DNA of 64,000 bases from Desulfoglaeba alkanexedens ALDC (GTDB lineage: Bacteria > Desulfobacterota > Syntrophobacteria > Syntrophobacterales > DSM-9756): NCBI RefSeq assembly GCF_005377625.1, contig NZ_CP040098.1, forward strand, positions 1,178,001 to 1,242,000. Direction: 5' to 3'. How positions within the stretch are numbered: position 1 is the first letter of the stretch; each line of letters starts with the position of its first letter. A model generated the notes under the pieces. That model had not been told where the DNA came from. It worked only from the letters and a program-made list of their open reading frames with translations, and did not search any database. This document shows, piece after piece, positions 1-64,000 of this stretch. A program made the translations under genes and the position numbers.

Positions 1-320
1 CGTTCCTTTGCGTTTACTCGGATTTCATTGGGATGCTCGGAGGCATGGCGGTCGGGATCGGCATGTTCGACATCACCTACGCCCAGTACGTGAGCCAGAC
101 CCGGGCCGCGGTGACCTTGACCGATCTGTGGATCGGCATTTTCAAGAGCAGCGTCTTCGGGGTGTTGGTCGCTCTTTCAGGATGCCTCCGCGGGATACAA
201 TGCGGCCGGAGCGCGGACGCGGTAGGCACCGCCGCCACGTCCGCCGTCGTGACCGCCATCGTGTGGATCGTGGTGGCGGACGCACTTATCACGGTGATTA
301 CCAGCGTAATCGGGATCTGA
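1..320 (+). CDS. mlaE: MlaE-type ABC transporter permease, C-terminal part (5' end outside window)
   Basis: The open frame (frame 3) runs in from the window edge and ends with TGA at 318-320. About 105 C-terminal residues are visible. The stretch FDITYAQYVSQTRAAVTLTDLW followed by IFKSSVFGVLVALSGCLRG (shown here in two pieces) and a terminal hydrophobic segment is characteristic of MlaE permeases of the Mla/MCE phospholipid transport system. The protein sits in the inner membrane and pairs with the ATPase encoded 20 bp downstream. Order permease-ATPase-MCE-lipoprotein supports the call. The N-terminal half is not in the window. Confidence 0.9.
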   Translation, partial: FLCVYSDFIGMLGGMAVGIGMFDITYAQYVSQTRAAVTLTDLWIGIFKSSVFGVLVALSGCLRGIQCGRSADAVGTAATSAVVTAIVWIVVADALITVITSVIGI

Positions 321-340
321 CCAAGAAGGGACAAGGGACG

Positions 341-1201
341 GTGGCTGAACCGAACATTCATATCTCGGTGGAAGACCTGGACATGGCGTATGGAAGTTTC
401 GTCATCCAGCGGAATCTCGATTTCAGGATCCGGCGGGGCGAGATTTTCGTTATCATGGGTGACAGCGGATGCGGCAAAAGTACGCTCCTTCGCCACCTGG
501 TGGGATTGATCAAACCCACAAAGGGCCGGATTCTCTACGACGGCATGGATTTCTGGGGCTCGGAGCCCGCAGACCGCAACCGGATCATGAAAAGGATCGG
601 GGTGCTCTACCAGAGCGGCGCCTTGTGGAGTTCCATGACCCTTGCGGAAAACGTGGCCTTGCCGCTCCAGGAACATTCCACGCTCAGCGCCGCCGAGATC
701 CAGGACATGGTTTCGCTGAAACTGGCCCTGGTGGGGCTTTCGGGTTTCGAGGAATTCTACCCGTCGGAAATCAGCGGCGGCATGCGGAAACGGGCGGGCC
801 TCGCCCGCGCCATGGCGCTGGACCCGGAAATTCTCATGTTCGATGAACCGTCGGCCGGCCTCGACCCCATCAACGCCTATCGACTGGACGAGTTGATCCT
901 GGAAATCCGAGACAGCCTGGGTACCACGGTGGTGGTGGTGACCCATGAACTGGAAAGTATCTTCACCATCGCCGACAACGCCGTTTTTCTGGACGGTGAA
1001 CTGCGAACCATGGTCGCCCAAGGACACCCTCGAAAACTTCTTGAAACCTGTGACATCCCCAAGGTAAGAGAGTTTCTCACGCGCGGGCGGGCCGACGGGT
1101 CCCACGCCTCTTCCAGACCGACATTCGAACCCCCCGGCGGGCGCAACACCAACGCACCCTCCGCGTCCGCAGGCACCTTGAGCGACCGAGTGCCGTCATG
1201 A
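341..1201 (+). CDS. mlaF: MlaF-like ABC transporter ATP-binding protein
   Basis: ATPase of the Mla/MCE lipid transporter. The chosen start is GTG at 341, just after the upstream permease and behind a purine-rich AAGAAGGGACAAGGG; the open frame continues further upstream only through the permease gene in another frame. About 286 residues. Visible motifs: Walker A GDSGCGKST near residue 42, ABC signature SGGMRKR, Walker B ILMFDEPSAGLDP. The C-terminal tail of about 35 residues beyond the ATPase core is Pro/Ser-rich and poorly conserved in character. Its stop overlaps the start of the MCE gene (ATGA), indicating translational coupling. Confidence 0.9.
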   Translation: MAEPNIHISVEDLDMAYGSFVIQRNLDFRIRRGEIFVIMGDSGCGKSTLLRHLVGLIKPTKGRILYDGMDFWGSEPADRNRIMKRIGVLYQSGALWSSMTLAENVALPLQEHSTLSAAEIQDMVSLKLALVGLSGFEEFYPSEISGGMRKRAGLARAMALDPEILMFDEPSAGLDPINAYRLDELILEIRDSLGTTVVVVTHELESIFTIADNAVFLDGELRTMVAQGHPRKLLETCDIPKVREFLTRGRADGSHASSRPTFEPPGGRNTNAPSASAGTLSDRVPS

Positions 1202-2220
1202 GCCAGAAGGCCGATCCCAAAATCATTGGAGTATTTGTTGCCGGCGCCGTCGCCCTCGCCGTAGCGGCCCTTCTCATTTTCGGCTCGAGGCAGATCTTTG
1301 GAACGAAGGAAACCTTCGTGGTCTTCTTCGAAGAATCCGTGAGAGGACTCGGGGTTGGAGCGCCCGTAGCTTTTCGCGGCGTTCAGATCGGCCAGGTATC
1401 CCAGATCCTCCTGCACATTGATCCTCAGGCCGAAAAGGTCCGGATCCCGGTGCTCATCGAGATCGACCCGCAGCAGATCGGCGTCGGTGACCGGGCGCTT
1501 CGGATCGAAGACGAGCTGCTCAACCAGTGGATCGAGCAGGGTCTCAGGGCCCAGCTGGCCATCCAGAGCCTGGTGACCGGCCAACTCATGGTCGAACTGG
1601 ACTTCCACCCGGGCACGCCGATCAAGCTTGTCGGAGCGATCGCGGAACACCGGGAAATTCCCACCGTACCCACCGACCTGGAAAAATTCTTCAAACGCTT
1701 CGAGGAAGCGCCCATCGAACGGATCCTCGCCAACCTGGAAAGTACGCTGGCGGCCCTGCAGGAGGTCATGAGCTCGCCTGAACTCAGAGGGGCACTGAAA
1801 GGGCTGAACGAAACACTCAGCGAATCCAGGCAACTCGTTCAAACCCTCAACCAAAAAGCGGAACCGGCGGCGAAAAACCTGGAAGAAACCCTCGCCCAAA
1901 TCACGGAGTTCGTGCGTAAATTGGACGCCCGAAGCGCTTCACTGAACCGGGAACTCGAAGCCTTTCTGACCGAATCCCGAGGGCTTGTAAAAGACGTGGA
2001 CGCCCGCATGGGGCCGCTTTCCTCAAACCTGGAACAGACTTCCGCCGAGACGAGGGAAACCATGGAAAGACTCGGTCATCTGCTGGATGAAGATTCGCCG
2101 ATCGTGCAGGCGCTCACTCAATCCCTGGAGGATTTCTCGGAAGCGGCCCGCGCCCTGCGGGTGCTGGCGGAGTATCTGGAACACCATCCCGAAGCCCTGA
2201 TTCACGGAAAGGGCGACTGA
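1198..2220 (+). CDS. mlaD: MlaD-like MCE family substrate-binding protein
   Basis: Membrane-anchored MCE protein that delivers lipid between the MlaFE transporter and the periplasm. 340 residues: one N-terminal membrane segment (about residues 9-30, GVFVAGAVALAVAALLIFG), an MCE domain at about 38-120 (motif SVRGLGVGAPVAFRGVQIGQV), a second MCE-like stretch, then a long helical, coiled-coil-prone tail (about 160-330) rich in Glu, Leu and Gln. The tail length resembles tunnel-forming MCE proteins rather than short E. coli MlaD. Overlaps mlaF by 4 bp and is followed after 13 bp by the lipoprotein gene. Confidence 0.9.
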   Translation: MSQKADPKIIGVFVAGAVALAVAALLIFGSRQIFGTKETFVVFFEESVRGLGVGAPVAFRGVQIGQVSQILLHIDPQAEKVRIPVLIEIDPQQIGVGDRALRIEDELLNQWIEQGLRAQLAIQSLVTGQLMVELDFHPGTPIKLVGAIAEHREIPTVPTDLEKFFKRFEEAPIERILANLESTLAALQEVMSSPELRGALKGLNETLSESRQLVQTLNQKAEPAAKNLEETLAQITEFVRKLDARSASLNRELEAFLTESRGLVKDVDARMGPLSSNLEQTSAETRETMERLGHLLDEDSPIVQALTQSLEDFSEAARALRVLAEYLEHHPEALIHGKGD

Positions 2221-2233
2221 AGGGAGGCGCTTC

Positions 2234-3166
2234 ATGCGTCAAAGCTTCTGGAATCTGCGGCGGCTCACCGCCCCGATGCTGCTCCTGCCCTTCCTGTGCG
2301 GCTGCATCTGGGCCGTCAGCCCGCCTGCGCGCCACTACGTTCTCGAAAGTTCTCAAGCCCTCAGAGCGGCTCAATCCCACGGCGCGGGGTTTGGAAAGCT
2401 CGTCCTGGGGGTCGGACCCGTGGAAATCCCTTCGTATCTGGATCGGCCCCAAATCGTCACTCGGCCTGCTCCGGCCGTGGCGGAACTGGCGGAATTCGAC
2501 CGGTGGGCTGAGCCGCTGAGGGAAGCCTTACCCCGCGTTCTCGCCGAAAATCTATCCATGCTCCTGGGAACCGACAACGTCTACCTCTACCCGTGGAAAC
2601 GATCGATTCCCATCGATGTTCAGGTGACGGCGCAGGTGATTCGCTTCGAAGGGACTTGCGGCGGCGAGGTCGACCTGGTCGCCCGGTGGTCCATTCGCAA
2701 TGCGAAGGAACAACAGGCGGTGGTGCCGTGGAACCATTTCGAGGCCAAGGAGTCTTGCAAAGGGAGCTCGGCACAGGACTACGTCACAGCCCTGAGTCGT
2801 CTCGTGGAACGGCTGGCCGCCGAAATCGCCCATGGCGTGGAAAAGGAGCGCCAACACCGGTCGGAGATCCCCGCCCGGGCTTCTCAGAACGCCTTCCTTC
2901 AAACGCGGGAGATGCACTCCCATGCAACCTTTGCCGCTTCCTGGAGCGCCTCGGAAAAAGTGGGGTGCCCGTGGACCGCGCGGGCGATATCTTCGGCTGC
3001 GGCACCGAATTCCATGGCCAGAACACACTCAGCGATCATGTCCGAAGCCCTGGGGCCGAGGATGTGCACGCCCAGCAGCCGGTCGGTCCTGGAATGGCTC
3101 AGGACCTTCACGAACCCTTCGGTTTCTCCCATGCAGCGGGCCCGCCCGACCCCGGTAAACGGGTAG
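2234..3166 (+). CDS. PqiC-like ABC-transport auxiliary lipoprotein with antisense-overlap tail
   Basis: Outer-membrane lipoprotein of the ABC_trans_aux/PqiC type, expected to dock the MCE tunnel. Ribosome site GGGAGG lies 8 bp before ATG 2234. Residues 1-24 form a lipoprotein signal ending in the lipobox LCGC. The family-like region (ARHYVLESS, then LVLGVGPVEIPSYLDRPQIV, then a C-terminal LVERLAAEI) finishes near residue 205, the usual family length. The frame has no stop there and runs on to 3166, covering 268 bp antisense to the 3' end of lpd; the last ~90 residues look like antisense read-through. A lost stop codon or a real extension are both possible. No other frame offers an earlier stop. 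Confidence 0.8.
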   Translation: MRQSFWNLRRLTAPMLLLPFLCGCIWAVSPPARHYVLESSQALRAAQSHGAGFGKLVLGVGPVEIPSYLDRPQIVTRPAPAVAELAEFDRWAEPLREALPRVLAENLSMLLGTDNVYLYPWKRSIPIDVQVTAQVIRFEGTCGGEVDLVARWSIRNAKEQQAVVPWNHFEAKESCKGSSAQDYVTALSRLVERLAAEIAHGVEKERQHRSEIPARASQNAFLQTREMHSHATFAASWSASEKVGCPWTARAISSAAAPNSMARTHSAIMSEALGPRMCTPSSRSVLEWLRTFTNPSVSPMQRARPTPVNG

Positions 3167-4311
3167 GTGCCGACACAATAAGAAATGTTTTGCTCCCTTG
3201 CCTGTTCTTCGGTAAGCCCCACACTCGCCACTTCCGGGAACGTGTAAATCACGGACGGGATGGCTTCGTAATTGACCTCGGAAGAATACCCCGCCATGGC
3301 TTCCACCGCGGCGATCCCTTCGGCGGACGCCTTGTGAGCGAGCATGGGCCCGGGAATGAGGTCGCCGATAGCGTAAACGGTAGGGATCTCGGTACGGAAG
3401 GAGGCGTCCACGATCACGCGGCCGGTCGTGGGATCGACGGTCACCCCGGCATCTTCCAGCCCGAGATTCCGGGTGAGCGGCCGGCGGCCGACGGCAACCA
3501 GCACCTTGTCGAAGACCCCTCGGTGTTCCTTCCCGCCCGATTCCCACGTGAGGTTCACGCCGTCGCCGTCGGTTTCGGCCTTCAGGACCCTGGCGTTCAA
3601 TGCCAACTGAAACCCCTGCTTTCTGAGAATCCGTTCCAGCGTTCGAGACACCTGCCCATCCAGGAGCCCGGCGATCTGGGGCATCATTTCGATAACGGTC
3701 ACCGCGGACCCCAGTCTCCGCCAGATCGATCCCAATTCCAGGCCGATGTAGCCGCCTCCCACGACCCCGAGTCGCTTCGGAACTTCGGTGAACGCCAAGG
3801 CTCCCGTGGAATCCACCAGGCGGCGCCCGTCGAAGGGAATCCCCGGCACCGCGACCGGTTCGCTTCCCGTGGCGAGGAGGATGAAGCGGGCTTCGAGACT
3901 CAAGGGGTCGCCGCCCGCATCGCCGGCGGGTTTCACTTCCACACGGGTTGCGCCGGCCAGCCGCGCTTCACCCCGTATGACGGTCACGCGATTCCCGTCC
4001 AGAAGCTTTCGCAGGTTGTCGGTGAGCTCCTTGACCACCTTTTCCTTGCGGGCCATCATGGCCGCAAGATCCAGGCTGACCTCACCCACTCGGACACCGT
4101 GAACCGCCAGTCTTTCCCTTGCCAGGTGGTAAAATTCGCTGGAATCCAGCAGAGCCTTGCTGGGGATACAGCCCACGTTTAGGCAGACGCCGCCGAGACG
4201 TTCATCTTTTTCCACGCAGGCGGTCTTGAAACCGAGCTGGGCCGCGCGGACAGCGGCGACGTAGCCGCCCGGCCCGGAACCGATGATCACCAGGTCGTAC
4301 CGTTGCGCCAT
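2899..4311 (-). CDS. lpd: Dihydrolipoamide dehydrogenase (E3)
   Basis: FAD-dependent E3 of the 2-oxoglutarate dehydrogenase complex; reoxidises dihydrolipoyl groups using NAD+. 470 residues from ATG 4311, one base after the odhB stop (TGAGATG). N-terminal FAD site GSGPGG at 11-16, redox disulfide CLNVGC (Cys43/Cys48), NAD site VVGGGYIGLELGS, and the C-terminal HGHPTFSE with the catalytic His-Glu pair (about H449/E454). Full family length. Third gene of the odhA-odhB-lpd operon. Its 3' end is overlapped antisense by the PqiC-like frame. Confidence 0.97.
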   Translation of the reverse strand: MAQRYDLVIIGSGPGGYVAAVRAAQLGFKTACVEKDERLGGVCLNVGCIPSKALLDSSEFYHLARERLAVHGVRVGEVSLDLAAMMARKEKVVKELTDNLRKLLDGNRVTVIRGEARLAGATRVEVKPAGDAGGDPLSLEARFILLATGSEPVAVPGIPFDGRRLVDSTGALAFTEVPKRLGVVGGGYIGLELGSIWRRLGSAVTVIEMMPQIAGLLDGQVSRTLERILRKQGFQLALNARVLKAETDGDGVNLTWESGGKEHRGVFDKVLVAVGRRPLTRNLGLEDAGVTVDPTTGRVIVDASFRTEIPTVYAIGDLIPGPMLAHKASAEGIAAVEAMAGYSSEVNYEAIPSVIYTFPEVASVGLTEEQAREQNISYCVGTYPFTGVGRARCMGETEGFVKVLSHSRTDRLLGVHILGPRASDMIAECVLAMEFGAAAEDIARAVHGHPTFSEALQEAAKVAWECISRV

Positions 4312-4312
4312 C

Positions 4313-5731
4313 TCAAACCTCCAGAAGGATGCGTTCCGGATGTTCGACGCATTCCTTGACGCGCCTAAGAAAGACCACCGCTTCCCGGCCGTCCACAATC
4401 CGATGATCGTAGCTCAGAGCCACGTACATCATGGGCCGCACCACCACCTGGCCGTCCACCACCACGGGACGGTCTTCGATCTTGTGCATCCCGAGGATAC
4501 CGCTTTGAGGCGTGTTGAGGATCGGGGTGCTGAGAAGGGAACCGAAGACGCCTCCATTCGTGATGGTGAACGTGCCACCCTCCAAGTCCGAAAGCTCCAG
4601 CCGGTTTTCCTTCACCTTGGCCACAAAGTCCACGACTGCCCGTTCCAGTTCCGCAAACCCCAACCGATCGGCGTTCCGGATGACCGGAACCACCAGGCCG
4701 CGCTCCCCCGCCACGGCGATCCCCAGGTGCACGTCGCCGTGATACACGATGTCGGTGCCGTCGATGAAAGCATTGAGTTCCGGGATTTCCCTGAGGGCCG
4801 TCGTGACGGCCTTCATGAAAAAGGACATGATCCCCAGCGAAACCCCGTGTCGTTCCCGAAACTGCTCTTTGAAGCGAGCTCGGGTGTTCTGAACGGCGCT
4901 CATATCGATTTCGTTGAAGGTGGTGAGCATGGCCGTATTTCGGCGGGCTTCCAGGAGGCGTTCCGCAATTCGGAGCCGGATGCGGCTCATGGGCTTCCGG
5001 GTCACGCGCGCTTCTTCTTCAGGTTTTGAAGCCCCGGTCCTTTCTCCTGAAATCCCTGGAGTTCCTTTCCCGACTTTCTCAACCTCCTGAGCGGCCTCCC
5101 GGGGAGCCCTTCCCACTGCGGGCACTTCTCTCTTCGGTTCTTCCTCTTTCCGGCGCGTTTCACCCGCCTGCTCCAGGTACAGGAGCACATCACCTTTGGT
5201 GATCCGGCCCCGCGGTCCGGTCCCCGAAATGCGGGAGACGTCGATCCCTTTTTCGGCCACCAGCCGCCGGACCGAAGGCGGAAGCAGCGGACCTGCTTTC
5301 TCGGGCGGACCGCCCTCAACGGCGTGGGCCATGCTTGCCGCAACCGCTTCTTCCGCGGCGGCTCCCTCGCGTTTTCGCTCCGCCTCCTCACCGCCGGCTT
5401 CCACCGGTTCTCGCAACCCTTCTTCTTCGAGAACCGCTTCCTTCGGGGCCTCTTCCGCCGCTTTTTCGGGTTCTCCTTCCCCACGTGCGGGTACGATTTC
5501 CGTATCGATTTCCGCAATGACCGTTCCAATGGGGACGGTCTCCCCTTCCGGCACCAGGATGTGGAGCACCCCGTCCGCTTCCGCCGCCACTTCCAGCGTC
5601 ACCTTATCCGTTTCGATAACGAAGAGCACCGCTCCCTTGCGAACCGGTTCGCCTTCTTTCACATACCATTGGGCGAGAACGGCTTCCTTGACCGACTCGC
5701 CGACTTCCGGCACCTTGACTTCGATCTTCAT
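4313..5731 (-). CDS. sucB: 2-oxoglutarate dehydrogenase E2, dihydrolipoamide succinyltransferase
   Basis: E2 core of the 2-oxoglutarate dehydrogenase complex. Start ATG 5731 behind GGGGGAACC; 472 residues. One lipoyl domain (1-80, lipoyl-lysine K43 in IETDKVTLEV), an Ala/Glu-rich flexible linker, a peripheral E1/E3-binding domain (about 155-195, PPSVRRLVAEKGIDVSRISG), a second linker, and the acyltransferase domain from about 245 with the catalytic DHRIVDG (about 442-448). A single lipoyl domain is normal for SucB-type E2. The assignment to succinyl rather than acetyl transfer rests mainly on its neighbour odhA 43 bp upstream. Confidence 0.95.
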   Translation of the reverse strand: MKIEVKVPEVGESVKEAVLAQWYVKEGEPVRKGAVLFVIETDKVTLEVAAEADGVLHILVPEGETVPIGTVIAEIDTEIVPARGEGEPEKAAEEAPKEAVLEEEGLREPVEAGGEEAERKREGAAAEEAVAASMAHAVEGGPPEKAGPLLPPSVRRLVAEKGIDVSRISGTGPRGRITKGDVLLYLEQAGETRRKEEEPKREVPAVGRAPREAAQEVEKVGKGTPGISGERTGASKPEEEARVTRKPMSRIRLRIAERLLEARRNTAMLTTFNEIDMSAVQNTRARFKEQFRERHGVSLGIMSFFMKAVTTALREIPELNAFIDGTDIVYHGDVHLGIAVAGERGLVVPVIRNADRLGFAELERAVVDFVAKVKENRLELSDLEGGTFTITNGGVFGSLLSTPILNTPQSGILGMHKIEDRPVVVDGQVVVRPMMYVALSYDHRIVDGREAVVFLRRVKECVEHPERILLEV

Positions 5732-5774
5732 GGTTCCCCCGATGGATGGTCGTGGACATGAGCCGGCCCGTGAT

Positions 5775-8495
5775 TCACGTCGCCGGCTTTCCGAAGGCCT
5801 CCGTAACGATGGCTTCCTGTTCCTGTTTGTGGATGAGGTAATAGCCGGTGGCGGGGCTCGCCGATTCGGCCCGCGCGATGCACCCCGGCCTTTCGCCGAG
5901 AAGGTCTTCCAGCCTGAAGGCCGCGAACGGCCAAGCACCCATGTTCTTCGGTTCTTCCTGCACCCAGAACCAGTCCGAGACCCCGGAATATCGGTTGAAA
6001 ACCTCCCGAAGCCGCTTTTCGGGAAAGGGGTGGATCTGTTCGAGGCGCACAAGGGCGATGTCGTCCCGGCCGGTATTTTCCCGGCGTTCCAGCAGATCGT
6101 AGTACAGCTTTCCAGTGGTCAGAAGGCCGCGCCGGACCTTCGCCGGGTCGACCCCGTCGTCCAGAACTTCTTGGAAACGGCCTTCCGCAAATTCCCGCCG
6201 GGGAGAAACGGCCTGCGGATGCCTCAGCAAACTCTTGGGCGCCATGACGACAAGCGGCTTACGGAAGGGCCGTTTCATCTGGCGGCGAAGAAGGTGAAAA
6301 TACTGTGCCGGCGTGGTGGGGTAAACGACCTGAAGGTTGTCTTCGGCGCAGAGCTGAAGGAAACGTTCGAGGCGGGCGCTGGAGTGTTCCGGACCGAGTC
6401 CTTCGTATCCGTGCGGAAGAAGCAGCACCAGGCCGTTCGGCCGCCGCCATTTGGCTTCCGCGCTCGCGATGTACTGGTCGATGATCGCCTGAGCATTGTT
6501 GGCGAAGTCGCCGAACTGGGCTTCCCAGATCACCAGCCGATCGGGACTCGCCTGAGCATAGCCGTATTCGAAACCCAGAACGCCGTTTTCCGAGAGGCTG
6601 CTGTCGTAGATGTCGAAGGGCGCCTGATCGGTGTCGAGATGTCGCAGCGGGATGTGATGGTCGCCGGTCTTCGCATCCACCAGGACACCGTGGCGTTGGC
6701 TGAAGGTCCCGCGGCGGCTGTCCTGGCCGCTCAGCCGCACCGGCGTCCCTTCCACAAGGAGTGTGGCAAAGGCCAGCAGTTCCGCCGTGGCCCAGCCGAT
6801 CCCCTCGCCTTCCAACACCCGATCCACCTGCCGCCTGAGAATGCGCTGAAGACGTTCGTGCAGGGTGAACCCCTCCGGCACGGCATAAAGCCGGGGCGCA
6901 AGCTCCTCCAAGACGGCTTCCGGGACACCCGTTTCCACGGGTTCGTGGGAATAACCGCCGGTGATCCCTTCCCATTCTTCGTAAAAGCGGCTGAGGGGAG
7001 CTTCGCACGTTCGGCTTCGAGCCTTTTCCAAGGCCGCCTCCAGCCGCGCGTTGATGTCTTTTCGAAGGATGTCCGGATCCTCGCTGCGGATGGTCCCCCG
7101 GCTCACCAGACGGTCGGCGTAGAGTTCGGACACGGGCGGGCGGTTCTTAATCCGTTCGTACATGAGCGGCTGGGTGTAGTAAGGTTCATCGCCTTCGTTA
7201 TGGCCGTAGCGGCGGTAACAGATCACGTCCACCACCACGTCCTTCTTGAACCGGTTGCGGTAATCGCAAGCGAGTTGCACGACGTGGACGGCCGCTTCAG
7301 GGTCTTCGCCGTGGACATGAAAGATGGGAGCGAGAAGCATCTTCGCCACGTCGGTCGCATATCGCGTGGAGCGGGCCTCTTCAGGAACCGTGGTGAAACC
7401 GATTTGATTGTTGATGACCAGATGCAGCGTCCCGCCGGTGGTGTAGCCTTCAAGCTGAGACAGGTTAAGGGTTTCGTAGACCACGCCTTGGCCGGAAAAG
7501 GCGGCGTCACCGTGGATGAGGACCGGAAGGACGGCTTCGCGCGCCCGGTCAGCCAGCCGGTCCTGGCGGGCCCGGGCCATGCCTTCCACGACCGGATCCA
7601 CCGATTCCAGGTGGCTGGGGTTGGAAACCAGAACGGCCCGGAGCGATCGGTCCCCGGGAAGCGAAAGGTCCGACATCCAGCCCCGATGGTACTTGACATC
7701 CCCGCTTCCCACCAGGGCCCCCGGATCGTAGTTCTCCTCGAACTCGCAAAAAACCGCTTCAGACGGCTTTCCGAGGACGCACGTCTGCACGGTGAGGCGC
7801 CCGCGGTGAGCCATCCCCAGAACGATCTCGCGGCACGAGCCGGAAGCGGCATGAAGGACCAGCGCCTCAAGCATGGCCGCCACCGTCTCCGCCCCTTCGA
7901 TGGAAAACCGCTTCTGACCCACATACTTGGCGTGAAGAAACTGCTCGAAGAGGTTGGCCTCAAAAAGCTTTCGAAAAATTTGCTTTTGAACGGCTGAGTC
8001 CCACTCGGGATGGTTGCGAACGGACTCCATGCGCTCCTGAAGCCATCGCCGCTCTTCGGGATCCTGCAGGTGCAGGTACTCGACACCCACCGATCCACAG
8101 TAGGTTTCCTTCAGGAGATCCACGATGTCCCGAAGCCGCGCCTCTTCCCAGAGGGAAATTTCCGGCGTGTAAAAGACGCGCTCCAGATCACCTTCGTCCA
8201 GCCCGAAGGCTTCAAGCCGGAGCAGCGGATGATCCAGGGGACATTCAGCCAGGGGGTCCAGGCAGGAAAGCAGATGCCCGATGTCCCGATACCGGTGGAT
8301 CAAGGTTTCAACCCGGGCCTGACGGAGCACCTGCGCCTTATCGCATACACCGGGAACAGCTTCGCCCGGTGCCGTTCCCAGTTCAAATCCTTCGAAAAAC
8401 AGCCGCCAATCCCTGGAGACGCTCGAAGGCTCCTCACGCCACTTCCGATACTGCCGGTCGATGAATTCCGCATTCAAGGCTAGCGACACATCCAT
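5775..8495 (-). CDS. sucA: 2-oxoglutarate dehydrogenase E1 component
   Basis: Thiamine-diphosphate-dependent decarboxylase that feeds succinyl groups to E2. 906 residues, the usual SucA length. The N-terminus (FIDRQYRKWREEPSSVSRDW) matches the E2-binding leader of the family. The core carries GMAHRGRL, HGDAAFSGQGVVYETLNLSQ and LHLVINNQIGFTT, and the C-terminal transketolase-like region carries WEAQFGDFANNAQ and LLPHGYEGLGPEHSSARLER. First gene of the operon with sucB and lpd. The enzyme is NAD-linked, unlike the ferredoxin-linked 2-oxoglutarate oxidoreductase typical of strict anaerobes. Confidence 0.97.
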   Translation of the reverse strand: MDVSLALNAEFIDRQYRKWREEPSSVSRDWRLFFEGFELGTAPGEAVPGVCDKAQVLRQARVETLIHRYRDIGHLLSCLDPLAECPLDHPLLRLEAFGLDEGDLERVFYTPEISLWEEARLRDIVDLLKETYCGSVGVEYLHLQDPEERRWLQERMESVRNHPEWDSAVQKQIFRKLFEANLFEQFLHAKYVGQKRFSIEGAETVAAMLEALVLHAASGSCREIVLGMAHRGRLTVQTCVLGKPSEAVFCEFEENYDPGALVGSGDVKYHRGWMSDLSLPGDRSLRAVLVSNPSHLESVDPVVEGMARARQDRLADRAREAVLPVLIHGDAAFSGQGVVYETLNLSQLEGYTTGGTLHLVINNQIGFTTVPEEARSTRYATDVAKMLLAPIFHVHGEDPEAAVHVVQLACDYRNRFKKDVVVDVICYRRYGHNEGDEPYYTQPLMYERIKNRPPVSELYADRLVSRGTIRSEDPDILRKDINARLEAALEKARSRTCEAPLSRFYEEWEGITGGYSHEPVETGVPEAVLEELAPRLYAVPEGFTLHERLQRILRRQVDRVLEGEGIGWATAELLAFATLLVEGTPVRLSGQDSRRGTFSQRHGVLVDAKTGDHHIPLRHLDTDQAPFDIYDSSLSENGVLGFEYGYAQASPDRLVIWEAQFGDFANNAQAIIDQYIASAEAKWRRPNGLVLLLPHGYEGLGPEHSSARLERFLQLCAEDNLQVVYPTTPAQYFHLLRRQMKRPFRKPLVVMAPKSLLRHPQAVSPRREFAEGRFQEVLDDGVDPAKVRRGLLTTGKLYYDLLERRENTGRDDIALVRLEQIHPFPEKRLREVFNRYSGVSDWFWVQEEPKNMGAWPFAAFRLEDLLGERPGCIARAESASPATGYYLIHKQEQEAIVTEAFGKPAT

Positions 8496-8650
8496 GGGTC
8501 CGAACCTCGCGGCGAGCAGTCAACTTGACATAAACGGAGGAAGGCCTACGTTATAGGCAACTTTTCCCGGTGGGCTCCGCGCCGGAGTAAACGCCGGCCC
8601 CGAGCCATTGCGCCCACAACCTCATCCAGCCGGAACCGACGGAGGTGATC

Positions 8651-9283
8651 ATGTATAAAGTACTTTACCTGCAAACGTCCCCGCGAGGCAAGCGGTCCTA
8701 TTCCATCGCCGCCGCCGATGCCTTTATCGACGCCTACAAGGCCTTGCATCCCGAAGATGAAATCGTCACGGTGAACCTCTTCGAAAAGGAACTGCCGCCT
8801 TTCGACGGCTTGACACTCCAGGGCAAGTACGCCATCCTGCATGGGAAAAAGCACTCGCAAGAAGAACTTGCCGCCTGGCGGGCCGTGGAACAGGTTATCG
8901 AAGAGTTCAAATCCTTCGACAAGTACGTGCTGGCCGTCCCCATGTGGAATTTTCTAATTCCTTACAAGCTGAAACACTACTTGGACGTACTCATCCAGCC
9001 CACTTACACGTTTCGCGTGACTCCGGAGGGAGGCTCCGAGGGCTTGGTCACGGGAAAGCCGGTGTTTCTGGCCTGTGCCCGCGGCGGTGCCTACCCGCCG
9101 GGAAGTGAAGCCGAAGCCCTCGACTTTCAGACCCACTACCTCAAGATGATCCTGGGATTCATCGGCTTGACCGACGTACGAACACTCGTGGTCGAACCGA
9201 CCCTCGCCGGAGGTCCCGACGAGGCCGAACGAAGGAAACAGGAAGCTCTGGACAAAGCCCGGGAGATCGCCCGTGATTTTTAG
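8651..9283 (+). CDS. azoR: FMN-dependent NADH-azoreductase (Flavodoxin_2 fold)
   Basis: Cytoplasmic FMN quinone/azo reductase family. Start ATG 8651 is preferred over GTG 8645 because GGAGG sits 5 bp before it. 210 residues. N-terminal LQTSPRGKRSYS is the FMN-phosphate loop, AVPMWNFLIPYKLKHYLD is the family signature around residue 100, and ARGGAYPPGSEAEALDFQ near 145 matches the second flavin loop. A TTGACA box occurs at 8525-8530 in the divergent spacer from sucA, without a convincing -10 at ideal spacing. Physiological substrate unknown; likely quinone or electrophile detoxification. Confidence 0.92.
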   Translation: MYKVLYLQTSPRGKRSYSIAAADAFIDAYKALHPEDEIVTVNLFEKELPPFDGLTLQGKYAILHGKKHSQEELAAWRAVEQVIEEFKSFDKYVLAVPMWNFLIPYKLKHYLDVLIQPTYTFRVTPEGGSEGLVTGKPVFLACARGGAYPPGSEAEALDFQTHYLKMILGFIGLTDVRTLVVEPTLAGGPDEAERRKQEALDKAREIARDF

Positions 9284-9303
9284 CTCCGTGGAAGGATAGG
9301 TCC

Positions 9304-9619
9304 ATGCTGAAAGCTTGGAAGCTCACATGCACCGGCTGTGGCCGGGTTTTCGGGATCCACCACATGAACCCGCGATGCGACGCCTGCAGGGAACCTCTGG
9401 AGGTTGAAAAGGTTCGGGGGCGCGTGAACGCGGGCCAGCCGCCGGGACAAATGGGTGCATCCGGCGACGGGCGGCATTCGCCTCCGGCAGGGCAAAACGA
9501 TTCTTTTGAGCCATGCCGTTCCTACAGACCGGGAGCGCTTCCGGAGCATCTTCAGAAACCGGTGGCTCCGGAAGCTGAAAGCGCGCATGGAAGAACACCG
9601 GAGAAACGAACGGTTCTGA
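9304..9619 (+). pseudogene. Small zinc-ribbon gene apparently split by a frameshift
   Basis: Frame 1 from ATG 9304 begins with a zinc ribbon, LTCTGCGRVFGIHHMNPRCD followed by ACREPLEV, resembling ribbons at the N-terminus of threonine-synthase-like and other proteins. From about 9425 that frame becomes low-complexity Pro/Gly-rich. In contrast, frame 2 (after a TGA at 9425-9427) to TGA 9617-9619 reads as good coding sequence: DKWVHPATGGIRLRQGKTIL, later RFRSIFRNRWLRKLKARMEE. The simplest reading is one ~105-residue protein broken by a +1-type shift near 9420, from mutation or sequencing error. If intact, frame 1 alone would give a 128-residue protein overlapping the HIT start. Confidence 0.5.
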
Positions 9620-9665
9620 ACGGGATGATGCACTATGGGTTCAACAGCACCAGGAGGTGTGAGCA

Positions 9666-10076
9666 ATGGCGGATTGCATCTTCTGCATGATCGTCGACGG
9701 CAAAATCCCTTGCGCCAAAGTCTACGAAGACGAATACTCCCTGGCTTTCCTCGACATCAACCCACTCGTATGGGGCCACACACTGCTCATTCCTAAGAGA
9801 CATTTTGTGACCATCTTCGACATGCCCCCCGAAGCGGTGGCGGCCTGCGGTGGAGCGCTGCAGAAGGTGGCCCAGGCCGTCTTCAAGGGCATGAACGCCG
9901 AGGGCATGAACATCTTGCAGAACAATTACGCCATCGCGGGCCAACAAATCGACCATGTTCACTTTCATCTGCTGCCGCGCCGTGCCGGTGACGGCTTCAA
10001 AGTGCCTTGGCCGGCGAAAAAGTATCCTGAAGGCGAGATGGATAAGGTGCTGGAGAAGATCCTCAGGGCTTTCTGA
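9666..10076 (+). CDS. HIT family protein (histidine triad nucleotide hydrolase/transferase)
   Basis: 136 residues from ATG 9666 with AGGAGG 12 bp upstream. N-terminal CIFCMIVDGKIPCAKVYEDE with a Cys pair that commonly binds zinc in bacterial HIT proteins, LDINPLVWGHTLLIPKRH in the middle, and the histidine triad QIDHVHFHLLPR near 100. Typical substrates are AMP-lysine, AMP-NH2 or dinucleoside polyphosphates; none can be assigned here. Convergent with the DUF4338 gene 39 bp downstream. Confidence 0.93.
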   Translation: MADCIFCMIVDGKIPCAKVYEDEYSLAFLDINPLVWGHTLLIPKRHFVTIFDMPPEAVAACGGALQKVAQAVFKGMNAEGMNILQNNYAIAGQQIDHVHFHLLPRRAGDGFKVPWPAKKYPEGEMDKVLEKILRAF

Positions 10077-10115
10077 GAACGCAGTCGCCCTGAAAGCCGG
10101 CCTGCGAGTGGCGCT

Positions 10116-11012
10116 TCAGGGATTGCGCAGTTTTTCCCGGGCCCCGCGGCAGAGCGGATAGACGAAAATGTCTTTGGGAGCAGCGCCGTCCCGGCGATGC
10201 TCCCGGTCCATGCGTCCCCGACCGGTGGTTGTGCCGAGAAAAATCCAGTTGGCCGCCCGGTAACAGGTGCCGCGAAACCGCGCCGAATCCACCAGGGTTT
10301 CCAGCAGCAACGGACGAACCGCGTAACGTGCTTCCCAATCGGTCGCCACCCGCCGCGCCATCTGAGCGAGAGCAGCGCTGGCCAGGTGAGGGATCCTGAC
10401 CCACGGAAGGATCAAAAAGCGGCTGTTCTGAACGATCCGTTGCAAGCCGCGAACACGTTCTTCTTCGTTCCAGCCGATCCAGCGGTCACGGGGCGCCATC
10501 CGCCAGGCAGGGCTTGAAAGCTGCAAGCACCCTACCCTGCGAGGTTCCGAGCCGTGCACGCGGATAAAGTATCTGAGCTGAGCACCAAAAGGCACTTTGA
10601 AGCCCAGGTAGTGATGATGTCCGACCCATTCCCGCCACAGGCGCTGATCTTCCGGGGTCTCCACGATCTCCAAGATCACCGGCGATACTTCCCGAAGGCC
10701 GGCCTCGAACAACTCCGAAGGTGCCACGCGGTTCGCGTCGGCGGGCGGCATGATGGTCGCGGCCTTTCGAGTACGGCTCTGAGATTCCGGAAGCCGAAGA
10801 AAGCCTTGGGCTTCCAGTTCTTCCAGAAAACGCCGGCATTCATGAGCCTTGAGCGATCCGTTGGGGCGGCGCCACTCCAGCAGTTCACACAACGTATGTG
10901 CCAACTCGGTGCGACTCAACCCGGCACAATCGTGCACTGTGTCCCGAATCAACTCCAGTTCTTTTTCCCCGACCTGGATGCCGCAGAAATTCAGATTCTT
11001 CGAATGGTTCAT
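10116..11012 (-). CDS. DUF4338 / DruA-like protein, solitary
   Basis: 298 residues. The central and C-terminal regions carry the DUF4338 pattern: LWREWVGHHHYLGFKVPFGA, CLQLSSPAWRMAPRDRWIGW, NSRFLILPWVRIPHLASAAL, LLETLVDSARFRGTCYRAAN and GTTTGRGRMDRE (positions about 135-275). This family includes DruA of the Druantia anti-phage system, but stand-alone members are common and often lie near mobile DNA. No DruB-E-like genes flank it here. The spacer upstream holds REP-like repeats. Function unknown; nuclease or transposition-related activity has been proposed for the family but cannot be read from this sequence. Confidence 0.85.
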   Translation of the reverse strand: MNHSKNLNFCGIQVGEKELELIRDTVHDCAGLSRTELAHTLCELLEWRRPNGSLKAHECRRFLEELEAQGFLRLPESQSRTRKAATIMPPADANRVAPSELFEAGLREVSPVILEIVETPEDQRLWREWVGHHHYLGFKVPFGAQLRYFIRVHGSEPRRVGCLQLSSPAWRMAPRDRWIGWNEEERVRGLQRIVQNSRFLILPWVRIPHLASAALAQMARRVATDWEARYAVRPLLLETLVDSARFRGTCYRAANWIFLGTTTGRGRMDREHRRDGAAPKDIFVYPLCRGAREKLRNP

Positions 11013-11160
11013 GATCCCCCTCGAACCGGTCTCACGCCTTGCTCACACACAAAGCGCTTGCCCAAAAACAGGCTCACGAACGTTGGGCCCTGACCCGCCT
11101 TCCTCCAGGCAGGGGCTCCTTGTTCCTGTAGAAGCGGCCTCGACCGCGATGCAAACCATC

Positions 11161-11254
11161 TGTAGGAGCGGCGCCCTCGCCGCGATGAAATCGAAGCTGG
11201 AGCTTCTGCACAGTTGTGTTCCCAAGCTGGAACTTGGAAACAAGAAGAAAAACT
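11161..11254. repeat. REP-like palindrome followed by a fragment of the local MITE core
   Basis: 11161-11191 is a REP-like unit (begins TGTAGGAGCGGCGCC, ends CGCGATGAAAT) that recurs at 46005-46035; a diverged version lies at about 11127-11155. 11191-11254 is the reverse complement of part of the MITE core seen at 33225 and 60105, including the TTCCCAAGCTGGAACTTGG palindrome, without the terminal inverted repeats. The rest of the 580-bp spacer 11013-11592 shows no gene; a ribosome site AAGGAGG lies at 11580-11586 for the nitroreductase. Confidence 0.75.
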
Positions 11255-11592
11255 TCCCCGTCAACCAGTGGGATTCTTATCAGAAGTTGTGTGTGGTCCG
11301 ACAGCTAATAAACATTATATCATCCGGGGTGGCGAAATCCCCAAATCCAACAGAAAGACAGGATATGCCGTACGATGGAAGGTAGCATCACTGATCTGAG
11401 AAATCCAGGGGCATGGTTCCATTCGGTCGATGCGCGACCTGCGGTGGTGTGGAAGATTTTGATGGTTTTTGCAACGAGCGCTACAGCCGAAGTCTTCCCA
11501 TCGCGGTTATTCAAGAATCATCAGTCCAAGAATTAGTGTCGTAACGTGGGGAAGACGCCACGAGGACCTAATCACCCACAAGGAGGTATTTC

Positions 11593-12213
11593 ATGGATCT
11601 GGATCGCGTCATAAAGGAACGAAGGAGCATTCGAAAGTTTCGCCCGGACCCTGTCCCCCGCGAGGTACTCCAGGAAGTGATCGAACTGGCGCTTTGGGCT
11701 CCTTCCGGGATGAACCGCCAGGAATGGGAACTGGTGGTCGTCCAGGGGAAACCGCGGGACCGGCTGCTGGAGATCGTCTCCAAATCCCAGGAATACGTCC
11801 TTCCTCACCTCCAGGAACTCTTTTCTGAAAAGATGATCAATATTTCTCTTCAGGTCTTCAAGAACCTCGGAGGGGCACCGGTGGTGGTGTTGGTCACCAT
11901 CCCCAAAGAAGCGGTTCACATCCCCGAAGGCCTGGATCCACGCGGGCGCTACTACCTGGAATTCAACCGCTACAGCCGCCTCCTGAGCGCCGCGGCACTC
12001 ATCCAGAACCTGCTTCTCGCCGCCCATAGCCGGGGACTCGCCACCTGCTGGATGACGGGCCCCAAGTACATGGAAGAAGAAATCAACGCGTTTCTCGGCA
12101 TGGAAGGCAGGGAACTCGTTTCCATCGTGCCCCTGGGATACCCCGACCAGTCGCCTCCCGCTCCGCCGCGCAAAGAAAACGTGGTCCGCTGGGTCGGCTT
12201 CGACAATACCTGA
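11593..12213 (+). CDS. Nitroreductase family protein
   Basis: 206 residues from ATG 11593, with AAGGAGG at 11580-11586. FMN-binding nitroreductase fold: N-terminal IKERRSIRKFRPDPVPREVL, then LALWAPSGMNRQEWELVVV, a central RYSRLLSAAALIQNLLLAAH and GLATCWMTGP, and a C-terminal PLGYPDQSPPAPPRK. These are the usual FMN-phosphate and NAD(P)H-proximal segments. Substrate cannot be predicted; members reduce nitro compounds, quinones or act in flavin chemistry. No obvious operon partner. Confidence 0.93.
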   Translation: MDLDRVIKERRSIRKFRPDPVPREVLQEVIELALWAPSGMNRQEWELVVVQGKPRDRLLEIVSKSQEYVLPHLQELFSEKMINISLQVFKNLGGAPVVVLVTIPKEAVHIPEGLDPRGRYYLEFNRYSRLLSAAALIQNLLLAAHSRGLATCWMTGPKYMEEEINAFLGMEGRELVSIVPLGYPDQSPPAPPRKENVVRWVGFDNT

Positions 12214-12271
12214 CGCGATCCCGTCGATCCTGGTGGCGGTAGAGGGGCGGATAGCCCCAAAGGAGACCGTC

Positions 12272-12435
12272 GTGAATAAGGAGAAGGTCCTCATCGTCTG
12301 TAAGGTGCTTGCGGATGAGCTTCAAGCGTGTCTCGGATCGGACCGTTCCATCGAGGTGAGGAAGTGCAGCCGCTGGACTTGAACCATTTCCGAGCCACAT
12401 TGAATCAGGTGCTGGAAAAGAGGGTCTCCTCGTCG
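12272..12435 (+). pseudogene. Remnant resembling the N-terminus of a DUF1638 protein
   Basis: GTG 12272 has AAGGAGA 6 bp upstream and opens VNKEKVLIVCKVLADELQAC, then stops early at TGA after RKCSRWT. A one-base shift restores LDLNHFRATLNQVLEK, which fits the ...DxxLHxxPxxLxxxLQ... region following the same kind of N-terminus in DUF1638 proteins. After that, the reading collides with the 3' end of the convergent GT2 gene, so the rest of the gene is missing. Recognition is from memory of the family pattern and is tentative. Confidence 0.35.
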
Positions 12436-13298
12436 GAACGACCGCCGGCATGTACCGCGTCGGCGGGCGAAAGCCCCAATTCTTCCGCGACCTGAAATGG
12501 AAGGGAAAGAACGGCGGTTCCTTCGGCGGTTTTTCCACGCTTCAGGCAGCCTGATCCGTAAACGCGGCATTTTTCTTGGAAAACCTGCAGAGCGAGGTGC
12601 TTTTGGTCGAGCAAAAGCGGCGTACCGCGCAGGAGTTTTTCCAGGGCGCGGATGCGGAATCGGTCAAGCGCCGGGACCGTTCTGGAAAGTTGATCCGGAT
12701 GCCCGCCACGCTTGACCACAAGCGGCTTCCGAACCAGGCCGATGGAGTGGCGCCAGCCGATCCGGAGCCAAAGGTCGTAATCTTCGCAAGCCGGAATGGC
12801 TTCGTCGAAGCCGCCGACAGCCTCGAAAAGCGACCGGCGGATCATGACCGCGGAGGGACTCACCAGGCACCGCTCCAACAGCCGAGAGAAACAGTGACCT
12901 TGCGGCTTTTCGTGCCTACGGCCGGGGTTACGACGCCGGCCGTCTTGAATCCAGATTTCATCGGTTTGGCAGATTTCAAGTTCCGGGTGCCGCCGGAGGT
13001 AGGCGGTCTGTTCGGCAAGTTTTTCGGAGAGCCACAGATCGTCGGAATCGAGAAAAGCCAGCCATTGGTTTGACGCCGCCTGCGCGCCCCGGTTCCGGGC
13101 GGCGCTCACCCCCCGCCGTTCCTGCCGGATGACGGTGACCGCCGACCCATAGCGCTTCAGTACCTCCGGGGTTGCATCGTCGGATCCATCGTCGACCACG
13201 ATGATTTCCGGTCGAATCCCCCGCTGGCCTAAGACGCTCCGGATCGCTTCTTCCACCAATCCGGCCCGGTTGTGCACGGGGATCACCACACTCACCAT
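12405..13298 (-). CDS. Glycosyltransferase family 2
   Basis: 297 residues from ATG 13298; the frame is open further upstream but MVSVVIPVHNRAGLVEEAI is the classical GT2 start and lies 14 bp after the stop of the IspH-UbiA gene. GT-A motifs: VVDDGSDDATPEVL (about 33-46), AARNRGAQAASNQWLAFLDS with the DSDD metal-binding motif (about 90), and FDEAIPACEDYDLWLRIG with the acceptor-side ED pair. Transfers a sugar from a nucleotide donor to an unknown acceptor, cytoplasmic face. Last gene of the usp-dusB-ispH/ubiA-GT2 run. Confidence 0.92.
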   Translation of the reverse strand: MVSVVIPVHNRAGLVEEAIRSVLGQRGIRPEIIVVDDGSDDATPEVLKRYGSAVTVIRQERRGVSAARNRGAQAASNQWLAFLDSDDLWLSEKLAEQTAYLRRHPELEICQTDEIWIQDGRRRNPGRRHEKPQGHCFSRLLERCLVSPSAVMIRRSLFEAVGGFDEAIPACEDYDLWLRIGWRHSIGLVRKPLVVKRGGHPDQLSRTVPALDRFRIRALEKLLRGTPLLLDQKHLALQVFQEKCRVYGSGCLKRGKTAEGTAVLSLPFQVAEELGLSPADAVHAGGRSDEETLFSST

Positions 13299-13312
13299 GA
13301 CCGATATACCCG

Positions 13313-15052
13313 TCACGTAATGAAGTTCCAGACAAGGCCCATCACACCGATTCCGACGATTACCAATTCGATGAGGATTTCGAGAACCGGCGCCTGATGG
13401 ATACGCCTGCCGTGGGTTGTCCTGAGGAACCACGCGTAGACGCCGGCGGCCGGAAGCAGGAAAAACGCAAAGGGCGTGAGCGCTCCCAGCCAGGCCCCGC
13501 CGAGGAGCGTGCCCGAAAGGGCGGCCAGCACGATCCAAAGATATCGGATCGTTTCATTCTCCCCCAAGAGCACCACCACTGTTTCCCGTCCCACCAGTCG
13601 ATCGCCCTGGATGTCGAGGCAGTCCATGAAGGCGGTGCGCATCAATACCAGAAGAAAGACCACAATGAACACCAGCAGAATGGAACCGAAGGCGTCGTCA
13701 ATGTGGTCGAGGTGGGGGATGAACACGGTCACGCTGGCCCAGGCGAGCGGAACCGTAAGCGTTTTCGACGCCGGTATATCCTTGATCTTGAGCGCGGAAA
13801 GGCTCTGGCGCCAATGCGGCTGAAGGATGGGAACGGTGTAGATCATGCCGAAGAAGACCAGCAGCACCATGGCGAAGAAAGAGAGCGGCCCCCGCCAAAA
13901 GGCGAGAACAAGAGCCAATGCGGCGGCCAGGAGACTCGCGCTCATGAGCGGAAGTCTCCACCTCCGGTAAAAAGCCGCTCTTTCGGGATCATTCAGCTGG
14001 GTGGCTTCACGGTCCAGATACCTGTTCAGAGTGTGCATGGCGAAAACGTAGGCTCCCGCCATGAAGGCGTCTTGGAGCGTCGACGGAAGCCGCGTCAACG
14101 CCGAAACGGCGGCGGTGAGCCATGCGGCGCCCAAGGCCCCGCCCAGATTGCTGTAGGCGGCGATTTCCGCCCAGCGGGCCCAGGATCGGCGCCCCAGCGC
14201 CTCTTCGCTCCGGATGCCTTCCAGGAAACGCACCACGTTCCGGATCATCCAGTTGGGCGTCGAAGCCCCTGCGGAAACGCCGACCTTGGCGTAGCGACCC
14301 ATCTGCCGGGGAGAAAGGTCTTGCTCGGTTTCCACGTGGTAGGTGGGGACGCCGCATTCCCGCGCCACTTCCGCGAGGCGCACAGTGTTTCCACTGTGGA
14401 ATCCCCCGACGATCACCATGGCGTCCACCTGACGGGCGATGCGTTTCACTTCCGCCTGCCGCTCATGAGTGGCGCCGCAGATCGTATTGTGGACGATCCC
14501 CTGCGGGTACCGTTTTCGAAAACGACGTTCAATTTCCTGGAACACTTCTTCGTTTTGGGTGGTCTGCGCCACGAGAAGCACGCGTTCCCAATGGGCGGGA
14601 AGCGAATCGATCTCGTCGGGTTGCCGCACCACCCGCCCCAAGCCTTCTGTATAGCCCATGAGCCCGATCACTTCGGCGTGGTCCGCATCGCCGGCGATCA
14701 CCGTGTGACCGCCCTTCCGCGCATGCTTTCGGATGATGGCCTGGACCCGCGCGACACGCTTGCAGGTGGCGTCCACAAGCCCGGTGCTGACGGCTCGAAG
14801 TTCTCGGCGCTGTTCGGGGGGGATGCCGTGGGCCCGAACGATGACCTTCTTTCCGGCGCATTCTTCCACGGTGCGCACTTCGCGGACGCCCCGTTCTTCG
14901 AGCATCTCAAGCACCTGGCGATTGTGGATGAGCGGCCCGAAGGTGCAAAGGATCTCCCCCTCCGGCGCTTTCCTCGCGGCTTCCAGCGTCAGTTCCAGGG
15001 CGGTTCGCACTCCCTTGCAGAACCCGGCGGTTTCCGCGACGATCACCTGCAT
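13313..15052 (-). CDS. IspH (LytB) fused to a UbiA-family prenyltransferase
   Basis: 579 residues. Residues 1-285 are a complete 4-hydroxy-3-methylbut-2-enyl diphosphate reductase: the three Fe-S cysteines C12 (AETAGFCKGV), C97 (LVDATCKRV) and C192 (NTICGATHERQAEV), HGIPP at H75, and the GDADHAEVIG active-site segment (H125/E127). Residues about 295-579 are a polytopic UbiA domain with both prenyl-diphosphate motifs: N343-x3-D347 with D355, and DCLDIQGD (D477/D480/D484). The first half makes IPP/DMAPP in the MEP pathway; the second should transfer a prenyl chain to an unidentified acceptor in the membrane. Start ATG 15052 behind GAGGAGA, overlapping dusB by 10 bp. No stop, frameshift or internal ribosome site separates the halves. 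Confidence 0.93.
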   Translation of the reverse strand: MQVIVAETAGFCKGVRTALELTLEAARKAPEGEILCTFGPLIHNRQVLEMLEERGVREVRTVEECAGKKVIVRAHGIPPEQRRELRAVSTGLVDATCKRVARVQAIIRKHARKGGHTVIAGDADHAEVIGLMGYTEGLGRVVRQPDEIDSLPAHWERVLLVAQTTQNEEVFQEIERRFRKRYPQGIVHNTICGATHERQAEVKRIARQVDAMVIVGGFHSGNTVRLAEVARECGVPTYHVETEQDLSPRQMGRYAKVGVSAGASTPNWMIRNVVRFLEGIRSEEALGRRSWARWAEIAAYSNLGGALGAAWLTAAVSALTRLPSTLQDAFMAGAYVFAMHTLNRYLDREATQLNDPERAAFYRRWRLPLMSASLLAAALALVLAFWRGPLSFFAMVLLVFFGMIYTVPILQPHWRQSLSALKIKDIPASKTLTVPLAWASVTVFIPHLDHIDDAFGSILLVFIVVFLLVLMRTAFMDCLDIQGDRLVGRETVVVLLGENETIRYLWIVLAALSGTLLGGAWLGALTPFAFFLLPAAGVYAWFLRTTHGRRIHQAPVLEILIELVIVGIGVMGLVWNFIT

Positions 15053-16152
15053 CGGGCGCTCTCCTCACCGGCCTTGCAAACGTGAAACGGGAGGTCGCCG
15101 GAAGCCAGCGCATCGATCCAGTCTCGGAAAACGGCTTCCATGGCGCCGATGGTGCGCACCGTCATGAGTCGGGCACGAAGTGGCGAGGATTCGGGGAGTC
15201 CCCTGGAGTACCACATGAGCACTTTTCGGTAGTGACCGGGAGGCAGAGGCCGTTCCGCCCGGAAGGCTTGCAGGTGAGCCTGAACGGTTTCCCGGAAATC
15301 CTTCCAGGTCGGTTCGGGGTTCCACGGACCGACTCGCCCCCAATGACGGGCGATGGCGGAAAAGATCCAGGGATTGCCGAGGGCCGCCCGCCCGATCATG
15401 ACGGCGTCGCAGCCCGTTTCCGAAAGCATCCGATCCGCGTCCGAAGGATCCATGACGTCGCCGTTTCCGATGATCGGGATGCTCACGGCCTGCGTTGCGC
15501 GGCGGATCTGCCGCCAGTCGGCTTCGCCGCCGTAAAGCTGCTTGGCCGTCCGGGCGTGGACCGTCACGGCATCGGCTCCCGCGGCCTCCAGGCCGCGAAC
15601 CACTTCCACCACGTTGACGGCCCGCTGGTCCCAGCCGATGCGGATCTTGACCGTGACGGGGATGTCCACCGCCCGTTTCACGGCGGAGACCATGGCGAAG
15701 AGTTTACCGGGCGTGCGGAGCAGGGCCGCTCCCGCCCCCTGCCGGACCACCTTCCGCACCGGGCAGCCGGCATTGATATCGACACTGTCGGCGCCCCGTT
15801 CAGCCACTTTCCGGGCCACCCCGGCCATGGTTTCCGGGTCGGAACCGAAGATCTGGACGGCCACGGGAACACCGATTTCCGGGTCCCGTTTGAACAGGTT
15901 CCAGCTTCCGGAATGGTTGCGGATGAGCCCTTCGCTGCTGATCATTTCGGTGGTCACAAGCCCTGCGCCCAGACGGGCCGCGAGCCTCCGGAAGGGCCGA
16001 TCGGTTACACCCGCCATGGGCGCAAGCACAAGCGGGGGATCGATCAGAAGCTCACCGATCCGAAGCGGCGTCACTCTGAATGCATTTTCCGTTTTCAGAA
16101 CCTTCTGAATCTTCAATGACGCCACCTCACTGCACCCGGTACATGTCGGCAT
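15043..16152 (-). CDS. dusB: tRNA-dihydrouridine synthase B
   Basis: FMN enzyme reducing uridine to dihydrouridine in tRNA. Signature segments: LAPMAGVTDRPFRRLAARLG, VDINAGCPVRKVVRQGAGAA with the catalytic Cys, IRIGWDQRAVNVVEV, VHARTAKQLYGGEADWRQI, IIGNGDVMDPSDADRML and MIGRAALGNPWIF. 369 residues from ATG 16152 (GGAGG only 3-4 bp upstream). A TTG start about 36 bp inside with GAGGTG before it is a plausible alternative, because the family usually begins close to LRIGELLIDPPLVLAPM. Sits between usp (37 bp upstream) and the IspH-UbiA gene. Confidence 0.95.
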   Translation of the reverse strand: MPTCTGCSEVASLKIQKVLKTENAFRVTPLRIGELLIDPPLVLAPMAGVTDRPFRRLAARLGAGLVTTEMISSEGLIRNHSGSWNLFKRDPEIGVPVAVQIFGSDPETMAGVARKVAERGADSVDINAGCPVRKVVRQGAGAALLRTPGKLFAMVSAVKRAVDIPVTVKIRIGWDQRAVNVVEVVRGLEAAGADAVTVHARTAKQLYGGEADWRQIRRATQAVSIPIIGNGDVMDPSDADRMLSETGCDAVMIGRAALGNPWIFSAIARHWGRVGPWNPEPTWKDFRETVQAHLQAFRAERPLPPGHYRKVLMWYSRGLPESSPLRARLMTVRTIGAMEAVFRDWIDALASGDLPFHVCKAGEESARCR

Positions 16153-16189
16153 TCTCCTCCGAACCCGCTGAAAAACTCCCGGACAGCTC

Positions 16190-16606
16190 CTACTTCACCG
16201 TCACCACGGGACAGGGAGCGTTCAGGATCACAAAGCGGGAGGTGGACCCGAAAAGCAGTTTGCTCACCTGGGATCGTTTCCGGACACCCACCACAATCTC
16301 GTCCACATGGTTTTCGTCGGCGAACTGAACCAGGTCTTCTCCGGCCGAAAGCCCCCTCACCAGAAGATGCGTTTCGTAGGGTATCCCCTCGTCGCGGAAA
16401 AGGCTCTCGGCCTGCTGCAGCCCGTCACGGGCCGTTTCGATTTTTTCCAGGGAATCCTCATGGCCGCCTATGAGTGACCAAGCCACGTAAACCCTGGCCT
16501 TGAAATGGCGCGCATGGAAAACGGCCAGCTTCAGGGCTTCCTTCGCAGTTCGCGTTCCATCGTACCCCACGAGTATCTTGAAGCCTCTCCGGGTCTCGTC
16601 GTTCAC
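16190..16606 (-). CDS. Universal stress protein, UspA family
   Basis: 138 residues from GTG 16606 (AGGAAG 8 bp upstream). Starts with ILVGYDGTRTAKEALKLAV and ends with an ATP-binding-type loop IVVGVRKRSQVSKLLFGSTS followed by RFVILNAPCPVVTVK. This matches the G-x2-G-x9-G-[ST] nucleotide site, so it probably binds ATP. First gene of the minus-strand run usp-dusB-ispH/ubiA-GT2. Confidence 0.92.
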   Translation of the reverse strand: MNDETRRGFKILVGYDGTRTAKEALKLAVFHARHFKARVYVAWSLIGGHEDSLEKIETARDGLQQAESLFRDEGIPYETHLLVRGLSAGEDLVQFADENHVDEIVVGVRKRSQVSKLLFGSTSRFVILNAPCPVVTVK

Positions 16607-16723
16607 CGTATCTTCCTGTGGCTGAGTGGTTGATCTTCGGGACCGCCTTTGCGGCCGCCCCCGGTCCGGCCATGTCGCTCCCGCTCGGTTTCAGCCCATG
16701 TCCTGCGGAGCGCCCTCCGCGTT

Positions 16724-16921
16724 TCAGCCGCGAAGCCGATCATAACCACGGACCGGCCGGTTCATTTCTTCCTCGATGATACCCATGCCGCCTTCAAGAC
16801 TTTCCTCCAAAAGACGCCGGAGAACCTGGTCGTCGACGACCGTGAGGCCTTCCCGCACGTTGAACCGCCGAAGGAAAGCTCGGGGTACAGACGCAACCTC
16901 AACCGGAAAATCGGCCCGCAA
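16724..16921 (-). other. Unrecognised short open frame, possible gene remnant
   Basis: A 65-residue frame from a TTG at 16921 (open back to a TAA at 16964-16966) reads FPVEVASVPRAFLRRFNVRE and LRRLLEESLEGGMGIIEEEM, with a protein-like composition but no convincing start or ribosome site. It overlaps the tail of the four-helix-bundle remnant in another frame. I do not recognise the family. The rest of the 16607-17142 spacer holds the remnant and MITE fragment listed separately. Confidence 0.25.
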
Positions 16922-17012
16922 TATGGTTGCCTGTTCTGCTATTTGGAAGCTGTTCCATGATCTTTATGATTCGCACCGAATAATCAAGCAGCCTTTCTTC
17001 CAGGTCATATAC
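16899..17012 (-). pseudogene. Truncated four-helix-bundle (23S rRNA intervening-sequence type) protein gene
   Basis: About 37 codons read YDLEERLLDYSVRIIKIMEQ then LPNSRTGNHIAGR before a premature TGA at 16899. This is the N-terminal third of the four helix bundle proteins (TIGR02436-like), which normally continue with Q-L-x-R-S-G-T-S-P and about 80 more residues. The 5' side is interrupted by a MITE fragment ending at 17070. It lies immediately downstream of the 3' end of the Hsp70 cluster. Confidence 0.55.
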
Positions 17013-17023
17013 CTGCTTCCCCT

Positions 17024-17070
17024 CGTTCCCAAGCTGGAGCTTGGGAACAAGAAGCAAAAGATCTGCACCC
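17024..17070 (-). repeat. Truncated copy of the GGGTGCAGATCTTTT MITE
   Basis: 17056-17070 is the terminal inverted repeat (AAAAGATCTGCACCC on the plus strand), and 17027-17055 carries the TTCCCAAGCTGGAGCTTGGGAA palindrome core (first 20 bases TTCCCAAGCTGGAGCTTGGG). Compared with the full copies at 33225 and 60105, the interior and the opposite end are missing, with the core joined directly to the GAGGGGAA segment. Confidence 0.8.
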
Positions 17071-17142
17071 AACCAAAATGTCTCGCGCAAAGGCGCAAAC
17101 AGATTTTCTTATTTTTTGTGACAGTACCTCAGGAGTCAGGCA

Positions 17143-18624
17143 CTATCTATCCTCCGGCGCGGGCTTTGGCATTCCCAGGAGCTCTCTGACCAGCCGGACC
17201 CCATCGCGGTTCATCTGCTTCATGTACGGGTCGTTTTGCCCGTGGCGTTCGACATCTGCCAGCAGGGCCTCCACCGCCTCGACGCCGTCTTCGTCCCGCA
17301 CCGCCTCACGCGGCGTCTTGCCGCCCAGCGCAGGCAGTTCCATATCGACCCAGTCTTCCCAATGTTGTCTTATTATTTGAGCCACCTGCCGGCGCACTTC
17401 AGGCTCCTGCATTAGTGCTTCATGCTCGGCGGAGGATCTTGCCGCCTGTCCCGACTGCTCCCGATCTTGCATCATCTTTTCGAGGCTGCGGATTTCATCC
17501 ACCCTGAAGCGTGCGCGGGAGCCAAGCCCGGCTTCGATCTTTTCGCGAAGTGCCTCGGCCCTTTGCGCCGAATTGACTTCCGCCGTCAAACGACCTTCAT
17601 CTATAAAAATGCGGCCCAACGTGGTGCTGGTCAATCCGGCTCCTGCCTTGTGTCCCTTGCGGTCCCAGGTGATCTCGGCCCGCCGGATGCGCCCGTGCGC
17701 ATCCCTTTCGGCTTGTTCTCGAAGCTCGCGCGCTTCCATTGTAACGCACAGGGAAACGAGCTTTTCAAAGGCTTCTTCGGCCGAATCGATGTCGTAGACA
17801 AGCTTGTGGAACTCGAACGGATCGCCGTCGGAGTTGTATATTCTCGGTCTTGTAAAGAGGGCGTGGTCAATGGCCAGGTAGAGCTCCCGGATTTCGAAGT
17901 CCCAGTCATTGAGGACCTGGTCTGAGATTACCGGCTCCTCCGCTTTTATCCTTCGTCGCAGTTCGATGATCGCTGGCTTGTGGCCTGGGGGAATGGCATA
18001 GGTGGCGAGTCCCATGATCATGCCGACACCGTCGAGGCTCACCGCCCGGCCGAAAACGATGTCCGACGGTTTGAGGTGGCGCGAACCGCTCCGCTCCTGA
18101 ACCATGATCCGACCGCCCGCTAGAATATCCTGCAAAAGGATCTGCTTGCCGGACTCCACCTCGACGACTTCATAAAAGCTGAAGGGCTTGCGGTTGACTG
18201 CCTCGATCAGTTTGCGCTCCAGGGAGCCTAATTTGGAACCTTGCTTCTCGGCATACAACTCTGCCGGCGTCCGTCCCGACGAGACGTCAAGTTCGACTTC
18301 TTCCATCATCGGATCATATACATATTCCCAATTGAACACAAACCAGGGCCAAAAAAGCGGCATTTGCCGCTCAATAAGCCCAGCATCCAGTTCCCTTTCA
18401 TCTTCGTCGGGCCACAACAAATATTCAAGCAAAGCCATCTGCAACGTTTTTTCCCCAAACACACGTTCGGCATATTCAACCGTATCATCGAACAGTCTGT
18501 TGTAGGCCTCGCTCAGTCGTCTGTAATCCAGATCCTCCTGGGCCGTGACCTTCTTGGGAAGGCAGCATTTCTTATATTTTTTGCCGCTGCCGCAGGGGCA
18601 GGGAGCATTGCGTCCGATCTTCAT
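17143..18624 (-). CDS. SEC-C zinc-motif protein, last gene of the Hsp70 cluster
   Basis: 493 residues from ATG 18624 with GGAAGGAAGG upstream. Residues 3-19 are a SEC-C zinc motif (GRNAPCPCGSGKKYKKCC), as found at the C-terminus of SecA. The middle has no recognised domain. The C-terminal ~70 residues contain W-x-D-W-x-x-x-x-LPALGGKTPREAV and a run ending LLADVERH, a segment recurrent in SEC-C proteins. Follows the zinc-ribbon gene by 50 bp at the promoter-distal end of the chaperone operon. Role unknown; a zinc-dependent adaptor or substrate-binding partner of the Hsp70 is plausible. Confidence 0.8.
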   Translation of the reverse strand: MKIGRNAPCPCGSGKKYKKCCLPKKVTAQEDLDYRRLSEAYNRLFDDTVEYAERVFGEKTLQMALLEYLLWPDEDERELDAGLIERQMPLFWPWFVFNWEYVYDPMMEEVELDVSSGRTPAELYAEKQGSKLGSLERKLIEAVNRKPFSFYEVVEVESGKQILLQDILAGGRIMVQERSGSRHLKPSDIVFGRAVSLDGVGMIMGLATYAIPPGHKPAIIELRRRIKAEEPVISDQVLNDWDFEIRELYLAIDHALFTRPRIYNSDGDPFEFHKLVYDIDSAEEAFEKLVSLCVTMEARELREQAERDAHGRIRRAEITWDRKGHKAGAGLTSTTLGRIFIDEGRLTAEVNSAQRAEALREKIEAGLGSRARFRVDEIRSLEKMMQDREQSGQAARSSAEHEALMQEPEVRRQVAQIIRQHWEDWVDMELPALGGKTPREAVRDEDGVEAVEALLADVERHGQNDPYMKQMNRDGVRLVRELLGMPKPAPEDR

Positions 18625-18674
18625 ATCCTTCCTTCCTCCCTTCCTTAAAAGAAAATGCCGGAGGGCGGCGGCGG

Positions 18675-18962
18675 TCAGGGATTCAGCCGCCGCCATAAAC
18701 GCAGCGCCTCTGCCGGATCGCCGTTGAGCAGCGCCGCGCAGGCCAAAAGGCGGCGGGTGGCGGGGACCTTGCGCTTGGCGGCCGATTCGCGGGCATGGGC
18801 GTACATGGCGGCGAAATCGCCCCGGGAAAAAGCCTCCCGGGCGTCACGGTAATGGGTCCGGGCCGCTTCCTCGACATCCATAAGCCGTGACAGATCCGCG
18901 CCGCAGCGCCGGCATGTGGCGGCCCCTTCCAGGTTGGCGCGGCAGACCGGGCAGTGTTTCAC
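18675..18962 (-). CDS. Small zinc-ribbon protein with TPR-like helices
   Basis: 95 residues. GTG 18962 is chosen over the upstream ATG because GGAGG lies 9 bp before it and it leaves only 4 bp after the Hsp70 stop. Starts VKHCPVCRANLEGAATCRRC, two CxxC pairs forming a rubredoxin-like ribbon, followed by helices DAREAFSRGDFAAMYAHARE and LLACAALLNGDPAEALRLWR that resemble two TPR units. Encoded between the Hsp70 and the SEC-C protein. Likely an accessory subunit; no family name recognised. Confidence 0.75.
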   Translation of the reverse strand: MKHCPVCRANLEGAATCRRCGADLSRLMDVEEAARTHYRDAREAFSRGDFAAMYAHARESAAKRKVPATRRLLACAALLNGDPAEALRLWRRLNP

Positions 18963-18966
18963 GCGA

Positions 18967-20715
<1,749 letters not shown>

Positions 20716-20750
20716 TTTCTTCTCCTCTAGCGAACGCTGCTCATTGGTTA

Positions 20751-21563
20751 TTAGTCGTTTACGGGGTTTTTGGATGGCGCCTTGTTGACGATGACGTTCG
20801 CGCTGCGAAGCACGGTGCCACGGTGGACGAAGCCCCCGCTCACCTCTTCAAGGACTTCGTTGTCCCCGGCACCCGGCGAGAATCGGCGGTCCACGGCCGC
20901 CATGAGGGTGGGATCGAAAGGCCGTCCGATGGTTTCCACCGGCTGAATGTCCAGGTAGCTCAGGGCGCGGTCGAAACGGCGCAGCGCCAATTCATAACCT
21001 TCGATAATCCCCTCGATCCCCCTGGGCGGGCGCCTGAAAAACCCGCCGGTCGATGCGACGCGGCGACTGGCTGCCAGGCCGCGCCGCAGGGCGTCGCGGA
21101 CGTCGAAAAAAAAGGACGCGGTGCGCCGCTCACAGGCTTGGCGAATATTTTCTTCCAGTCGATCCAATTCCTCGAAGCGTTTTTGAACCAAGGCCATCAT
21201 TTCCCGCTGGCCGGCCATAAAATCCTGCTGAGCCTTGATGGCGGCATGCTGCTCCCGGTTCTGGTACCTGATCTCCTGGCGCAGGGCGATGAACTCCATC
21301 AGCAAGGTGTACAAGTCGCAGGTGGTGGCATCGGTCTTTTCAAAGTCGGGCAGGGTTTCCGGCAGGTCGGCCAGCCAGGATCGAAAGTCCTCGATGGCTT
21401 GCTGCTTCCATGCGGCCGGCGATGCATCCAGGGGCCGGGTGACGCGCACGCCGGCCATGCGGCCCAGGCGGGCGGCGGCGCCCGCGAGCAGGGGGTGAAC
21501 GATCCGGGTCACGGCCAGGCGCCGCCCTGACCGTAGTGTTTCGATGACCCGCTGCCAAATCAT
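20751..21563 (-). CDS. GrpE-like nucleotide-exchange factor
   Basis: 270 residues; ATG 21563 overlaps the J-like stop (ATGA), which decides the start. An N-terminal extension of about 80 residues precedes a helical stretch ([20 protein letters not shown], then [20 protein letters not shown]) corresponding to the GrpE dimer helix. The C-terminal GrpE beta domain follows with [15 protein letters not shown] and [20 protein letters not shown], matching the GrpE signature G-x-x-x-x-P-x-x-H-x-A and the terminal V-x-x-G-x-x-x-x-x-x-x-L-R-x-A-x-V. It is longer than typical GrpE (about 190-200). Expected to recycle the Hsp70 encoded next. Confidence 0.85.
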
Positions 21564-21916
21564 CTTTTTTTCTCCGTATCCGGTGACGATGGCAAGGGGG
21601 ACGACGCATGCCGGCGGGACACTTGGCCCGCCGCTTGCCACAAGGTACCCAAACCGACCCGTCGCCGGCCGGGGGTGGCGGCGCGCGCCAGGGCTTCAAG
21701 GGCCTCGCGGGTGTCGGTGATCCGCGTCGGGCCGAAAAGCGCCGTTTCCAAGCGGACCGTTTCATCCTTGATGCGTTCGTAAGCGGTGGCGATTTCCTTG
21801 AATCGCGCGGGGTCCTTTTCCGGGGTATGGGTCCGGATCAGCGCCAGGTAAGCCTTGCGGATCTGGGCGTCGGTGGCATCCGGGCGAACGCCCAGTCTCA
21901 GATAGTCGATCAGCAT
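21560..21916 (-). CDS. J-domain-like protein with altered HPD motif
   Basis: 118 residues. Residues 2-62 follow the J-domain plan: DYLRLGVRPDATDAQIRKAY, then LALIRTHTPEKDPARFKEIA and TAYERIKDE. The invariant HPD loop is replaced by HTPEKD, so classical stimulation of Hsp70 ATPase would be impaired or altered. The C-terminal half is Arg/Pro-rich and lacks zinc-finger or substrate domains. Preceded by the TPR gene (35 bp) and translationally coupled to grpE. Confidence 0.75.
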   Translation of the reverse strand: MLIDYLRLGVRPDATDAQIRKAYLALIRTHTPEKDPARFKEIATAYERIKDETVRLETALFGPTRITDTREALEALARAATPGRRRVGLGTLWQAAGQVSRRHASSPLPSSPDTEKKR

Positions 21917-21951
21917 GCACGTTTCCTTTCAGTTCGACGGACGCCGGACGG

Positions 21952-24660
21952 TCATTTGCCGAACAGAAACTCCCAGGCTTCCGGGGAGAGTTTCTCGGTC
22001 TGCGCTGGTGTCAGCAAGGGCGTGAAATGATCGAAGATCCATTCGCCGTTAAACTCTCCTTTCATTTTATCCCGAATCAAATGGATGATCTCCCGGGGCA
22101 GACCGCGCAGCCTCATTTGGTCCATGAGAATTTCCACGCTTTGGATCATCGGTTCCACCAGCGTTTTCAGCACTTCGGGGGGCGGCGGCGGATGGTCCGG
22201 ATCGCTGAGCACTTGATCCATCAGACAGGCAAGAATGTCCGTGTCGAAATCGGGGCCTTCCTCGTCGTCCTCGAAGCGGTCGTCAAAATCGGCCGGGGAA
22301 AACTCCGGGCGGTTCAGAATCTCGAAATCGAACTGCCTCAAGGCATCCGCCAGGCGGCCCTTGGCGTAGGGCGCAAGACGCCGGGAAGCGGCCCGCAGCA
22401 TTTCTCTTTCTTTGTCGCTAGCCGCCCGCACGGATTTTTCAAAGGCCGCCGCGTCGTCGATTTCTCCGGCGAGGTGGCGGACCACTATCAGGTAGAAGTC
22501 AAATACGTTGCGCATCGACGTGGTTTCGAGCTTGAGGCGCCGTTGGATTTCCTTTTTCGCCGCCTTCAGGCATTCCGCGGCCGCCAGGGCTTCCAACACC
22601 GCCGGCAGGTCCTCGTCCTTGATACGTTCCAGCAGGCGCGGATAGTAGTGCAGGTAGACCCCCGCCCGCTGTAGGGTGGGCATCAGCGGGGCGAACGCCT
22701 TTCCCAACGGGAGCAGGAGGTCCCGGGCTTCGGCGCTGGTCAACCGCTGGGTATCGCCGTGAAAGCGTTTAAAGAGGCGATCGATGGTTTTCCGATAAGT
22801 ATCGCCGCGAGAGCGTCCAAAGAGGCGACCGATGGTTTTCCGATAGGGCCCGTGACGGCGGGGCGGCCCTCCATGCAGGTCCAGGGCGATGAGGCCGAGG
22901 GTGGTGAGACGTTGGTAAGGCGGGAAGGCGCCCACCGCCCGCTCCGCGGCGTCGGCCAACTGGTCCGGGTCCAGACCGGCCGCCCCGGAAAAGAGAGTCA
23001 TCTGTCCGGTGTTTTCGGCCTTAAAACGGATCGTCTTGGCGGTGACCAGGGGCAGGGTCCGGTCGGTGCACAACGCACGGGCCTTTTGCAGGTCTTCTTC
23101 GGCCAGGTGCAGCTTGCCGGATTTGAGCCGTTTCTCAAAGGAGACCAGCAAGGCGGTGACGTGCCGGTCGGCCACCCGCGGGTCGTAGGGGGCGCGCCGC
23201 TTGGCTTCGGCCAACACCTGCTCGGCTTTGCGGTAGGCGTTCTTTTCGTCGTAAACGTCGGCCAGCTCGAGGCAGGGAAAAGGATCCTCGGGAAAGGCGT
23301 CCATCATTTTTTCCAGGCCGCGGATCACCAGGGCCTTGGCTTCCCGGCTGGTGCGGGGCTTGCCGGCCAGGAGGGTATAGGCCTCGCGGTTGGTGGGATC
23401 CAGCTCGATGGCCTTGAGCAGGATTTCCAGTGGATTGAGGGCGGGGTCAACGCTGTGCAGGCCCAGGATCTCCCAGTATGGTAGGGGCAGCCTAAAGGTC
23501 GCCGGGATAGGGTCACGGACATTCGCTTCCATCTTTCTGACCGTGCGCGTCAGCACCAGAGATGCCGCCCGGGCGCGTTGGCCCGGCTCCGGGAACTCGG
23601 CATCGAGTTCTTTCAAATAGCGGGCGGCGTCCACGATGCCGTTCTTAGAGTGGCAAAAATCCATCTTCGCTACGACGCACCGGGCCTGGGGCGCCGGCAG
23701 TACGGACTTGGCCAGATGGACAAAGCTGTCGCGGTGCAACTCGCCGTTGACGGTCATGGGCCGCAGGGCCATGAGAATTTCCGCGGCGCCGCGCCAGGGT
23801 GTATCCGGGGACAGGATGGACGCCATCTTGCCGATCGCCGCGGCAGCCTGAGGGATGCGGTTTCGTTTCAGATGATCCATCAGGAGGGCGACATCTTCTT
23901 GTGAAAAAACGGGACGGTCCCAGAGCACGTCGATGCGGCGGGGATCCTCGGCCAGCGCCCGGGCGAGAGGGGAGAAGACCGATCCTTCGGGGATCATGGC
24001 CAGGGCGCGTCGCATCCCGTCGTCGTCGCCGGCGTAAAAACAGACCATGGCCCGGCATAACATGCGCGCCGAGGCGAAGGGAGACGATCGTCGCACCGGC
24101 TTCAAGGCCTCGGCGGCGGATTCCCAGTCTCCGGCATGCATCCGGTCGGCGGCCTGGCGCGCCGCCGGCGCATCGGCCAAAAGCGGTTCCGCCGCCGACA
24201 GCTTCGGCAGCAAATCCCAGCGGCGGGTCAGCATCAACTGGCCTGCGATTTTTTCCAACACCGCAGCCGATAGCCTGCGAGATTGGAAACACCCCGGGCA
24301 GTAGGCCAAGACGGTTTCCAGAGGGGCGGCATCCAGCAATTGACCGAGGTCATCGTCCGTCATGGCCGAGGCGTCCGGCAAATAGGCCAGGGCGTTTTGC
24401 CGGATCGTCTCGGCTTCCACCCGCATGCCCTTTTGCTCCAGTTGGGCGGCCCTGGCCAGGTAGGCCCGAAACAGAAGCGGTTTGATCGCCTCGGGCGTTT
24501 CACCGGCTTTCAGGGCCGCCTTCAACAGGACGATCGCCTCCCGATGGTTGCCGCTCTGGTGCATTGCCACACCCTGGCGGATCAGTTCTGCGGGAGGTTG
24601 CTGGATTTTTTCTTTCTGTTTGGCGCGGGCCTTTTTGGCCCTCTTGTGCTGTTTGCCCAT
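21952..24660 (-). CDS. Large TPR-repeat protein heading the Hsp70 cluster
   Basis: 902 residues. Very basic N-terminus (MGKQHKRAKKARAKQKEKI) then helical repeats with TPR character: ELIRQGVAMHQSGNHREAIV at 26-45, LLKAIELDPTNREAYTLLAG near 415, and CLELADVYDEKNAYRKAEQV near 465. The C-terminal third is helical with an acidic patch (DFDDRFEDDEEGPDFDTD) and a Pro-run. A 16-residue unit of the form YRKTI-x-RLF is duplicated at 22751-22846. No signal peptide or membrane segment. First gene of the operon behind a good promoter. Probably the substrate-specific scaffold of the system; no named family recognised. Confidence 0.75.
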   Translation of the reverse strand: MGKQHKRAKKARAKQKEKIQQPPAELIRQGVAMHQSGNHREAIVLLKAALKAGETPEAIKPLLFRAYLARAAQLEQKGMRVEAETIRQNALAYLPDASAMTDDDLGQLLDAAPLETVLAYCPGCFQSRRLSAAVLEKIAGQLMLTRRWDLLPKLSAAEPLLADAPAARQAADRMHAGDWESAAEALKPVRRSSPFASARMLCRAMVCFYAGDDDGMRRALAMIPEGSVFSPLARALAEDPRRIDVLWDRPVFSQEDVALLMDHLKRNRIPQAAAAIGKMASILSPDTPWRGAAEILMALRPMTVNGELHRDSFVHLAKSVLPAPQARCVVAKMDFCHSKNGIVDAARYLKELDAEFPEPGQRARAASLVLTRTVRKMEANVRDPIPATFRLPLPYWEILGLHSVDPALNPLEILLKAIELDPTNREAYTLLAGKPRTSREAKALVIRGLEKMMDAFPEDPFPCLELADVYDEKNAYRKAEQVLAEAKRRAPYDPRVADRHVTALLVSFEKRLKSGKLHLAEEDLQKARALCTDRTLPLVTAKTIRFKAENTGQMTLFSGAAGLDPDQLADAAERAVGAFPPYQRLTTLGLIALDLHGGPPRRHGPYRKTIGRLFGRSRGDTYRKTIDRLFKRFHGDTQRLTSAEARDLLLPLGKAFAPLMPTLQRAGVYLHYYPRLLERIKDEDLPAVLEALAAAECLKAAKKEIQRRLKLETTSMRNVFDFYLIVVRHLAGEIDDAAAFEKSVRAASDKEREMLRAASRRLAPYAKGRLADALRQFDFEILNRPEFSPADFDDRFEDDEEGPDFDTDILACLMDQVLSDPDHPPPPPEVLKTLVEPMIQSVEILMDQMRLRGLPREIIHLIRDKMKGEFNGEWIFDHFTPLLTPAQTEKLSPEAWEFLFGK
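22751..22846. repeat. 48-bp tandem duplication inside the TPR gene
   Basis: Units 22751-22798 and 22799-22846 match at 42 of 48 positions; all six differences are transitions. They encode two in-frame 16-residue copies of a basic unit (pattern Y-R-K-T-I-x-R-L-F-x-R) in the TPR protein. Confidence 0.9.
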
Positions 24661-24715
24661 TTGCCTGTTTTGCGCCCGCGTCGGCGGCGGAATGGAAAAA
24701 GTTCGTATTCCATGC

Positions 24716-24744
24716 TATATAGCCGATGCGGGCGGCGAACGCAA
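24716..24744 (-). promoter_or_regulatory. Sigma70-type promoter of the Hsp70 cluster
   Basis: Reading the minus strand, TTGCGT (24744-24739) and TATATA (24721-24716) are separated by exactly 17 bp, placing transcription start about 45-50 bp before the TPR start codon at 24660. The boxes do not resemble a sigma32 heat-shock promoter, suggesting vegetative or constitutive expression. Confidence 0.55.
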
Positions 24745-24776
24745 TCGGAGAGTTACAGCGCTGGATATTCGATGAA

Positions 24777-24866
24777 AGACTACAGGATCTCACACTGGTG
24801 AAAGAAGGGTCGGGCGGGGACCTGGAAAAGGAACCGAAGGTCAGGGAAGCCTACCTGCGTTTCTGA
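24777..24866 (+). pseudogene. Remnant of the C-terminus of a LivF/LivG-type ABC ATPase
   Basis: From about 24777 to TGA 24864-24866 the frame ends VKEGSGGDLEKEPKVREAYL plus RF. The pattern (D/E)P-K-V-R-E-A-Y-L at the extreme C-terminus is typical of branched-chain amino-acid transporter ATPases (LivF/LivG). Nothing else of the gene is present; the upstream side is the promoter of the Hsp70 cluster. This looks like the breakpoint of a rearrangement. Identification rests on a short motif. Confidence 0.4.
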
Positions 24867-24882
24867 GAGGGAGGTAGTCACC

Positions 24883-26034
24883 ATGGAAGTTCAGTCGATG
24901 CTTTTCAGTCCCTACGAGATGAACGGGTTGAGACTCAAGAACCGCATCATCATGGCGCCCATGTACACGGGTTACGCCAACCCGGACGGTACGGTGAGCC
25001 CTCTCGTGATCGATCATTACCGGATGATGGCGGCATCCGGCGTGGCCATGGTGGTTGTGGAAAACGCGGCGGTGGACCTCACAGGCTCGGGTTCACCGTT
25101 CATGCTGCGCGTGGACGATGACGTCTATATGGCCGGGCTCGCCCAACTAGCCAAAACGATCCGCGAGGAGGGTGCGCTGGCTGTGCTCCAGATCAATCAT
25201 GCCGGCCGCTATGCGTTTCTCCCCGAACGGCTGGCTCCGTCTCCCGTAAAGACCGGGGACGTGACCCCCGGCGCCATGACGGTAGCCGACATCCGGCAAA
25301 CGGTGCGGAGCTTCGCCGAGGCGGCCCGAAGGGTGAAGGAAGCCGGATTCGACGGAGTGGAAATCCACGGCGGTACGGGCTACCTGCTGGTCCAGTTTCT
25401 CTCGCCGCGAACCAACCACCGTGACGATGAATACGGCGGGGCGCTCGAAAACCGGATGAAGTTTCCACTCCAAGTGGTGGACGCGGTCATGGCCGCCGTG
25501 GGGGAGGATTATCCGGTCGGCTATCGGTTCCTCGCCGACGAATGGCTCCCCGACGGTCTTCACTTGGAAGACACGATCCCCTTTGCCCGGGAATTGGAGA
25601 AGCGCTCGCCGGCATATTTGTCTGTCATGGCCGGCACCTATGACTCCTTTTTTACTCCCGACTACATGGCCAAGGAAAAGGAAGAAGGGTTCATGGCGCA
25701 TTTCGCGAAGAGTGTGAAGGAAGCAGTGTCGGTTCCGGTGATCGCTGCCGGAAGGATCCAAAGGCCCGAGACGGCTGAGCGGCTGCTGGCCGAAGGCGCC
25801 TGTGACCTGGTGGGATTGGCCCGAGTCCTTTTCGCGGACCCCGAGTGGCCGAAAAAAGCGGAAAAGACCATCGATGAAGCGATCCGCCGCTGCGAACCCA
25901 CCTGTTCGCTTTGCCTGAAGCGAGCCACCAGCGGCAAGCCCGTCTTCTGCTCTCAGTGGCCGAAGCACGTGCGCCGAGCCTTCCTGGACCGTGTGGGAGA
26001 GAAAAAGGACGATAGCGAAGCATACCCCGCGTGA
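24883..26034 (+). CDS. NADH:flavin oxidoreductase, old yellow enzyme family (single-domain)
   Basis: 383 residues from ATG 24883 (GAGGGAGG upstream). FMN-binding TIM barrel: LKNRIIMAPMYTGYANPDGT, LQINHAGRYAF, GFDGVEIHGGTGYLLVQFLS and PRTNHRDDEYGGALENR (catalytic region), VIAAGRIQRPETAERLL and LVGLARVLFADPEW. The C-terminal CEPTCSLCLKRATSGKPVFC contains the four-Cys pattern of the Fe-S-containing 2,4-dienoyl-CoA reductase subgroup, but the second flavin/NAD domain of that subgroup is absent. Acts on enoate-type substrates; the specific one is unknown. A strong terminator follows at 26056. Confidence 0.92.
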   Translation: MEVQSMLFSPYEMNGLRLKNRIIMAPMYTGYANPDGTVSPLVIDHYRMMAASGVAMVVVENAAVDLTGSGSPFMLRVDDDVYMAGLAQLAKTIREEGALAVLQINHAGRYAFLPERLAPSPVKTGDVTPGAMTVADIRQTVRSFAEAARRVKEAGFDGVEIHGGTGYLLVQFLSPRTNHRDDEYGGALENRMKFPLQVVDAVMAAVGEDYPVGYRFLADEWLPDGLHLEDTIPFARELEKRSPAYLSVMAGTYDSFFTPDYMAKEKEEGFMAHFAKSVKEAVSVPVIAAGRIQRPETAERLLAEGACDLVGLARVLFADPEWPKKAEKTIDEAIRRCEPTCSLCLKRATSGKPVFCSQWPKHVRRAFLDRVGEKKDDSEAYPA

Positions 26035-26055
26035 AAACGGGACTCGCAGACCATG

Positions 26056-26083
26056 GCCGCCTCGCCCGGGGCGGCTTTTTTTT
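26056..26083 (+). terminator. Rho-independent terminator after the flavin oxidoreductase
   Basis: GCCGCC at 26056-26061 pairs with GGCGGC at 26070-26075, followed directly by eight T (26076-26083), 22 bp after the stop codon. Confidence 0.9.
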
Positions 26084-26258
26084 CGGATATTTTGTCACAC
26101 CATTTTCAACGGGCGTCCTCCAAAACGTCACCTCCACAGCTTATGAGTTGCCGCAGGCGCCGGACCCCAGCGGCGTCCGATGAACACCTGCGGAAAGGAC
26201 TGAGGACCGGCATGCCAACGGACGTTCGGAACCAAAGCACCCACTGTGGAGGTAAGCC

Positions 26259-26741
26259 ATGAGTTTAGACCAAAAAGCACTGCGTTACTTCAGGGAAATG
26301 CTTGAAAGAGCCCTTGACGGCCTTCATGAAGCCGTCCAGGGACAGTTTTCCTGCCCGGAAGTCCAGCCCGCGCCCGATGGGCCCATGGATGAAGCGGACA
26401 AGGCTGACTTGGAACATCATCGGGAAGTGTTGCGGCATATTGAAAATCGGAACCGCAAACTCGCTTGGCAAATCCATCGAGCCTTGGAGCGGATCGAGAA
26501 GGGCGAATTCGGGATCTGCGAATCCTGCGGCGATCCCATATCCTATAAACGCCTCATGGTGCAACCGACGGCGGTACTTTGCCTCTCCTGCCAGCGGGAA
26601 ATCGAACGCGCGGAAAAGGCTTCGGGAAGGAGGGCATCGAGAGCGGAGAGCTGGGCGACTATTCCCGGCGGGATCGAAACCTCCGATCCGTGGCGATACT
26701 CCATGAGTGGAGCCGTTCAGATCCCCAGACGCCCTTTATGA
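26259..26741 (+). CDS. DksA/TraR-type zinc-finger protein
   Basis: 160 residues from ATG 26259 with GGAGG 7-8 bp upstream. Helical N-terminal half (about 1-80) with the acidic tip DEADKADLEHHREVLRHIEN, then RKLAWQIHRALERIEKGEFG, and the C4 zinc finger CESCGDPISYKRLMVQPTAV with CLSCQ at about 88-112. Members bind RNA polymerase in the secondary channel and modulate stringent-response promoters. The C-terminal ~45 residues beyond the finger are Ser/Arg-rich and not family-like. A TraR/YocK-type member rather than certain DksA. Confidence 0.88.
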   Translation: MSLDQKALRYFREMLERALDGLHEAVQGQFSCPEVQPAPDGPMDEADKADLEHHREVLRHIENRNRKLAWQIHRALERIEKGEFGICESCGDPISYKRLMVQPTAVLCLSCQREIERAEKASGRRASRAESWATIPGGIETSDPWRYSMSGAVQIPRRPL

Positions 26742-27120
26742 TCGCAATCGTCCTTGGCATGTCGGTCTCGTCGCGTCAATCCTTTCCGAACGGCGCATCT
26801 TGTACGCTCCTTGTCTTCGAGTGCAACCTTCCCACACAAGCCCGCGCTGAGCCATCCAGGGCCCCTTGGGGGGTCTCTGGGGCGCCGTTCGACCGAATTG
26901 GCTTGCTGAGTCCATACCACCCATACGGCGACGCGCCGCGGTTCGATGACCTGCGGGTCCCCCGCCACACCCGCCTGTATCCAGAAAGCGAGTCCAAACC
27001 CGAAACGCCACAAAAATGTCACACGGATACTCTCAAGAAACACCGAATGACGGTCGACTCTAGAAACGGTGATTTCGTTGGACACACACGGTTTGACTCG
27101 ATGGCGCAGGGAGGCGAAGC
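26742..27120. other. Non-coding spacer, nothing recognised
   Basis: The 379 bp between the DksA-like gene and the EAL/GGDEF gene contain GC-rich sequence without a convincing gene or repeat family. A ribosome site AGGGAGG lies at about 27109-27115 for the next gene. Confidence 0.6.
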
Positions 27121-28980
27121 ATGAACCAAGTGCCGCAGAGTGGGGTCGTAGAGAGCGGCACGGGCAGGGATGCGCTTAAGGCTCCATGGCCCGCCGTTTC
27201 CACCGGCTTTCAGTCCTGTCTGGACAAAGCCGAAGAACATGCGGCGCATGCCAGCCTGTTGGACATCTTGAATCGGCGGCGCATCCAAACGGTCTTTCAA
27301 CCGATCTACAATCTCCATTCGGGTGAAATCTTCGCCTACGAAGCCCTCAGCCGGGTGGTGGGCCCTTCGCCTTTCCAGAACCCCGAGGCTTTGTTCAGGG
27401 CGGCTTCCCGGTTTGGGAAGACCCCGCAGTTGGAGGAGCTCTGTCTTCGAACCGCGTTGGACAGCGCCTTACGACAGGGGATCGATCAGCTGATTTGTTT
27501 GAACATCTGCCCTTCGCTGCTTCTGCAGGACCGAAATCCGCAGCGACTTTCGCCTCTTCTTGAGGAGCTGCACGCGGTCCGGGAAAAGATCGTGCTGGAA
27601 CTCACGGAACGCTTCTTTATTCGAAACGATTCCCTCTTTGTGGAAAACGTAAGATTTTATCAGGACCAAGGGTTTCGCATAGCCATCGACGATTTGGGCT
27701 GCGGCTTCACCGGCCTCAAGATGCTCGCTCAAATGGAACCCGCCATGGTGAAGATGGACCGGTTTCTCGTCTCCGACATCCAGGAGTCCACTCAGAAGCG
27801 GATGCTCCTCGAATCCCTCGTTTCTTTTTGTCATAAGATCAGCGCCATGGTGGTCGCCGAAGGCATTGAAACGGAAGCGGAACTGGACGTGCTCTTGGAC
27901 CTCCGCGTGGATTTCGGCCAGGGCTATCTGCTCGGCCGACCCGAAGCAGGACGCCAAACGTGCCCGGATGTGGTGCGCTCACGCATTATGGGACGCGGAA
28001 CCCTGCTCGCGGGCGAAAGATACCCGGACAACCACCTCGGCAGCCTCGCCGAACCGGTCGAACCGGCCGTCGGTTCCGACTGCGTCTCCAAGCTGGTCGA
28101 ACGTTTCGAAAGCAATGGAGATCTTTCGGCGATTCCCGTGGTCCAAGGAGACCGCCCGGTGGGCATCGTACACAGGATGAATCTATTTCAAATGCTGGGG
28201 CGGCGTTACGGCTACTCGCTCCACATGAACAAACCCGTACAGACCGTGATGGAACCCGCGCTGATCTTGGAATGGAACACCTTGCTCGACGATGTTTCGC
28301 GCACGGTCCTCCGCCGGGAGGAGCAAAACGTCTATGACGCGATGATCGTGGTCCGAGGCGGAGTGTACGTAGGCATCGTCAAGGTTTTCCGAATTTTGGA
28401 GGCCATAACGGAACAGAAGCTGCAAATGGCGCTCCAGGCGAATCCCCTCACAGGCCTTCCAGGAAACAATCTGATCAAGGAGGAAATCACGGGGCGCTTG
28501 GCTCGAAACGAGATCTTTGCGGTCCTGTATTTCGATTTGGATCATTTCAAGCCCTTCAATGATTGTTTCGGGTTCGACCACGGGGACCGGGTCATCCGGT
28601 TTCTCGGGAATTTCTTGAGGGAGCGGCTGAAACGATGGGATCAGAGGGCTTTTATCGGGCATGTGGGCGGAGACGACTTTGTGGCCGTCTGCCGCGCTCA
28701 AGGTGTGGAAGCATTTTGTCGGCAGTTTTTGCTGGAATTTGAGGCCGAGATCGCCTCGCTTCATGATCCCGCAACCGTCCAGCGCGGCTATTACACGGGG
28801 CTCGACCGGCATGGAAATCTTCAGGAGTTCCCGCTGCTCACTCTTTCCATCGCGATCCTGACCAATCAGCATCGCGTCTTCTCTTCTTACGGCCACTTGG
28901 TCTCGGTGGCCTCAGAAGTGAAAAAGAAGGCGAAGCAGATCCCCGGAAACAGCGTCTACACGGACCAGCGATGCAGTTGA
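27121..28980 (+). CDS. EAL-CBS-GGDEF cyclic-di-GMP protein
   Basis: 619 residues. EAL domain at about 55-280: QPIYNLHSGEIFAYEALSRV, LNICPS, LELTER, IAIDDLGCGFTGL, AEGIET and DFGQGYLLGRP; the second DD motif is intact, so phosphodiesterase activity is plausible. A pair of CBS-like modules (about 320-435) precedes a GGDEF domain at 440-600 with LTGLPGNN, LYFDLDHFKPFNDCFGFDHG and active-site sequence GGDDF. GGDDF is a conservative variant of GGDEF, leaving cyclase activity uncertain. Layout matches the known EAL-CBS-GGDEF architecture. No membrane segments. Not obviously co-transcribed with pst downstream. Confidence 0.92.
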   Translation: MNQVPQSGVVESGTGRDALKAPWPAVSTGFQSCLDKAEEHAAHASLLDILNRRRIQTVFQPIYNLHSGEIFAYEALSRVVGPSPFQNPEALFRAASRFGKTPQLEELCLRTALDSALRQGIDQLICLNICPSLLLQDRNPQRLSPLLEELHAVREKIVLELTERFFIRNDSLFVENVRFYQDQGFRIAIDDLGCGFTGLKMLAQMEPAMVKMDRFLVSDIQESTQKRMLLESLVSFCHKISAMVVAEGIETEAELDVLLDLRVDFGQGYLLGRPEAGRQTCPDVVRSRIMGRGTLLAGERYPDNHLGSLAEPVEPAVGSDCVSKLVERFESNGDLSAIPVVQGDRPVGIVHRMNLFQMLGRRYGYSLHMNKPVQTVMEPALILEWNTLLDDVSRTVLRREEQNVYDAMIVVRGGVYVGIVKVFRILEAITEQKLQMALQANPLTGLPGNNLIKEEITGRLARNEIFAVLYFDLDHFKPFNDCFGFDHGDRVIRFLGNFLRERLKRWDQRAFIGHVGGDDFVAVCRAQGVEAFCRQFLLEFEAEIASLHDPATVQRGYYTGLDRHGNLQEFPLLTLSIAILTNQHRVFSSYGHLVSVASEVKKKAKQIPGNSVYTDQRCS

Positions 28981-29008
28981 AACCCTATGGTTGCCGGGCG
29001 GCACAGGA

Positions 29009-29026
29009 ATGTAACATTAGCGTAAC
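29009..29026 (+). promoter_or_regulatory. Pho box upstream of pstC
   Basis: ATGTAAC-ATTA-GCGTAAC forms two 7-bp half-sites with a 4-bp spacer, the PhoB binding layout (consensus CTGTMAY repeated every 11 bp). A TATCTT at 29048-29053 could be the -10. It lies 152 bp before the pstC start, and pst operons are the classical PhoB target. Confidence 0.65.
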
Positions 29027-29177
29027 CCTACAACAACAACACGATTCTATCTTCAGGCTGCTCGGCACATGACGAGCACCCTCGAATCTTCTCCGAGTCG
29101 GTCGGAACGAAATGATAGTGTAACTCCTTGAAGGGACGGTTGGATTTCACCGGGAAATCCAGGTCGAAAGGAAACCG

Positions 29178-30566
29178 ATGTCACCGGCGTCGCTGCTTGT
29201 GGTTCTCCTGCTGCTCTCGTCATTCGCCTACTACTTGGGGCGCCGCCGGGCGTTTGCCGTAGCGGGCAAAATCGGCGGCAGCCGCCATTTGCATTCGCGC
29301 CCCACCTATTACGGCAGCCTGACGGCGCTTTCCTGTGCGGTTCCGGCCTTGCTCGTCTTCGGCGCCTGGATCGCTTTTGAAGACAACGTCATCACGAGCC
29401 TCGTTCTTTCCGATTTGCCCCAAAGCTTCAGAAATCTTCCGGAAGAACGGTTGAGTCTCGTGATCAATGACATCAGGAATCTCGTGAACGGCAATATCGT
29501 CTCCAGTCGGCCGGAGCCGAGCATCCTGACGGCCGCGGCACGGTACCGGGAGTACATGGACATCAGCCACAAGGCCTTGACGGCCTTTACGCTTTCCGCG
29601 GCAGGACTGTCCATGGTTGTCGTCGCGCGGCGCATTTCTCCGGCATTGCGTGCCAGAAACTACGTCGAACGAGCGCTTGTGGTGTTTTTGGTGGCATGTT
29701 CCACTCTTGCGATCTTCACCACCGTGGGGATCGTGTTTTCTGTGTTGTTCGAAGCCTTGCGCTTCTTCAAGGCGGTTCCTCTCAGCGAATTCCTTTTCGG
29801 CTTCCAGTGGAGCCCGCAGATCGCCATCCGCGCCGACCAAGTGGGGGCGTCGGGCGCTTTCGGGGCCGTTCCCGTATTCGTAGGGACGCTGCTCATCACA
29901 TTGATCGCCATGGTGGTGGCGGTTCCCATCGGGCTCTTTTCGGCCATCTATCTTTCCGAATATGCCCATCGGAAATTTCGCGACGTGGCAAAACCGCTCT
30001 TGGAAATCCTGGCTGGCATTCCCACCGTGGTTTACGGGTTCTTCGCCGCGTTGATGGTGGCACCTTTCGTGCGCCGAGCCGGTGAATATTTCGGGCTCGA
30101 CGTGGCTTCGGAAAGTGCCTTGGCGGCCGGTTTGGTTATGGGGATCATGATCATTCCCTTCGTCTCATCCCTTTCCGATGACGTGATCAACGCCGTCCCT
30201 CAGTCGCTCCGCGATGGTGCGTACAGCCTGGGGGCCACCCAGTCCGAAGCCATCAAGCATGTGGTACTCCCGGCGGCTCTGCCCGGTATCGTGGGCAGCA
30301 TTCTGCTCGCCGTCAGCCGAGCCATCGGAGAAACCATGATCGTTGTCATGGCTGCGGGACTTGCCGCCAACCTGACCCTCAACCCACTGAAAGCCGTGAC
30401 CACCGTGACCGTCCAGATCGTGACCCTGCTCGTCGGAGACCAGGAATTCGACAGCCCGAAAACCCTGGCCGCTTTTGCCTTGGGGCTGGTGCTCTTCCTG
30501 GTCACTTTGGTCCTGAACATCATCGCGCTTCACGTAGTGCGCCGCTACAGGGAACAGTATGAATAA
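29178..30566 (+). CDS. pstC: Phosphate ABC transporter permease PstC (long form)
   Basis: 462 residues from ATG 29178. The C-terminal ~290 residues are the standard permease core with FGAVPVFVGTLLITLIAMVV, EILAGIPTVVYGFFAALMVA and the EAA-type loop QSLRDGAYSLGATQSEAIKH followed by VVLPAALPGIVGSILLAVSR and AIGETMIVVMAAG. The first ~170 residues add two membrane segments and a periplasmic loop, as in other long PstC variants. Overlaps pstA by 8 bp. First gene of the operon, behind the Pho box at 29009. Confidence 0.93.
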   Translation: MSPASLLVVLLLLSSFAYYLGRRRAFAVAGKIGGSRHLHSRPTYYGSLTALSCAVPALLVFGAWIAFEDNVITSLVLSDLPQSFRNLPEERLSLVINDIRNLVNGNIVSSRPEPSILTAAARYREYMDISHKALTAFTLSAAGLSMVVVARRISPALRARNYVERALVVFLVACSTLAIFTTVGIVFSVLFEALRFFKAVPLSEFLFGFQWSPQIAIRADQVGASGAFGAVPVFVGTLLITLIAMVVAVPIGLFSAIYLSEYAHRKFRDVAKPLLEILAGIPTVVYGFFAALMVAPFVRRAGEYFGLDVASESALAAGLVMGIMIIPFVSSLSDDVINAVPQSLRDGAYSLGATQSEAIKHVVLPAALPGIVGSILLAVSRAIGETMIVVMAAGLAANLTLNPLKAVTTVTVQIVTLLVGDQEFDSPKTLAAFALGLVLFLVTLVLNIIALHVVRRYREQYE

Positions 30567-31860
30567 CGGCAGTGGTGAACGCCGCAACAATTCCGGTTCA
30601 CGTATCCGCACTATCGAGATTGTGAACCGAAGTCTTCCCGGACGATATCGGGCTGAGCGACGATTCCGCCTCTACGGGCTTCTGGCGGTGATCGCGAGCC
30701 TTACGTTCCTTTCGCTGCTGCTGGTCAGCATCTTTGTCAAAGGCTACACAGCGTTTTGGCAGACGGCTATTCGGTTGGACGTTACGTTCGATCCCGAGGT
30801 CTTTACGCCCAAGACGGTTCAGACAGCCGACTACCATGGGTTGGTGGCGCGGTCGTTGGGGGGGCTTTTTCCTGAAGTGGAGGGAAGGAGCGCCAGGAGA
30901 GAGCTGAATGCGCTGGTGAGTACCGGGGCGGTCTTCCAGTTGCGCCGATTGGCCATGGATAACCCCGAAGTCATCGGCCGGACCGTATCCGTGTGGGTGC
31001 CGGCTGACGACGACGTTGATATGTGGTTCAAAGGGCATTTTGACCAGGAAGGAGCAGCCGGGCGAGGGCGCCTTTCGGAACGCCAGGTGGCATGGCTCGA
31101 ACGGCTGGCCGCGGAACACAGGATCCAGAAGCGATTCAATCACAGCTTTTTCACCTCCGGTGACTCGAGAGAGCCTGAGCTCGCCGGCATTTGGGGCGCC
31201 GTGGTGGGTTCATTCTACACACTTATCGTAACGGCTGTTCTCTCCTTCCCCATCGGCGTAGCGGCGGCGATCTATTTGGAAGAATTCGCCTTCAAGAACC
31301 GATGGACCGACCTGATCGAAGTGAACATCAACAATTTGGCCGCCGTACCCTCCATCGTGTTCGGCCTCTTGGGGCTTGCCGTCTTTTTGAATTTGTTCGG
31401 GCTCCCGCGATCCGCACCCTTAGTGGGCGGCTTGGTGCTTTCCCTCATGACCCTTCCGGTGATCATCATCGCGAGCCGTGCGTCGTTGCAGTCGGTTCCT
31501 CCCTCGGTTCGCGAAGCGGCTTTGAGTGTGGGAGCTTCCAAAGTCCAAACGGTGATGCACCACGTGTTGCCTTTGGCGCTCCCAGGCATGCTTACCGGAG
31601 CCATCATCGGGATGGCGCGCGCTTTGGGTGAGACGGCGCCGCTTCTCATGATCGGGATGGTGGCGTTCATCGTGGATATTCCCCGGGGGTTCTACGATCC
31701 CGCCACCGTCTTGCCCGTCCAGATCTTTTTGTGGGCCGACAGTCCGGAACGCGCGTTCGTCGAACGGACCTCGGCGGCGATCGTTGTGCTGCTTGCCTTT
31801 TTGCTCCTCATGAATGCTGCGGCGGTCATCTTACGCAGGCGGTTCGAACGGAGGTGGTAA
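30559..31860 (+). CDS. pstA: Phosphate ABC transporter permease PstA (long form)
   Basis: 433 residues. Core permease domain in the C-terminal ~240 residues: ELAGIWGAVVGSFYTLIVTA, VNINNLAAVPSIVFGLLGLA, SVPPSVREAALSVGASKVQT, VMHHVLPLALPGMLTGAIIG and MARALGETAPLLMIG. A periplasmic domain of roughly 130 residues is inserted after the first membrane segment, as in long PstA variants. Translationally coupled to pstC. A 168-bp spacer with a long hairpin separates it from pstS. Confidence 0.93.
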   Translation: MNNGSGERRNNSGSRIRTIEIVNRSLPGRYRAERRFRLYGLLAVIASLTFLSLLLVSIFVKGYTAFWQTAIRLDVTFDPEVFTPKTVQTADYHGLVARSLGGLFPEVEGRSARRELNALVSTGAVFQLRRLAMDNPEVIGRTVSVWVPADDDVDMWFKGHFDQEGAAGRGRLSERQVAWLERLAAEHRIQKRFNHSFFTSGDSREPELAGIWGAVVGSFYTLIVTAVLSFPIGVAAAIYLEEFAFKNRWTDLIEVNINNLAAVPSIVFGLLGLAVFLNLFGLPRSAPLVGGLVLSLMTLPVIIIASRASLQSVPPSVREAALSVGASKVQTVMHHVLPLALPGMLTGAIIGMARALGETAPLLMIGMVAFIVDIPRGFYDPATVLPVQIFLWADSPERAFVERTSAAIVVLLAFLLLMNAAAVILRRRFERRW

Positions 31861-31874
31861 CTTAAAGTGTCGCG

Positions 31875-31967
31875 GATCGGCTCCTCGGCCCTCCCGCTCC
31901 GACGGGGCGATGCAACAGTGGGCCGGGGGCGGGCCGGCCCTTCGCGCGGTGTGAGGGGCCGAGCCGA
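31875..31967 (+). other. Long imperfect hairpin in the pstA-pstS spacer
   Basis: ATCGGCTCCTCGGCCCTC (from 31875) pairs with GAGGGGCCGAGCCGAT (ending near 31968) with a small bulge, enclosing another GC-rich inverted repeat near 31918-31940. There is no T-run, so it is more likely an mRNA-processing or stability element uncoupling high pstS expression from pstCA than a terminator. Confidence 0.5.
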
Positions 31968-32028
31968 TGGAGGTCGGAGAGGGTAAATCAGTTTGTGTTG
32001 AAACCAAACAAGAAAAGAAGGAGAAGAA

Positions 32029-33084
32029 ATGTTCAAGAAGACGTCTCTGTGGGTTGCTTTGGCACTTGTGTTGGGGTTGTCATTGATGGCTCAGGCTCAA
32101 TCGTCCAGGGATTACATCAGCATCGTGGGGTCGTCCACGGTCTATCCGTTTGCGACCGTTGTCGCTGAGCAGTTCGGAAAGACCACCCCCTTCAAGACCC
32201 CCAAGATCGAATCGACGGGCTCCGGCGGCGGTTTCAAACTCTTCTGCGCGGGTGTCGGGGTGGAACATCCGGACATCACCAACGCCTCCCGCCGGATGAA
32301 GAAGTCGGAATTCGATCAGTGTCAGGCGAACGGCGTAAAGGACATCGTAGAAGTCAAGATCGGCTACGACGGTATCGTGGTGGCCAATTCCAAAAGCGCG
32401 GAACCCTTCAAGTTGACCCGGAAGGATATTTTCCTCGCCTTGGCCAAACAGGTTCCCGATCCGAAGGGATCCAAGACCTTGGTTCCGAATCCTTACAAAA
32501 CGTGGAAAGACGTGAACCCCGCACTGCCGGCCAAGAAGATCGAGGTGCTCGGCCCGCCCCCCACCTCCGGTACTCGGGACGCCTTCTCCGAACTGGTGAT
32601 GGAAGCCGGCGCCAAGTCCTTTGATTGGATCGCTGCCATTAGGAACGAAGACAAGAAGCGGTTCAAGGCGATCGCCCACACCATTCGGGAAGATGGCGCC
32701 TACATCGAAGCCGGGGAGAACGACAACTTGATCGTTCAGAAACTGGTCGCCAACCCGGACGCCCTGGGGATCTTCGGGTTCAGCTTTCTCGACCAGAATA
32801 CCGACAAGATCCAGGGATCCTTCATCGAAGGCGTTCAGCCCACCTTCGAGGCGATCGCCAGCGGTGAGTATCCGGTTTCACGCCCGCTTTTCTTCTACGT
32901 GAAGAAGGCTCATGTTGACACGATTCCCGGGATTCGCGAATATCTCGCCGAATTCACCAGCGATAAGGCGTGGGGCCCCAACGGCTACCTGTCGGAAAAG
33001 GGACTGATCCCCATGCCGGACGATGAACGGGCCAAGTTCGCCGAAACCGCGAAAGAACTGCGTCCGCTGAAATCGATCGACTAA
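32029..33084 (+). CDS. pstS: Phosphate-binding periplasmic protein PstS
   Basis: 351 residues from ATG 32029 with AAGGAGAAG upstream. Sec signal peptide MFKKTSLWVALALVLGLSLM ending AQA near residue 22. PBP-like family motifs: ISIVGSSTVYPFATVVAEQF, ESTGSGGGFKLFCAGVGVEH, ITNASRRMKKSEF, KIGYDGIVVANS, PPTSGTRDAFSELVMEAGAK and FGFSFLDQN. The TGSGGG and SGTRD loops are the phosphate contacts. Unusually placed after pstA rather than leading the operon. Confidence 0.95.
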   Translation: MFKKTSLWVALALVLGLSLMAQAQSSRDYISIVGSSTVYPFATVVAEQFGKTTPFKTPKIESTGSGGGFKLFCAGVGVEHPDITNASRRMKKSEFDQCQANGVKDIVEVKIGYDGIVVANSKSAEPFKLTRKDIFLALAKQVPDPKGSKTLVPNPYKTWKDVNPALPAKKIEVLGPPPTSGTRDAFSELVMEAGAKSFDWIAAIRNEDKKRFKAIAHTIREDGAYIEAGENDNLIVQKLVANPDALGIFGFSFLDQNTDKIQGSFIEGVQPTFEAIASGEYPVSRPLFFYVKKAHVDTIPGIREYLAEFTSDKAWGPNGYLSEKGLIPMPDDERAKFAETAKELRPLKSID

Positions 33085-33224
33085 CGGATTCCGAGGCGGG
33101 AAGCCGGTGGCCGCCGCCGCCGGCTCTCCGCCGGGTTCTGTGATGCAATGTTCGCATGAGGGGCTACAGCTTTTGGAGCCCGTCGTCAGTGTAGATCGGC
33201 GGGATTGGGTCCAGAGAGGGACAA

Positions 33225-33541
33225 GGGTGCAGATCTTTTGCTTCTTGTTCCCAAGCTCCAGCTTGGGAACACATCTGTGCAGAAGCTCCAGCTTCGGTGA
33301 TGCCGTTCCCAAGCCAGAGCTTGGAACGAGGGGAAACATCACTTCGAGATCCTGGCGAGCTCCCTAGAAAGACAGCGCGTTTCAGCTGTAGCAGGAGGGA
33401 AGCTGGAGCTTCCCGGGCAGGGCGTTCCCAAGCTGGAGCTTGGGAACGAGGGGAAACGGAGCTGATGCGCTTGCTGCTTCAAGGCCATCTGGATCTACCT
33501 CAGAGGCTCACCCTGGATGTCGTTCTAAAAGATCCGCACCC
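33225..33541 (+). mobile_element. 317-bp MITE between pstS and pstB, with perfect 9-bp target duplication
   Basis: Terminal inverted repeats GGGTGCAGATCTTTT (33225-33239) and AAAAGATCCGCACCC (33527-33541) differ at one position. The element is bracketed by the exact direct repeat GAGGGACAA at 33216-33224 and 33542-33550. Inside are several TTCCCAAGCT palindromes. No transposase. Relative to the 198-bp copy at 60105-60302 it has an extra ~120-bp internal segment (about 33310-33440). The remainder of the 33085-33639 spacer has no gene. Confidence 0.9.
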
Positions 33542-33639
33542 GAGGGACAACAATTCCATCAGAAAGTACAGAGCCCATGCTCGATGCCTTAAACAAGATG
33601 CCGAAAACGAACCACCACGTCAGGGAAGAGCGGTCGCAA

Positions 33640-34467
33640 ATGGTGGGTACCTCAAGAGCCCTTAGGACGTCCAGGGAGGTTCGAGAAACGGTCGGAGAGC
33701 CGTTTCACGAGGATCCTCGGATGACGTGCCGAAACGTCGACGTGTTCTACGGAGACAAGCAGGCACTCCGAAACATCTCTTTGGACATCGGACGCAACCA
33801 GGTGATCGCGATGATCGGGCCCTCGGGCTGCGGCAAATCGACCTTCCTGCGATGCCTCAATCGCATGAACGACACCATCGAAGGGTGCCGCGTGACAGGC
33901 CGCATCACTCTTGACGGCAAAGATATCTACGACAAGAGCGTGGACGTTGTGTCGCTCCGAGCCCAAGTGGGCATGGTGTTCCAGAAGCCGAACCCGTTTC
34001 CCAAATCCATCTACGAAAACGTGGCCTACGGCCCGAAGATTCACGGCCTGGCGGAAACGCGTCGAGAACTGGACGAGATCGTCGAGACGTCCTTGCGAAA
34101 GGCTGGGCTCTGGGACGAGGTCAAAGACCGGCTCCAAGAACCGGGAACCAGCCTTTCCGGAGGCCAGCAGCAGCGCCTGTGCATCGCGCGCACCATCGCT
34201 GTTAGCCCTGAGGTGATCCTCATGGACGAACCCTGTTCCGCTCTCGATCCCATCGCCACGGCCGTCATCGAAGACCTCATCGACGAACTCAAACAACAGT
34301 ATTCCATCGCCATCGTCACCCATTCCATGCAGCAAGCGTCGAGGGTCTCCCAACGCACCGCGTTTTTTCACTTGGGCGATTTGATCGAAGTCGGACCCAC
34401 CGCTGTGATCTTTACCAATCCCCGCCACGAGCTCACGGAAGATTACATCACCGGCCGTTTCGGCTGA
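33640..34467 (+). CDS. pstB: Phosphate ABC transporter ATP-binding protein PstB
   Basis: 275 residues if started at ATG 33640, which has GGGAAGAG 9 bp upstream; in-frame ATGs at 33577 and 33598 lack ribosome sites and lie next to the MITE. Core motifs: [18 protein letters not shown], Walker [27 protein letters not shown] (PstB-specific), [47 protein letters not shown] and [20 protein letters not shown]. Family-typical C-terminus ending in DYITGRFG. Phosphate uptake ATPase, coupled to phoU 36 bp on. Confidence 0.95.
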
Positions 34468-34503
34468 TTCCTTTACTTTACCGAGAGATCCCACAGGAAA
34501 GAC

Positions 34504-35178
34504 ATGCCGCAACCGCATATCGTCCGCTCCTACGAAGAAGAACTGGAACGACTGAAAGACAAGGTTCTGGAACTGGCCGAGGAGTGCGAAGCTCAACTAC
34601 AGCGGGCGCTGTCGGCCCTCCAAGAGCACAATGAGGTTTTGGCGAGGGACATCATTCGATCTGACGAAAGGATCGACGCCCTCCAACGGGCCGTCGACGA
34701 CTTCACGGTGAGGCTACTCGCCATGCGACAACCAGTGGCCGTAGACCTTCGAAACATCGTGGCGGCCTTAAAAATGGCCGCCGATCTCGAACGTATCGCC
34801 GATTATGCAGCCAACATCGCCCGGCATGTCTCAGACCTGGGCCCGGGGGACGCCTTGCCGCCCATTTCGACGGTCATTCGGATGATCGAAACCGCCCAGA
34901 GAATGCTTTCCGATGTCCTGCAGGCCTACCGCCGGCTGGATCTGGAGAAAGCCGTTGCCGTCTGGCACGCCGACGAGGAGCTGGACCGGATGTACACCCG
35001 GCTCCTGGAGGAAGTGCGATTGGTTCTCGAAAAAGACGATGCGCGGTTTCGGGCCGCAACGGGCCTGATCTTCCTCGGACGCTGCTGCGAACGCATCGGC
35101 GATCACGTAAAAAACCTCGCCGAAAACGTTCACTTCATTGTGACCGGGGCCGCCTACGCGGGGCACCCTGCCGCGTGA
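34504..35178 (+). CDS. phoU: Phosphate-signalling complex protein PhoU
   Basis: 224 residues, two PhoU three-helix bundles. Metal-binding motif repeats: AALKMAADLERIADYAANIA (about 88-107) and LIFLGRCCERIGDHVKNLAE (about 190-209). Starts SYEEELERLKDKVLELAEEC as usual. Negative regulator linking Pst transport to the PhoR/PhoB phosphorelay. Last gene of the operon; no phoR or phoB lies in this window. Confidence 0.95.
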   Translation: MPQPHIVRSYEEELERLKDKVLELAEECEAQLQRALSALQEHNEVLARDIIRSDERIDALQRAVDDFTVRLLAMRQPVAVDLRNIVAALKMAADLERIADYAANIARHVSDLGPGDALPPISTVIRMIETAQRMLSDVLQAYRRLDLEKAVAVWHADEELDRMYTRLLEEVRLVLEKDDARFRAATGLIFLGRCCERIGDHVKNLAENVHFIVTGAAYAGHPAA

Positions 35179-35248
35179 TGTGCCGGCTGAGAACCGAGCC
35201 GTCCCATTCAAGAAACCCGCTCCACCGAGCCCGATACACATCTTTAGC

Positions 35249-37723
35249 TCATGGCGCTCGCCCCGCCTCCTCCAGGCGCACGATACCGAGGCTTCCATCG
35301 ATCACGATGGAGCTCCCGTCGGGCACCCTTCGAGTCGCCTCCCGAACACCCACCACGGCAGGGATGCCCAGCTCGCGGGCCACGATGGACGCGTGATTGA
35401 GCAATCCGCCTTCTTCGACGACCACGCCGGCCACCAGGCTGAAGATCGGTGTCCACCCGGGGTCCGTGTGGCGGGCTACAAGAATGTCACCCCGCTCGAT
35501 GTCGGCCGCCGAGGGGTCCGTGACCCATCGCGCTCGCCCCGCAGCGCGACCGGGGCTGGTTCCAACACCTCGAAGCACCGGCCGGCGTCCCAGCTCCAGT
35601 TCGTCCACAGGAACCCCATGTACTAAAAATCGCGGGGGTCGCCTGGAGGATTGAAAGGCGCTCCTGCGGCTGCGGCTGCGTTCCGCCGCGCCTTCCAACG
35701 ACAGATGACCTGTCACCAGGTCCTCCACTTCCTTCAGTGTCAGAAAGAATACCTGGTCACCAAGCCGGAGTCGATCGCCGAGGGCCAACAAGCTGAGACG
35801 AAGGTCGTACAGGATGTGGTCGAGAAAGAACCGGAGCGCTTCCCGAAGGTCCAAATAGCGCTGAGCTCCAGCAAAAGCCGGTGCTGAAAGAATCCTTGTG
35901 AAAAGCGGCGGCGCCTGACTCGCCTCGGAGGACCGGTCTTCCGAAAGCCCGCTCCTCTGAGAAGAGGGGAACCCGGTGGGGGCGGTACCGTGGGGTGGCG
36001 CGGCATGGGCGAACTGAAACCGAGGCGCCGCCTCTTCCGAGGACTCGGCGACAGCCAGCGAAATAAGCATGCTGAAGACCTGTTCCGGCTTCTCCGCCCA
36101 TCGAGGGCTCATGAGCGAGCGATCGGCTGAACGAACCCCATAGCGATGAAGAAAATCGAGGACCGCCTCCCGGATCGTCTCCGGTATGGATTCCAGAAAA
36201 CGATCCGCAGGCGCGCGGCGGACAGCATCGACGAGCCCCGGCGCTCGGGCCATCTGACGGGCGATACACCTTGCCGCCCGCTCGATTTCCACGGTGACGT
36301 TCCGTGCGTGTTTGCGGAGGGCGTGGAGAAAGCTTCCAGGCCCCCATCGGAAGACCTCCACGGTAAGCCAGCGCAGAAACCAGACGTAAAGCGTGGCGTA
36401 AGCGTAGGGAAATTGATTGAGCGCCTGAAGCTCGGCCATGATAGCCACATCGTGTCGGACCCGCTCCAGCAGGGTCTCGGTGCTAACCTCGTCCGGAGGT
36501 GTTCCTTGCAGTCGTTTCTCGAGCTCACGCAGCCGCTTTTGGGTCTCCCTTCGACAGGTGAAGGGGTTGGCCTGCCGATCGTTTGCAATCAGGGCCAGAA
36601 GCCGCAGCCCCAATCGCAGGACTTCCCGCCAAGAAGCCCTTGGGACCGCACTGAAATCGAAACCGGGAGGGAATAGGCTGCGTATCACGGAAGGTGTGAA
36701 TCCCGCGGGGATCCATATGAGGAGCGACTGCAGACTTTCACCGTTGACGTACAAGTAACCGTCCACAACGGCGAGTGTCGGCCTTACGGTTGGAAGCCGC
36801 AGCGCCTTCAGGGTATCCGAAAAATCGAAACGTTCGGCGTTGCGCTCCATGACGTCCGAAAGAAACGGCGTCAGGCGATCCGCCCACAGGTCTTCTGCGA
36901 TCTTCCGGGTCCACAAGCCGGGCGGGACGTCTGTGCGAGGAGCGGCAAGGGTGGTGATGGGACGCGACTGGAGGAGCCAGATCCGCCCATCGAAGTCCGC
37001 TGCCCATTCAACGTCTTGCGGTTTCCCGAAAAGGGCTTCACAGCGGCGGCTCAACGCGGCGATACGCTCGAGGACTTCGAGAGGCGGACTACCGTCTCGT
37101 GTTGGGCCATCCAGAGTCTCCCGGTCCAGGCGGACGGACGATCCAACATAGGCGCGGCAGGGCGTGATGCGCCCGCTCACGAGATTCTCGGCTGAGCCCT
37201 CTGTCCATTCGATCACTACCTCATCAAGCGCCGGAAAAACAGGATTTCGGGTGAAAGCGACGCCGGCCAGACGGGCGGGGACCATCCGTTGCAGAATGAC
37301 TGCCATCGTGGGTGGTGGGCGTTCGTGCTCCGCCTGCCCCTCGGTGCGATTCAGAGCGTAACGACCGGCGCTTTCCCAGCAGTCTTGAATGGCCGTCATC
37401 GCGTCCGTCGCGTTACGAACGCGGAGCAACGTCCGGTATTGTCCCGCAAAGCTTTGGTTTTCTGTATCTTCCCAGATGCCGGAAGAGCGTACGGCCACGC
37501 CCTCCGAGGATGCCAGCCCGGGGAAGACCCGCCGGACGGCGTCCGCCAGCCCCTCCGGGGGCTCATGGCAAGCCAAGAAGTGAGCATGCGCGTCCATGGA
37601 AATCGCGAAGGCGGGCGGTACCGGAAAGCCTGCTCGATGGGCCCGCGCCAAGGCGGCGAACTTATGCCCCACCTTTTCCGGCGACAGCGCCTCGGGTTCA
37701 CTGAATTCAATCAACAGTTTCAT
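35249..37723 (-). CDS. PEP/pyruvate-binding and swivelling-His domain protein (PEP synthase-like)
   Basis: 824 residues. N-terminal ATP-grasp domain with VGHKFAALARAHRAGFPVPP and VAVRSSGIWEDTENQSFAGQ; the C-terminal phosphohistidine domain has VAGVVVEEGGLLNHASIVAR with the swivelling His, and ARHTDPGWTPIF before it. The PEP-binding TIM barrel of true PEP synthase is absent, and about 450 residues of unassigned helical sequence lie between. This layout resembles rifampicin-phosphotransferase-like dikinases that use ATP to phosphorylate a small substrate. Substrate unknown. Overlaps the GT4 stop by 4 bp (ATGA). Confidence 0.85.
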   Translation of the reverse strand: MKLLIEFSEPEALSPEKVGHKFAALARAHRAGFPVPPAFAISMDAHAHFLACHEPPEGLADAVRRVFPGLASSEGVAVRSSGIWEDTENQSFAGQYRTLLRVRNATDAMTAIQDCWESAGRYALNRTEGQAEHERPPPTMAVILQRMVPARLAGVAFTRNPVFPALDEVVIEWTEGSAENLVSGRITPCRAYVGSSVRLDRETLDGPTRDGSPPLEVLERIAALSRRCEALFGKPQDVEWAADFDGRIWLLQSRPITTLAAPRTDVPPGLWTRKIAEDLWADRLTPFLSDVMERNAERFDFSDTLKALRLPTVRPTLAVVDGYLYVNGESLQSLLIWIPAGFTPSVIRSLFPPGFDFSAVPRASWREVLRLGLRLLALIANDRQANPFTCRRETQKRLRELEKRLQGTPPDEVSTETLLERVRHDVAIMAELQALNQFPYAYATLYVWFLRWLTVEVFRWGPGSFLHALRKHARNVTVEIERAARCIARQMARAPGLVDAVRRAPADRFLESIPETIREAVLDFLHRYGVRSADRSLMSPRWAEKPEQVFSMLISLAVAESSEEAAPRFQFAHAAPPHGTAPTGFPSSQRSGLSEDRSSEASQAPPLFTRILSAPAFAGAQRYLDLREALRFFLDHILYDLRLSLLALGDRLRLGDQVFFLTLKEVEDLVTGHLSLEGAAERSRSRRSAFQSSRRPPRFLVHGVPVDELELGRRPVLRGVGTSPGRAAGRARWVTDPSAADIERGDILVARHTDPGWTPIFSLVAGVVVEEGGLLNHASIVARELGIPAVVGVREATRRVPDGSSIVIDGSLGIVRLEEAGRAP

Positions 37724-38730
37724 GATGGATTCCGGTGCAGCGGTTCCAGATGCTCGAGGAAAGCCCTAGCGCTGTTTTCCCAGGTCCAACGCAGGGCTTC
37801 GGTACGGCAGCGTTGGGGATCCAGGGCCAAGGCTTCTCGCACCGCCCGGGCGAGGTCTTCGTCGAGGACTCCGGTCACCCCGGGGCGGATGACGTCCAAA
37901 GGCCCGCGAACCGGATAGGCGGCCACTGGAACGCCGCTTGCGATGGCTTCCAGCAGGACCAAGCCGAACGTGTCGGTTCGGCTGGGAAAAACAAACACAT
38001 CGGCCTCGGCATAGATCCGCGCCAGTTCTTCACCGGTTCGAGGGCCTAGAAAGATCGCGTTCGGAAAGGCCCGCCGGAGTCTGTTCAAATCCGGGCCGTC
38101 GCCGACCACCACCTTGGTTCCCGGAACCTCCAAATTCAAGAAGTCATCGATACTCTTTTCTATGGCGACTCGCCCCACATAGAGCAAGACCGGGCGGAAA
38201 TGGTCGGGGAAGGTTTTGACACGAGGATGAAACCGTTCGGTATCCACGCCCGGCGGGACCACCACCACACGGGCAAATCCTCTTTCAGCCAGTTCCCGCT
38301 TCAGGGCTTCGGTGGCGACGAGGACCCGGGTTGCGGCGGAATGGAACCAACGAAGGCCCGCATAGGTCCATTCCGCGGGGATAGGAAACCGCATGGCCAC
38401 GTATTCAGGAAACCGGGTCGTATACCAGGTGGTGAACGGCAGCTTTCGAGTCTTGCAATACGAGCGTGCCGCTAGGCCGATGGGTCCTTCCGTGGCGATA
38501 TGAATCGCATCCGGCGTCGCCCGGTCCAATAGGCGGGAGACCTCCTTCCAAGGATTGAGGGCCAAACGGATTTGCGGGTAGGTGGGGCAAGGAAAGGTGC
38601 GGAAAAGGTTGGGGTGAATCAGCCGAACGCCATGCCCCAAAGCTTCCAGCGCCGCAGCCGTATGCACCAGCTTGGTGACGACCCCGCTGATTTGTGGATG
38701 CCAAGCATCCGTGGCGATAGCGATATTCAT
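37720..38730 (-). CDS. Glycosyltransferase family 4
   Basis: 336 residues from ATG 38730 (MNIAIATDAWHPQISGVVTK), chosen over an upstream Arg-rich extension. GT-B fold: N-terminal acceptor domain, LVATEALKRELAERGFARVV, VVPPGVDTERFHP, PVLLYVGRVAIEKSIDDFLN, and donor site FVFPSRTDTFGLVLLEAIAS with the E-x7-E pattern. Similar in plan to GDP-mannose-dependent alpha-mannosyltransferases of the MgtA/PimB type. Coupled to the PEP-synthase-like gene. Confidence 0.9.
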   Translation of the reverse strand: MNIAIATDAWHPQISGVVTKLVHTAAALEALGHGVRLIHPNLFRTFPCPTYPQIRLALNPWKEVSRLLDRATPDAIHIATEGPIGLAARSYCKTRKLPFTTWYTTRFPEYVAMRFPIPAEWTYAGLRWFHSAATRVLVATEALKRELAERGFARVVVVPPGVDTERFHPRVKTFPDHFRPVLLYVGRVAIEKSIDDFLNLEVPGTKVVVGDGPDLNRLRRAFPNAIFLGPRTGEELARIYAEADVFVFPSRTDTFGLVLLEAIASGVPVAAYPVRGPLDVIRPGVTGVLDEDLARAVREALALDPQRCRTEALRWTWENSARAFLEHLEPLHRNPS

Positions 38731-38840
38731 GGCGCTTGAACACCTTCCGACCACTCCCAGCCTCCGCCAGGGGTGCGGCCGCCCCCGGCCCTGTGAGGCG
38801 CCACGAGTCAGATCCCTCCGGCGTCTGCGCTCCGCTGGTC

Positions 38841-39389
38841 TCAAGTTCTAAAAATATCGGCCACCACCAGGAAGAGATCGGAATCGCGAACAACCCCCAC
38901 CAATTTCCCGGCATCAAAAACAGGCAGCATGTGAACCTTGTTTCGATAGATGAGTCGCAAAGCGTCCATCAGGTCCGCCTCGGCATCAATGGTTCCCCGC
39001 ACCTTCAGCATGATTTCACTCACCCTGGTTTCGGCATTTTTCCTCACCCTGCCGTAAAAGTCGAGGCGACTCTCATCCAGATCAGCGGCGCCGGCCTCGG
39101 CAAACGCCGCCGCCACTCCCAGCGATTCAAGACGCACCGTGAGACCTCCCGCAATCTCCGGGATGAGCACCCGCAAAACGCTACGAAAGTCCAGCACGCC
39201 CACAAGCGCTCCGGAATCGTCCAGAACGAGGACGCTTCGATGCCCCGCTTCCGTGCACCGGCCTTCCTCGACCTGGCAGTACTGCTTCCGAAGACTCAGA
39301 ACGGCCTCCTTCAGGCTGCTTTTCACGTTGGTAACGGCATAATCCGAAAGCGGAACCATGATATCCCTTACTTTTTTGGTGATGGGCAT
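38841..39389 (-). CDS. CBS-domain protein with an AAAFAEAG segment
   Basis: 182 residues from ATG 39389 with AAAGGAG 9 bp upstream. First CBS motif at 1-75 (VRDIMVPLSDYAV, later SVLVLDDSGALVGVLDFRSV), second at about 115-178 (VSEIMLKVRGTIDAEADLMD, then HMLPVFDAGKLVGVVRDSDL). Between them, residues 85-107 read LESLGVAAAFAEAGAADLDE, matching the short motif seen in several neighbouring regulators. CBS pairs usually bind adenosine nucleotides. Last gene of the long minus-strand signalling/transport run. Confidence 0.85.
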   Translation of the reverse strand: MPITKKVRDIMVPLSDYAVTNVKSSLKEAVLSLRKQYCQVEEGRCTEAGHRSVLVLDDSGALVGVLDFRSVLRVLIPEIAGGLTVRLESLGVAAAFAEAGAADLDESRLDFYGRVRKNAETRVSEIMLKVRGTIDAEADLMDALRLIYRNKVHMLPVFDAGKLVGVVRDSDLFLVVADIFRT

Positions 39390-39475
39390 GGAAATAATCT
39401 CCTTTTCCGCCTGTCCTTGACGTCTCTTCCCCTTGACATGGTATCGGCGCTCCTCGCGCCCTGGCCGCCCGCTCC

Positions 39476-39919
39476 TCAATGCCCCCCGGTACCCAGAATA
39501 CCGCTGGCGGCGACCGTCAGGATGATGACTTCGCCCACGGCCAGGATCGCGTACACCTTGTCGTTTTGACGCCACAAGAGCGGCACGATGGAAGCAAAAC
39601 AGACGAGAGTGACGCTGGCAAGAACGGCGATGGGGATGAAATTCAGGAAATCCCCGTAACGAAGCATGCCCATCCAGGACCACCCCGCGTGGATCCCGGT
39701 GGCGTTCAAGTAGTCGTTTACGCCCATGGACCAATACTTGGGAAGATCACGCATTGGGGTGTAGGGCTTCAAGATACGAAAAACGTAAACGGCAAAGGTG
39801 ATGATCAGGGCCAAGAGACCGAAATACATCCCTTTTTCGAGGATCTTGGCGTACAGAACCTGTTCGGGTCCGGCCTGAATCTTGCCGGCCGGGTTCGGCT
39901 TGTCAGAGGCGACTGCCAT
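39476..39919 (-). CDS. DUF1634-like membrane protein next to the exporter
   Basis: 147 residues from ATG 39919 (GGAGGG upstream). Three membrane helices: about 33-55 (GLLALIITFAVYVFRIL), 90-112 (FLNFIPIAVLASVTLVCFAS) and 124-143 (AILAVGEVIILTVAASGILG). Helix order and the adjacent TauE/SafE gene match DUF1634 proteins, which commonly accompany such permeases. Probably a partner subunit. Confidence 0.7.
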   Translation of the reverse strand: MAVASDKPNPAGKIQAGPEQVLYAKILEKGMYFGLLALIITFAVYVFRILKPYTPMRDLPKYWSMGVNDYLNATGIHAGWSWMGMLRYGDFLNFIPIAVLASVTLVCFASIVPLLWRQNDKVYAILAVGEVIILTVAASGILGTGGH

Positions 39920-39982
39920 CGTTATCCCTCCATCCATTGAATAATGAGTCTGGCATTTCCGGTGATGCTTCCAGATAAGGCA

Positions 39983-40945
39983 TCAATAACCCAGGCCTTT
40001 TGCAAGGGCTCGCAAACCGGCAAACCCCAGCATGATGATGACGATCCACCGCACCAGCGCCGGCTTGGCCACCCTGAGGAGCCGGACGCCCACAAAGGAA
40101 CCTAACATGATACCGACCAGAGACGGTACCACGATCATAGGGATCACGCAGCCCTGGTTCAGGTAAATCCAGGCGGCGGAAGTGTCTGTGATGGAAAGGA
40201 GAAATTTGCTGGTGGCGACGCTGATCTTGAGCGGGGCCCCCATGAGGAGATTGAGGACGGGGACGTTGGCCCAGCCGGCCCCCAGACCGAACATGCCCGC
40301 CATGGTACCGATGATAATGAACAACAAAAGCCCCTGAGGCGTTCGGTGGATCTTCCAGTCGACCACCTGCCCTGTGCTCGCTTCCCGGTAAATGCCGCAG
40401 ATCCGGAGCGCCGATGACAGCCGGTCCGCCTGAGGCACTTCGGGAAATTCCGACTTCTTGGCGGTGAACATCAAGATGCAGATCCCGATGATGGTGGCTC
40501 CCAAGGCGATCTGGACAATGTTGGTAGGGAGCGCCAGGCCGATCATGGCGCCCACAATGGAAAACGCCGAGGCGATGAGCGCCACGGGGATGGCAAGCCG
40601 AAGGCTTGCCAGGTTCATCTTCAGCAGGCCCGGCCCGGCGGCGAGCGCTCCCGCCAGCGCCACCAGAAGCCCGGCGCCTCTCACGAAGTCCAGGTGAAAG
40701 GGAAAAAAGCCGCTGATGATGGGAACGAAAAGCACGCCGCCCCCGACGCCCCCGAGGACCGCCGCCACCCCCATGACGAACGTGACCACGAAAAGCACCG
40801 TCGGCCAGAGCCACCAGGGCCAGTTGGCTCCCATCTTCACAGGTTGCGCCTCCGCAGTTTCCGATGCCATTCCGACATGTGCCGCCACCAGCAGCAGCAC
40901 GGCGCTCACTACGCCCATCCACAGGATTTTGCCACGTCGACTCAT
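39983..40945 (-). CDS. TauE/SafE (TSUP) family anion exporter
   Basis: 320 residues from ATG 40945 with AGGAGG upstream. N-terminal signal-like helix, then 8-9 hydrophobic segments. TSUP hallmarks are the repeated Gly-rich starts VMGVAAVLGGVGGGVLFVPI (about 58-77) and TMAGMFGLGAGWANVPVLNL (about 210-229). TSUP permeases export sulfite, sulfoacetate or other organosulfonates or sulfur anions. Flanked by the DUF1634-like protein and a receiver protein. Substrate cannot be fixed from sequence; sulfite/sulfur oxyanion export fits a sulfur-metabolising anaerobe. Confidence 0.9.
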   Translation of the reverse strand: MSRRGKILWMGVVSAVLLLVAAHVGMASETAEAQPVKMGANWPWWLWPTVLFVVTFVMGVAAVLGGVGGGVLFVPIISGFFPFHLDFVRGAGLLVALAGALAAGPGLLKMNLASLRLAIPVALIASAFSIVGAMIGLALPTNIVQIALGATIIGICILMFTAKKSEFPEVPQADRLSSALRICGIYREASTGQVVDWKIHRTPQGLLLFIIIGTMAGMFGLGAGWANVPVLNLLMGAPLKISVATSKFLLSITDTSAAWIYLNQGCVIPMIVVPSLVGIMLGSFVGVRLLRVAKPALVRWIVIIMLGFAGLRALAKGLGY

Positions 40946-41191
40946 TCGTCCTCCTTCTGTCCCTTTTGAGTCCTTGGTCCCGGGCTTTGGTACGTGAAAA
41001 AATGCATAGTGAAAACCGGCAGGCCGGCAATGAGTGCTATTTTTCACATAACGCCATGCGCAAACCTTGCCCGCCGCCCCTCCAAGGGTGTCCCCCGCGA
41101 CCCAGAAACCCCTTCCCAACCCCACGATGCGTTCCGCAGCGTCATGGCCTCCCGCAAGGTCGGCGACCCGTTGCCTCCATCGGATCCAACC

Positions 41192-41659
41192 CTACTTTTT
41201 CTTCTTTTTCTTGTCTTCTTCCATAAAGGAACGAGCCGTTTCGAACTCGCCCTCTTCGGCGAACGCCGCGGCCATCATGGAATCTTCGATCTTCTTCTTG
41301 TAGGCGTCCTTGAGGGTCTGGATGAGCTTTTCCAACTCCACGGGTTTCTGGAGATACGCGAAGGCGCCCAGGCGCTTGGCCTCTTCCTCGTCTCTTTCCG
41401 TACCGTGTCCGGTCAGGATGATCACCTGGACCTGCGGGTAAGCCTGCCTCACCCGCCGCAGCACTTCCATGCCGTCGATCCCCGGCATCCTGAGGTCGAG
41501 CACCATGACGTCGGGCACCTGGTCTTCCTGGAGCAACTGAAGGGCCTCCTCGCCGTTGAGGGCCACGTTGGAATCCAGGTCGCGCATTTTCATGCGTTCG
41601 GCCAGAGCCTTCACGAAATCTTCTTCATCGTCGACCATGAGCACTTTGAACTCTTTCAT
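41192..41659 (-). CDS. Single-domain response regulator with AAAFAEEGE tail
   Basis: 155 residues. Receiver at 1-125: acidic pocket MVDDEED, phospho-acceptor in VMVLDLRMPGIDG (about D56), ILTGHGTE and the Lys in YLQKPVE. The tail (about 128-155) reads IEDSMMAAAFAEEGEFETAR and ends in a poly-Lys run. No DNA-binding or output domain. The tail carries the motif shared with the 41940, 48715 and 49351 proteins, suggesting a docking or oligomerisation element. Confidence 0.92.
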   Translation of the reverse strand: MKEFKVLMVDDEEDFVKALAERMKMRDLDSNVALNGEEALQLLQEDQVPDVMVLDLRMPGIDGMEVLRRVRQAYPQVQVIILTGHGTERDEEEAKRLGAFAYLQKPVELEKLIQTLKDAYKKKIEDSMMAAAFAEEGEFETARSFMEEDKKKKKK

Positions 41660-41939
41660 CGGTAGCCTCCTATAGTCATTTCGTCCTCTTCGTGGCGCTT
41701 TATCGTCGCACCATCGGAAGGGTCCCGGGGGAACCGTCGAGCGTACACCCGCGGAACACCACGGCGCCCCCGTGCATCATCCCCAGGGGCGGCTACGGCC
41801 ATGATCTGGATCGTCGAATTTCGAGGTGGAATCCCCGTCGCTGCCTACTCCAAGACGCATTCGAACCTTTCCGGTGCGCTTCGGAGAGGCGGCTCCAGGG
41901 GCAAAAGAGGGGAAGTTCGGATGGGGAAGTTGCCTTGCG

Positions 41940-42299
41940 TCACAACCTGACGGTGAACAGCCTGAGATTCGCTCCGGCAAGTCCGACAGACTCAGCGAAG
42001 GATCTCTCATAGAGCGGAACTTTCCCGTACCAGACCTTAACCCCCTTCAGTCCCACCGCTTCGAGGAAGGAGTTGTGCTTCTCCCTTCCCCGCATCAATT
42101 CAACGGCGGCATCATGGCAGTTCGCTTCAGCGAAAGCCGCTGCTGCGAAAGTGTTATTCAGCGTCTCCAGCACACTGGTCTCCTCGGCGGCCACTTGCGG
42201 GCTCACGCCCGCCATTTCCATGGCCGCTTCGTGTTCTCCGGCTTCAGCGAACGCAACCGCGGAAAACCAGTCCTGAAGTTTCCTGGACCATTCCTTCAT
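41940..42299 (-). CDS. Small protein with two copies of the A-x-x-F-A-E-A motif
   Basis: 119 residues from ATG 42299 (AGGAAGGGA upstream). Residues 8-28 LQDWFSAVAFAEAGEHEAAM and 46-66 LNNTFAAAAFAEANCHDAAV are two tandem copies of the motif, separated by a short linker. The C-terminal ~45 residues (FLEAVGLKGVKVWYGKVPLY) are unlike anything I recognise. No membrane segment. Sits between two receivers in the same orientation, so it is probably part of that signalling unit. Confidence 0.75.
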   Translation of the reverse strand: MKEWSRKLQDWFSAVAFAEAGEHEAAMEMAGVSPQVAAEETSVLETLNNTFAAAAFAEANCHDAAVELMRGREKHNSFLEAVGLKGVKVWYGKVPLYERSFAESVGLAGANLRLFTVRL

Positions 42300-42461
42300 G
42301 GTCGGTTCCCTTCCTGAGGAAGCGGTTTCCGTTTTAGACCGCCCCCGCCGCGCTCGCAATTTCGAACCCGCCGGCGGGAGCGAGACAGATCCTACCGAAT
42401 GTGCTCCCATTTTCACAAGCAACTTTATCCCAGAAATTCGCTCCGTTCGAAAGGAAAATCG

Positions 42462-42890
42462 TTACCAGGCTTTCTCCATAATGATTTTTCGGATCTTCTC
42501 TTCCGTCTTCTTTTCCACAAGGATCATTTTTTGAGCTTGGGCCTCTCGGATCTTTTCCATGAGCGCATCGATGTCAGCCGGTTTTTCGACGAAGTCGGTG
42601 GCTCCTATCTTCATGGCTTCGATGCCCTTGGACACCGTGGCGTATCCGGTCAGCAGAATCACCTGAACTTCGGGCTTCTGTTCCTTGAGTGCCTTAAGGG
42701 CCTGGATCCCGTCCATACCGGGCATCTTGAGGTCCAGGATAACCACGTCAAAGGCCTGCTCCGCCACTTTCGCCAGGGCCTCTTCCGCCGAAGTGCTCGT
42801 GGCCACGTCCATGCCCCGCGCCCTCAGGCGCTCGGCCAGTGTCTCCAGAAAATCGACCTCGTCGTCCACCAGCAATACTCTTTCCGACAT
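42462..42890 (-). CDS. Single-domain response regulator
   Basis: 142 residues from ATG 42890 with AAGGAGG 5 bp upstream. Receiver with LLVDDEVDF, phospho-Asp in VVILDLKMPGMDG (about D52), LLTGYATV and FVEKPADID. A C-terminal basic helix (KKTEEKIRKIIMEKAW) follows, with no output domain. Located 119 bp after the short kinase gene, which may phosphorylate it. Confidence 0.92.
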   Translation of the reverse strand: MSERVLLVDDEVDFLETLAERLRARGMDVATSTSAEEALAKVAEQAFDVVILDLKMPGMDGIQALKALKEQKPEVQVILLTGYATVSKGIEAMKIGATDFVEKPADIDALMEKIREAQAQKMILVEKKTEEKIRKIIMEKAW

Positions 42891-43009
42891 GACGACCTCC
42901 TTCATTGGCAGTCCATGGTAACCGAAAAGGTTGCGTGAATCCGGCCCTTCGGCTTCTAAGGGTTCGGCTTTGCCGATGCCGAATCGCGAACACCAGCGGA
43001 CCGGAAGCA

Positions 43010-43705
43010 TCAACCTGGACCCGGGCCTTCTTCCCCTCCCAGGGAGGACCGACTCACCGGGAAATGGACAACGAGGGCCTGCTGGTCGACGTCGAAGTTA
43101 AGCTTGGCCTCGAGCAAAGCGAGAAGGCGCCGTGTTGGAACATCGAGGCTCTCTTCCATCTCGGAAGGGGAAAAAGGCTGGAGCCCCCGGAAAATCACAT
43201 CCACGCCTTCGGGACACTTTCTTGCGCCCACCCGGATACGTTTCTCGTCTCCCGCCCCGTCCACCGCTATTTCGACCAGGTTCCCCAAGAGGTTCTGAAG
43301 AAAAAAAAGATTTGCGGTCACCGTCACGGCATCTTCAGGCAAGTCCGCCTGCAACACGACTCCCCGCATCCCCGCAGACCTCTGGAACAGGGAAAGGATC
43401 AGTTCCACGCAGTCCTTGACAGCCACCGTTTTCACGGGCTCATCCACGGAATGAGCGAACCGGTTCATGTTCTTCACGATCTCGTCGGCCCGGCCGGTCT
43501 GCCGGCGGATCTTCTCGGCCAGGTTTTTCAGTCGTTCCACATCCAGAGGTTTTCCCTTCCGGTTCATGAGGATAAGATCTTCCATGAGCCCCGAAGTCTC
43601 ACGGATCACGGCCAGCACGTTTTTGATTTCATGGGAGATGGACGCCGAAACCTTGCCGAAGAACTGGAGGGAACCCAGGTCCCAAAGTTCCTGTGCACCG
43701 CTCAT
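43010..43705 (-). CDS. Short sensor-kinase-like protein with degenerate ATPase domain
   Basis: 231 residues, no sensor or membrane segment. The HisKA H-box is intact (FFGKVSASISHEIKNVLAVI, His near residue 24). The HATPase region keeps an N-box-like NLLGNLVEIAVDG but lacks recognisable G1 (D-x-G-x-G) and G2 boxes; instead GVDVIFRGLQPFSPSEMEES occurs there. It is coupled (ATGA) to the receiver at 43702. It probably serves as a phosphotransfer or scaffold protein rather than an autonomous kinase. Confidence 0.85.
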   Translation of the reverse strand: MSGAQELWDLGSLQFFGKVSASISHEIKNVLAVIRETSGLMEDLILMNRKGKPLDVERLKNLAEKIRRQTGRADEIVKNMNRFAHSVDEPVKTVAVKDCVELILSLFQRSAGMRGVVLQADLPEDAVTVTANLFFLQNLLGNLVEIAVDGAGDEKRIRVGARKCPEGVDVIFRGLQPFSPSEMEESLDVPTRRLLALLEAKLNFDVDQQALVVHFPVSRSSLGGEEGPGPG

Positions 43706-44073
43706 TGTCCTCCCTCCGTTTTCATCAATTCGTTCATCTTTGCGATGAGCAGCTCCAGTTTCACGGGCTTGACCAGGTAATATTCCTCACCGGCTTCGGC
43801 CGCCCCGATCTCGAAATCCCTCTCGGAACCGTGACCCGTCATGAAGATGAACCGGATGCCGGGTTGAATCTTTTCGATATGACGCTTCAGGTCCAGTCCG
43901 CTCATGCGCGGAATTTTAACATCCAGGACGGCCACATCATAGGTGTGGTCCTTCACCTTTTCCAAGGCTTCTTCCGCCGTGGCCGCCCAGTCCGCATCGA
44001 TCCCACGTAACGAAAGCCTTTCGGCCAGAGTGACGACCAGTTCCTGCTCGTCATCCACCAACAGCACCCGCAT
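43702..44073 (-). CDS. Single-domain response regulator
   Basis: 123 residues: MRVLLVDDEQELVVTLAERL, phospho-Asp in VAVLDVKIPRMSG (about D52), FMTGHGSE and YLVKPVKLE. Overlaps the kinase upstream by 23 bp and the short kinase-like gene downstream by 4 bp, so the three genes are tightly coupled and form one phosphorelay. Confidence 0.93.
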   Translation of the reverse strand: MRVLLVDDEQELVVTLAERLSLRGIDADWAATAEEALEKVKDHTYDVAVLDVKIPRMSGLDLKRHIEKIQPGIRFIFMTGHGSERDFEIGAAEAGEEYYLVKPVKLELLIAKMNELMKTEGGQ

Positions 44074-45814
44074 TCGCTCCTCCCCTGTCCTTTCCTCCCG
44101 TTATCGGCAACGTAATGCTAAAGGTCGTCCCCTGGCCCACACGGCTTTCGACCTGGATGTCGCCGCCCAGTTCCTTCACCAGCCCGTAGGTGATCGAAAG
44201 CCCCAGGCCCGTTCCGCCCTGCTGTGCCTTGGTGGAAAAAAAAGGCTCGAAAATCCGCTTCAGATCCGATTCGGGGATGCCGCAGCCGTCGTCCGAAACG
44301 ATAAGGCGGATGTGGTCCTCATCCCGGCGTTCCACCGAGATCGCCACATGCCCTCCGTCGTTCACCGCCGCAAAGGCGTTGTTGAGCAGGTTCAAAAGGA
44401 TCTGCTGCAATCTTCCGCGGTCGCATTCGAAATCCGGAACATCAGGGCTCACCCTCACGGACAGTTCGATGGAACGGTGCATGGCTTCCTTGCTCAAAAA
44501 ACCCACCACCTCCTCGATCACGTCCCCGATATGAAGCCTCTGGAAATTCGATTCCCCACCCATGTGCCGGGCGAAACTCAGGAGCCGCCGCGTGATGGTC
44601 GCCCCTCTCTCCACGGCCTTCAAAATGGAATCCACAAGTCCCAGGAGCTTTTCGTCCCTGGCGTACTGCTCCTTGATGGTGAAAATGTCCTGGATGAGTC
44701 CCGCCTTCTCGCTGATGATGGCGAGCGGATTGTTGATTTCATGAGCCACCCCGGCCGCCAGCCGGCCGATGGAAGCCATCTTGTTTTCATATTCCACACG
44801 GTGAAGCGCCGCCACCCGCCTCTGATCCGCCTCGAAGATCTTGTTCACCAGGAAGGTGCAAACCCCGAGGATGACCACAAGGATCACGCCGATACTGATG
44901 GCGAGAAACATGAGGATCTTCATCTGAGCCTGGCGCCATGGCTTCAGCAGTTCGTCCTTCTCTTTGACGATCATCAGGATGAACGGTGTCTGTTCGATGT
45001 AAGCGTAACCGATCAGCAGCGACTGGTAGTCCGACGGATTGTAGTGCATCACTTCGGACCGCTCGGAAAAGTCCGGTATCGGCAGGTTGAGCTGATCCAG
45101 CACCTTGCCGTAATAGCGGGACGGGGTCTGCATAACCCCGTCGTGATTCACAAGAAACGCGTCTCCTCTGCCGCTCACGTCCAATTCGTAAAGCAACTCG
45201 TTGAACTTGGCCGTATCGAGGGTCGCCCGCAGGATGTAACAGGATCCGTCGTGACACCTATGCCGGATGGCGATCACCAAGTGCGGGACCTGGCGGAAGC
45301 CCATGAACACGTCGCTTATGTAGATTCCCTGTTCCATCACTTGGCGGAACCATTCCTCATCGTGGTAATTCACCCCTTCCAGCGGATACGGCCCCACATA
45401 CGCCCTCTGCACCCCGCTGGAATCGATCACACCCACATCGGTGAATCCCCCGAAGGCCGTCTTCAGGTTCTCCAGGAGTCTCGCCAGCCTCCTGGGATCA
45501 TTGAGATCGTCGAAGGAGTTGTCGTGGACAACGAAATCGAGGGCGGCCTTTCTTTCATCCAGAAAGTAGGTGATGGACCTTCTCGTGTTCGACACCAGAC
45601 GTACCGTGCGCAGGACGATCTCCGAATCCGTGGATTCTTTGCTGATCCGGTAGCCGATGGCGGCCATGAAAATGAGCGGGGTGAGAGTGACGAAAACCGT
45701 CAGGTAGACCGCCTGCTTCCAAATGAGGCGAAAATTGAACAGATGCCGGTAAGGGCCCGCCGCCACATCTTCGTGGTCCCAAAATTTCGGTTTCACAAGC
45801 GTCTTCAAGGACAT
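44051..45814 (-). CDS. Membrane sensor histidine kinase with extracytoplasmic Cache-like domain
   Basis: 587 residues. Membrane segment at about 34-55 (AVYLTVFVTLTPLIFMAAIG), periplasmic dCache-like domain to about 290 (DVGVIDSSGVQRAYVGPYPL, then FRQVPHLVIAIRH), second segment at about 300-325. Cytoplasmic HisKA with GRLAAGVAHEINNPLAIISE and HATPase with N-box LNLLNNAFAAV, G1 VSDDGCGIPE, F-box IFEPFFSTK and G2 GGTGLGLSITYG. No PAS or HAMP recognised between them. Likely senses a small organic ligand and feeds the receivers downstream. Ribosome site weak. Confidence 0.93.
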   Translation of the reverse strand: MSLKTLVKPKFWDHEDVAAGPYRHLFNFRLIWKQAVYLTVFVTLTPLIFMAAIGYRISKESTDSEIVLRTVRLVSNTRRSITYFLDERKAALDFVVHDNSFDDLNDPRRLARLLENLKTAFGGFTDVGVIDSSGVQRAYVGPYPLEGVNYHDEEWFRQVMEQGIYISDVFMGFRQVPHLVIAIRHRCHDGSCYILRATLDTAKFNELLYELDVSGRGDAFLVNHDGVMQTPSRYYGKVLDQLNLPIPDFSERSEVMHYNPSDYQSLLIGYAYIEQTPFILMIVKEKDELLKPWRQAQMKILMFLAISIGVILVVILGVCTFLVNKIFEADQRRVAALHRVEYENKMASIGRLAAGVAHEINNPLAIISEKAGLIQDIFTIKEQYARDEKLLGLVDSILKAVERGATITRRLLSFARHMGGESNFQRLHIGDVIEEVVGFLSKEAMHRSIELSVRVSPDVPDFECDRGRLQQILLNLLNNAFAAVNDGGHVAISVERRDEDHIRLIVSDDGCGIPESDLKRIFEPFFSTKAQQGGTGLGLSITYGLVKELGGDIQVESRVGQGTTFSITLPITGGKDRGGANAGAVGG

Positions 45815-45933
45815 CCGCAGCGTCCTAGGGGGAGAGTGCCGCTCGATTGGAGACCGGCTTCGTTAGAGCTTGTCCAAACCACCATGACCAGGACTTGGTC
45901 ACCCCCACTCATGAAAATCATCCCAGGGTATCG

Positions 45934-46300
45934 AAGCTGGAGCTTCTGCACAGTTGTGTTCCCAAGCTGGAGCTTGGGAACAAGGTGGAAGGCAACCGCG
46001 GTCATGTAGGAGCGGCGCCCTCGCCGCGATGAAATTCACACAGTTTGTAGAATAACGTATTAGGAATCTCAAACACAATGTTGCTCTCTGCAACGCCCGC
46101 GGAGCCTTCTCAGTACAGCTCAATAGAATAAAGTGTTTATTGTAAGATGTTAAAACTCTCTGGAACTTCAACCTTGTTCCCAAACTCCAGCTTGGGAACA
46201 ACGTCAAAAAATCCCCCTCTCCCCTTAATCGCCTCCCACAAGGGGAGGTGGAATAGAATTTCCCGCTCGTTCCCAAGTCAGAGCTTGGGAACCAGCGGGA
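45934..46300. repeat. Cluster of TTCCCAAGCT palindromes and a REP-like unit
   Basis: 45934-45984 is a MITE-core fragment with the AAGCTGGAGCTTCTGCACAG stretch, 46005-46035 is a REP-like unit nearly identical to 11161-11191, and further palindromes lie at about 46173-46200 and 46269-46291. The spacer 45815-46401 has no gene beyond the terminator listed next; short peptides predicted here are repeat artefacts. Confidence 0.75.
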
Positions 46301-46351
46301 AAGCAAGCAGAGGGGGGAAAACCAGCAGGCGGAGGGAGTTTGCACGAGGAC

Positions 46352-46396
46352 ATAAAACAAGGGCCGGACAGGCCCGAAGCCGGTGTCCGACCCTTC
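46352..46396 (-). terminator. Rho-independent terminator after the SLC13 permease
   Basis: On the minus strand a strong stem (AGGGTCGGACACCGG with CCTGTCCGGCCCT, tetraloop-like CTTCG inside) is followed by TTGTTTTATG, 5-50 bp after the permease stop at 46402. Confidence 0.8.
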
Positions 46397-46401
46397 CGTT
46401 G

Positions 46402-48216
46402 TCAGCTCACACCATAAAATAAGTATATGACACCGAGCATCACCACCAGGTACAAGACCGTCATGACGGCTCCGGCCCGCATGTAATCTATTGTCCTGTA
46501 GCCGCCGGGGCGCATGACCAGGGCATTCACCTGGTGCGTGGGAAGCACGAAAGTATTGGAGGCGGAAAGTCCCACAACCAGAGCCGCCATCCTGGGATCC
46601 GCGCCAGCCATGACCGCCATATTCATGCAGAGCGGCACTAGGAGCACGGTGGCACCCACGTTGGAAATGACGAGCGTGAAAAAGGAGGTGAGCAGCGCGA
46701 CCACGGTCAGCAGGCCGATGGGCGGGACCTCCCCGACAATGTCCAGGATTTTGTTGGCGATATAGGCGGCGGTTCCGGTTTGCTCGAAGGCGATACCCAA
46801 CGGGATAAGCCCGGCCAGCAAAAAGACGGTCATCCAGTCCACCGATTGGTAAGCCTCGTCGATGGACAAGACCCGGGTGATGATCATGCCCAGAGCTCCG
46901 GACATGAGGGCCACCGAGAGGCGAACATCGAAGAAGATGATCTGGGCCAGCGCGATGACCAGCCAGATCACGGCAAGCCGGGCCTTTTCCGGACGGAGGA
47001 TTTCGCCCTCGAGAGGGGTGGCGAAAGTGAGCATGCGTGGTTGCGGAAGGTTACGGATCCTGTGAAAGTGGCTCCAGGGCCCCTGGAGCAGCAGGATGTC
47101 GCCCCTTTTGAGTCGCACGTGGTTCATCCCGGAATAGTAAGTCCGGTCTCCTGTCTGGACGGCGATGGGGTTCACTCCGAAGCGATCCTGAAAGTCGACT
47201 TCACCCACGGTTTTCCCGATGAGTTCCGACCGCGGGGACACCACTACTTCGGCGAGCCCGGAATTGGTGCGCGCGAAATCTTCTGCGAAATAATCCAAAC
47301 CAGCCTTCAGGGTCCACCCGAAGGAGGCAGCCATCTTCTTCACGCGCTCCACATCCCCGATGATCACGAGATCGTTGCCGGGAGCCACCGTATCGGTGCG
47401 CCGGATGGTGAGCCGTCGAGTTCCCGTTTTAGCGTTTCCGATGGCCACGACGGTCACCAGGAAGTCCCGGCGGATGCCGAGCTCTTCCAAGGTCTTCGGG
47501 CCTTCGAAGGTGTCGGGAACGTGCACTTCATGGGGAACATCCAGGGCGCTGTAAGCTTCGAGGAGCCTCGCCGTGATGCCCCGGTCCGATTCCCCCTGGC
47601 TGGCGGGAAGGATGGCTTTCCCCAGGACGGCGAAATAAAGGATGGCGGTCGACAGCAGGCAAACCCCGATGGGGGTCTGGGTGAACAGCCCGAAGGGCGC
47701 CAGCTTTTCTCCCTTGAGAACCAGAAGATCATTCAAAAGGATGGTGGGGCTGGACCCCACCAGGGTGAGGGTTCCGCCGATGATGGCACAGAACCCCATG
47801 GGCATGAGAAGGCGCGATACGGGGATGCCCAGCCGCTTGGAAATCCTCTGAGTGGCGGGCATGAAAAGCGCCGCGGCGCCGATATTTTGCATCATGCTCG
47901 AGATGATCCCCACCGTAGCGCAAATCAAAGCCATGATGCGCCGCTCGCTCCGCCCCCCCAGCCGGATGATGGGATTCGCCACCTTGTTCATCACTCCGGT
48001 CTTGTCCAGACCGGCCCCGATGATGATCACCGCGATGATGGACACCACGGCGTTGCTGCTCAACCCGGAAAAAGCCTGCTGCGGCGTGACCAGTCCCATC
48101 AAAGGCAGAATGACCATCATGATGATACCGACCACGTCCACCCGAACCCACTCGAACACAAACAGGATCACCACGAAAGCCAGAACCACGAGCGTCAGGA
48201 TCATATCGTAGGTCAT
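46402..48216 (-). CDS. SLC13/DASS-type anion permease with two RCK_C domains
   Basis: 604 residues from ATG 48216 (GGAGAGGAG upstream). About 11-12 membrane helices split into two halves with the ion-transporter signatures LMQNIGAAALFMPATQRISK-like SMMQNIGAAALFMPA near 108 and FFTLVISNVGATVLLVPLCM near 510. Two TrkA-C/RCK_C modules lie in the middle (about 215-295 and 305-385; TVAPGNDLVIIGD, LKRGDILLLQG). Family members carry sulfate, dicarboxylates or phosphate with Na+. With the TauE/SafE exporter nearby, sulfate or sulfonate is a reasonable guess only. Confidence 0.9.
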   Translation of the reverse strand: MTYDMILTLVVLAFVVILFVFEWVRVDVVGIIMMVILPLMGLVTPQQAFSGLSSNAVVSIIAVIIIGAGLDKTGVMNKVANPIIRLGGRSERRIMALICATVGIISSMMQNIGAAALFMPATQRISKRLGIPVSRLLMPMGFCAIIGGTLTLVGSSPTILLNDLLVLKGEKLAPFGLFTQTPIGVCLLSTAILYFAVLGKAILPASQGESDRGITARLLEAYSALDVPHEVHVPDTFEGPKTLEELGIRRDFLVTVVAIGNAKTGTRRLTIRRTDTVAPGNDLVIIGDVERVKKMAASFGWTLKAGLDYFAEDFARTNSGLAEVVVSPRSELIGKTVGEVDFQDRFGVNPIAVQTGDRTYYSGMNHVRLKRGDILLLQGPWSHFHRIRNLPQPRMLTFATPLEGEILRPEKARLAVIWLVIALAQIIFFDVRLSVALMSGALGMIITRVLSIDEAYQSVDWMTVFLLAGLIPLGIAFEQTGTAAYIANKILDIVGEVPPIGLLTVVALLTSFFTLVISNVGATVLLVPLCMNMAVMAGADPRMAALVVGLSASNTFVLPTHQVNALVMRPGGYRTIDYMRAGAVMTVLYLVVMLGVIYLFYGVS

Positions 48217-48410
48217 GCGGATTCTCCTCTCCCCTCTAGGAGCGCGTCCGAAAACTCAGAATCAACCCTTTGGGACAACACAATTTAGCACACTCAGCGT
48301 ACCCAAAACCGCTAAAATCGGCATTCTCGGACAAGCTCCTAGCCAAGCAGGCCGATCCCTCGTTGCCCATTCAGCGGGTGCATCCAGCCGATGACGGCGG
48401 TCCCCACCCA

Positions 48411-48447
48411 TCACAAGAAAAGGGGGTCACGTCGCCGGTGACCCCCC
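48411..48447 (-). terminator. Rho-independent terminator after the small membrane peptide
   Basis: GGGGGTCAC (48422-48430) pairs with GTGACCCCC (48438-48446); on the minus strand the stem is followed by TTTTCTTGTG. It closes the unit containing the 59-aa, stress-like and 28-aa genes. The rest of 48217-48543 shows nothing further. Confidence 0.8.
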
Positions 48448-48543
48448 TATGAGGGCGCTTAATGCCGTTTCCTGCTGTTGAATACAACTCTCCTTCCTTC
48501 CCCTCAGATCAAGTGCCGAAACACGGGAACCCGTCGCCGCGTC

Positions 48544-48630
48544 TCATTTCGTCTGCTCGTTTCGAAACATGTAGCAAAGGACAAAAGTGATCACGACAAT
48601 GCTCAAGCCAAGCAGAAATTGCCGATCCAT
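48544..48630 (-). CDS. 28-residue single-pass membrane peptide
   Basis: ATG 48630 with GGAG about 8 bp upstream to TGA 48544. Sequence starts MDRQFLLGLSIVVITFVLCY and ends MFRNEQTK: one hydrophobic helix (about residues 5-22) followed by a charged tail. Located between the universal-stress-like gene and a terminator, and upstream of the SLC13 permease. Small peptides in this position often act as transporter accessory subunits. No family recognised; existence as a translated gene is inferred from ribosome site, membrane helix and context. Confidence 0.6.
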   Translation of the reverse strand: MDRQFLLGLSIVVITFVLCYMFRNEQTK

Positions 48631-48714
48631 CCTGATCTCCGTCACTGAACTCGAGTGTCCTGCCAAGGCGAACGGCGGCCGGTCATGGCCCCGCCCGCCG
48701 CCCGTAACCGGCGG

Positions 48715-49293
48715 TCAATGTGCCAGCGAGTAAACAGGAATCACCCACCGCTCGCCGTCCTGAACCACTTCCGGCGGAACGTCGGGTTCGCTGATCACGA
48801 ACTCGATCCCCCTGGTCTCGTTGTGGACTTCGCGGATACAATCTTCAACCCGGCCCATCCTGACCTCGTGCACAAAAGGTATACCCCGCCTTTCACATTC
48901 CCTTCGGAAGGCCACAGCGCATTCTTCACACGAACTCGTGAATTCCCGGCTGATCAGCGAGCAGTACGGAGCGACCCGAGGCGATTCCTTGGGAAGGGGC
49001 AGCACGTTCAGCGCGACGATTTCGTATCCCATGCGCTCGGCGAAACCCAAGGCATAATCCATGACCGCTTTGGAAAAGCGGTCTTCATGTCCCACCACCA
49101 AGACCTTCCGGCGAGCTGAATCGACGGCGTTCATCACCTGACGGGCGGCTTCATGCATCCCCCCTTCCGCATAGGTGGCCGCCTCCATGTGGATCTCGAA
49201 CGACTCCTTGATATTCCCCGCTTTCGTAATATCCACCTGCCGTCCATCAGGTCGTCGCTTCCCCGTGACCAAGCCCTTGATCTTCTTCAGCAT
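48715..49293 (-). CDS. Universal-stress-like protein with N-terminal A-x-x-Y-A-E-G-G motif
   Basis: 192 residues from ATG 49293 with GGAAGGAGG upstream. Residues 29-53 include FEIHMEAATYAEGGMHEAAR, the shared motif. From about 60 a UspA-type fold follows (RKVLVVGHEDRFSKAVMDYA, then LGFAERMGYEIVALNVLPLP), but the C-terminal G-x2-G-x9-G-S ATP loop is missing, so nucleotide binding is doubtful. A Cys pair in SSCEECAV is notable. Second gene of the sigma54-type unit. Confidence 0.85.
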   Translation of the reverse strand: MLKKIKGLVTGKRRPDGRQVDITKAGNIKESFEIHMEAATYAEGGMHEAARQVMNAVDSARRKVLVVGHEDRFSKAVMDYALGFAERMGYEIVALNVLPLPKESPRVAPYCSLISREFTSSCEECAVAFRRECERRGIPFVHEVRMGRVEDCIREVHNETRGIEFVISEPDVPPEVVQDGERWVIPVYSLAH

Positions 49294-49350
49294 GAAAATC
49301 CTCCTTCCATTAATGAGGCCCGCTTCTTAAACCGGCTGCGGCCCCGCAGT

Positions 49351-49530
49351 TCAGGTCCGGTACACTCGAGCACGCGGGCGCTGCCGCCGGTCCTTGCGCT
49401 TTTCGCTGCGCTGTTGATTCCTGACTTCCCGCGTTTGCTCCACGAAACCTTCGGCCGTTTTCCATTCGCCGGCTTCGGCAAAGGTGATCGCGGCCGCCAT
49501 CGCCTGAAATCTCTCCTTCCACCGCTTCAT
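49351..49530 (-). CDS. 59-residue basic protein carrying the A-x-x-F-A-E-A-G motif
   Basis: ATG 49530 with AAAGGAG 6 bp upstream. Residues 8-28 FQAMAAAITFAEAGEWKTAE hold the motif; the remainder (QQRSEKRKDRRQRPRARVYR) is strongly basic. No known domain. First gene behind the sigma54-type promoter at 49620-49635, 57 bp before the universal-stress-like gene. The motif probably folds as a short helix pair; the basic tail could bind nucleic acid, but that is speculation. Confidence 0.7.
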   Translation of the reverse strand: MKRWKERFQAMAAAITFAEAGEWKTAEGFVEQTREVRNQQRSEKRKDRRQRPRARVYRT

Positions 49531-49619
49531 GTCGCTCTCCTTTCTTCGTGTGGCCCCCGTTGGAACTCCCCGGGGGTTACGATCCGCGTTGTGCACCTGA
49601 TAGATCAAGGTTTGTGCCG

Positions 49620-49635
49620 GGCAACGCCAGTGCCT
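49620..49635 (-). promoter_or_regulatory. Sigma54-type -24/-12 promoter
   Basis: Minus-strand sequence AGGCAC-TGGCG-TTGCC matches the RpoN consensus (TGGCAC-N5-TTGCW) with the invariant GG and GC exactly 10 bp apart. Transcription would start near 49608, about 78 bp before the 59-aa gene. A sigma54 activator is encoded at 52277-53632. Elsewhere in this 446-bp spacer (49531-49976) a GTTGC-ACTTA-GCAAC inverted repeat at about 49701-49715 could be an operator; no promoter for the Lon-fusion gene was convincing. Confidence 0.6.
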
Positions 49636-49976
49636 CCTAACGATCTGTCTTTACTGACAAACATTGGCAGATCCTCGGTCGGAGCACCGCCCCCCCATAC
49701 GTTGCACTTAGCAACATGCGACACGGGGATTCCGATTTGCTAAACGATGTTAGTGTGTTAGATGGGTGTTGCAGGAGCGGCAAGAGGCTGTTGCAAGTTG
49801 CAATAGGCGCGGGGACGGCCGGGCAGGCCGAACGGTTAGGAAGGAATGCGAACGTACGGCGGCCAACGCGGCACGGGAATATCGGGAGCGAACTCGCCGG
49901 TTCCATTGCCTTCAGGCGCGTTTTGCACTATAGAAGGATCCGGTTCTCCCTCGTTTCGCTACGGAAAGGGCGGTGC

Positions 49977-51983
49977 ATGATCTTTTTTCATAAGCCACAG
50001 GAAGAGGAAGGGCACCGTCCTTCCAAGGATCTCGAAGACCTGCGGACGGCGATCGAGAAAGCCCGGCTGCCCGAACACATCTCGGTGGTGGCTTCAAAGG
50101 AACTGGATCGGTTGGAAAGCACCGATCCGTCGACCGCGGAATACACCATCGGACTCAACTACCTGGATTACCTGGTTTCCCTCCCCTGGAACCATTTCAC
50201 GGAAGACAACCTGGACCTCGCCCGCGCCGAAAGAATCATGAACGCCGAGCATCATGGGCTCGGCCACGTGAAGGAACGCATCTTGGAATACCTGGCGGTC
50301 CGCACCCTGTGTTCCATCCAGGCCTTTCACGTCCTCGTGGTGGATGACGAAGATATCGCCCGCACCAATCTGGAATATATCCTTCGCAAGGAAGGCTACT
50401 TGGTGGATTCGGCGACCAATGGATTGGAAGCGCTCCGAAAGCTCGAGCACAGGGAATTCGACTTGATCCTGACCGACCTCAAAATGGAAAAAATGGACGG
50501 GCTGCAGTTGCTGGAGGCGGTTCGGAAGATGGCGCCGCACACGGAGACGGTCATGATCACCGGCTACGCCACCGTGACATCCGCCGTGGACGCCCTGAAA
50601 AAAGGGGCGGTCCATTACCTTTCGAAGCCCATCAACCTCGAGGAACTGAGGCATATCGTCAAGGCGAGCAAGGAAAAGAAGCGGCACATGCAGATGGCCA
50701 GGGGCCCCGTGCTCTGCTTTTCGGGCCCCCCCGGCACGGGAAAGACTTCCATCGGTCAATCCATCGCCAAGGCGCTGGAGAGAAAATTCGTGCGGATGTC
50801 CCTGGCCGGACTTCGGGACGAAGCGGAACTGAGAGGTCACCGCCGCACGTACGTCGGAGCCATGCCGGGGCGCATCATCCATGAAATCCGCCGGTTGGGC
50901 GTGAAGAATCCCGTTTTCATGCTGGATGAGATCGACAAGATCGGCCAGGACTTCCGAGGCGACCCGGCGTCGGTGCTCCTGGAGATCCTCGATCCGGAAC
51001 AGAACAGCCAGTTTCTGGACCACTACCTGGATGTGCCTTTCGATCTGTCAGGGGTTATGTTCATCGCGACGGCCAACCTTGTGGAGCGCCTGCCGGCACC
51101 GCTCCTGGATCGGCTGGAGGTGATCGAATTTCCCGGCTACACGGAGAAGGAAAAGATCCGAATCGCCAAGCAATTCATCATTCCGAGGCAGCTTCGGGAA
51201 CACGGACTGGCGGGTCGAAAGCTGGAGTTCACCGACGAAGCGGTGGCTTATATCATTCAGGGCTACACCCGCGAAGCCGGCCTTCGAAACCTGGAACGAG
51301 AAATCGCCAACATCTGCAGGAAACTGGCGCGCACCTATCTTGCGGGCGGCGGCCGTGGGGAACCGGGCGATGTGGACGCGGCGGACATTCAAGAGCTCCT
51401 GGGACCCAGGCGCTACGACCGGGAAACGGCGGGCGCGAAGAACCGGGTGGGGGTCGCCACGGGCCTGGTGTGGAGTGCCTTCGGGGGCGAAATTGTCTTC
51501 ATCGAGGCCACACGGATGCGGGGATCCCAGCAGCTGATCCTCACCGGATCCTTGGGAAGCATCCTCAAGGAATCCGCACAAACGGCTCTGAGCTTTGTGA
51601 GGAGCCGCTGCGAGTGGTTCGGGATAGATGCCGATTTCTTCAGGGAGACCGACATCCACATCCATATTCCGGCGGGCGCCATACCCAAAGACGGCCCTTC
51701 CGCCGGGCTGACGATCGCCATCGCCCTCATCTCGCTCCTCACCCAGAGGCCCGCCCGTCGTGACGTGGCCGCAACCGGGGAGATCACCTTGAGCGGCCGA
51801 ATCCTTCCAGTAAGCGGCGTCCGGGAGAAGCTTCTGGCGGCCCAGCGGTCGGGACTCCGTACGGTGATCTTTCCGCACCGAAACGCACCGGAAATCGACG
51901 CCCTGAACCCCGACGTGACCGAAGGTCTGGAGATCGTGCTGGCCGAGGAGATCCAGGACGTTGTAGAGCGTGCCCTCGTATGA
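49977..51983 (+). CDS. Response-regulator receiver fused into a Lon protease
   Basis: 668 residues; ATG 49977 is preferred (GGAAAGG upstream) over an upstream non-conserved extension. Residues 1-112 match the helical region before the Lon AAA+ module ([20 protein letters not shown]), the usual Lon substrate-binding N-domain being absent. Residues about 117-232 are a complete receiver: [14 protein letters not shown], phospho-Asp D167 in [21 protein letters not shown] and [10 protein letters not shown]. Then AAA+ with Walker [10 protein letters not shown] (about 250), [30 protein letters not shown], and the S16 protease domain with catalytic Ser about 575 ([13 protein letters not shown]) and Lys about 618 (GVREKLLAA). 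All catalytic residues are present, so phosphorylation may gate ATP-dependent proteolysis. Confidence 0.93.
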
Positions 51984-52069
51984 GGGACCGAGACGAAAGC
52001 GGCGCACAGCGATGGACACTCCCGCCCGCCGGGCGGGAACCCTTCCATTCAAAGAGAAAGGAGCCGAAA

Positions 52070-52264
52070 ATGGCGAGGCGCGTGGTGATCGATCGGGAAG
52101 CATGCATCGGGTGTCAAAGCTGCGTGGAGCTCTGCCCGGAAGTGTTCGCCTTTGATGCGGACGCGGAGAAGGCCGAAGTCATCAAGCCGGAAGGCGGACC
52201 GGAAGATTGCATCGAGGAAGCCATCGCCACCTGTCCTGTAGAGTGCATTTCATGGGAAGAATGA
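52070..52264 (+). CDS. Small [4Fe-4S] ferredoxin
   Basis: 64 residues from ATG 52070 with AAAGGAG 7 bp upstream. One cluster: [12 protein letters not shown] near 13-24 with a fourth ligand in [14 protein letters not shown] near 48-61. Layout resembles single-cluster ferredoxins of sulfate reducers. Electron partner not evident; neighbours are regulatory genes. Confidence 0.92.
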
Positions 52265-52276
52265 CGGGATCTCGAC

Positions 52277-53632
52277 CTATTCCTGCACGCCGAAGCGCTT
52301 GAGCTTCCGCCACAGGGAAACGCGGTCGATGCCGAGGATTTCGGCCGCGCGCGTCTTATTCCACTGGACTTTCTTCAACACCCAGAGGATGTATTCCTTC
52401 TCGGCTTCTTCGAGGGTCATGAATTCGCGGTGGCCGGGGCGCTGGATGCGTAGGGTGAGTTGCTGAAGGTCGGCGGGCAGATGCTGCAGTTGGATGATCG
52501 GTCCCTGGGCCAGAGCCACCGCCCGCTCGATGATGTTTTCCAGCTCGCGCACGTTCCCCGGGAACGCGTAGTTGACGAGGACCTCCAGGACATCGTCCGA
52601 GATTTCATCGACGGTTTTGCCCTGGTTCCCGGCGTGCTTTTCCAGGAAGTGGCGGCAAAGCAGGGGAATGTCGTCCTTTCGCTCAGAAAGGGGCGGCACA
52701 TGGAGGGTGACCACGTTGAGGCGGTAGAAGAGGTCCTGGCGGAAGCGGTTCGCACGGACTTCCTTTTGGAGGTCCTTGTTGGTGGCCGCGAGCACGCGAA
52801 GATCCACGGGGACTTCGTCCGTTCCGCCGACCCGTATGAAATGCTTCTCCTGGAGCACGCGGAGGAGCTTAACCTGCATGGACGGCGGCATGTCTCCGAT
52901 TTCGTCCAGGAAGACGGTCCCTCCCGAGGCCGCCTCCAACAGGCCGCGCTTCACTCCCCGCGCACCGGTGAAGGCTTCTTTTTCATGGCCGAAAAGTTCA
53001 TTGGCTAGAAGCTCTTCCGAAAAGGCACCGCAGTTGATGGCCATGAAGCGGTTTTCGGCCCGCGGGCTCAGCTGGTGGATCGCCTTGGCCACCAGTTCCT
53101 TGCCGGTACCCGTCTCACCGAGAATGAGCACGCTGCAGTCAGCCGGGGCGATCTGTTCGATCATCCGCTCCAGGGCCTGCATCTTCGGGCTCTTCCCAAT
53201 CAGCAGGGGAGGACGTTTCTGGTCGTCCACCTGCCGGCGAAGCTCGGTCACTTCCCGGCGAAGGTTTCGCCGTTCCAGCGCGTTACGCACCAGGTGACGC
53301 ACCTCGTCCAGTTTGAACGGCTTGGGAAGGTAGTGATACGCACCCAGCTTCATGGCCTCCACGGCCGTGGAAACGGTGGCGTAGCCGGTGATCATGATCA
53401 CTTCGGCATCGGGGTGAAGTTCCTTGCAGCGCTCAAGCACTTCCATCCCGTCCACCCGGTCCATCTTCAGGTCGGTGAGCACCAGGTCGAAGGGGTGTCT
53501 TTCCAATTCCCGAAGCGCCTGGATGCCGCTGTCCACCGCCACCACGCGGTGGCCTTCCTTCCTGATGACGTATTCCAGGTTTTCACGGGCGATCCGCTCG
53601 TCGTCCACAATCAGGACATCCGCAGTGGTCAT
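52277..53632 (-). CDS. Sigma54-dependent NtrC-family response regulator
   Basis: 451 residues. Receiver at 1-120 (VLIVDDERIARENLEYVIRK, phospho-Asp in LVLTDLKMDRVDG), AAA+ domain at about 143-380 (Walker A GETGTGKE, NELFGHEKEAFTGA, GTVFLDEIGDMP) and a Fis-type HTH at the C-terminus (NKTRAAEILGIDRVSLWRKL). The sigma54-contact loop reads EAFTGA rather than GAFTGA, a tolerated variation. Coupled by ATGA to its kinase. Its receiver is strikingly like the one inside the Lon fusion. Candidate activator of the promoter at 49620. Confidence 0.95.
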   Translation of the reverse strand: MTTADVLIVDDERIARENLEYVIRKEGHRVVAVDSGIQALRELERHPFDLVLTDLKMDRVDGMEVLERCKELHPDAEVIMITGYATVSTAVEAMKLGAYHYLPKPFKLDEVRHLVRNALERRNLRREVTELRRQVDDQKRPPLLIGKSPKMQALERMIEQIAPADCSVLILGETGTGKELVAKAIHQLSPRAENRFMAINCGAFSEELLANELFGHEKEAFTGARGVKRGLLEAASGGTVFLDEIGDMPPSMQVKLLRVLQEKHFIRVGGTDEVPVDLRVLAATNKDLQKEVRANRFRQDLFYRLNVVTLHVPPLSERKDDIPLLCRHFLEKHAGNQGKTVDEISDDVLEVLVNYAFPGNVRELENIIERAVALAQGPIIQLQHLPADLQQLTLRIQRPGHREFMTLEEAEKEYILWVLKKVQWNKTRAAEILGIDRVSLWRKLKRFGVQE

Positions 53633-55086
53633 GCGCTTCGCCTTGTGGAACTTTCAGGGGCTTTCAGGGGCAATCGGATAGTGAACCGGGTCCCTTCGCC
53701 GACACGGCTTTCCACGTCAATGGACCCCATGTGCTGCTGGACGATTCCGTACGCGATGGAAAGGCCCAGCCCCGTTCCGGCTCCCACTTCCTTAGTGGTG
53801 AAGAAAGGATCGAAAATCTTTCCCAGGTTTTCCTCCGGTATCCCACAACCCGTGTCTTCCACGACCACCGTCGCCTGGTTGCTCACCGGATCTTCCCAAG
53901 CCCGGATTCGTATTTCGCCAGGCGGTTCTTTGATGGCATGAATCGCGTTCATGAACAGATTCAGGAAGACCTGCTGCATGCGCTGGGTGTCCATGGGGAT
54001 AACCAGGTCTTCCGGCACCTGCCGCACCAGCTCGATGCCCGGCGGAACCTGGCTGGAAATGAGACGAACGGTGCGCTCCACCACCTCCGTGAGGGCCACC
54101 GGGGCGATGGAAAATTCCTTGGCCCGGGAGAACTCCAGCAGGCCCTTGACGATATCCCGGGCACGCGCCACCTCCTGTTCCACGTTGGTGAGCATCCTGC
54201 GCAGAAACTCAGGGTCCGCTTCCCCCAGTTCTTCCAGGAGGATCTGGCACGAAGTGGAAATGTTGTTGAGCGGGTTGTTCAACTGGTGGGCGATACCCGA
54301 AGTGAGGATGCCGAGAGACGAGAGCTTCTTGGCCTGAACCAACTGATCCTGGCGGCGCTCCAGTTCAACGACCATACGATTGAAGGCTTCCACCACCTGC
54401 TGCGTTTCATCTCGTGTATCCAGAACCTCCAGCGGCTGGAAATCCCCCCGAGCGATCCGAAGGGTGCTTTTTTCGATCACCCTCAGAGGGCGGATGATCT
54501 TCCGACTCACAAACGGAACCAGGATGATCCCCAAAACAACAAGGATTGCCATGGAAACCAGAAGCTGAGTTTTGAGGGAGCGAATGATCAGAAGGATGCG
54601 TTCCCGTTCAAAGGCCACCAAGCTGTGAGCCAGGTCCACCAGGGTCTTTCCCCGCTCCCGGATCGCTTCTTCCAGAGCTTCCAGTTCCTGGTTGTGGGCG
54701 GGGTTTTCGTAGGAGGCGATCCGTTCTATGAGGTCCCGGTAGGCCAGCATTTCGCTCCGGATTCTTTTAAGTTGCGGAGCTCCCCGGAACCGACCGGCCT
54801 CCGGCGATATCTCATCGATGAGTTCCAGCCCGCTCTGTGTGAATCGCCTGTTTTCTTCCAAGGCGTCCGGAAGTCCATACAGAAAGAAGTTCTTCTCGTA
54901 ACGGCGCATTTCCAGAATGATGTTGTTCAAGTCGTCGGCGAATTCGACGAAGTGGACCTTCCTTTCGATTTCGAGAAGGTGGGCGTAGGAAAGCCAGCCG
55001 ATGGCCGCCACGCCGATGGTCCCCAGGGTCAGCCCGACGATCACCTTCTGGCGGATATTGAGATGTCGCGGAATTTTGAAGGGCAT
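53629..55086 (-). CDS. Sensor histidine kinase of the NtrC pair
   Basis: 485 residues from ATG 55086. Two membrane segments (about 15-32 VIVGLTLGTIGVAAIGWLSY and 172-194) flank a helical extracytoplasmic domain of about 140 residues, followed by a HAMP-like linker, HisKA LGILTSGIAHQLNNPLNNIS and HATPase LNLFMNAIHAI, VVEDTGCGIPE, IFDPFFTTK, GTGLGLSIAYG. The helical sensor resembles four-helix-bundle ligand domains. Probably phosphorylates the NtrC regulator and, given receiver similarity, possibly the Lon fusion. Confidence 0.93.
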   Translation of the reverse strand: MPFKIPRHLNIRQKVIVGLTLGTIGVAAIGWLSYAHLLEIERKVHFVEFADDLNNIILEMRRYEKNFFLYGLPDALEENRRFTQSGLELIDEISPEAGRFRGAPQLKRIRSEMLAYRDLIERIASYENPAHNQELEALEEAIRERGKTLVDLAHSLVAFERERILLIIRSLKTQLLVSMAILVVLGIILVPFVSRKIIRPLRVIEKSTLRIARGDFQPLEVLDTRDETQQVVEAFNRMVVELERRQDQLVQAKKLSSLGILTSGIAHQLNNPLNNISTSCQILLEELGEADPEFLRRMLTNVEQEVARARDIVKGLLEFSRAKEFSIAPVALTEVVERTVRLISSQVPPGIELVRQVPEDLVIPMDTQRMQQVFLNLFMNAIHAIKEPPGEIRIRAWEDPVSNQATVVVEDTGCGIPEENLGKIFDPFFTTKEVGAGTGLGLSIAYGIVQQHMGSIDVESRVGEGTRFTIRLPLKAPESSTRRSA

Positions 55087-55319
55087 GGCGTTTTCCTCTG
55101 GATGCTGAAAATATCCCGGTTGGAACCGGGGGGCCCGTGGTCTACGGTTCCCGACGACGGTACGAAAAAGAAGCGGGTGGCGCAGGCTTTGCGCCTGCAA
55201 CAGACCGACGACGCCGTGTCATCGATGATAGCGCTCCGGTGCCTCGCCGTCCACCGGTTTTGCCGAAGGCGCCTCCGGCGGATGAGGTCTGCTGCGGTTC
55301 TTTGAAGTGGCAGGTTCTC

Positions 55320-56591
55320 TCAGCCGTCCGCCGGCCCGGGGCGGCCAACACCGTTTATCCCCCTGTCGGCGCGGCGATTCGCGTCGACTTGAGGGGAAAC
55401 CCCATCGAGGCGGCTCAGGGTCCGGAAGAAGACCAGGCCCCCGGCTGCGAGGTAGAGATGATAGGTGTAAAGGCGCCACAGGAAGAGGACGACACCTACG
55501 GAAGGCTTGGGGATAAGGTTAGAAAGGACATATAGGGTGAGCAGCTCGACACCTCCACCGCCCCCTGGAAACACGAGCAGCATGGAAAGACCGAAAGCGA
55601 ACCCTTGAAAGGCCATCAGGGCGAAGGGATCCTCTCCTGCGGTGAAGAAGGCGATCGTCAGGGGCAGCACCCCGTACCGGCAGCCCATCTGAACCATAGA
55701 CATAAAGACGACCCATCCGACAAGTCCCCGATGGTTCGAAAAAAGAAGGGATATGGCGGACCGTCCCAGACGGAGGTTCGAACGCAGTTCACGGCCGTCA
55801 GCTCTGAGTCGCCGTTGCAGACCGACCCAACGGCCGGGCAGCCTGCCCAAGCCGGCCGGGCATCCGTGGTGCCGTCGCGGCAGATACCGCCATACCAGCA
55901 AGAGGACCGTCGCTGCAGTGATTCCCCACAGAATCGGTTTCGGGAGTGCCTGCCATAAAGCGAAAACAAGAGAGCGCCAGCGGGTGCTGTCCCAAGCATC
56001 GGCGATGGCGAAAAGAAGGAGGACGCCGAACAGCAGCCAATCCACCATCATGTCCACCGCCAGCATGGAGCAGCCGATGGGGATGGCGAAGCCGAACTGC
56101 CGGAGAAGCCCGATGCGGATCGCCGCACCGCCCACACCACCCGGCGTGGCTGCGATCCCGAAATCCGCGGAAAGAACGATGGTCAAGGCATTCCGGAAAC
56201 GCAGCGCATATCCCATACCTTGGGCGATCAACCGCAAACGGGCGGCATTGGCGACCCAGGACATCGCGACCACCAAGAACAGGCACGGAAATCCCCACCA
56301 CGGGAACGCATGCAGTCGTTTCCACGTGCTCGGTTCCGACGTCGTCAAGACGATGATGCCGGCAGTGAGCGTGGCCAGGGTGGCGCCCTGCAAGGCGTAG
56401 CGCAATAGTCTTCGGGAACCGACCAGCGACCCGAGCGTTTGGGGGGAGGCTTTCCCTCCCTCGCGGCTTGCCGACCGATCCAGCGCAGAGGCCCTACCTG
56501 GCGGCCTCGGTGCGTCGCCTCGTGACTGAGCGGCTGACCGGCCCAAGCGCCGCCGTCCCGTTTCGGCCCTTGAGGAAATTTCAGGCCGCAA
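55320..56591 (-). CDS. Flippase-like membrane protein (LPG-synthase TM / UPF0104)
   Basis: 423 residues, about 8 membrane helices. The UPF0104/TIGR00374 pattern is visible: FGIAATPGGVGGAAIRIGLL near 140 and MLLVFPGGGGGVELLTLYVL near 360. Members move or accompany polyprenyl- or lipid-linked substrates. The first ~55 residues are Arg/Ser-rich and unlikely to be conserved, so the real start may be downstream. The gene overlaps the GT4 3' end by 11 bp. Third gene of the acyltransferase-GT4-flippase operon. Confidence 0.85.
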   Translation of the reverse strand: MRPEISSRAETGRRRLGRSAAQSRGDAPRPPGRASALDRSASREGGKASPQTLGSLVGSRRLLRYALQGATLATLTAGIIVLTTSEPSTWKRLHAFPWWGFPCLFLVVAMSWVANAARLRLIAQGMGYALRFRNALTIVLSADFGIAATPGGVGGAAIRIGLLRQFGFAIPIGCSMLAVDMMVDWLLFGVLLLFAIADAWDSTRWRSLVFALWQALPKPILWGITAATVLLLVWRYLPRRHHGCPAGLGRLPGRWVGLQRRLRADGRELRSNLRLGRSAISLLFSNHRGLVGWVVFMSMVQMGCRYGVLPLTIAFFTAGEDPFALMAFQGFAFGLSMLLVFPGGGGGVELLTLYVLSNLIPKPSVGVVLFLWRLYTYHLYLAAGGLVFFRTLSRLDGVSPQVDANRRADRGINGVGRPGPADG

Positions 56592-57759
56592 GCCGCTTCG
56601 TGCTCCGGCACAGTCTTCGGTAGAGTTCGGTCAGATCGGTGTAGGTCTTCCGCCAGGAAAAGTGGGCGACGATGCGGGCGCGCCGTCGCAGTCGATCTTC
56701 GGCGGTTTCGGGGATGGAAAGCAGTCGGGCTGCCGCTTCGGCGAGCGCCTCCCCGGTGGGGGCGTCGGCGAGTACGGCCGGGGTTTCACCCTCCACCGTG
56801 TCGTCGGCGCCGCCGCCTCGAATCACCAAGGTGCGGGCGCCGCAGGATTGAGCTTCTATGGATACCAGCCCGAAGGTCTCGCTGTCTCCCGGATAGACAC
56901 ACAAATCAGCCGCGGAATAGAACCTGGCCAGGTCTCTCGGCGATTCACGGTAGGGAAGCCAGGTGACGTCGTTTCGTCCTGCGGCCAACCGCTCGACCTT
57001 CCGCCGCTCTTCGCCGTCTCCCACAATGAGCAGGTGGCAGCCTGGGATCCGCCTTCGCAGTCGATCCATCATGGGAAACAGCTTCAGCACGTGCTTCTCC
57101 CGGGCGATCCTCCCGGCATAGACAATGAGTCGCCGAAACCGGGTGAGATTCAGATCCTCAAAGATTTCTTCTCGCGTCGCACACGGTCGGAACACTTCCG
57201 TATCGGTCCCCAAGGGGATGCGTACGATGCGCTGGATGCCGATGGCCTTTAACGTTTCCTTCACACGCTCGGTGGCCACCACGGTCACGTCCATGAGGTT
57301 GTGGAGCCGGGCCAGGTAGCCGTCGATGAACCATGATGTGGCATCGCGACCGATAGGACCGAGGAATTTTTCCGCCGTCCGGCCGAAGGCCCGGGGATAC
57401 TCCGAATGGTAATAGGCGATCACCGGACACCCCCTCTTTCTGGCGTACTCGACCCCCACCCAAGCTGACCGGTAGGGATCGCCGACTTCGATGAGGTCAG
57501 GGGCTTCTTCGTCCAGAATCCTCAGAATTTGCTTGCGGGAAAGGAGCATCCGGTAGCTCGTGGATCCGATCATGGGAAGAGATCGGATTTCGTGGATGCG
57601 GGATCGTCCTTCAACGCGCACCCGGTTTCGGGCTCCGGGAATGATCACCACATGTTCCATGTCTTCTCTTGTGGCCACAAAGCGAATCTTGTCGGAAACG
57701 TAACGCTTGATGCCGCCGCTCAACGGACTGTGGAATTGAACGATGTCGCAGATTTTCAT
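56581..57759 (-). CDS. Glycosyltransferase family 4
   Basis: 392 residues: MKICDIVQFHSPLSGGIKRY at the N-terminus (donor-loop GG), HSEYPRAFGRT, LIVYAGRIAREKHVLKLFPM, LLIVGDGEERRKVERL and donor site LCVYPGDSETFGLVSIEAQS with E-x7-E pattern. Cytoplasmic face of the inner membrane. Between an acyltransferase fusion and a flippase-like gene, a role in glycolipid synthesis is likely; the sugar is unknown. Confidence 0.9.
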   Translation of the reverse strand: MKICDIVQFHSPLSGGIKRYVSDKIRFVATREDMEHVVIIPGARNRVRVEGRSRIHEIRSLPMIGSTSYRMLLSRKQILRILDEEAPDLIEVGDPYRSAWVGVEYARKRGCPVIAYYHSEYPRAFGRTAEKFLGPIGRDATSWFIDGYLARLHNLMDVTVVATERVKETLKAIGIQRIVRIPLGTDTEVFRPCATREEIFEDLNLTRFRRLIVYAGRIAREKHVLKLFPMMDRLRRRIPGCHLLIVGDGEERRKVERLAAGRNDVTWLPYRESPRDLARFYSAADLCVYPGDSETFGLVSIEAQSCGARTLVIRGGGADDTVEGETPAVLADAPTGEALAEAAARLLSIPETAEDRLRRRARIVAHFSWRKTYTDLTELYRRLCRSTKRLAA

Positions 57760-57829
57760 GATGCCCTATCCAAAAAGATCCTGGGGTTTCTGAGGCAAGG
57801 CGGTCCGTCTTTACGAGGCGGGCCTCCGT

Positions 57830-59689
57830 TCATGCGCATCGTGCGAGGTCTTTCGCAGCGGGGAGCGTACCGTGATAGGCGTGAAAGCGGGCCAAGGCTT
57901 CCTTCCCCATATAGCGGGCCAGCCATTCGGGTTTCGCCTGAGTCAGATCCACAAGGATCAAGGCGTCCAAAACGTTGGAAAAGCGTGGATCCACGTTGAA
58001 CCCGAGAACACGTCCGCCCAATTTTAAGTATTGCTTCAACAGGATGGGTAGCCCCGTCTGGGTGGCTTCGATGTCGGAGATGAGGGCCGCCAGTTCTTCC
58101 AGGTCGGAAAGCACACAGCATACTCTGCGACTATCCCAGGGCAAAGGCGGAGCGATCCGCCTCAAGCTTTTGGCTCTGACAAAGCGGGAAAGCCGAGGAA
58201 GTGAACGGTGTGTTCTGAGGAAGGTCATCATCAGGTGCCTGGAGAGGGCGTGGTATTCGCTGTTGATGCTCACCGGGCCGAAAAGCAGATGATAGCGCGG
58301 GTGTTGGGCGACGAAGCGCCCGATGCCTTTCCACAGAAGCAGCATGGGGGAATAGCTTCTCTGGTATTCCGGACGCACAAAGGAGCGGCCCAGTTCCAGT
58401 GCGGGGTTGAGGAGGTCGAGTAGCGGCCTTTTGAAAGTGAAAAGGGTGCTGGTGTAGAGACCGTTCTTTCCGAATCGTTGCAAGATGTGGTCGGTAAGGC
58501 CCAAACGGTAAGCGCCCACCAGTTCCCGCCGCTCCCGGTTCCAAACGAAAAGATGGCGGTAATGAGGGTCGAATCCGTCGAGATCGATGGCCTTTCCGGT
58601 TCCTTCCCCCGCCTCGCGAAACGTGATTTCCCGAAGCCGACCGATTTCCTGTAACAGTCGGGGTATCCTTTGGGCTTCCGCATGAAAGACCTGATAAGGA
58701 CCGCTTTCGAGGAGAAGTCGGTCGCGACCCAACCGATCGACTTCCGAGACCAGTTCTCCCGCTTCCACCGGCCCACCGATCGGTTTCGGAACCCCGTTCC
58801 CCCGATGGGCTCTCCGCCGCGGACAGGAATCTTCAAGACGAGCATCGGCTCCGGCGGTCCGGACTCCCAAAGCGTACGTCTTGAGCCTCAGGTACTCCAT
58901 CATCCAGGCATCGCTTTTCATCGGAGCCAGTTTCTCGAAGGAAACGGTACGCCCGATGCGGACGGTGATGGGCTTGCCGCCTTTGTTGGTCACCTCGTGC
59001 GGAAGCATCACAGTGCGCAGCCGCGGATGCAGCAGCCCCATGACCTGGAAGAAGACGCTGTTGCACCCCTGAAAATACACCGGAAGGACCGCGCACTCGG
59101 CCTTACGTATCAATCGGGCCACCGTGGGGCTCCATGGGGGATCGGTGACGGTTCGTTTCCTGACGTGAAGATGAGACACCGCTCCCGCCGGAAAGACGGC
59201 TACCGTCTTGCCGTTTCTGAGCCAGCGCAGCGCTTCCCGAAGTCCGCGCACGTTCTTTTCCTTGGCGGAACCATGGCCGAACGGATCCACAGGGATGAAC
59301 AAGTCCCCTAGTTCCGGAATACAATCCACAAGGTAGTTGGCCATGATCTTGACATCAGACCTCACGCCTAACAGGAGTCGCGCCAAAATAAGGCCCTCAA
59401 TGGCACCGAAGGGGTGGTTCGCAACCACCATGAGGGGTCCGGTGGCCGGAATCCTCACCGCCTCTCGTTCGGCGATTTGAGTGGTTACGTCGAGAATGGC
59501 CAAGACTTCGTCTAAGAAGGAGAGGGGACCATCCACTCTGGAAACCCGGCGGTAGGCACGGTTCAGGCGGTTCAGGGAAAGCAGGTGTTCCAGTGAGCCG
59601 CGGAGCAAGCTGTAGAGGGCGCGCCGCCACGGGTTCGCTTCCGAGACCGTAGGGAGCGTGAAGATCTTGGGGCGATGGGAAGAACTCAT
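57830..59689 (-). CDS. PlsC-like acyltransferase fused to an OlsB/GNAT-type N-acyltransferase
   Basis: 619 residues from ATG 59689 (GGAG 10 bp upstream; a TTG precedes it). The N-terminal half (about 60-285) is a lysophospholipid acyltransferase: PLMVVANHPFGAIEGLILAR with the NHx4-5 motif, PVDPFG, AVFPAGAVSH and CAVLPVYFQG. The C-terminal half (about 320-615) is an OlsB-type GNAT acyltransferase: FREAGEGTGKAIDLDGFDPH, YRHLFVWNRERRELVGAYRL and GRSFVRPEYQRSYSPMLLLW. The pair corresponds to the two steps of ornithine- or amino-lipid synthesis. OlsF has the opposite domain order. First gene of the lipid operon. Confidence 0.88.
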   Translation of the reverse strand: MSSSHRPKIFTLPTVSEANPWRRALYSLLRGSLEHLLSLNRLNRAYRRVSRVDGPLSFLDEVLAILDVTTQIAEREAVRIPATGPLMVVANHPFGAIEGLILARLLLGVRSDVKIMANYLVDCIPELGDLFIPVDPFGHGSAKEKNVRGLREALRWLRNGKTVAVFPAGAVSHLHVRKRTVTDPPWSPTVARLIRKAECAVLPVYFQGCNSVFFQVMGLLHPRLRTVMLPHEVTNKGGKPITVRIGRTVSFEKLAPMKSDAWMMEYLRLKTYALGVRTAGADARLEDSCPRRRAHRGNGVPKPIGGPVEAGELVSEVDRLGRDRLLLESGPYQVFHAEAQRIPRLLQEIGRLREITFREAGEGTGKAIDLDGFDPHYRHLFVWNRERRELVGAYRLGLTDHILQRFGKNGLYTSTLFTFKRPLLDLLNPALELGRSFVRPEYQRSYSPMLLLWKGIGRFVAQHPRYHLLFGPVSINSEYHALSRHLMMTFLRTHRSLPRLSRFVRAKSLRRIAPPLPWDSRRVCCVLSDLEELAALISDIEATQTGLPILLKQYLKLGGRVLGFNVDPRFSNVLDALILVDLTQAKPEWLARYMGKEALARFHAYHGTLPAAKDLARCA

Positions 59690-59810
59690 CAATGGTCGAC
59701 TCCTTCATTGCGGTCCCGGGGATCGCCACGGGTTTCACACTCAAGGGACTGTCAAGGGACTGTTGCCGGCGCCTCCTCGTCACGTTCCAGAGGTTTACTC
59801 TCACCCAAAT

Positions 59811-59828
59811 GTGAAACGCGTGTGACAC
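59811..59828 (-). promoter_or_regulatory. Candidate Pho box upstream of the acyltransferase operon
   Basis: Minus-strand GTGTCAC-ACGC-GTTTCAC has the 7-4-7 layout, 122 bp before the start codon at 59689. A TAAACC about 13 bp downstream is only a poor -10, so the call is tentative. Confidence 0.45.
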
Positions 59829-59936
59829 AGGCCTTTCTTTTGGGTGAAGTGCGTAGTAGCGTTCGCATTGCGACTCTTTAATCGCCGCTGCTTCCGCACG
59901 TCTCAGCGCCAACAGGCGACCCCGGGCTACGCGCCA

Positions 59937-60098
59937 TATGCATCAAGCTAAGCGCATGACCCCACAATCAGGTGGCAACAACCTGGGAGCGCTGGCGTCC
60001 CGCCCGCAATTCTTGGGCTCCATGGCGTCCACTGCGTGCGGGACGCCCGCGCTCCCAGGGCCGAGCTCCCCGTGGCCGCTACCTTAGCTTGATGCATA
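59937..60098. mobile_element. 162-bp palindromic element with 16-bp terminal inverted repeats
   Basis: TATGCATCAAGCTAAG at 59937-59952 is the perfect reverse complement of 60083-60098. Inside is a second inverted repeat (CTGGGAGCGCTGGCGTCCCG from 59983; matching CGGGACGCCCGCGCTCCCAG ending 60058). No coding capacity. Ends 6 bp before a second, unrelated MITE. Confidence 0.8.
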
Positions 60099-60104
60099 CC
60101 GAAT

Positions 60105-60302
60105 GGGTGCAGATCTTTTGCTTCTTGTTCCCAAGCTCCAGATTGGGAACACAACTGTGCAGAAGCTCCAGCTTCGGTGAGGCCGTTCCCAAGCCAGCGC
60201 TTCGGAACGAGGGGAAACGGAGCTGATGCGCTTGCTGCTTCAAGGCCATCTGGATCTATCTCAGATGGTCACCCTGGATGTCGTTCTAAAAGATCCGCAC
60301 CC
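60105..60302 (+). mobile_element. 198-bp MITE, second full copy of the GGGTGCAGATCTTTT family
   Basis: Same terminal repeats as the copy at 33225 (GGGTGCAGATCTTTT at 60105-60119, AAAAGATCCGCACCC at 60288-60302) and near-identical flanking interior, lacking the extra internal segment. Flanks ATACCGAAT and ATATCGAAC match at 7 of 9 positions (both differences transitions), consistent with an older 9-bp target duplication. Lies just upstream of the Pho-box array of the ArsC-like gene. Confidence 0.85.
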
Positions 60303-60330
60303 ATATCGAACCACGCGCCGCAGATCGCCA

Positions 60331-60387
60331 CTGTCACACAACGGTCACTTGCCGGTGACGCGACCGTCACGACGCTTCCGCTAAAAT
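60331..60387 (+). promoter_or_regulatory. Four-repeat Pho-box array with -10 upstream of the ArsC-like gene
   Basis: CTGTCAC (60331), CGGTCAC (60342), CGGTGAC (60353) and CCGTCAC (60364) recur every 11 bp with 4-bp spacers, and TAAAAT follows at 60382-60387, 11 bp after the last repeat. This is the geometry of PhoB-activated promoters, in which Pho boxes replace the -35. Transcription would start near 60395, about 60 bp before ATG 60456. Confidence 0.7.
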
Positions 60388-60455
60388 TTTTGGGTCCTTG
60401 TTGTGAGATTCGCGGCTACGCTACCCGAAATCAGAGGGAAAATAAGGCAGGAGTC

Positions 60456-60941
60456 ATGGCAGACGACAAGGCTCGAGTCCTTTTCATATGTGTGCACAAC
60501 AGCGGCCGAAGTCAAATGGCCGAGGCGTTTTTGAACGATTTGGGAAGCGGTCGCTTTGTGGCGGAGAGCGCCGGCTTGGAACCTCGACCGATCCATCCCC
60601 AGGTGATCACCGTCATGAAGGAACTCGGCTACGACCTCTCGCGAAATTCTTCGGACAGTGTCTTCGAATTTTTCCGCCAAGGAAGGCTATATGATTATGT
60701 CATCACCGTCTGTGAAGAAGCCGTGGAAGAGCGTTGCCCCGTCTTCCCGGGGATCGCCTGCCGACTTCGGTGGCCTTTTCCCAATCCGGAGGAGCTCGCC
60801 GGTTCCGAAGAGGAAATGGCGGCGGCTCTCCGAAAGATCCGAAACGACATTCGCCGGAAGATCATCGATTTCATCCAGGAGGTCTCTTCCGCCGACTCGG
60901 CCGTTTCACACACTTGTAACAGGCTCTCCATGACGCCTTAA
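60456..60941 (+). CDS. Low-molecular-weight phosphatase / thioredoxin-type arsenate reductase
   Basis: 161 residues from ATG 60456 (AGGAG close upstream); the frame is open further back only through the MITE and promoter. P-loop FICVHNSGRSQMAEAFLNDL contains the C-x5-R catalytic motif (C about residue 13, R about 19), followed by ESAGLEPRPIHPQVITVMKE and YVITVCEEAVEERCPVFPG with further cysteines as in ArsC. A second redox Cys is present (VCEEA), favouring arsenate reductase over plain protein tyrosine phosphatase. Arsenate enters through phosphate transport, so the Pho-box promoter makes sense. Confidence 0.88.
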   Translation: MADDKARVLFICVHNSGRSQMAEAFLNDLGSGRFVAESAGLEPRPIHPQVITVMKELGYDLSRNSSDSVFEFFRQGRLYDYVITVCEEAVEERCPVFPGIACRLRWPFPNPEELAGSEEEMAAALRKIRNDIRRKIIDFIQEVSSADSAVSHTCNRLSMTP

Positions 60942-60964
60942 CACGAAGCCCTTATCAAACGCGC

Positions 60965-61249
60965 ATGACAATGAAGGATTCGCTACGATGCCCCAGGTGC
61001 CAAAGTGAGGCTCTTTATCGCTACGGCTTCACGCCGTCGGGGAAGCAGCGGTACTTGTGTGTAGTCTGTCAACACCAGTTCGTCGAGCATCCGGCTCGCA
61101 AGCCCCCGGAAGTTCGACCGTCGTGTCCTCGATGCGGACAACCCATGCACGTTTATATGCGGCGTGGCGGCGTCGTTCGGTTTCGGTGCACCCGGTACCC
61201 GGAGTGCCGGACCTACTTGAAGATTCGAGCGGAGGTGAGTCGGTCATGA
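60965..61249 (+). CDS. Double zinc-ribbon small protein (IS1 InsA-like first ribbon)
   Basis: 94 residues (ATG 60965 or 60971). First ribbon: LRCPRCQSEALYRYGFTPSG then KQRYLCVVCQHQF, strongly like the InsA/transposase zinc-ribbon. Second ribbon: SCPRCGQPMHVYMRRGGVVR then FRCTRYPECRTYLKI, like the topoisomerase-type C-terminal zinc finger. No DDE catalytic domain follows, so this is not a working transposase; a small regulator is likelier. Coupled by ATGA to the HMA2-like gene. Confidence 0.75.
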   Translation: MTMKDSLRCPRCQSEALYRYGFTPSGKQRYLCVVCQHQFVEHPARKPPEVRPSCPRCGQPMHVYMRRGGVVRFRCTRYPECRTYLKIRAEVSRS

Positions 61250-61617
61250 GCTACTATGTGCACAGCGTACCCGGTCGTTTGCGAGTCAAGATTCCCATGG
61301 TGAGGTGCGAACCCGAGGCGGGCCGCGAAGTGGTCGAAATAGTTGAAAATATAAGGGGCGTCCGGCACGTGGAAGTCAACCCGGTGACAGGAAGCGTTGT
61401 GGTCCGCTACGATCCGAAGTGGAGTCGTTGCGAGGAAATTCTAGAGGTGCTTCAGAAGCATGGCTATTTCGATGAGCAAAAGGTCCTGCCCAACGACCCG
61501 CTCGTGGAAAATGCGGCCGTGAAGGCGAGCCGCATAATCGGGAAAACGCTTTTTGGCATGGCGGTGGAAAAAGCCTTCGAGGGAAGTGCTCTTTCCATGC
61601 TTGCGGCGTTCATTTGA
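61246..61617 (+). CDS. HMA2-like heavy-metal-associated domain protein
   Basis: 123 residues from ATG 61246. YYVHSVPGRLRVKIPMVRCE, then IRGVRHVEVNPVTGSVVVRY and EEILEVLQKHGYF, correspond to the ferredoxin-like HMA2 fold. The C-x-x-C metal site of classical HMA domains is absent. A C-terminal hydrophobic/amphipathic segment (SRIIGKTLFGMAVEKAFEGS) could associate with membrane. Such proteins often accompany P-type ATPases or DUF5132 proteins; no ATPase is near. Confidence 0.75.
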   Translation: MSYYVHSVPGRLRVKIPMVRCEPEAGREVVEIVENIRGVRHVEVNPVTGSVVVRYDPKWSRCEEILEVLQKHGYFDEQKVLPNDPLVENAAVKASRIIGKTLFGMAVEKAFEGSALSMLAAFI

Positions 61618-61736
61618 AACACGCCGATCGGGCCGGCTGATCCTGATGAGGACGAGTCCTCGAGGTTTCCCAAGCCTTGGGGAGGAGTATGTCACCCATC
61701 GTGCAGTATGTCCTCGCGGGAATACCGCATGCCGAT

Positions 61737-62240
61737 TCAACGAGCGTTTTTCTGACTTTCGTGTTTGTCGATGAGGACTTTGGTAAAGACCCCGAAGGCA
61801 TACCAAAACGCCGTGTACCAAGGCGGCGCGGCCACTCTCCCCCGCAAGATCTGATACGCTCCAATCACCAGCAGACTCAAGAAAGCAAGGCCGGCCACGT
61901 CCAGTTCGCCACCGGAAAAGCGATTCAGCTTCTGATTCGCTTGCAGCAGGGGCGAGACGATGCGTTTTGAGACCGGAACCCTCCGAGCGCCTTGCAAATC
62001 CAAGGCAAGGAGCCGATGGTCTCGAATGAAGGCTCCGATATCGTCCAGATTCAGCGAGGAACCTCGGAGGAGCAGGCTGGCGGCATGCAAATTGACGTGG
62101 ACTTCTTCGATCTGACCGCATTCCAAGAGTTTTTGAGCCAACCCCGGGGCCTGATGTGGATTGTCCCGCAGAGCAGGGACCTTGATGCGAAGTCGAGTGG
62201 GGGTCCAATGGGTCACGCGGCCCTGCGGCACGTCCACCAT
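61737..62240 (-). CDS. HMA2-like protein with C-terminal membrane helix
   Basis: 167 residues from ATG 62240 (GGAG upstream). N-terminal GRVTHWTPTRLRIKVPALRD and QIEEVHVNLHAASLLLRG give the same HMA2-like fold as the convergent 61246 gene. A hydrophobic helix near 115-135 (VAGLAFLSLLVIGAYQILRG) and an amphipathic tail (YTAFWYAFGVFTKVLID) follow. Probably membrane-anchored. Lies 234 bp downstream of the DUF5132 gene on the same strand. Confidence 0.7.
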   Translation of the reverse strand: MVDVPQGRVTHWTPTRLRIKVPALRDNPHQAPGLAQKLLECGQIEEVHVNLHAASLLLRGSSLNLDDIGAFIRDHRLLALDLQGARRVPVSKRIVSPLLQANQKLNRFSGGELDVAGLAFLSLLVIGAYQILRGRVAAPPWYTAFWYAFGVFTKVLIDKHESQKNAR

Positions 62241-62474
62241 GCTTAACTCCTTACATTTCAGCTCTAATGTAACGCCCCGCCGATCCCCGATCCCGCATCA
62301 GACGGTCTCGACCAAATGGATACACCCGGGCTTCCCAGGGACTCTGCCGAAGGACGGCAGAGCCCGACGTCAGCGCACACTCCACGCCTTCCGTCTGCTC
62401 CTCAAGGGCGAAACAGATCCCGATCCGTTCCTGCTCCCCAAACTACTGGATAAGGCGAGACCTTCATCCAGTGA

Positions 62475-62732
62475 TCAGGCTTCCGTGGCTTCCATCGGGG
62501 GAGCGTTGATCTCAGCCTTGGCTTCCGCCACCAGATCCTCGACGCTTTCGCCTACTTCGGCAACAGCCTGCCGGCCCTTTCGATAGACCAAGATGCCACC
62601 CTTGATGGCCGTCTTAGCCACCGGCTTCAAAACAGCCGCCACCGCGGGGATGACTATCGGGGCAAGAATCACCGCACCGATCCCGACCATCATTCCTGTG
62701 CTCGCGCTGAAACCATTGCTGAAAAGCTTCAT
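62475..62732 (-). CDS. DUF5132-like small membrane protein
   Basis: 85 residues from ATG 62732 with GAAGGAGAAG upstream. GMMVGIGAVILAPIVIPAVA forms one Gly/Ala-rich hydrophobic helix (about 13-35), followed by LKPVAKTAIKGGILVYRKGR and an acidic tail (VGESVEDLVAEAKAEI). This matches the DUF5132 pattern as I know it; such proteins co-occur with HMA2-like proteins as here. Function unknown, possibly a membrane-remodelling or compartment protein. Confidence 0.75.
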   Translation of the reverse strand: MKLFSNGFSASTGMMVGIGAVILAPIVIPAVAAVLKPVAKTAIKGGILVYRKGRQAVAEVGESVEDLVAEAKAEINAPPMEATEA

Positions 62733-63242
62733 GTCTTCTCCTTCTTCGCACTCCGCCCTTCGCTCGAAGGCCTCGTGCCTTGGGACTTTATATAATCGCT
62801 CTAACGAGACTCTTGCGAGGGCCGGGTGACTCAGCCGGCTGCTTTGTTCCCACCATTTGCTCGGCCCCAAACGCCAAATCAATCGGCTTCCGACACACTC
62901 GAACCCGCAAGATTTGTGAATTACATATCATGGCGCAATGGTAGTGAGCAATGGGGAAAATCATGTCTTGCCTACGGATAAACATTTATTTTTACCAACC
63001 CATGTTACACGCGCACCGCACGGCGGTGACAATACGGTTACGCTCGCCTCGCGGGGCGGTCAGGGTTTGCGGGTTCAGGGATTGAGGAAGCGTAAGGTTC
63101 TGAAAAATGACTCCCGTTTACTCTTTCCTAATCCGGCGGACAGGAAAACAGCAAACGTTTTCTTGACTTAAGCGGTGGAAGCGGCGGGGCGGCCCGGATC
63201 AGCGGAGCCGCTGTAGGGGAAGCGGTCTTCGACTCTGGAGCA
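62733..63242. other. Non-coding spacer, nothing firm
   Basis: 510 bp between the DUF5132 and GT4 genes without a supported gene. A CGGTGAC-AATA-CGGTTAC pair at 63024-63041 looks like a Pho box but has no -10 or downstream gene. Confidence 0.5.
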
Positions 63243-64000
63243 TCAGACCGCTTCCGGAAGGACGATACCATCTGCCGTTTGGCCACGGATACCACGGTAG
63301 AGGTCCCACGTCATTTCGAACGCTTTTCTGAAAGAACGGTATTCCATGGCCTTCCGGGCCGCCTCGGCCATGGTCTTGCGGCGATCCGGATCCTGCAAAA
63401 GTTTCCTCGCAGCTTGATAGAAGGCCTGTTCATCGTCGGCCTTAACGATGAAGCCGGTTTTTCGGTCGATAACGTTTTCCTGGGGACCGCCGGCGTCGGT
63501 CACGATGGCGGGAAGTCCTGAGGCTTGAGCTTCCAGCACCACGTTGCCGAAGGTGTCCGTTGTACTGGGAAAGGCGAAGATGTGGCAGGAAGCATAGGCC
63601 GCGGCCAGTTCAGCCCCGGAGAGGTATCCTGTGAAAACGGCGGGCATGCCTTCAAGTTCGGCTTTCATTTCGTTCAGGTAGGGTCCGTCTCCCACCACAA
63701 CCAGTGACAGGTTTTGAATGGTTCGGTTCAGCCTTTTGAAGACGCGGACCAGGAGATCCAGGTCCTTTTCCTTGGAGACTCGGCCGACGTACAGGAGCCT
63801 GATACGGTCTCGCAGTCCGTAGCGGCGCTCGAAGTCCTCCGAAAACCGGGAAGGATGGAAGTGCTCGATGTCGACCCCTCGCGTGTAGGTCTGAATTTTT
63901 TCCGCCGCTATTCCCTTGCGGACCAGTTCATCCCCCGTGGCCCGAGACGGAACGTAGACCGTGTCCATCTGTTGGTAGTACCAGAGAACGAATTTCCACA
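63243..64000 (-). CDS. Glycosyltransferase family 4, C-terminal part (5' end outside window)
   Basis: About 252 residues visible. The frame continues past 63968 to the window edge as WKFVLWYYQQMDTVYVPSRA, so the real start is outside. Donor-domain motifs: RGVDIEHFHPSRFSEDFERR, RLLYVGRVSKEKDLDLLVRV, SLVVVGDGPYLNEMK and HIFAFPSTTDTFGNVVLEAQ, SGLPAIVTDAGGPQENV. Resembles mannosyl/glucosyltransferases acting on diacylglycerol or phosphatidylinositol-type acceptors, but the acceptor domain is not seen. Confidence 0.9.
   Translation of the reverse strand, partial: WKFVLWYYQQMDTVYVPSRATGDELVRKGIAAEKIQTYTRGVDIEHFHPSRFSEDFERRYGLRDRIRLLYVGRVSKEKDLDLLVRVFKRLNRTIQNLSLVVVGDGPYLNEMKAELEGMPAVFTGYLSGAELAAAYASCHIFAFPSTTDTFGNVVLEAQASGLPAIVTDAGGPQENVIDRKTGFIVKADDEQAFYQAARKLLQDPDRRKTMAEAARKAMEYRSFRKAFEMTWDLYRGIRGQTADGIVLPEAV

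Follow-up and report, generated by a model that had tools for sequence, protein, structure and literature searches.

Between pstS and pstB of Desulfoglaeba alkanexedens ALDC lies a 317-bp sequence with inverted ends, and the locus raises the question of what this sequence is, how it came to stand there and what it might do to the messages of the genes on either side. The window (the whole stretch of DNA analysed, 64,000 nucleotides) lies in a contig of 3,365,583 bp. A preliminary description had read positions 33216-33550 as a MITE placed by transposition with its duplication intact, had described terminal repeats of 15 bp that differ at one base, between exact 9-bp flanks, and had suggested a loss of ribosome context for pstB. 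Repeats and flanks were confirmed to the base by direct reading, the interval comprising the 317-bp element and both target copies. The transposed MITE was upheld; the ribosome-context argument was not, and the composite structure and ISKra4 origin had been missed. The element was read, with high confidence, as a non-autonomous ISKra4-family MITE that encloses an internally deleted RAYT/REP transposon and that would have been moved whole by a trans-acting transposase.

Outer shell and inner block of the element

The features are collected in Table 1. The reverse complement of the right terminal repeat differs from the left repeat at one base. When the window was scanned for exact 9-bp direct repeats around inverted 15-mers (at most one mismatch), this one place was found, and none of 200 first-order Markov windows of equal length contained such an arrangement. 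The element is short, carries no transposase gene, and has terminal inverted repeats and a target-site duplication; a parent autonomous element can also be named for it, the ISKra4-type IS of Desulfoferrobacter suflitae. Rfam gave no match up to E 0.1 in 33060-33700.

Table 1. Features of the pst locus and related repeats in the window.
Feature	Position	Strand	Basis
pstS	32029..33084	+	TIGR02136, 157 bits, under cut-off 206.6
Left copy of 9-bp target duplication GAGGGACAA	33216..33224	+	direct reading
Composite MITE, 317 bp	33225..33541	+	direct reading, family alignment
Left terminal inverted repeat GGGTGCAGATCTTTT, ISKra4 type, 15 bp	33225..33239	+	direct reading
REP-type unit (large palindrome, then small palindrome), equal to left end of decayed RAYT transposon (G000:2328025-2328575)	33244..33296	-	blastn 94% over 53 bp
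Extra large palindrome within inner block	33302..33336	+	blastn, family alignment
Short RAYT coding remnant, frame reads HHFEILAS (RAYT remnants: DHFEILA)	33334..33364	+	blastn 91-96% over 23-25 bp
RAYT transposon 3' part and right REP unit (small, then large palindrome, then GAGGGGAA)	33366..33456	+	blastn 83% over 93 columns to L330
ISKra4 transposase N-terminal coding remnant (ETELMRLLLQGHL)	33452..33491	+	82.5% over 40 bp to D. suflitae IS, itself NF033572 match
Outer end of ISKra4-type IS (transposase C-terminal side)	33499..33541	+	83.7% over 43 bp to D. suflitae IS
Right terminal inverted repeat AAAAGATCCGCACCC, 15 bp	33527..33541	-	direct reading
Right copy of 9-bp target duplication GAGGGACAA	33542..33550	+	direct reading
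pstB, start position conserved in relatives	33577..34467	+	NCBIfam model
Solitary REP-type unit without MITE ends	45932..45984	-	window scan
Second family member in window, 198-bp form	60105..60302	+	flanks agree at 7/9 bases

The outer shell was compared with other genomes using the 131-bp core, the form of the family without any palindrome block. DNA matches were obtained in 2 of 40 genomes, the own genome and D. suflitae DRH4, where the core aligned to IS ends (83% over 42 bp and 85% over 34 bp) and to IS N-terminal coding sequence (78% over 49 bp). The proteins at these IS ends matched the NCBIfam model NF033572 transpos_ISKra4 with E-values of 2.5e-21 and 1.8e-06; both matches are partial and so stay under the cut-off for the whole protein. 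Many of the loci located elsewhere with the C-terminal piece carried ISKra4-type elements of ~1.7 kb that had GGGTGC-type ends and exact 9-bp flanks (e.g. L182, L197, L204, L206 and L207). When 55 genomes of the class were searched by pattern, four, the own among them, had the IS-type end. By these alignments, the outer shell is an internally deleted ISKra4-family insertion sequence, and its nearest autonomous relatives were found in D. suflitae.

The genome search for an autonomous element that the preliminary description had proposed returned no intact partner: neither the ISKra4 family model nor the 131-bp core revealed an intact ISKra4 transposase with matching ends in the own genome (assembly 96.95% complete). 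The model detected one transposase there, truncated, in two pieces, under cut-off and of different sequence; this truncated locus (1704407-1705343) was discounted as a partner because its sequence assigns it to a different subfamily. Since no intact enzyme with these ends was found at home, the mobilising transposase was inferred from other species, and a MITE that has lost its partner need not have one in the same genome. PMC3942029, in the available portion, describes ISKra4 as a group of Mutator-related transposases, several members of which insert upstream of sigma-A promoters. Promoter-like sites 13-17 bp outside the ends showed no excess among 158 unique flanks; such targeting is not required of all members. 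Separately, other short elements with the same ISKra4-type end (GGGTGCAGATCTTTTGGAACAA) but different interiors were seen in a genome of the same family (G002, contigs 72, 84, 176 and 248; L147, L151, L154 and L156), and are possibly an independent MITE family.

The inner block holds two inverted REP-type palindromes, an arrangement known from REPINs. Copies of its palindrome GTTCCCAAGCTNNAGCTTGGGAAC number 519 in the own contig (at most one mismatch), and the palindrome is present in 15 of 395 genomes of the phylum, own included; in other genomes it borders a Y1 transposase gene of RAYT type (PF01797). Eight near-full-length homologues of the L307 RAYT were considered among the matches listed, the L307 gene itself counted. 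At up to four mismatches the palindrome was found on both sides of five (L315, L316, L317, L319 and L321) and not near the other three (L318, L328 and L320). In the own genome only fragments of L307-type RAYT were found, one of which (2328108-2328513) lies between palindrome units. In blastn, the 317-bp element aligned colinearly with this genome's decayed RAYT element (G000:2328025-2328575), with element positions 20-72 matching its left end (94%), 110-132 its coding sequence (91%) and 142-232 its right end (83%). Frame 0 of the element reads ETELMRLLLQGHLDL, resembling the ISKra4 N-terminus, and frame 1 contains the RAYT-like peptide. The colinear alignment together with the two frames shows one deleted transposon inside another.

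Were the element a plain ISKra4-derived MITE, its palindromes would be ordinary internal sequence and no second transposon would be involved. The 131-bp class does resemble a plain MITE, but the interior of the 317-bp form is colinear with a RAYT element that stands by itself at another place in this genome, coding piece included, and the palindromes are commoner in the genome than the MITE ends; a plain MITE was accordingly considered improbable.

Other Y1-type loci of the own genome were inspected. The RAYT gene at 195234-195668 was rejected as mobiliser of the palindrome, as it sits among a different repeat, with one palindrome (at most four mismatches) in the surrounding stretch. That region (L295, G000:C1:193500-197500) contains a RAYT-like gene among many copies of TGGTGCGTTGCGCCCGCTGTCGCGGGCTTCACGCACCCTACG, a second REP-type family of the genome. 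Three IS200-type Y1 transposase matches with identical scores (G000:C1:121348-121707, 3175640-3175999 and 3362532-3362891) apparently represent an intact IS200-like element, and no palindrome was found near the one of the three copies inspected.

Complete and truncated copies in the genome

With at most two mismatches allowed, the terminal repeat was matched 104 + 117 = 221 times in the own genome and the reversed control 3 + 6 = 9 times. Several repeats close to the start of the contig recurred near its end in the same order with small length differences (1673/3340487, 8839/3347665 and 25874/3365342). Contig positions 1-26107 and 3338800-3365583 are probably an untrimmed circular overlap of ~26 kb, so that repeat counts for the contig are slightly high. 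End pairs were counted in ~493 kb of sequence chosen near matches, with ends 100-800 bp apart, which gave 52 pairs. Their flanks agreed at 9/9 bases in 19 pairs, 8/9 in five, 7/9 in three and 6/9 or fewer in 25; agreement at 7/9 or better was thus reached by 27 of 52, against 0.67 expected when partners were shuffled. By crude ORF calling, which misassigned the pstB side and carries little weight, 49 of the 52 pairs lay outside ORFs and an orientation bias was not clear.

Copies formed a length ladder with classes near 131, 140, 198, 317 and 382 bp, plus one copy of 722 bp. Exact 9-bp duplications were found in 0/8 copies of 125-135 bp, 2/7 of 136-145 bp, 4/10 of 190-225 bp, 5/12 of 310-330 bp and 7/10 of 345-400 bp, and in 0/1 at 722 bp, where 8/9 bases match. 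The composite moved as one unit, since these duplications flank the whole. On the simplest reading, the plain core is oldest and the palindrome-carrying classes spread later as whole units. The preliminary description had called the pst insertion recent, which fits a copy that is fairly young for its family: it departs at 5 of 317 bases from the consensus of the 12 copies of its length, among which the range was 4 to 15. A further repeat (TTCTATTTCCCCTCCCCTTGTGGGAGGGG...) was noticed beside a palindrome inside the 351-387 and 722-bp classes (e.g. G000:C1:2823987-2824367 and 2733932-2734653), and it occurs three times in the 722-bp copy.

Truncated copies comprised 30 left-only (no right end within 1,300 bp) and 11 right-only cases; given the overlap of the contig ends, the left-only copies at 26105 and 3365567 probably represent a single site. 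In consensus positions, left-only copies stopped at 229-234 (12 copies), 112-113 (8), 46-49 (8), 72 (1) and 268 (1), so that 28 of 30 end at the right edge of one of three palindromes. Of the 11 right-only copies, four begin where the third palindrome has its left edge (200-201) and the rest at 8, 13, 171, 176, 266 and 277, with one unaligned. By these stop points, the palindromes are the places where left-only copies usually broke or exchanged sequence. Reciprocal exchange of a simple kind among REP copies was not adopted as the whole cause, since it does not predict the asymmetry of left-only over right-only copies and since a 22-bp direct repeat lies on the two sides of the left-only site 696303. 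In a separate observation, a GTAGGAGC-type REP pair to the right of the left-only copy 863465 (L031, G000:C1:861731-864964) has near-exact direct repeats of 26 bp (TCGCGCCGGCGCCATGACGGAACACC) on both sides, which resembles an insertion that made a long duplication.

Copies that end exactly at REP edges, and the REP units that flank RAYT genes in other genomes, could be taken to mean that a RAYT (Y1) system moves the composite from its REP ends and that the outer ISKra4-type ends are passengers. This was judged very unlikely, because the 9-bp duplications exactly flank the outer ends and because the fitting RAYT was found in the own genome only as decayed fragments. Transposition by Y1 enzymes of the IS200/IS605 group is not known to duplicate the target, which likewise speaks against it.

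The pst site and possible effects on expression

The element separates pstS from pstB, as the preliminary description had stated, and NCBIfam models support the flanking genes and the operon order pstC-pstA-pstS-pstB-phoU. The description had also named the finding in relatives that would make the repeat ancestral, and the corresponding comparison was made. Among 15 genomes searched with PstS, ten besides the own had a close PstS (66-75% identity) and an adjacent PstB, and the other four had none or a weak match. The insert was absent from all ten, and the best match to the terminal repeat in their spacers had 4 to 7 mismatches. Between the pstS stop and a conserved PstB motif lie 660 bp here, or 334 bp without the element (660 - 326); in the ten relatives this stretch measures 126-331 bp. 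As none of the ten relatives with the same neighbourhood carries it, the element was inserted at the pst site.

That the repeat is instead ancestral to the spacer and was lost by the relatives, whose spacers are too diverged to show an unoccupied 9-mer or to judge loss base by base, is the least probable explanation of all, given ten empty relatives of ten, a stop-to-motif distance near theirs without the element, and the exact target duplication that marks an insertion.

The pstB start codon (ATG) at 33577 lies behind 26 native bases that follow the right duplication, and 37 codons separate it from the TVG motif, against 40-41 in the three relatives counted. The Shine-Dalgarno match upstream of pstB is weak here and stronger in some relatives, and is native sequence in both, so its weakness is not caused by the element. 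The loss that the preliminary description had suggested is, for these reasons, not supported.

An effect through the message itself is plausible. Folded as RNA, the element gave -164.7 kcal/mol (z -8.2 against 100 shuffles), and the transcript between pstS and pstB probably includes it as a strong hairpin. No sigma-70-like promoter or terminator was found in 33060-33760, so that a regulatory signal is not evident there. REP hairpins between genes can protect upstream message. MITE hairpins can stabilise or destabilise mRNA, according to the accessible text of PMC3733652. Given the strong fold and these known effects, it is a reasonable guess that the element may protect the message upstream of it and so change how much pstS mRNA there is relative to pstB mRNA. 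The site offers a natural insertion between the two genes, whose effect on phosphate-uptake mRNA is measurable.

Proposed history and comparison with known systems

For the nested MITE, the following order of events is proposed. An ISKra4-type IS lost most of its transposase gene, leaving the ~131-bp core with both ends that the alignments reveal. A REP-bounded decayed RAYT element, evident in the present structure, would then have come inside the core by a presumed entry that replaced ~26 bp. An ISKra4 transposase acting in trans would have taken the outer 15-bp ends as its substrate and transposed the composite as a whole, with 9-bp duplications; the pst copy, whose insertion is documented by the empty neighbours and the duplication, landed 26 bp upstream of the pstB start. 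REP palindromes, acting as putative break or exchange points, would finally have truncated many copies, in line with the breakpoint pattern.

The hybrid spread in this genome although matching transposase genes were not found intact there. The younger, larger MITE classes enclose another transposon's palindromes and may thus provide a route by which REPs multiply without a transposase of their own, and the differing fractions of intact duplications make the order of events readable from one genome. We tentatively entertain, as a possibility rather than an expectation, a two-layer parasite in which an ISKra4-derived MITE carries a non-autonomous RAYT/REP element whose palindromes make the carrier copies preferred sites of truncation and exchange. 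If this were true, one element type would spread the recombination sites of another; if it were general, nested MITEs would explain high REP copy number without active RAYT.

Among the matches listed in a literature search, in which subscription journals were sparsely covered and ISfinder lay outside the scope, none described a RAYT element lodged within an ISKra4 MITE. The element resembles ISKra4 insertion sequences (p-MULT 4 group) in its GGGTGC-type terminal repeats, 9-bp duplications and transposase N-terminal coding remnants, but it is 317 bp long, has no transposase gene and carries a second transposon derivative. Bacterial MITEs, which include RUP, NEMIS and Nezha (PMC3733652, in the portion available), are likewise short, non-coding and present in many copies, with terminal inverted repeats, a target duplication and a strong hairpin if transcribed; the present interior differs in being, by its alignments, a deleted element of the unrelated Y1 transposition system, and the family differs in its ladder of sizes (131-722 bp), to which REP blocks and another repeat contribute the steps. 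With REPINs, BIMEs and RAYT elements, as far as the accessible sections of PMC3116915 and PMC3733652 describe them, the inner block shares the inverted REP-type palindrome pair and the same layout beside RAYT genes. It differs from them in having no intact cognate RAYT found in its own genome, in showing no GTAG tag at the GTTCCCAAGCTNNAGCTTGGGAAC-type palindrome (compare the tagged REPs in the consulted part of PMC3733652), and in being enclosed by ISKra4 ends and duplicated with them. MITEs and REP/RAYT elements are each of a known kind, and the composite is a variant of these kinds.

Follow-up and report, generated by a model that had tools for sequence, protein, structure and literature searches.

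A putative PhoB-controlled promoter in front of an ArsC-like gene of Desulfoglaeba alkanexedens

The segment at 60331-60387 is very likely a promoter controlled by PhoB, placed in front of an ArsC-like gene. It lies in a window of 64,000 nucleotides (1178001-1242000 of a genome of 3,365,583 bp), to which the positions in Table 1 refer. The full reading comprises a PhoB-activated promoter, a second array serving lipid genes and an ArsC-like protein that would reduce arsenate; we give the whole of it a probability of roughly 0.6. It starts from what we observed: a rare and partly conserved array, the regulator genes, a linkage kept among orthologues and the redox residues of the protein. In this scheme, PhoR and PhoB, whose genes lie at 2.98 Mb, would yield PhoB~P under phosphate starvation. 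PhoB~P would occupy the four direct repeats as a pair of dimers in tandem, in place of a -35 element, and recruit sigma-70 RNA polymerase to TAAAAT, which would turn on the ArsC-like gene and, probably along with it, the zinc-ribbon and heavy-metal-associated (HMA) genes. The second array would drive the divergent genes for ornithine lipid synthesis (OlsF) and lipid glycosylation, and the ArsC-like protein would most likely reduce the arsenate let in by the induced Pst system. PhoB binding, the transcriptional response, the operon structure and the enzymatic activity are predictions from sequence.

Table 1. Features of the window discussed in the text.
Feature	Position	Strand	Remarks
Unit 1, CTGTCAC	60331-60337	+	read in sequence
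Unit 2, CGGTCAC	60342-60348	+	read in sequence
Unit 3, CGGTGAC	60353-60359	+	read in sequence
Unit 4, CCGTCAC	60364-60370	+	read in sequence
Four-unit PhoB-type direct-repeat array (two Pho boxes in tandem)	60331..60370	+	sequence and scoring
-10-like hexamer TAAAAT, 11 bp past the last unit	60382..60387	+	sequence
ArsC-like protein, HNSGRS-type LMW-PTP/arsenate-reductase family	60456..60941	+	Cys12, Arg18, Cys86 and Cys94 present
Zinc-ribbon protein	60965..61249	+	23 bp downstream of the ArsC-like gene
HMA domain protein	61246..61617	+	start overlaps the zinc-ribbon stop (ATGA)
Repeat elements (two) of the divergent intergenic region	59935-60098 and 60105-60307		genome copies
Three-unit PhoB-type array GTGTCAC, GTTTCAC, GGGTGAG	59800..59828	-	p = 0.002, weaker; upstream of the OlsF gene
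OlsF-like bifunctional ornithine lipid synthase (phosphorus-free lipid)	57830..59692	-	NF052615, 394 bits, E = 1e-117
GT4 glycosyltransferase, like GlcNAc-phosphatidylglycerol synthase	56581..57759	-	242 bits, cut-off of 480 not reached
LPG-synthase-TM/flippase-like membrane protein	55320..56591	-	
868-aa gene, 3' part within the window	63243..63998	-	GT4 C-terminus
Second phosphate-uptake operon pstC-pstA-pstS-pstB-phoU	29178..35178	+	weak array upstream, p = 0.022

The repeat array and its regulator

The original prediction described four 7-mers in an 11-bp register, followed 11 bp later by TAAAAT, and the window sequence bore this out to the base. The spacer between the unit CCGTCAC and the hexamer is GACGCTTCCGC (11 bp), and the start codon of the ArsC-like gene is at 60456. 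No TTGACA-like -35 element was found 17 bp upstream of TAAAAT, where the array sits instead. We scored the array with a PhoB half-site consensus modelled on the E. coli Pho box. The four units reached 27.0, against a maximum of 23.0 in 60 Markov shuffles of the window and of 25.4 in 24 simulated genomes of 3.37 Mb searched on both strands. The three-unit pattern YBGTSAC-N4-YBGTSAC-N4-YBGTSAC matched without mismatch only at the array (in two overlapping frames) in the whole genome, a result that bears on uniqueness more than on significance because the pattern was devised post hoc, with the array already known. The region upstream of phoB was among the genome-wide matches with three mismatches.

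The divergent intergenic region also holds two repeat elements. One occurs three times in the genome, once close to the pst operon at 2.992 Mb; the other has dozens of interspersed copies (60+) and resembles MITE or REP elements. The array does not belong to the interspersed repeat, which stops at about 60307, 24 bp before the first unit.

The genome encodes a phoB-phoR-pstB-phoU cluster with a convergent pstSCA at 2.98-2.99 Mb. The best model score of this PhoB (267.5) is lower than the NCBI equivalog cut-off (296.2), and phoR and pstB-phoU are adjacent. Its recognition helix, RTVDTHIRRLRQKL, is near-identical to that of E. coli PhoB, RTVDVHIRRLRKAL, with few residues differing in the alignment, and the best solved-structure matches of its DNA-binding domain are E. 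coli PhoB structures (1qqi, 1gxp and 3t72). The phoB promoter carries an array of five units (TTTTCAT, AGGTCAC, CCGTGAC, CCTTCGT and CCGACAC) followed by 11 bp and TACACT (p = 0.001), with the spacing from last unit to hexamer that is seen before the ArsC-like gene. Unexpectedly, there is no array at the main pstS promoter (p = 0.81), and that of the pst operon in the window, 25 kb from the ArsC-like gene, is weak.

Conservation and genomic linkage

Conservation of the array in relatives, offered in the original prediction as a check, was partial. The orthologue in the same-family genome G004, which adjoins olsF, is preceded by TCGTGAC, ATGTCAC, ACGTCAC and CTGTCAC in register (p = 0.001), and a three-unit array at p <= 0.012 was present in 5 of 18 relatives of the HNS[AG]RS subtype and in 1 of 11 ordinary-subtype controls. 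Yet no recognisable array was found upstream of the other 13 orthologues, some of which are inside pst operons. About half of the 18 relatives have their orthologue linked to pst-phoU, phoB or olsF. The gene order is pstSCAB-phoU-arsC in G034 and pstSCAB-phoU-arsC-olsF in G037; the orthologue is divergent from pst2 in G050 and G040, and adjoins phoB in G060 and G062. The pst2 operon of G050:C229 (L051) has a TGNSCRS-type ArsC on one side and an HNS-type ArsC on the other. Among 80 named loci from many phyla, approximately 16 have Pst or PhoU genes within 6 kb, a count made without formal background on contigs many of which end early, and 5 of the 78 testable upstream regions scored at p <= 0.01. 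We also considered PhoU linkage as a peculiarity of the HNS subtype, but the difference from the ordinary ArsC subtype was not significant (4/18 versus 4/51, p = 0.19).

The array statistics, the PhoB/PhoR pair, the geometry of the phoB promoter, the same-family array and the orthologue linkage argue strongly for the PhoB promoter architecture put forward in the original prediction. Two other explanations of the repeats have to be weighed. The region is repeat-rich and the third unit, CGGTGAC, deviates, as might be expected of a chance run in GC-rich intergenic DNA; this is highly improbable, as none of the 24 simulated genomes gave an equal score and the four-unit array is kept in G004. The array may also be bound by another OmpR-family regulator responding to a different signal. 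Members of this family have direct-repeat sites of 10-11 bp in common, a second PhoB-like regulator encoded at 3.325 Mb scores 202 bits against the PhoB model, and the main pstS promoter lacks an array. We nevertheless find this unlikely: the half-site sequence, the 4-bp spacers and the distance to the -10 hexamer are as expected for PhoB, and arrays of this kind turn up again at phoB, at orthologues that adjoin phoB and near OlsF.

The ArsC-like protein and its neighbours

The zinc-ribbon and HMA genes are probably on the transcript of the ArsC-like gene. They also adjoin ArsC orthologues in Nitrospirae MAGs (L117 and L148), on the opposite strand. Convergent to this putative operon are HMA_2 and DUF5132 genes (window 61737-62882, minus strand), beyond which lies a P-type-ATPase-like gene (L050 13340-15499).

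The divergent OlsF gene and the two lipid genes next to it look, from their domain matches, like membrane-lipid remodelling genes. The OlsF-like protein matches positions 19-569 of the 570 of NF052615, with a score lower than the curated cut-off of 620 bits. In Desulfovibrio alaskensis, mutants of OlsF and of Agt, a glycolipid transferase, are less fit mainly at low phosphate (PMC5193443). The OlsF start had the top array score among 91 ranked gene starts, a ranking from which, owing to crude gene calls, the starts of the ArsC-like gene and of phoB (scores of 21.7 and 18.9) were missing. The 868-aa gene, whose N-terminal LHVHSKFS motif we read as PHP-like, has two Pho-like pairs upstream, outside the window. 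The OlsF and lipid genes with their own array, which were absent from the original prediction, are a further sign of a phosphate-starvation locus, and we read the locus as a putative small phosphate-starvation island.

The ArsC-like protein has the LMW-PTP/ArsC fold and is a distant relative, scoring 92.6 bits against the thioredoxin-ArsC equivalog TIGR02691 (cut-off 174.3). Its HNS[AG]RS subtype is distinct from the TGNSCRS subtype. All 98 subtype members compared have the P-loop Cys12 and Arg18 and the redox Cys86 and Cys94. The general acid of the FxDP motif is Asp in 94 of the 98 and is replaced by Asn110 in the window protein (codon AAT, window 60783-60785); Asn is found in only 3 of the 97 other members (L092, L093 and L107).

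Thioredoxin-coupled ArsC usually has an arsenite efflux partner, although this is not strictly defining. Searches of four families in the genome, rated 97% complete, revealed no Acr3, ArsB or aquaglyceroporin (MIP channel); hence, within the scope of these searches, a detoxification route of reduction followed by export is incomplete. Permeases of the ArsP_1 family are present. There is a second ArsC, of the TGNSCRS type, at 946.5 kb (G000:C1:946532-946933; L049 5491-5970), which adjoins rhodanese-like and cation-efflux-like genes in this genome devoid of acr3.

These observations raise the alternative that the promoter is controlled by PhoB but the ArsC-like protein is a low-molecular-weight phosphatase, acting on a protein or a small metabolite in a phosphate-starvation or lipid-remodelling programme. 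The absence of Acr3, ArsB and MIP channels fits this, as do the adjoining OlsF gene and the solved structures of the fold, some of which are tyrosine or arginine phosphatases. Moreover, acr3 is nearby in only 2 of 18 orthologues of the HNS subtype, against 21 of 51 in the TGNSCRS subtype (p = 0.022). On the other hand, the invariant Cys86 and Cys94 are not needed by plain phosphatases of this fold, and Asn110 would weaken phosphatase chemistry as well. In addition, an ordinary TGNSCRS-type ArsC stands beside phoU in four genomes, as expected if Pst uptake and arsenate reduction are linked. We consider the phosphatase role rather unlikely. Since the protein retains the redox triad and ArsC of either subtype is found repeatedly next to pst/phoU, arsenate reduction is our best guess from the sequence. 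Hence, where the original prediction tied an arsenate reductase to phosphate starvation, the PhoB half is well supported, while the arsenate half, though plausible, is on weaker ground, given the score below the cut-off, Asn110 and a genome without Acr3, ArsB or aquaglyceroporin. A broader proposal is more tentative: the HNS[AG]RS ArsC proteins might form a widespread Pho-regulon family, wired to PhoB and not to ArsR and lacking a dedicated arsenite exporter. Such enzymes would act as phosphatases during phosphate starvation or, alternatively, scavenge arsenate in coupling with some other sink, e.g. sulfide.

Comparison with known systems

Arsenate enters cells via phosphate transporters, and exposure is therefore greatest in cells whose Pst system is induced by phosphate shortage. 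If our reading is true, PhoB would switch on an ArsC-type gene directly, and detoxification would be set by a nutrient signal instead of an ArsR arsenic sensor. As the pst-phoU-arsC and arsC-olsF neighbourhoods recur, the question can be tested across many phyla.

E. coli-type Pho boxes consist of 7-bp repeats with 4-bp spacers, approximately 10 bp before the -10 element. The array resembles such promoters in its TGTCA core, 4-bp spacers, 11-bp register, position in place of the -35 element and distance of about 11 bp to the -10 hexamer. It differs from them in having four units, GC-rich variants (CGGTCAC and CCGTCAC), spacers that are GC-rich and not AT-rich, and an ArsC-like target. The protein shares with thioredoxin-type ArsC (PDB 1jf8 and 1jl3) and with the LMW phosphatase family protein 8p5n the fold, the P-loop Cys-X5-Arg and two more redox cysteines; unlike them, it has an HNSGRS loop instead of TGNSCRS and Asn for the catalytic Asp, and belongs to a separate subfamily.

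We found no report of an arsenate reductase gene preceded by a Pho box in the literature searched, which covered a minority of subscription journals. The nearest case is in Halomonas sp. HAL1, where PhoB binds a Pho box at the arsenite oxidase genes aioBA and controls them (PMC4563254). There, as predicted here, the phosphate two-component system acts on an arsenic-metabolism gene via a Pho box, but the target is an oxidase with a single antisense 18-mer, whereas here four units precede a reductase-like gene. Arsenic and phosphate genes are also linked, by genome position or by regulation, in arsenic islands accompanied by pst genes (PMC3834237) and in Agrobacterium, where ArsR controls pstS1 and phoB1 (PMC7965956). 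Those islands hold aio or ars operons, whereas we found neither an ars operon nor an efflux gene in this case, where the Pho array forms the link. In SAR11, low phosphate goes with a higher frequency of LMWPc_ArsC (PMC6426599). This protein is also an ArsC of the LMW-PTP fold without ArsB that is favoured by phosphate scarcity, but it is paired with an aquaporin, whereas the genome studied here has no member of the MIP family. By analogy with these systems, a Pho array in front of an ArsC-type gene would be a natural extension of the known links between phosphate and arsenic.
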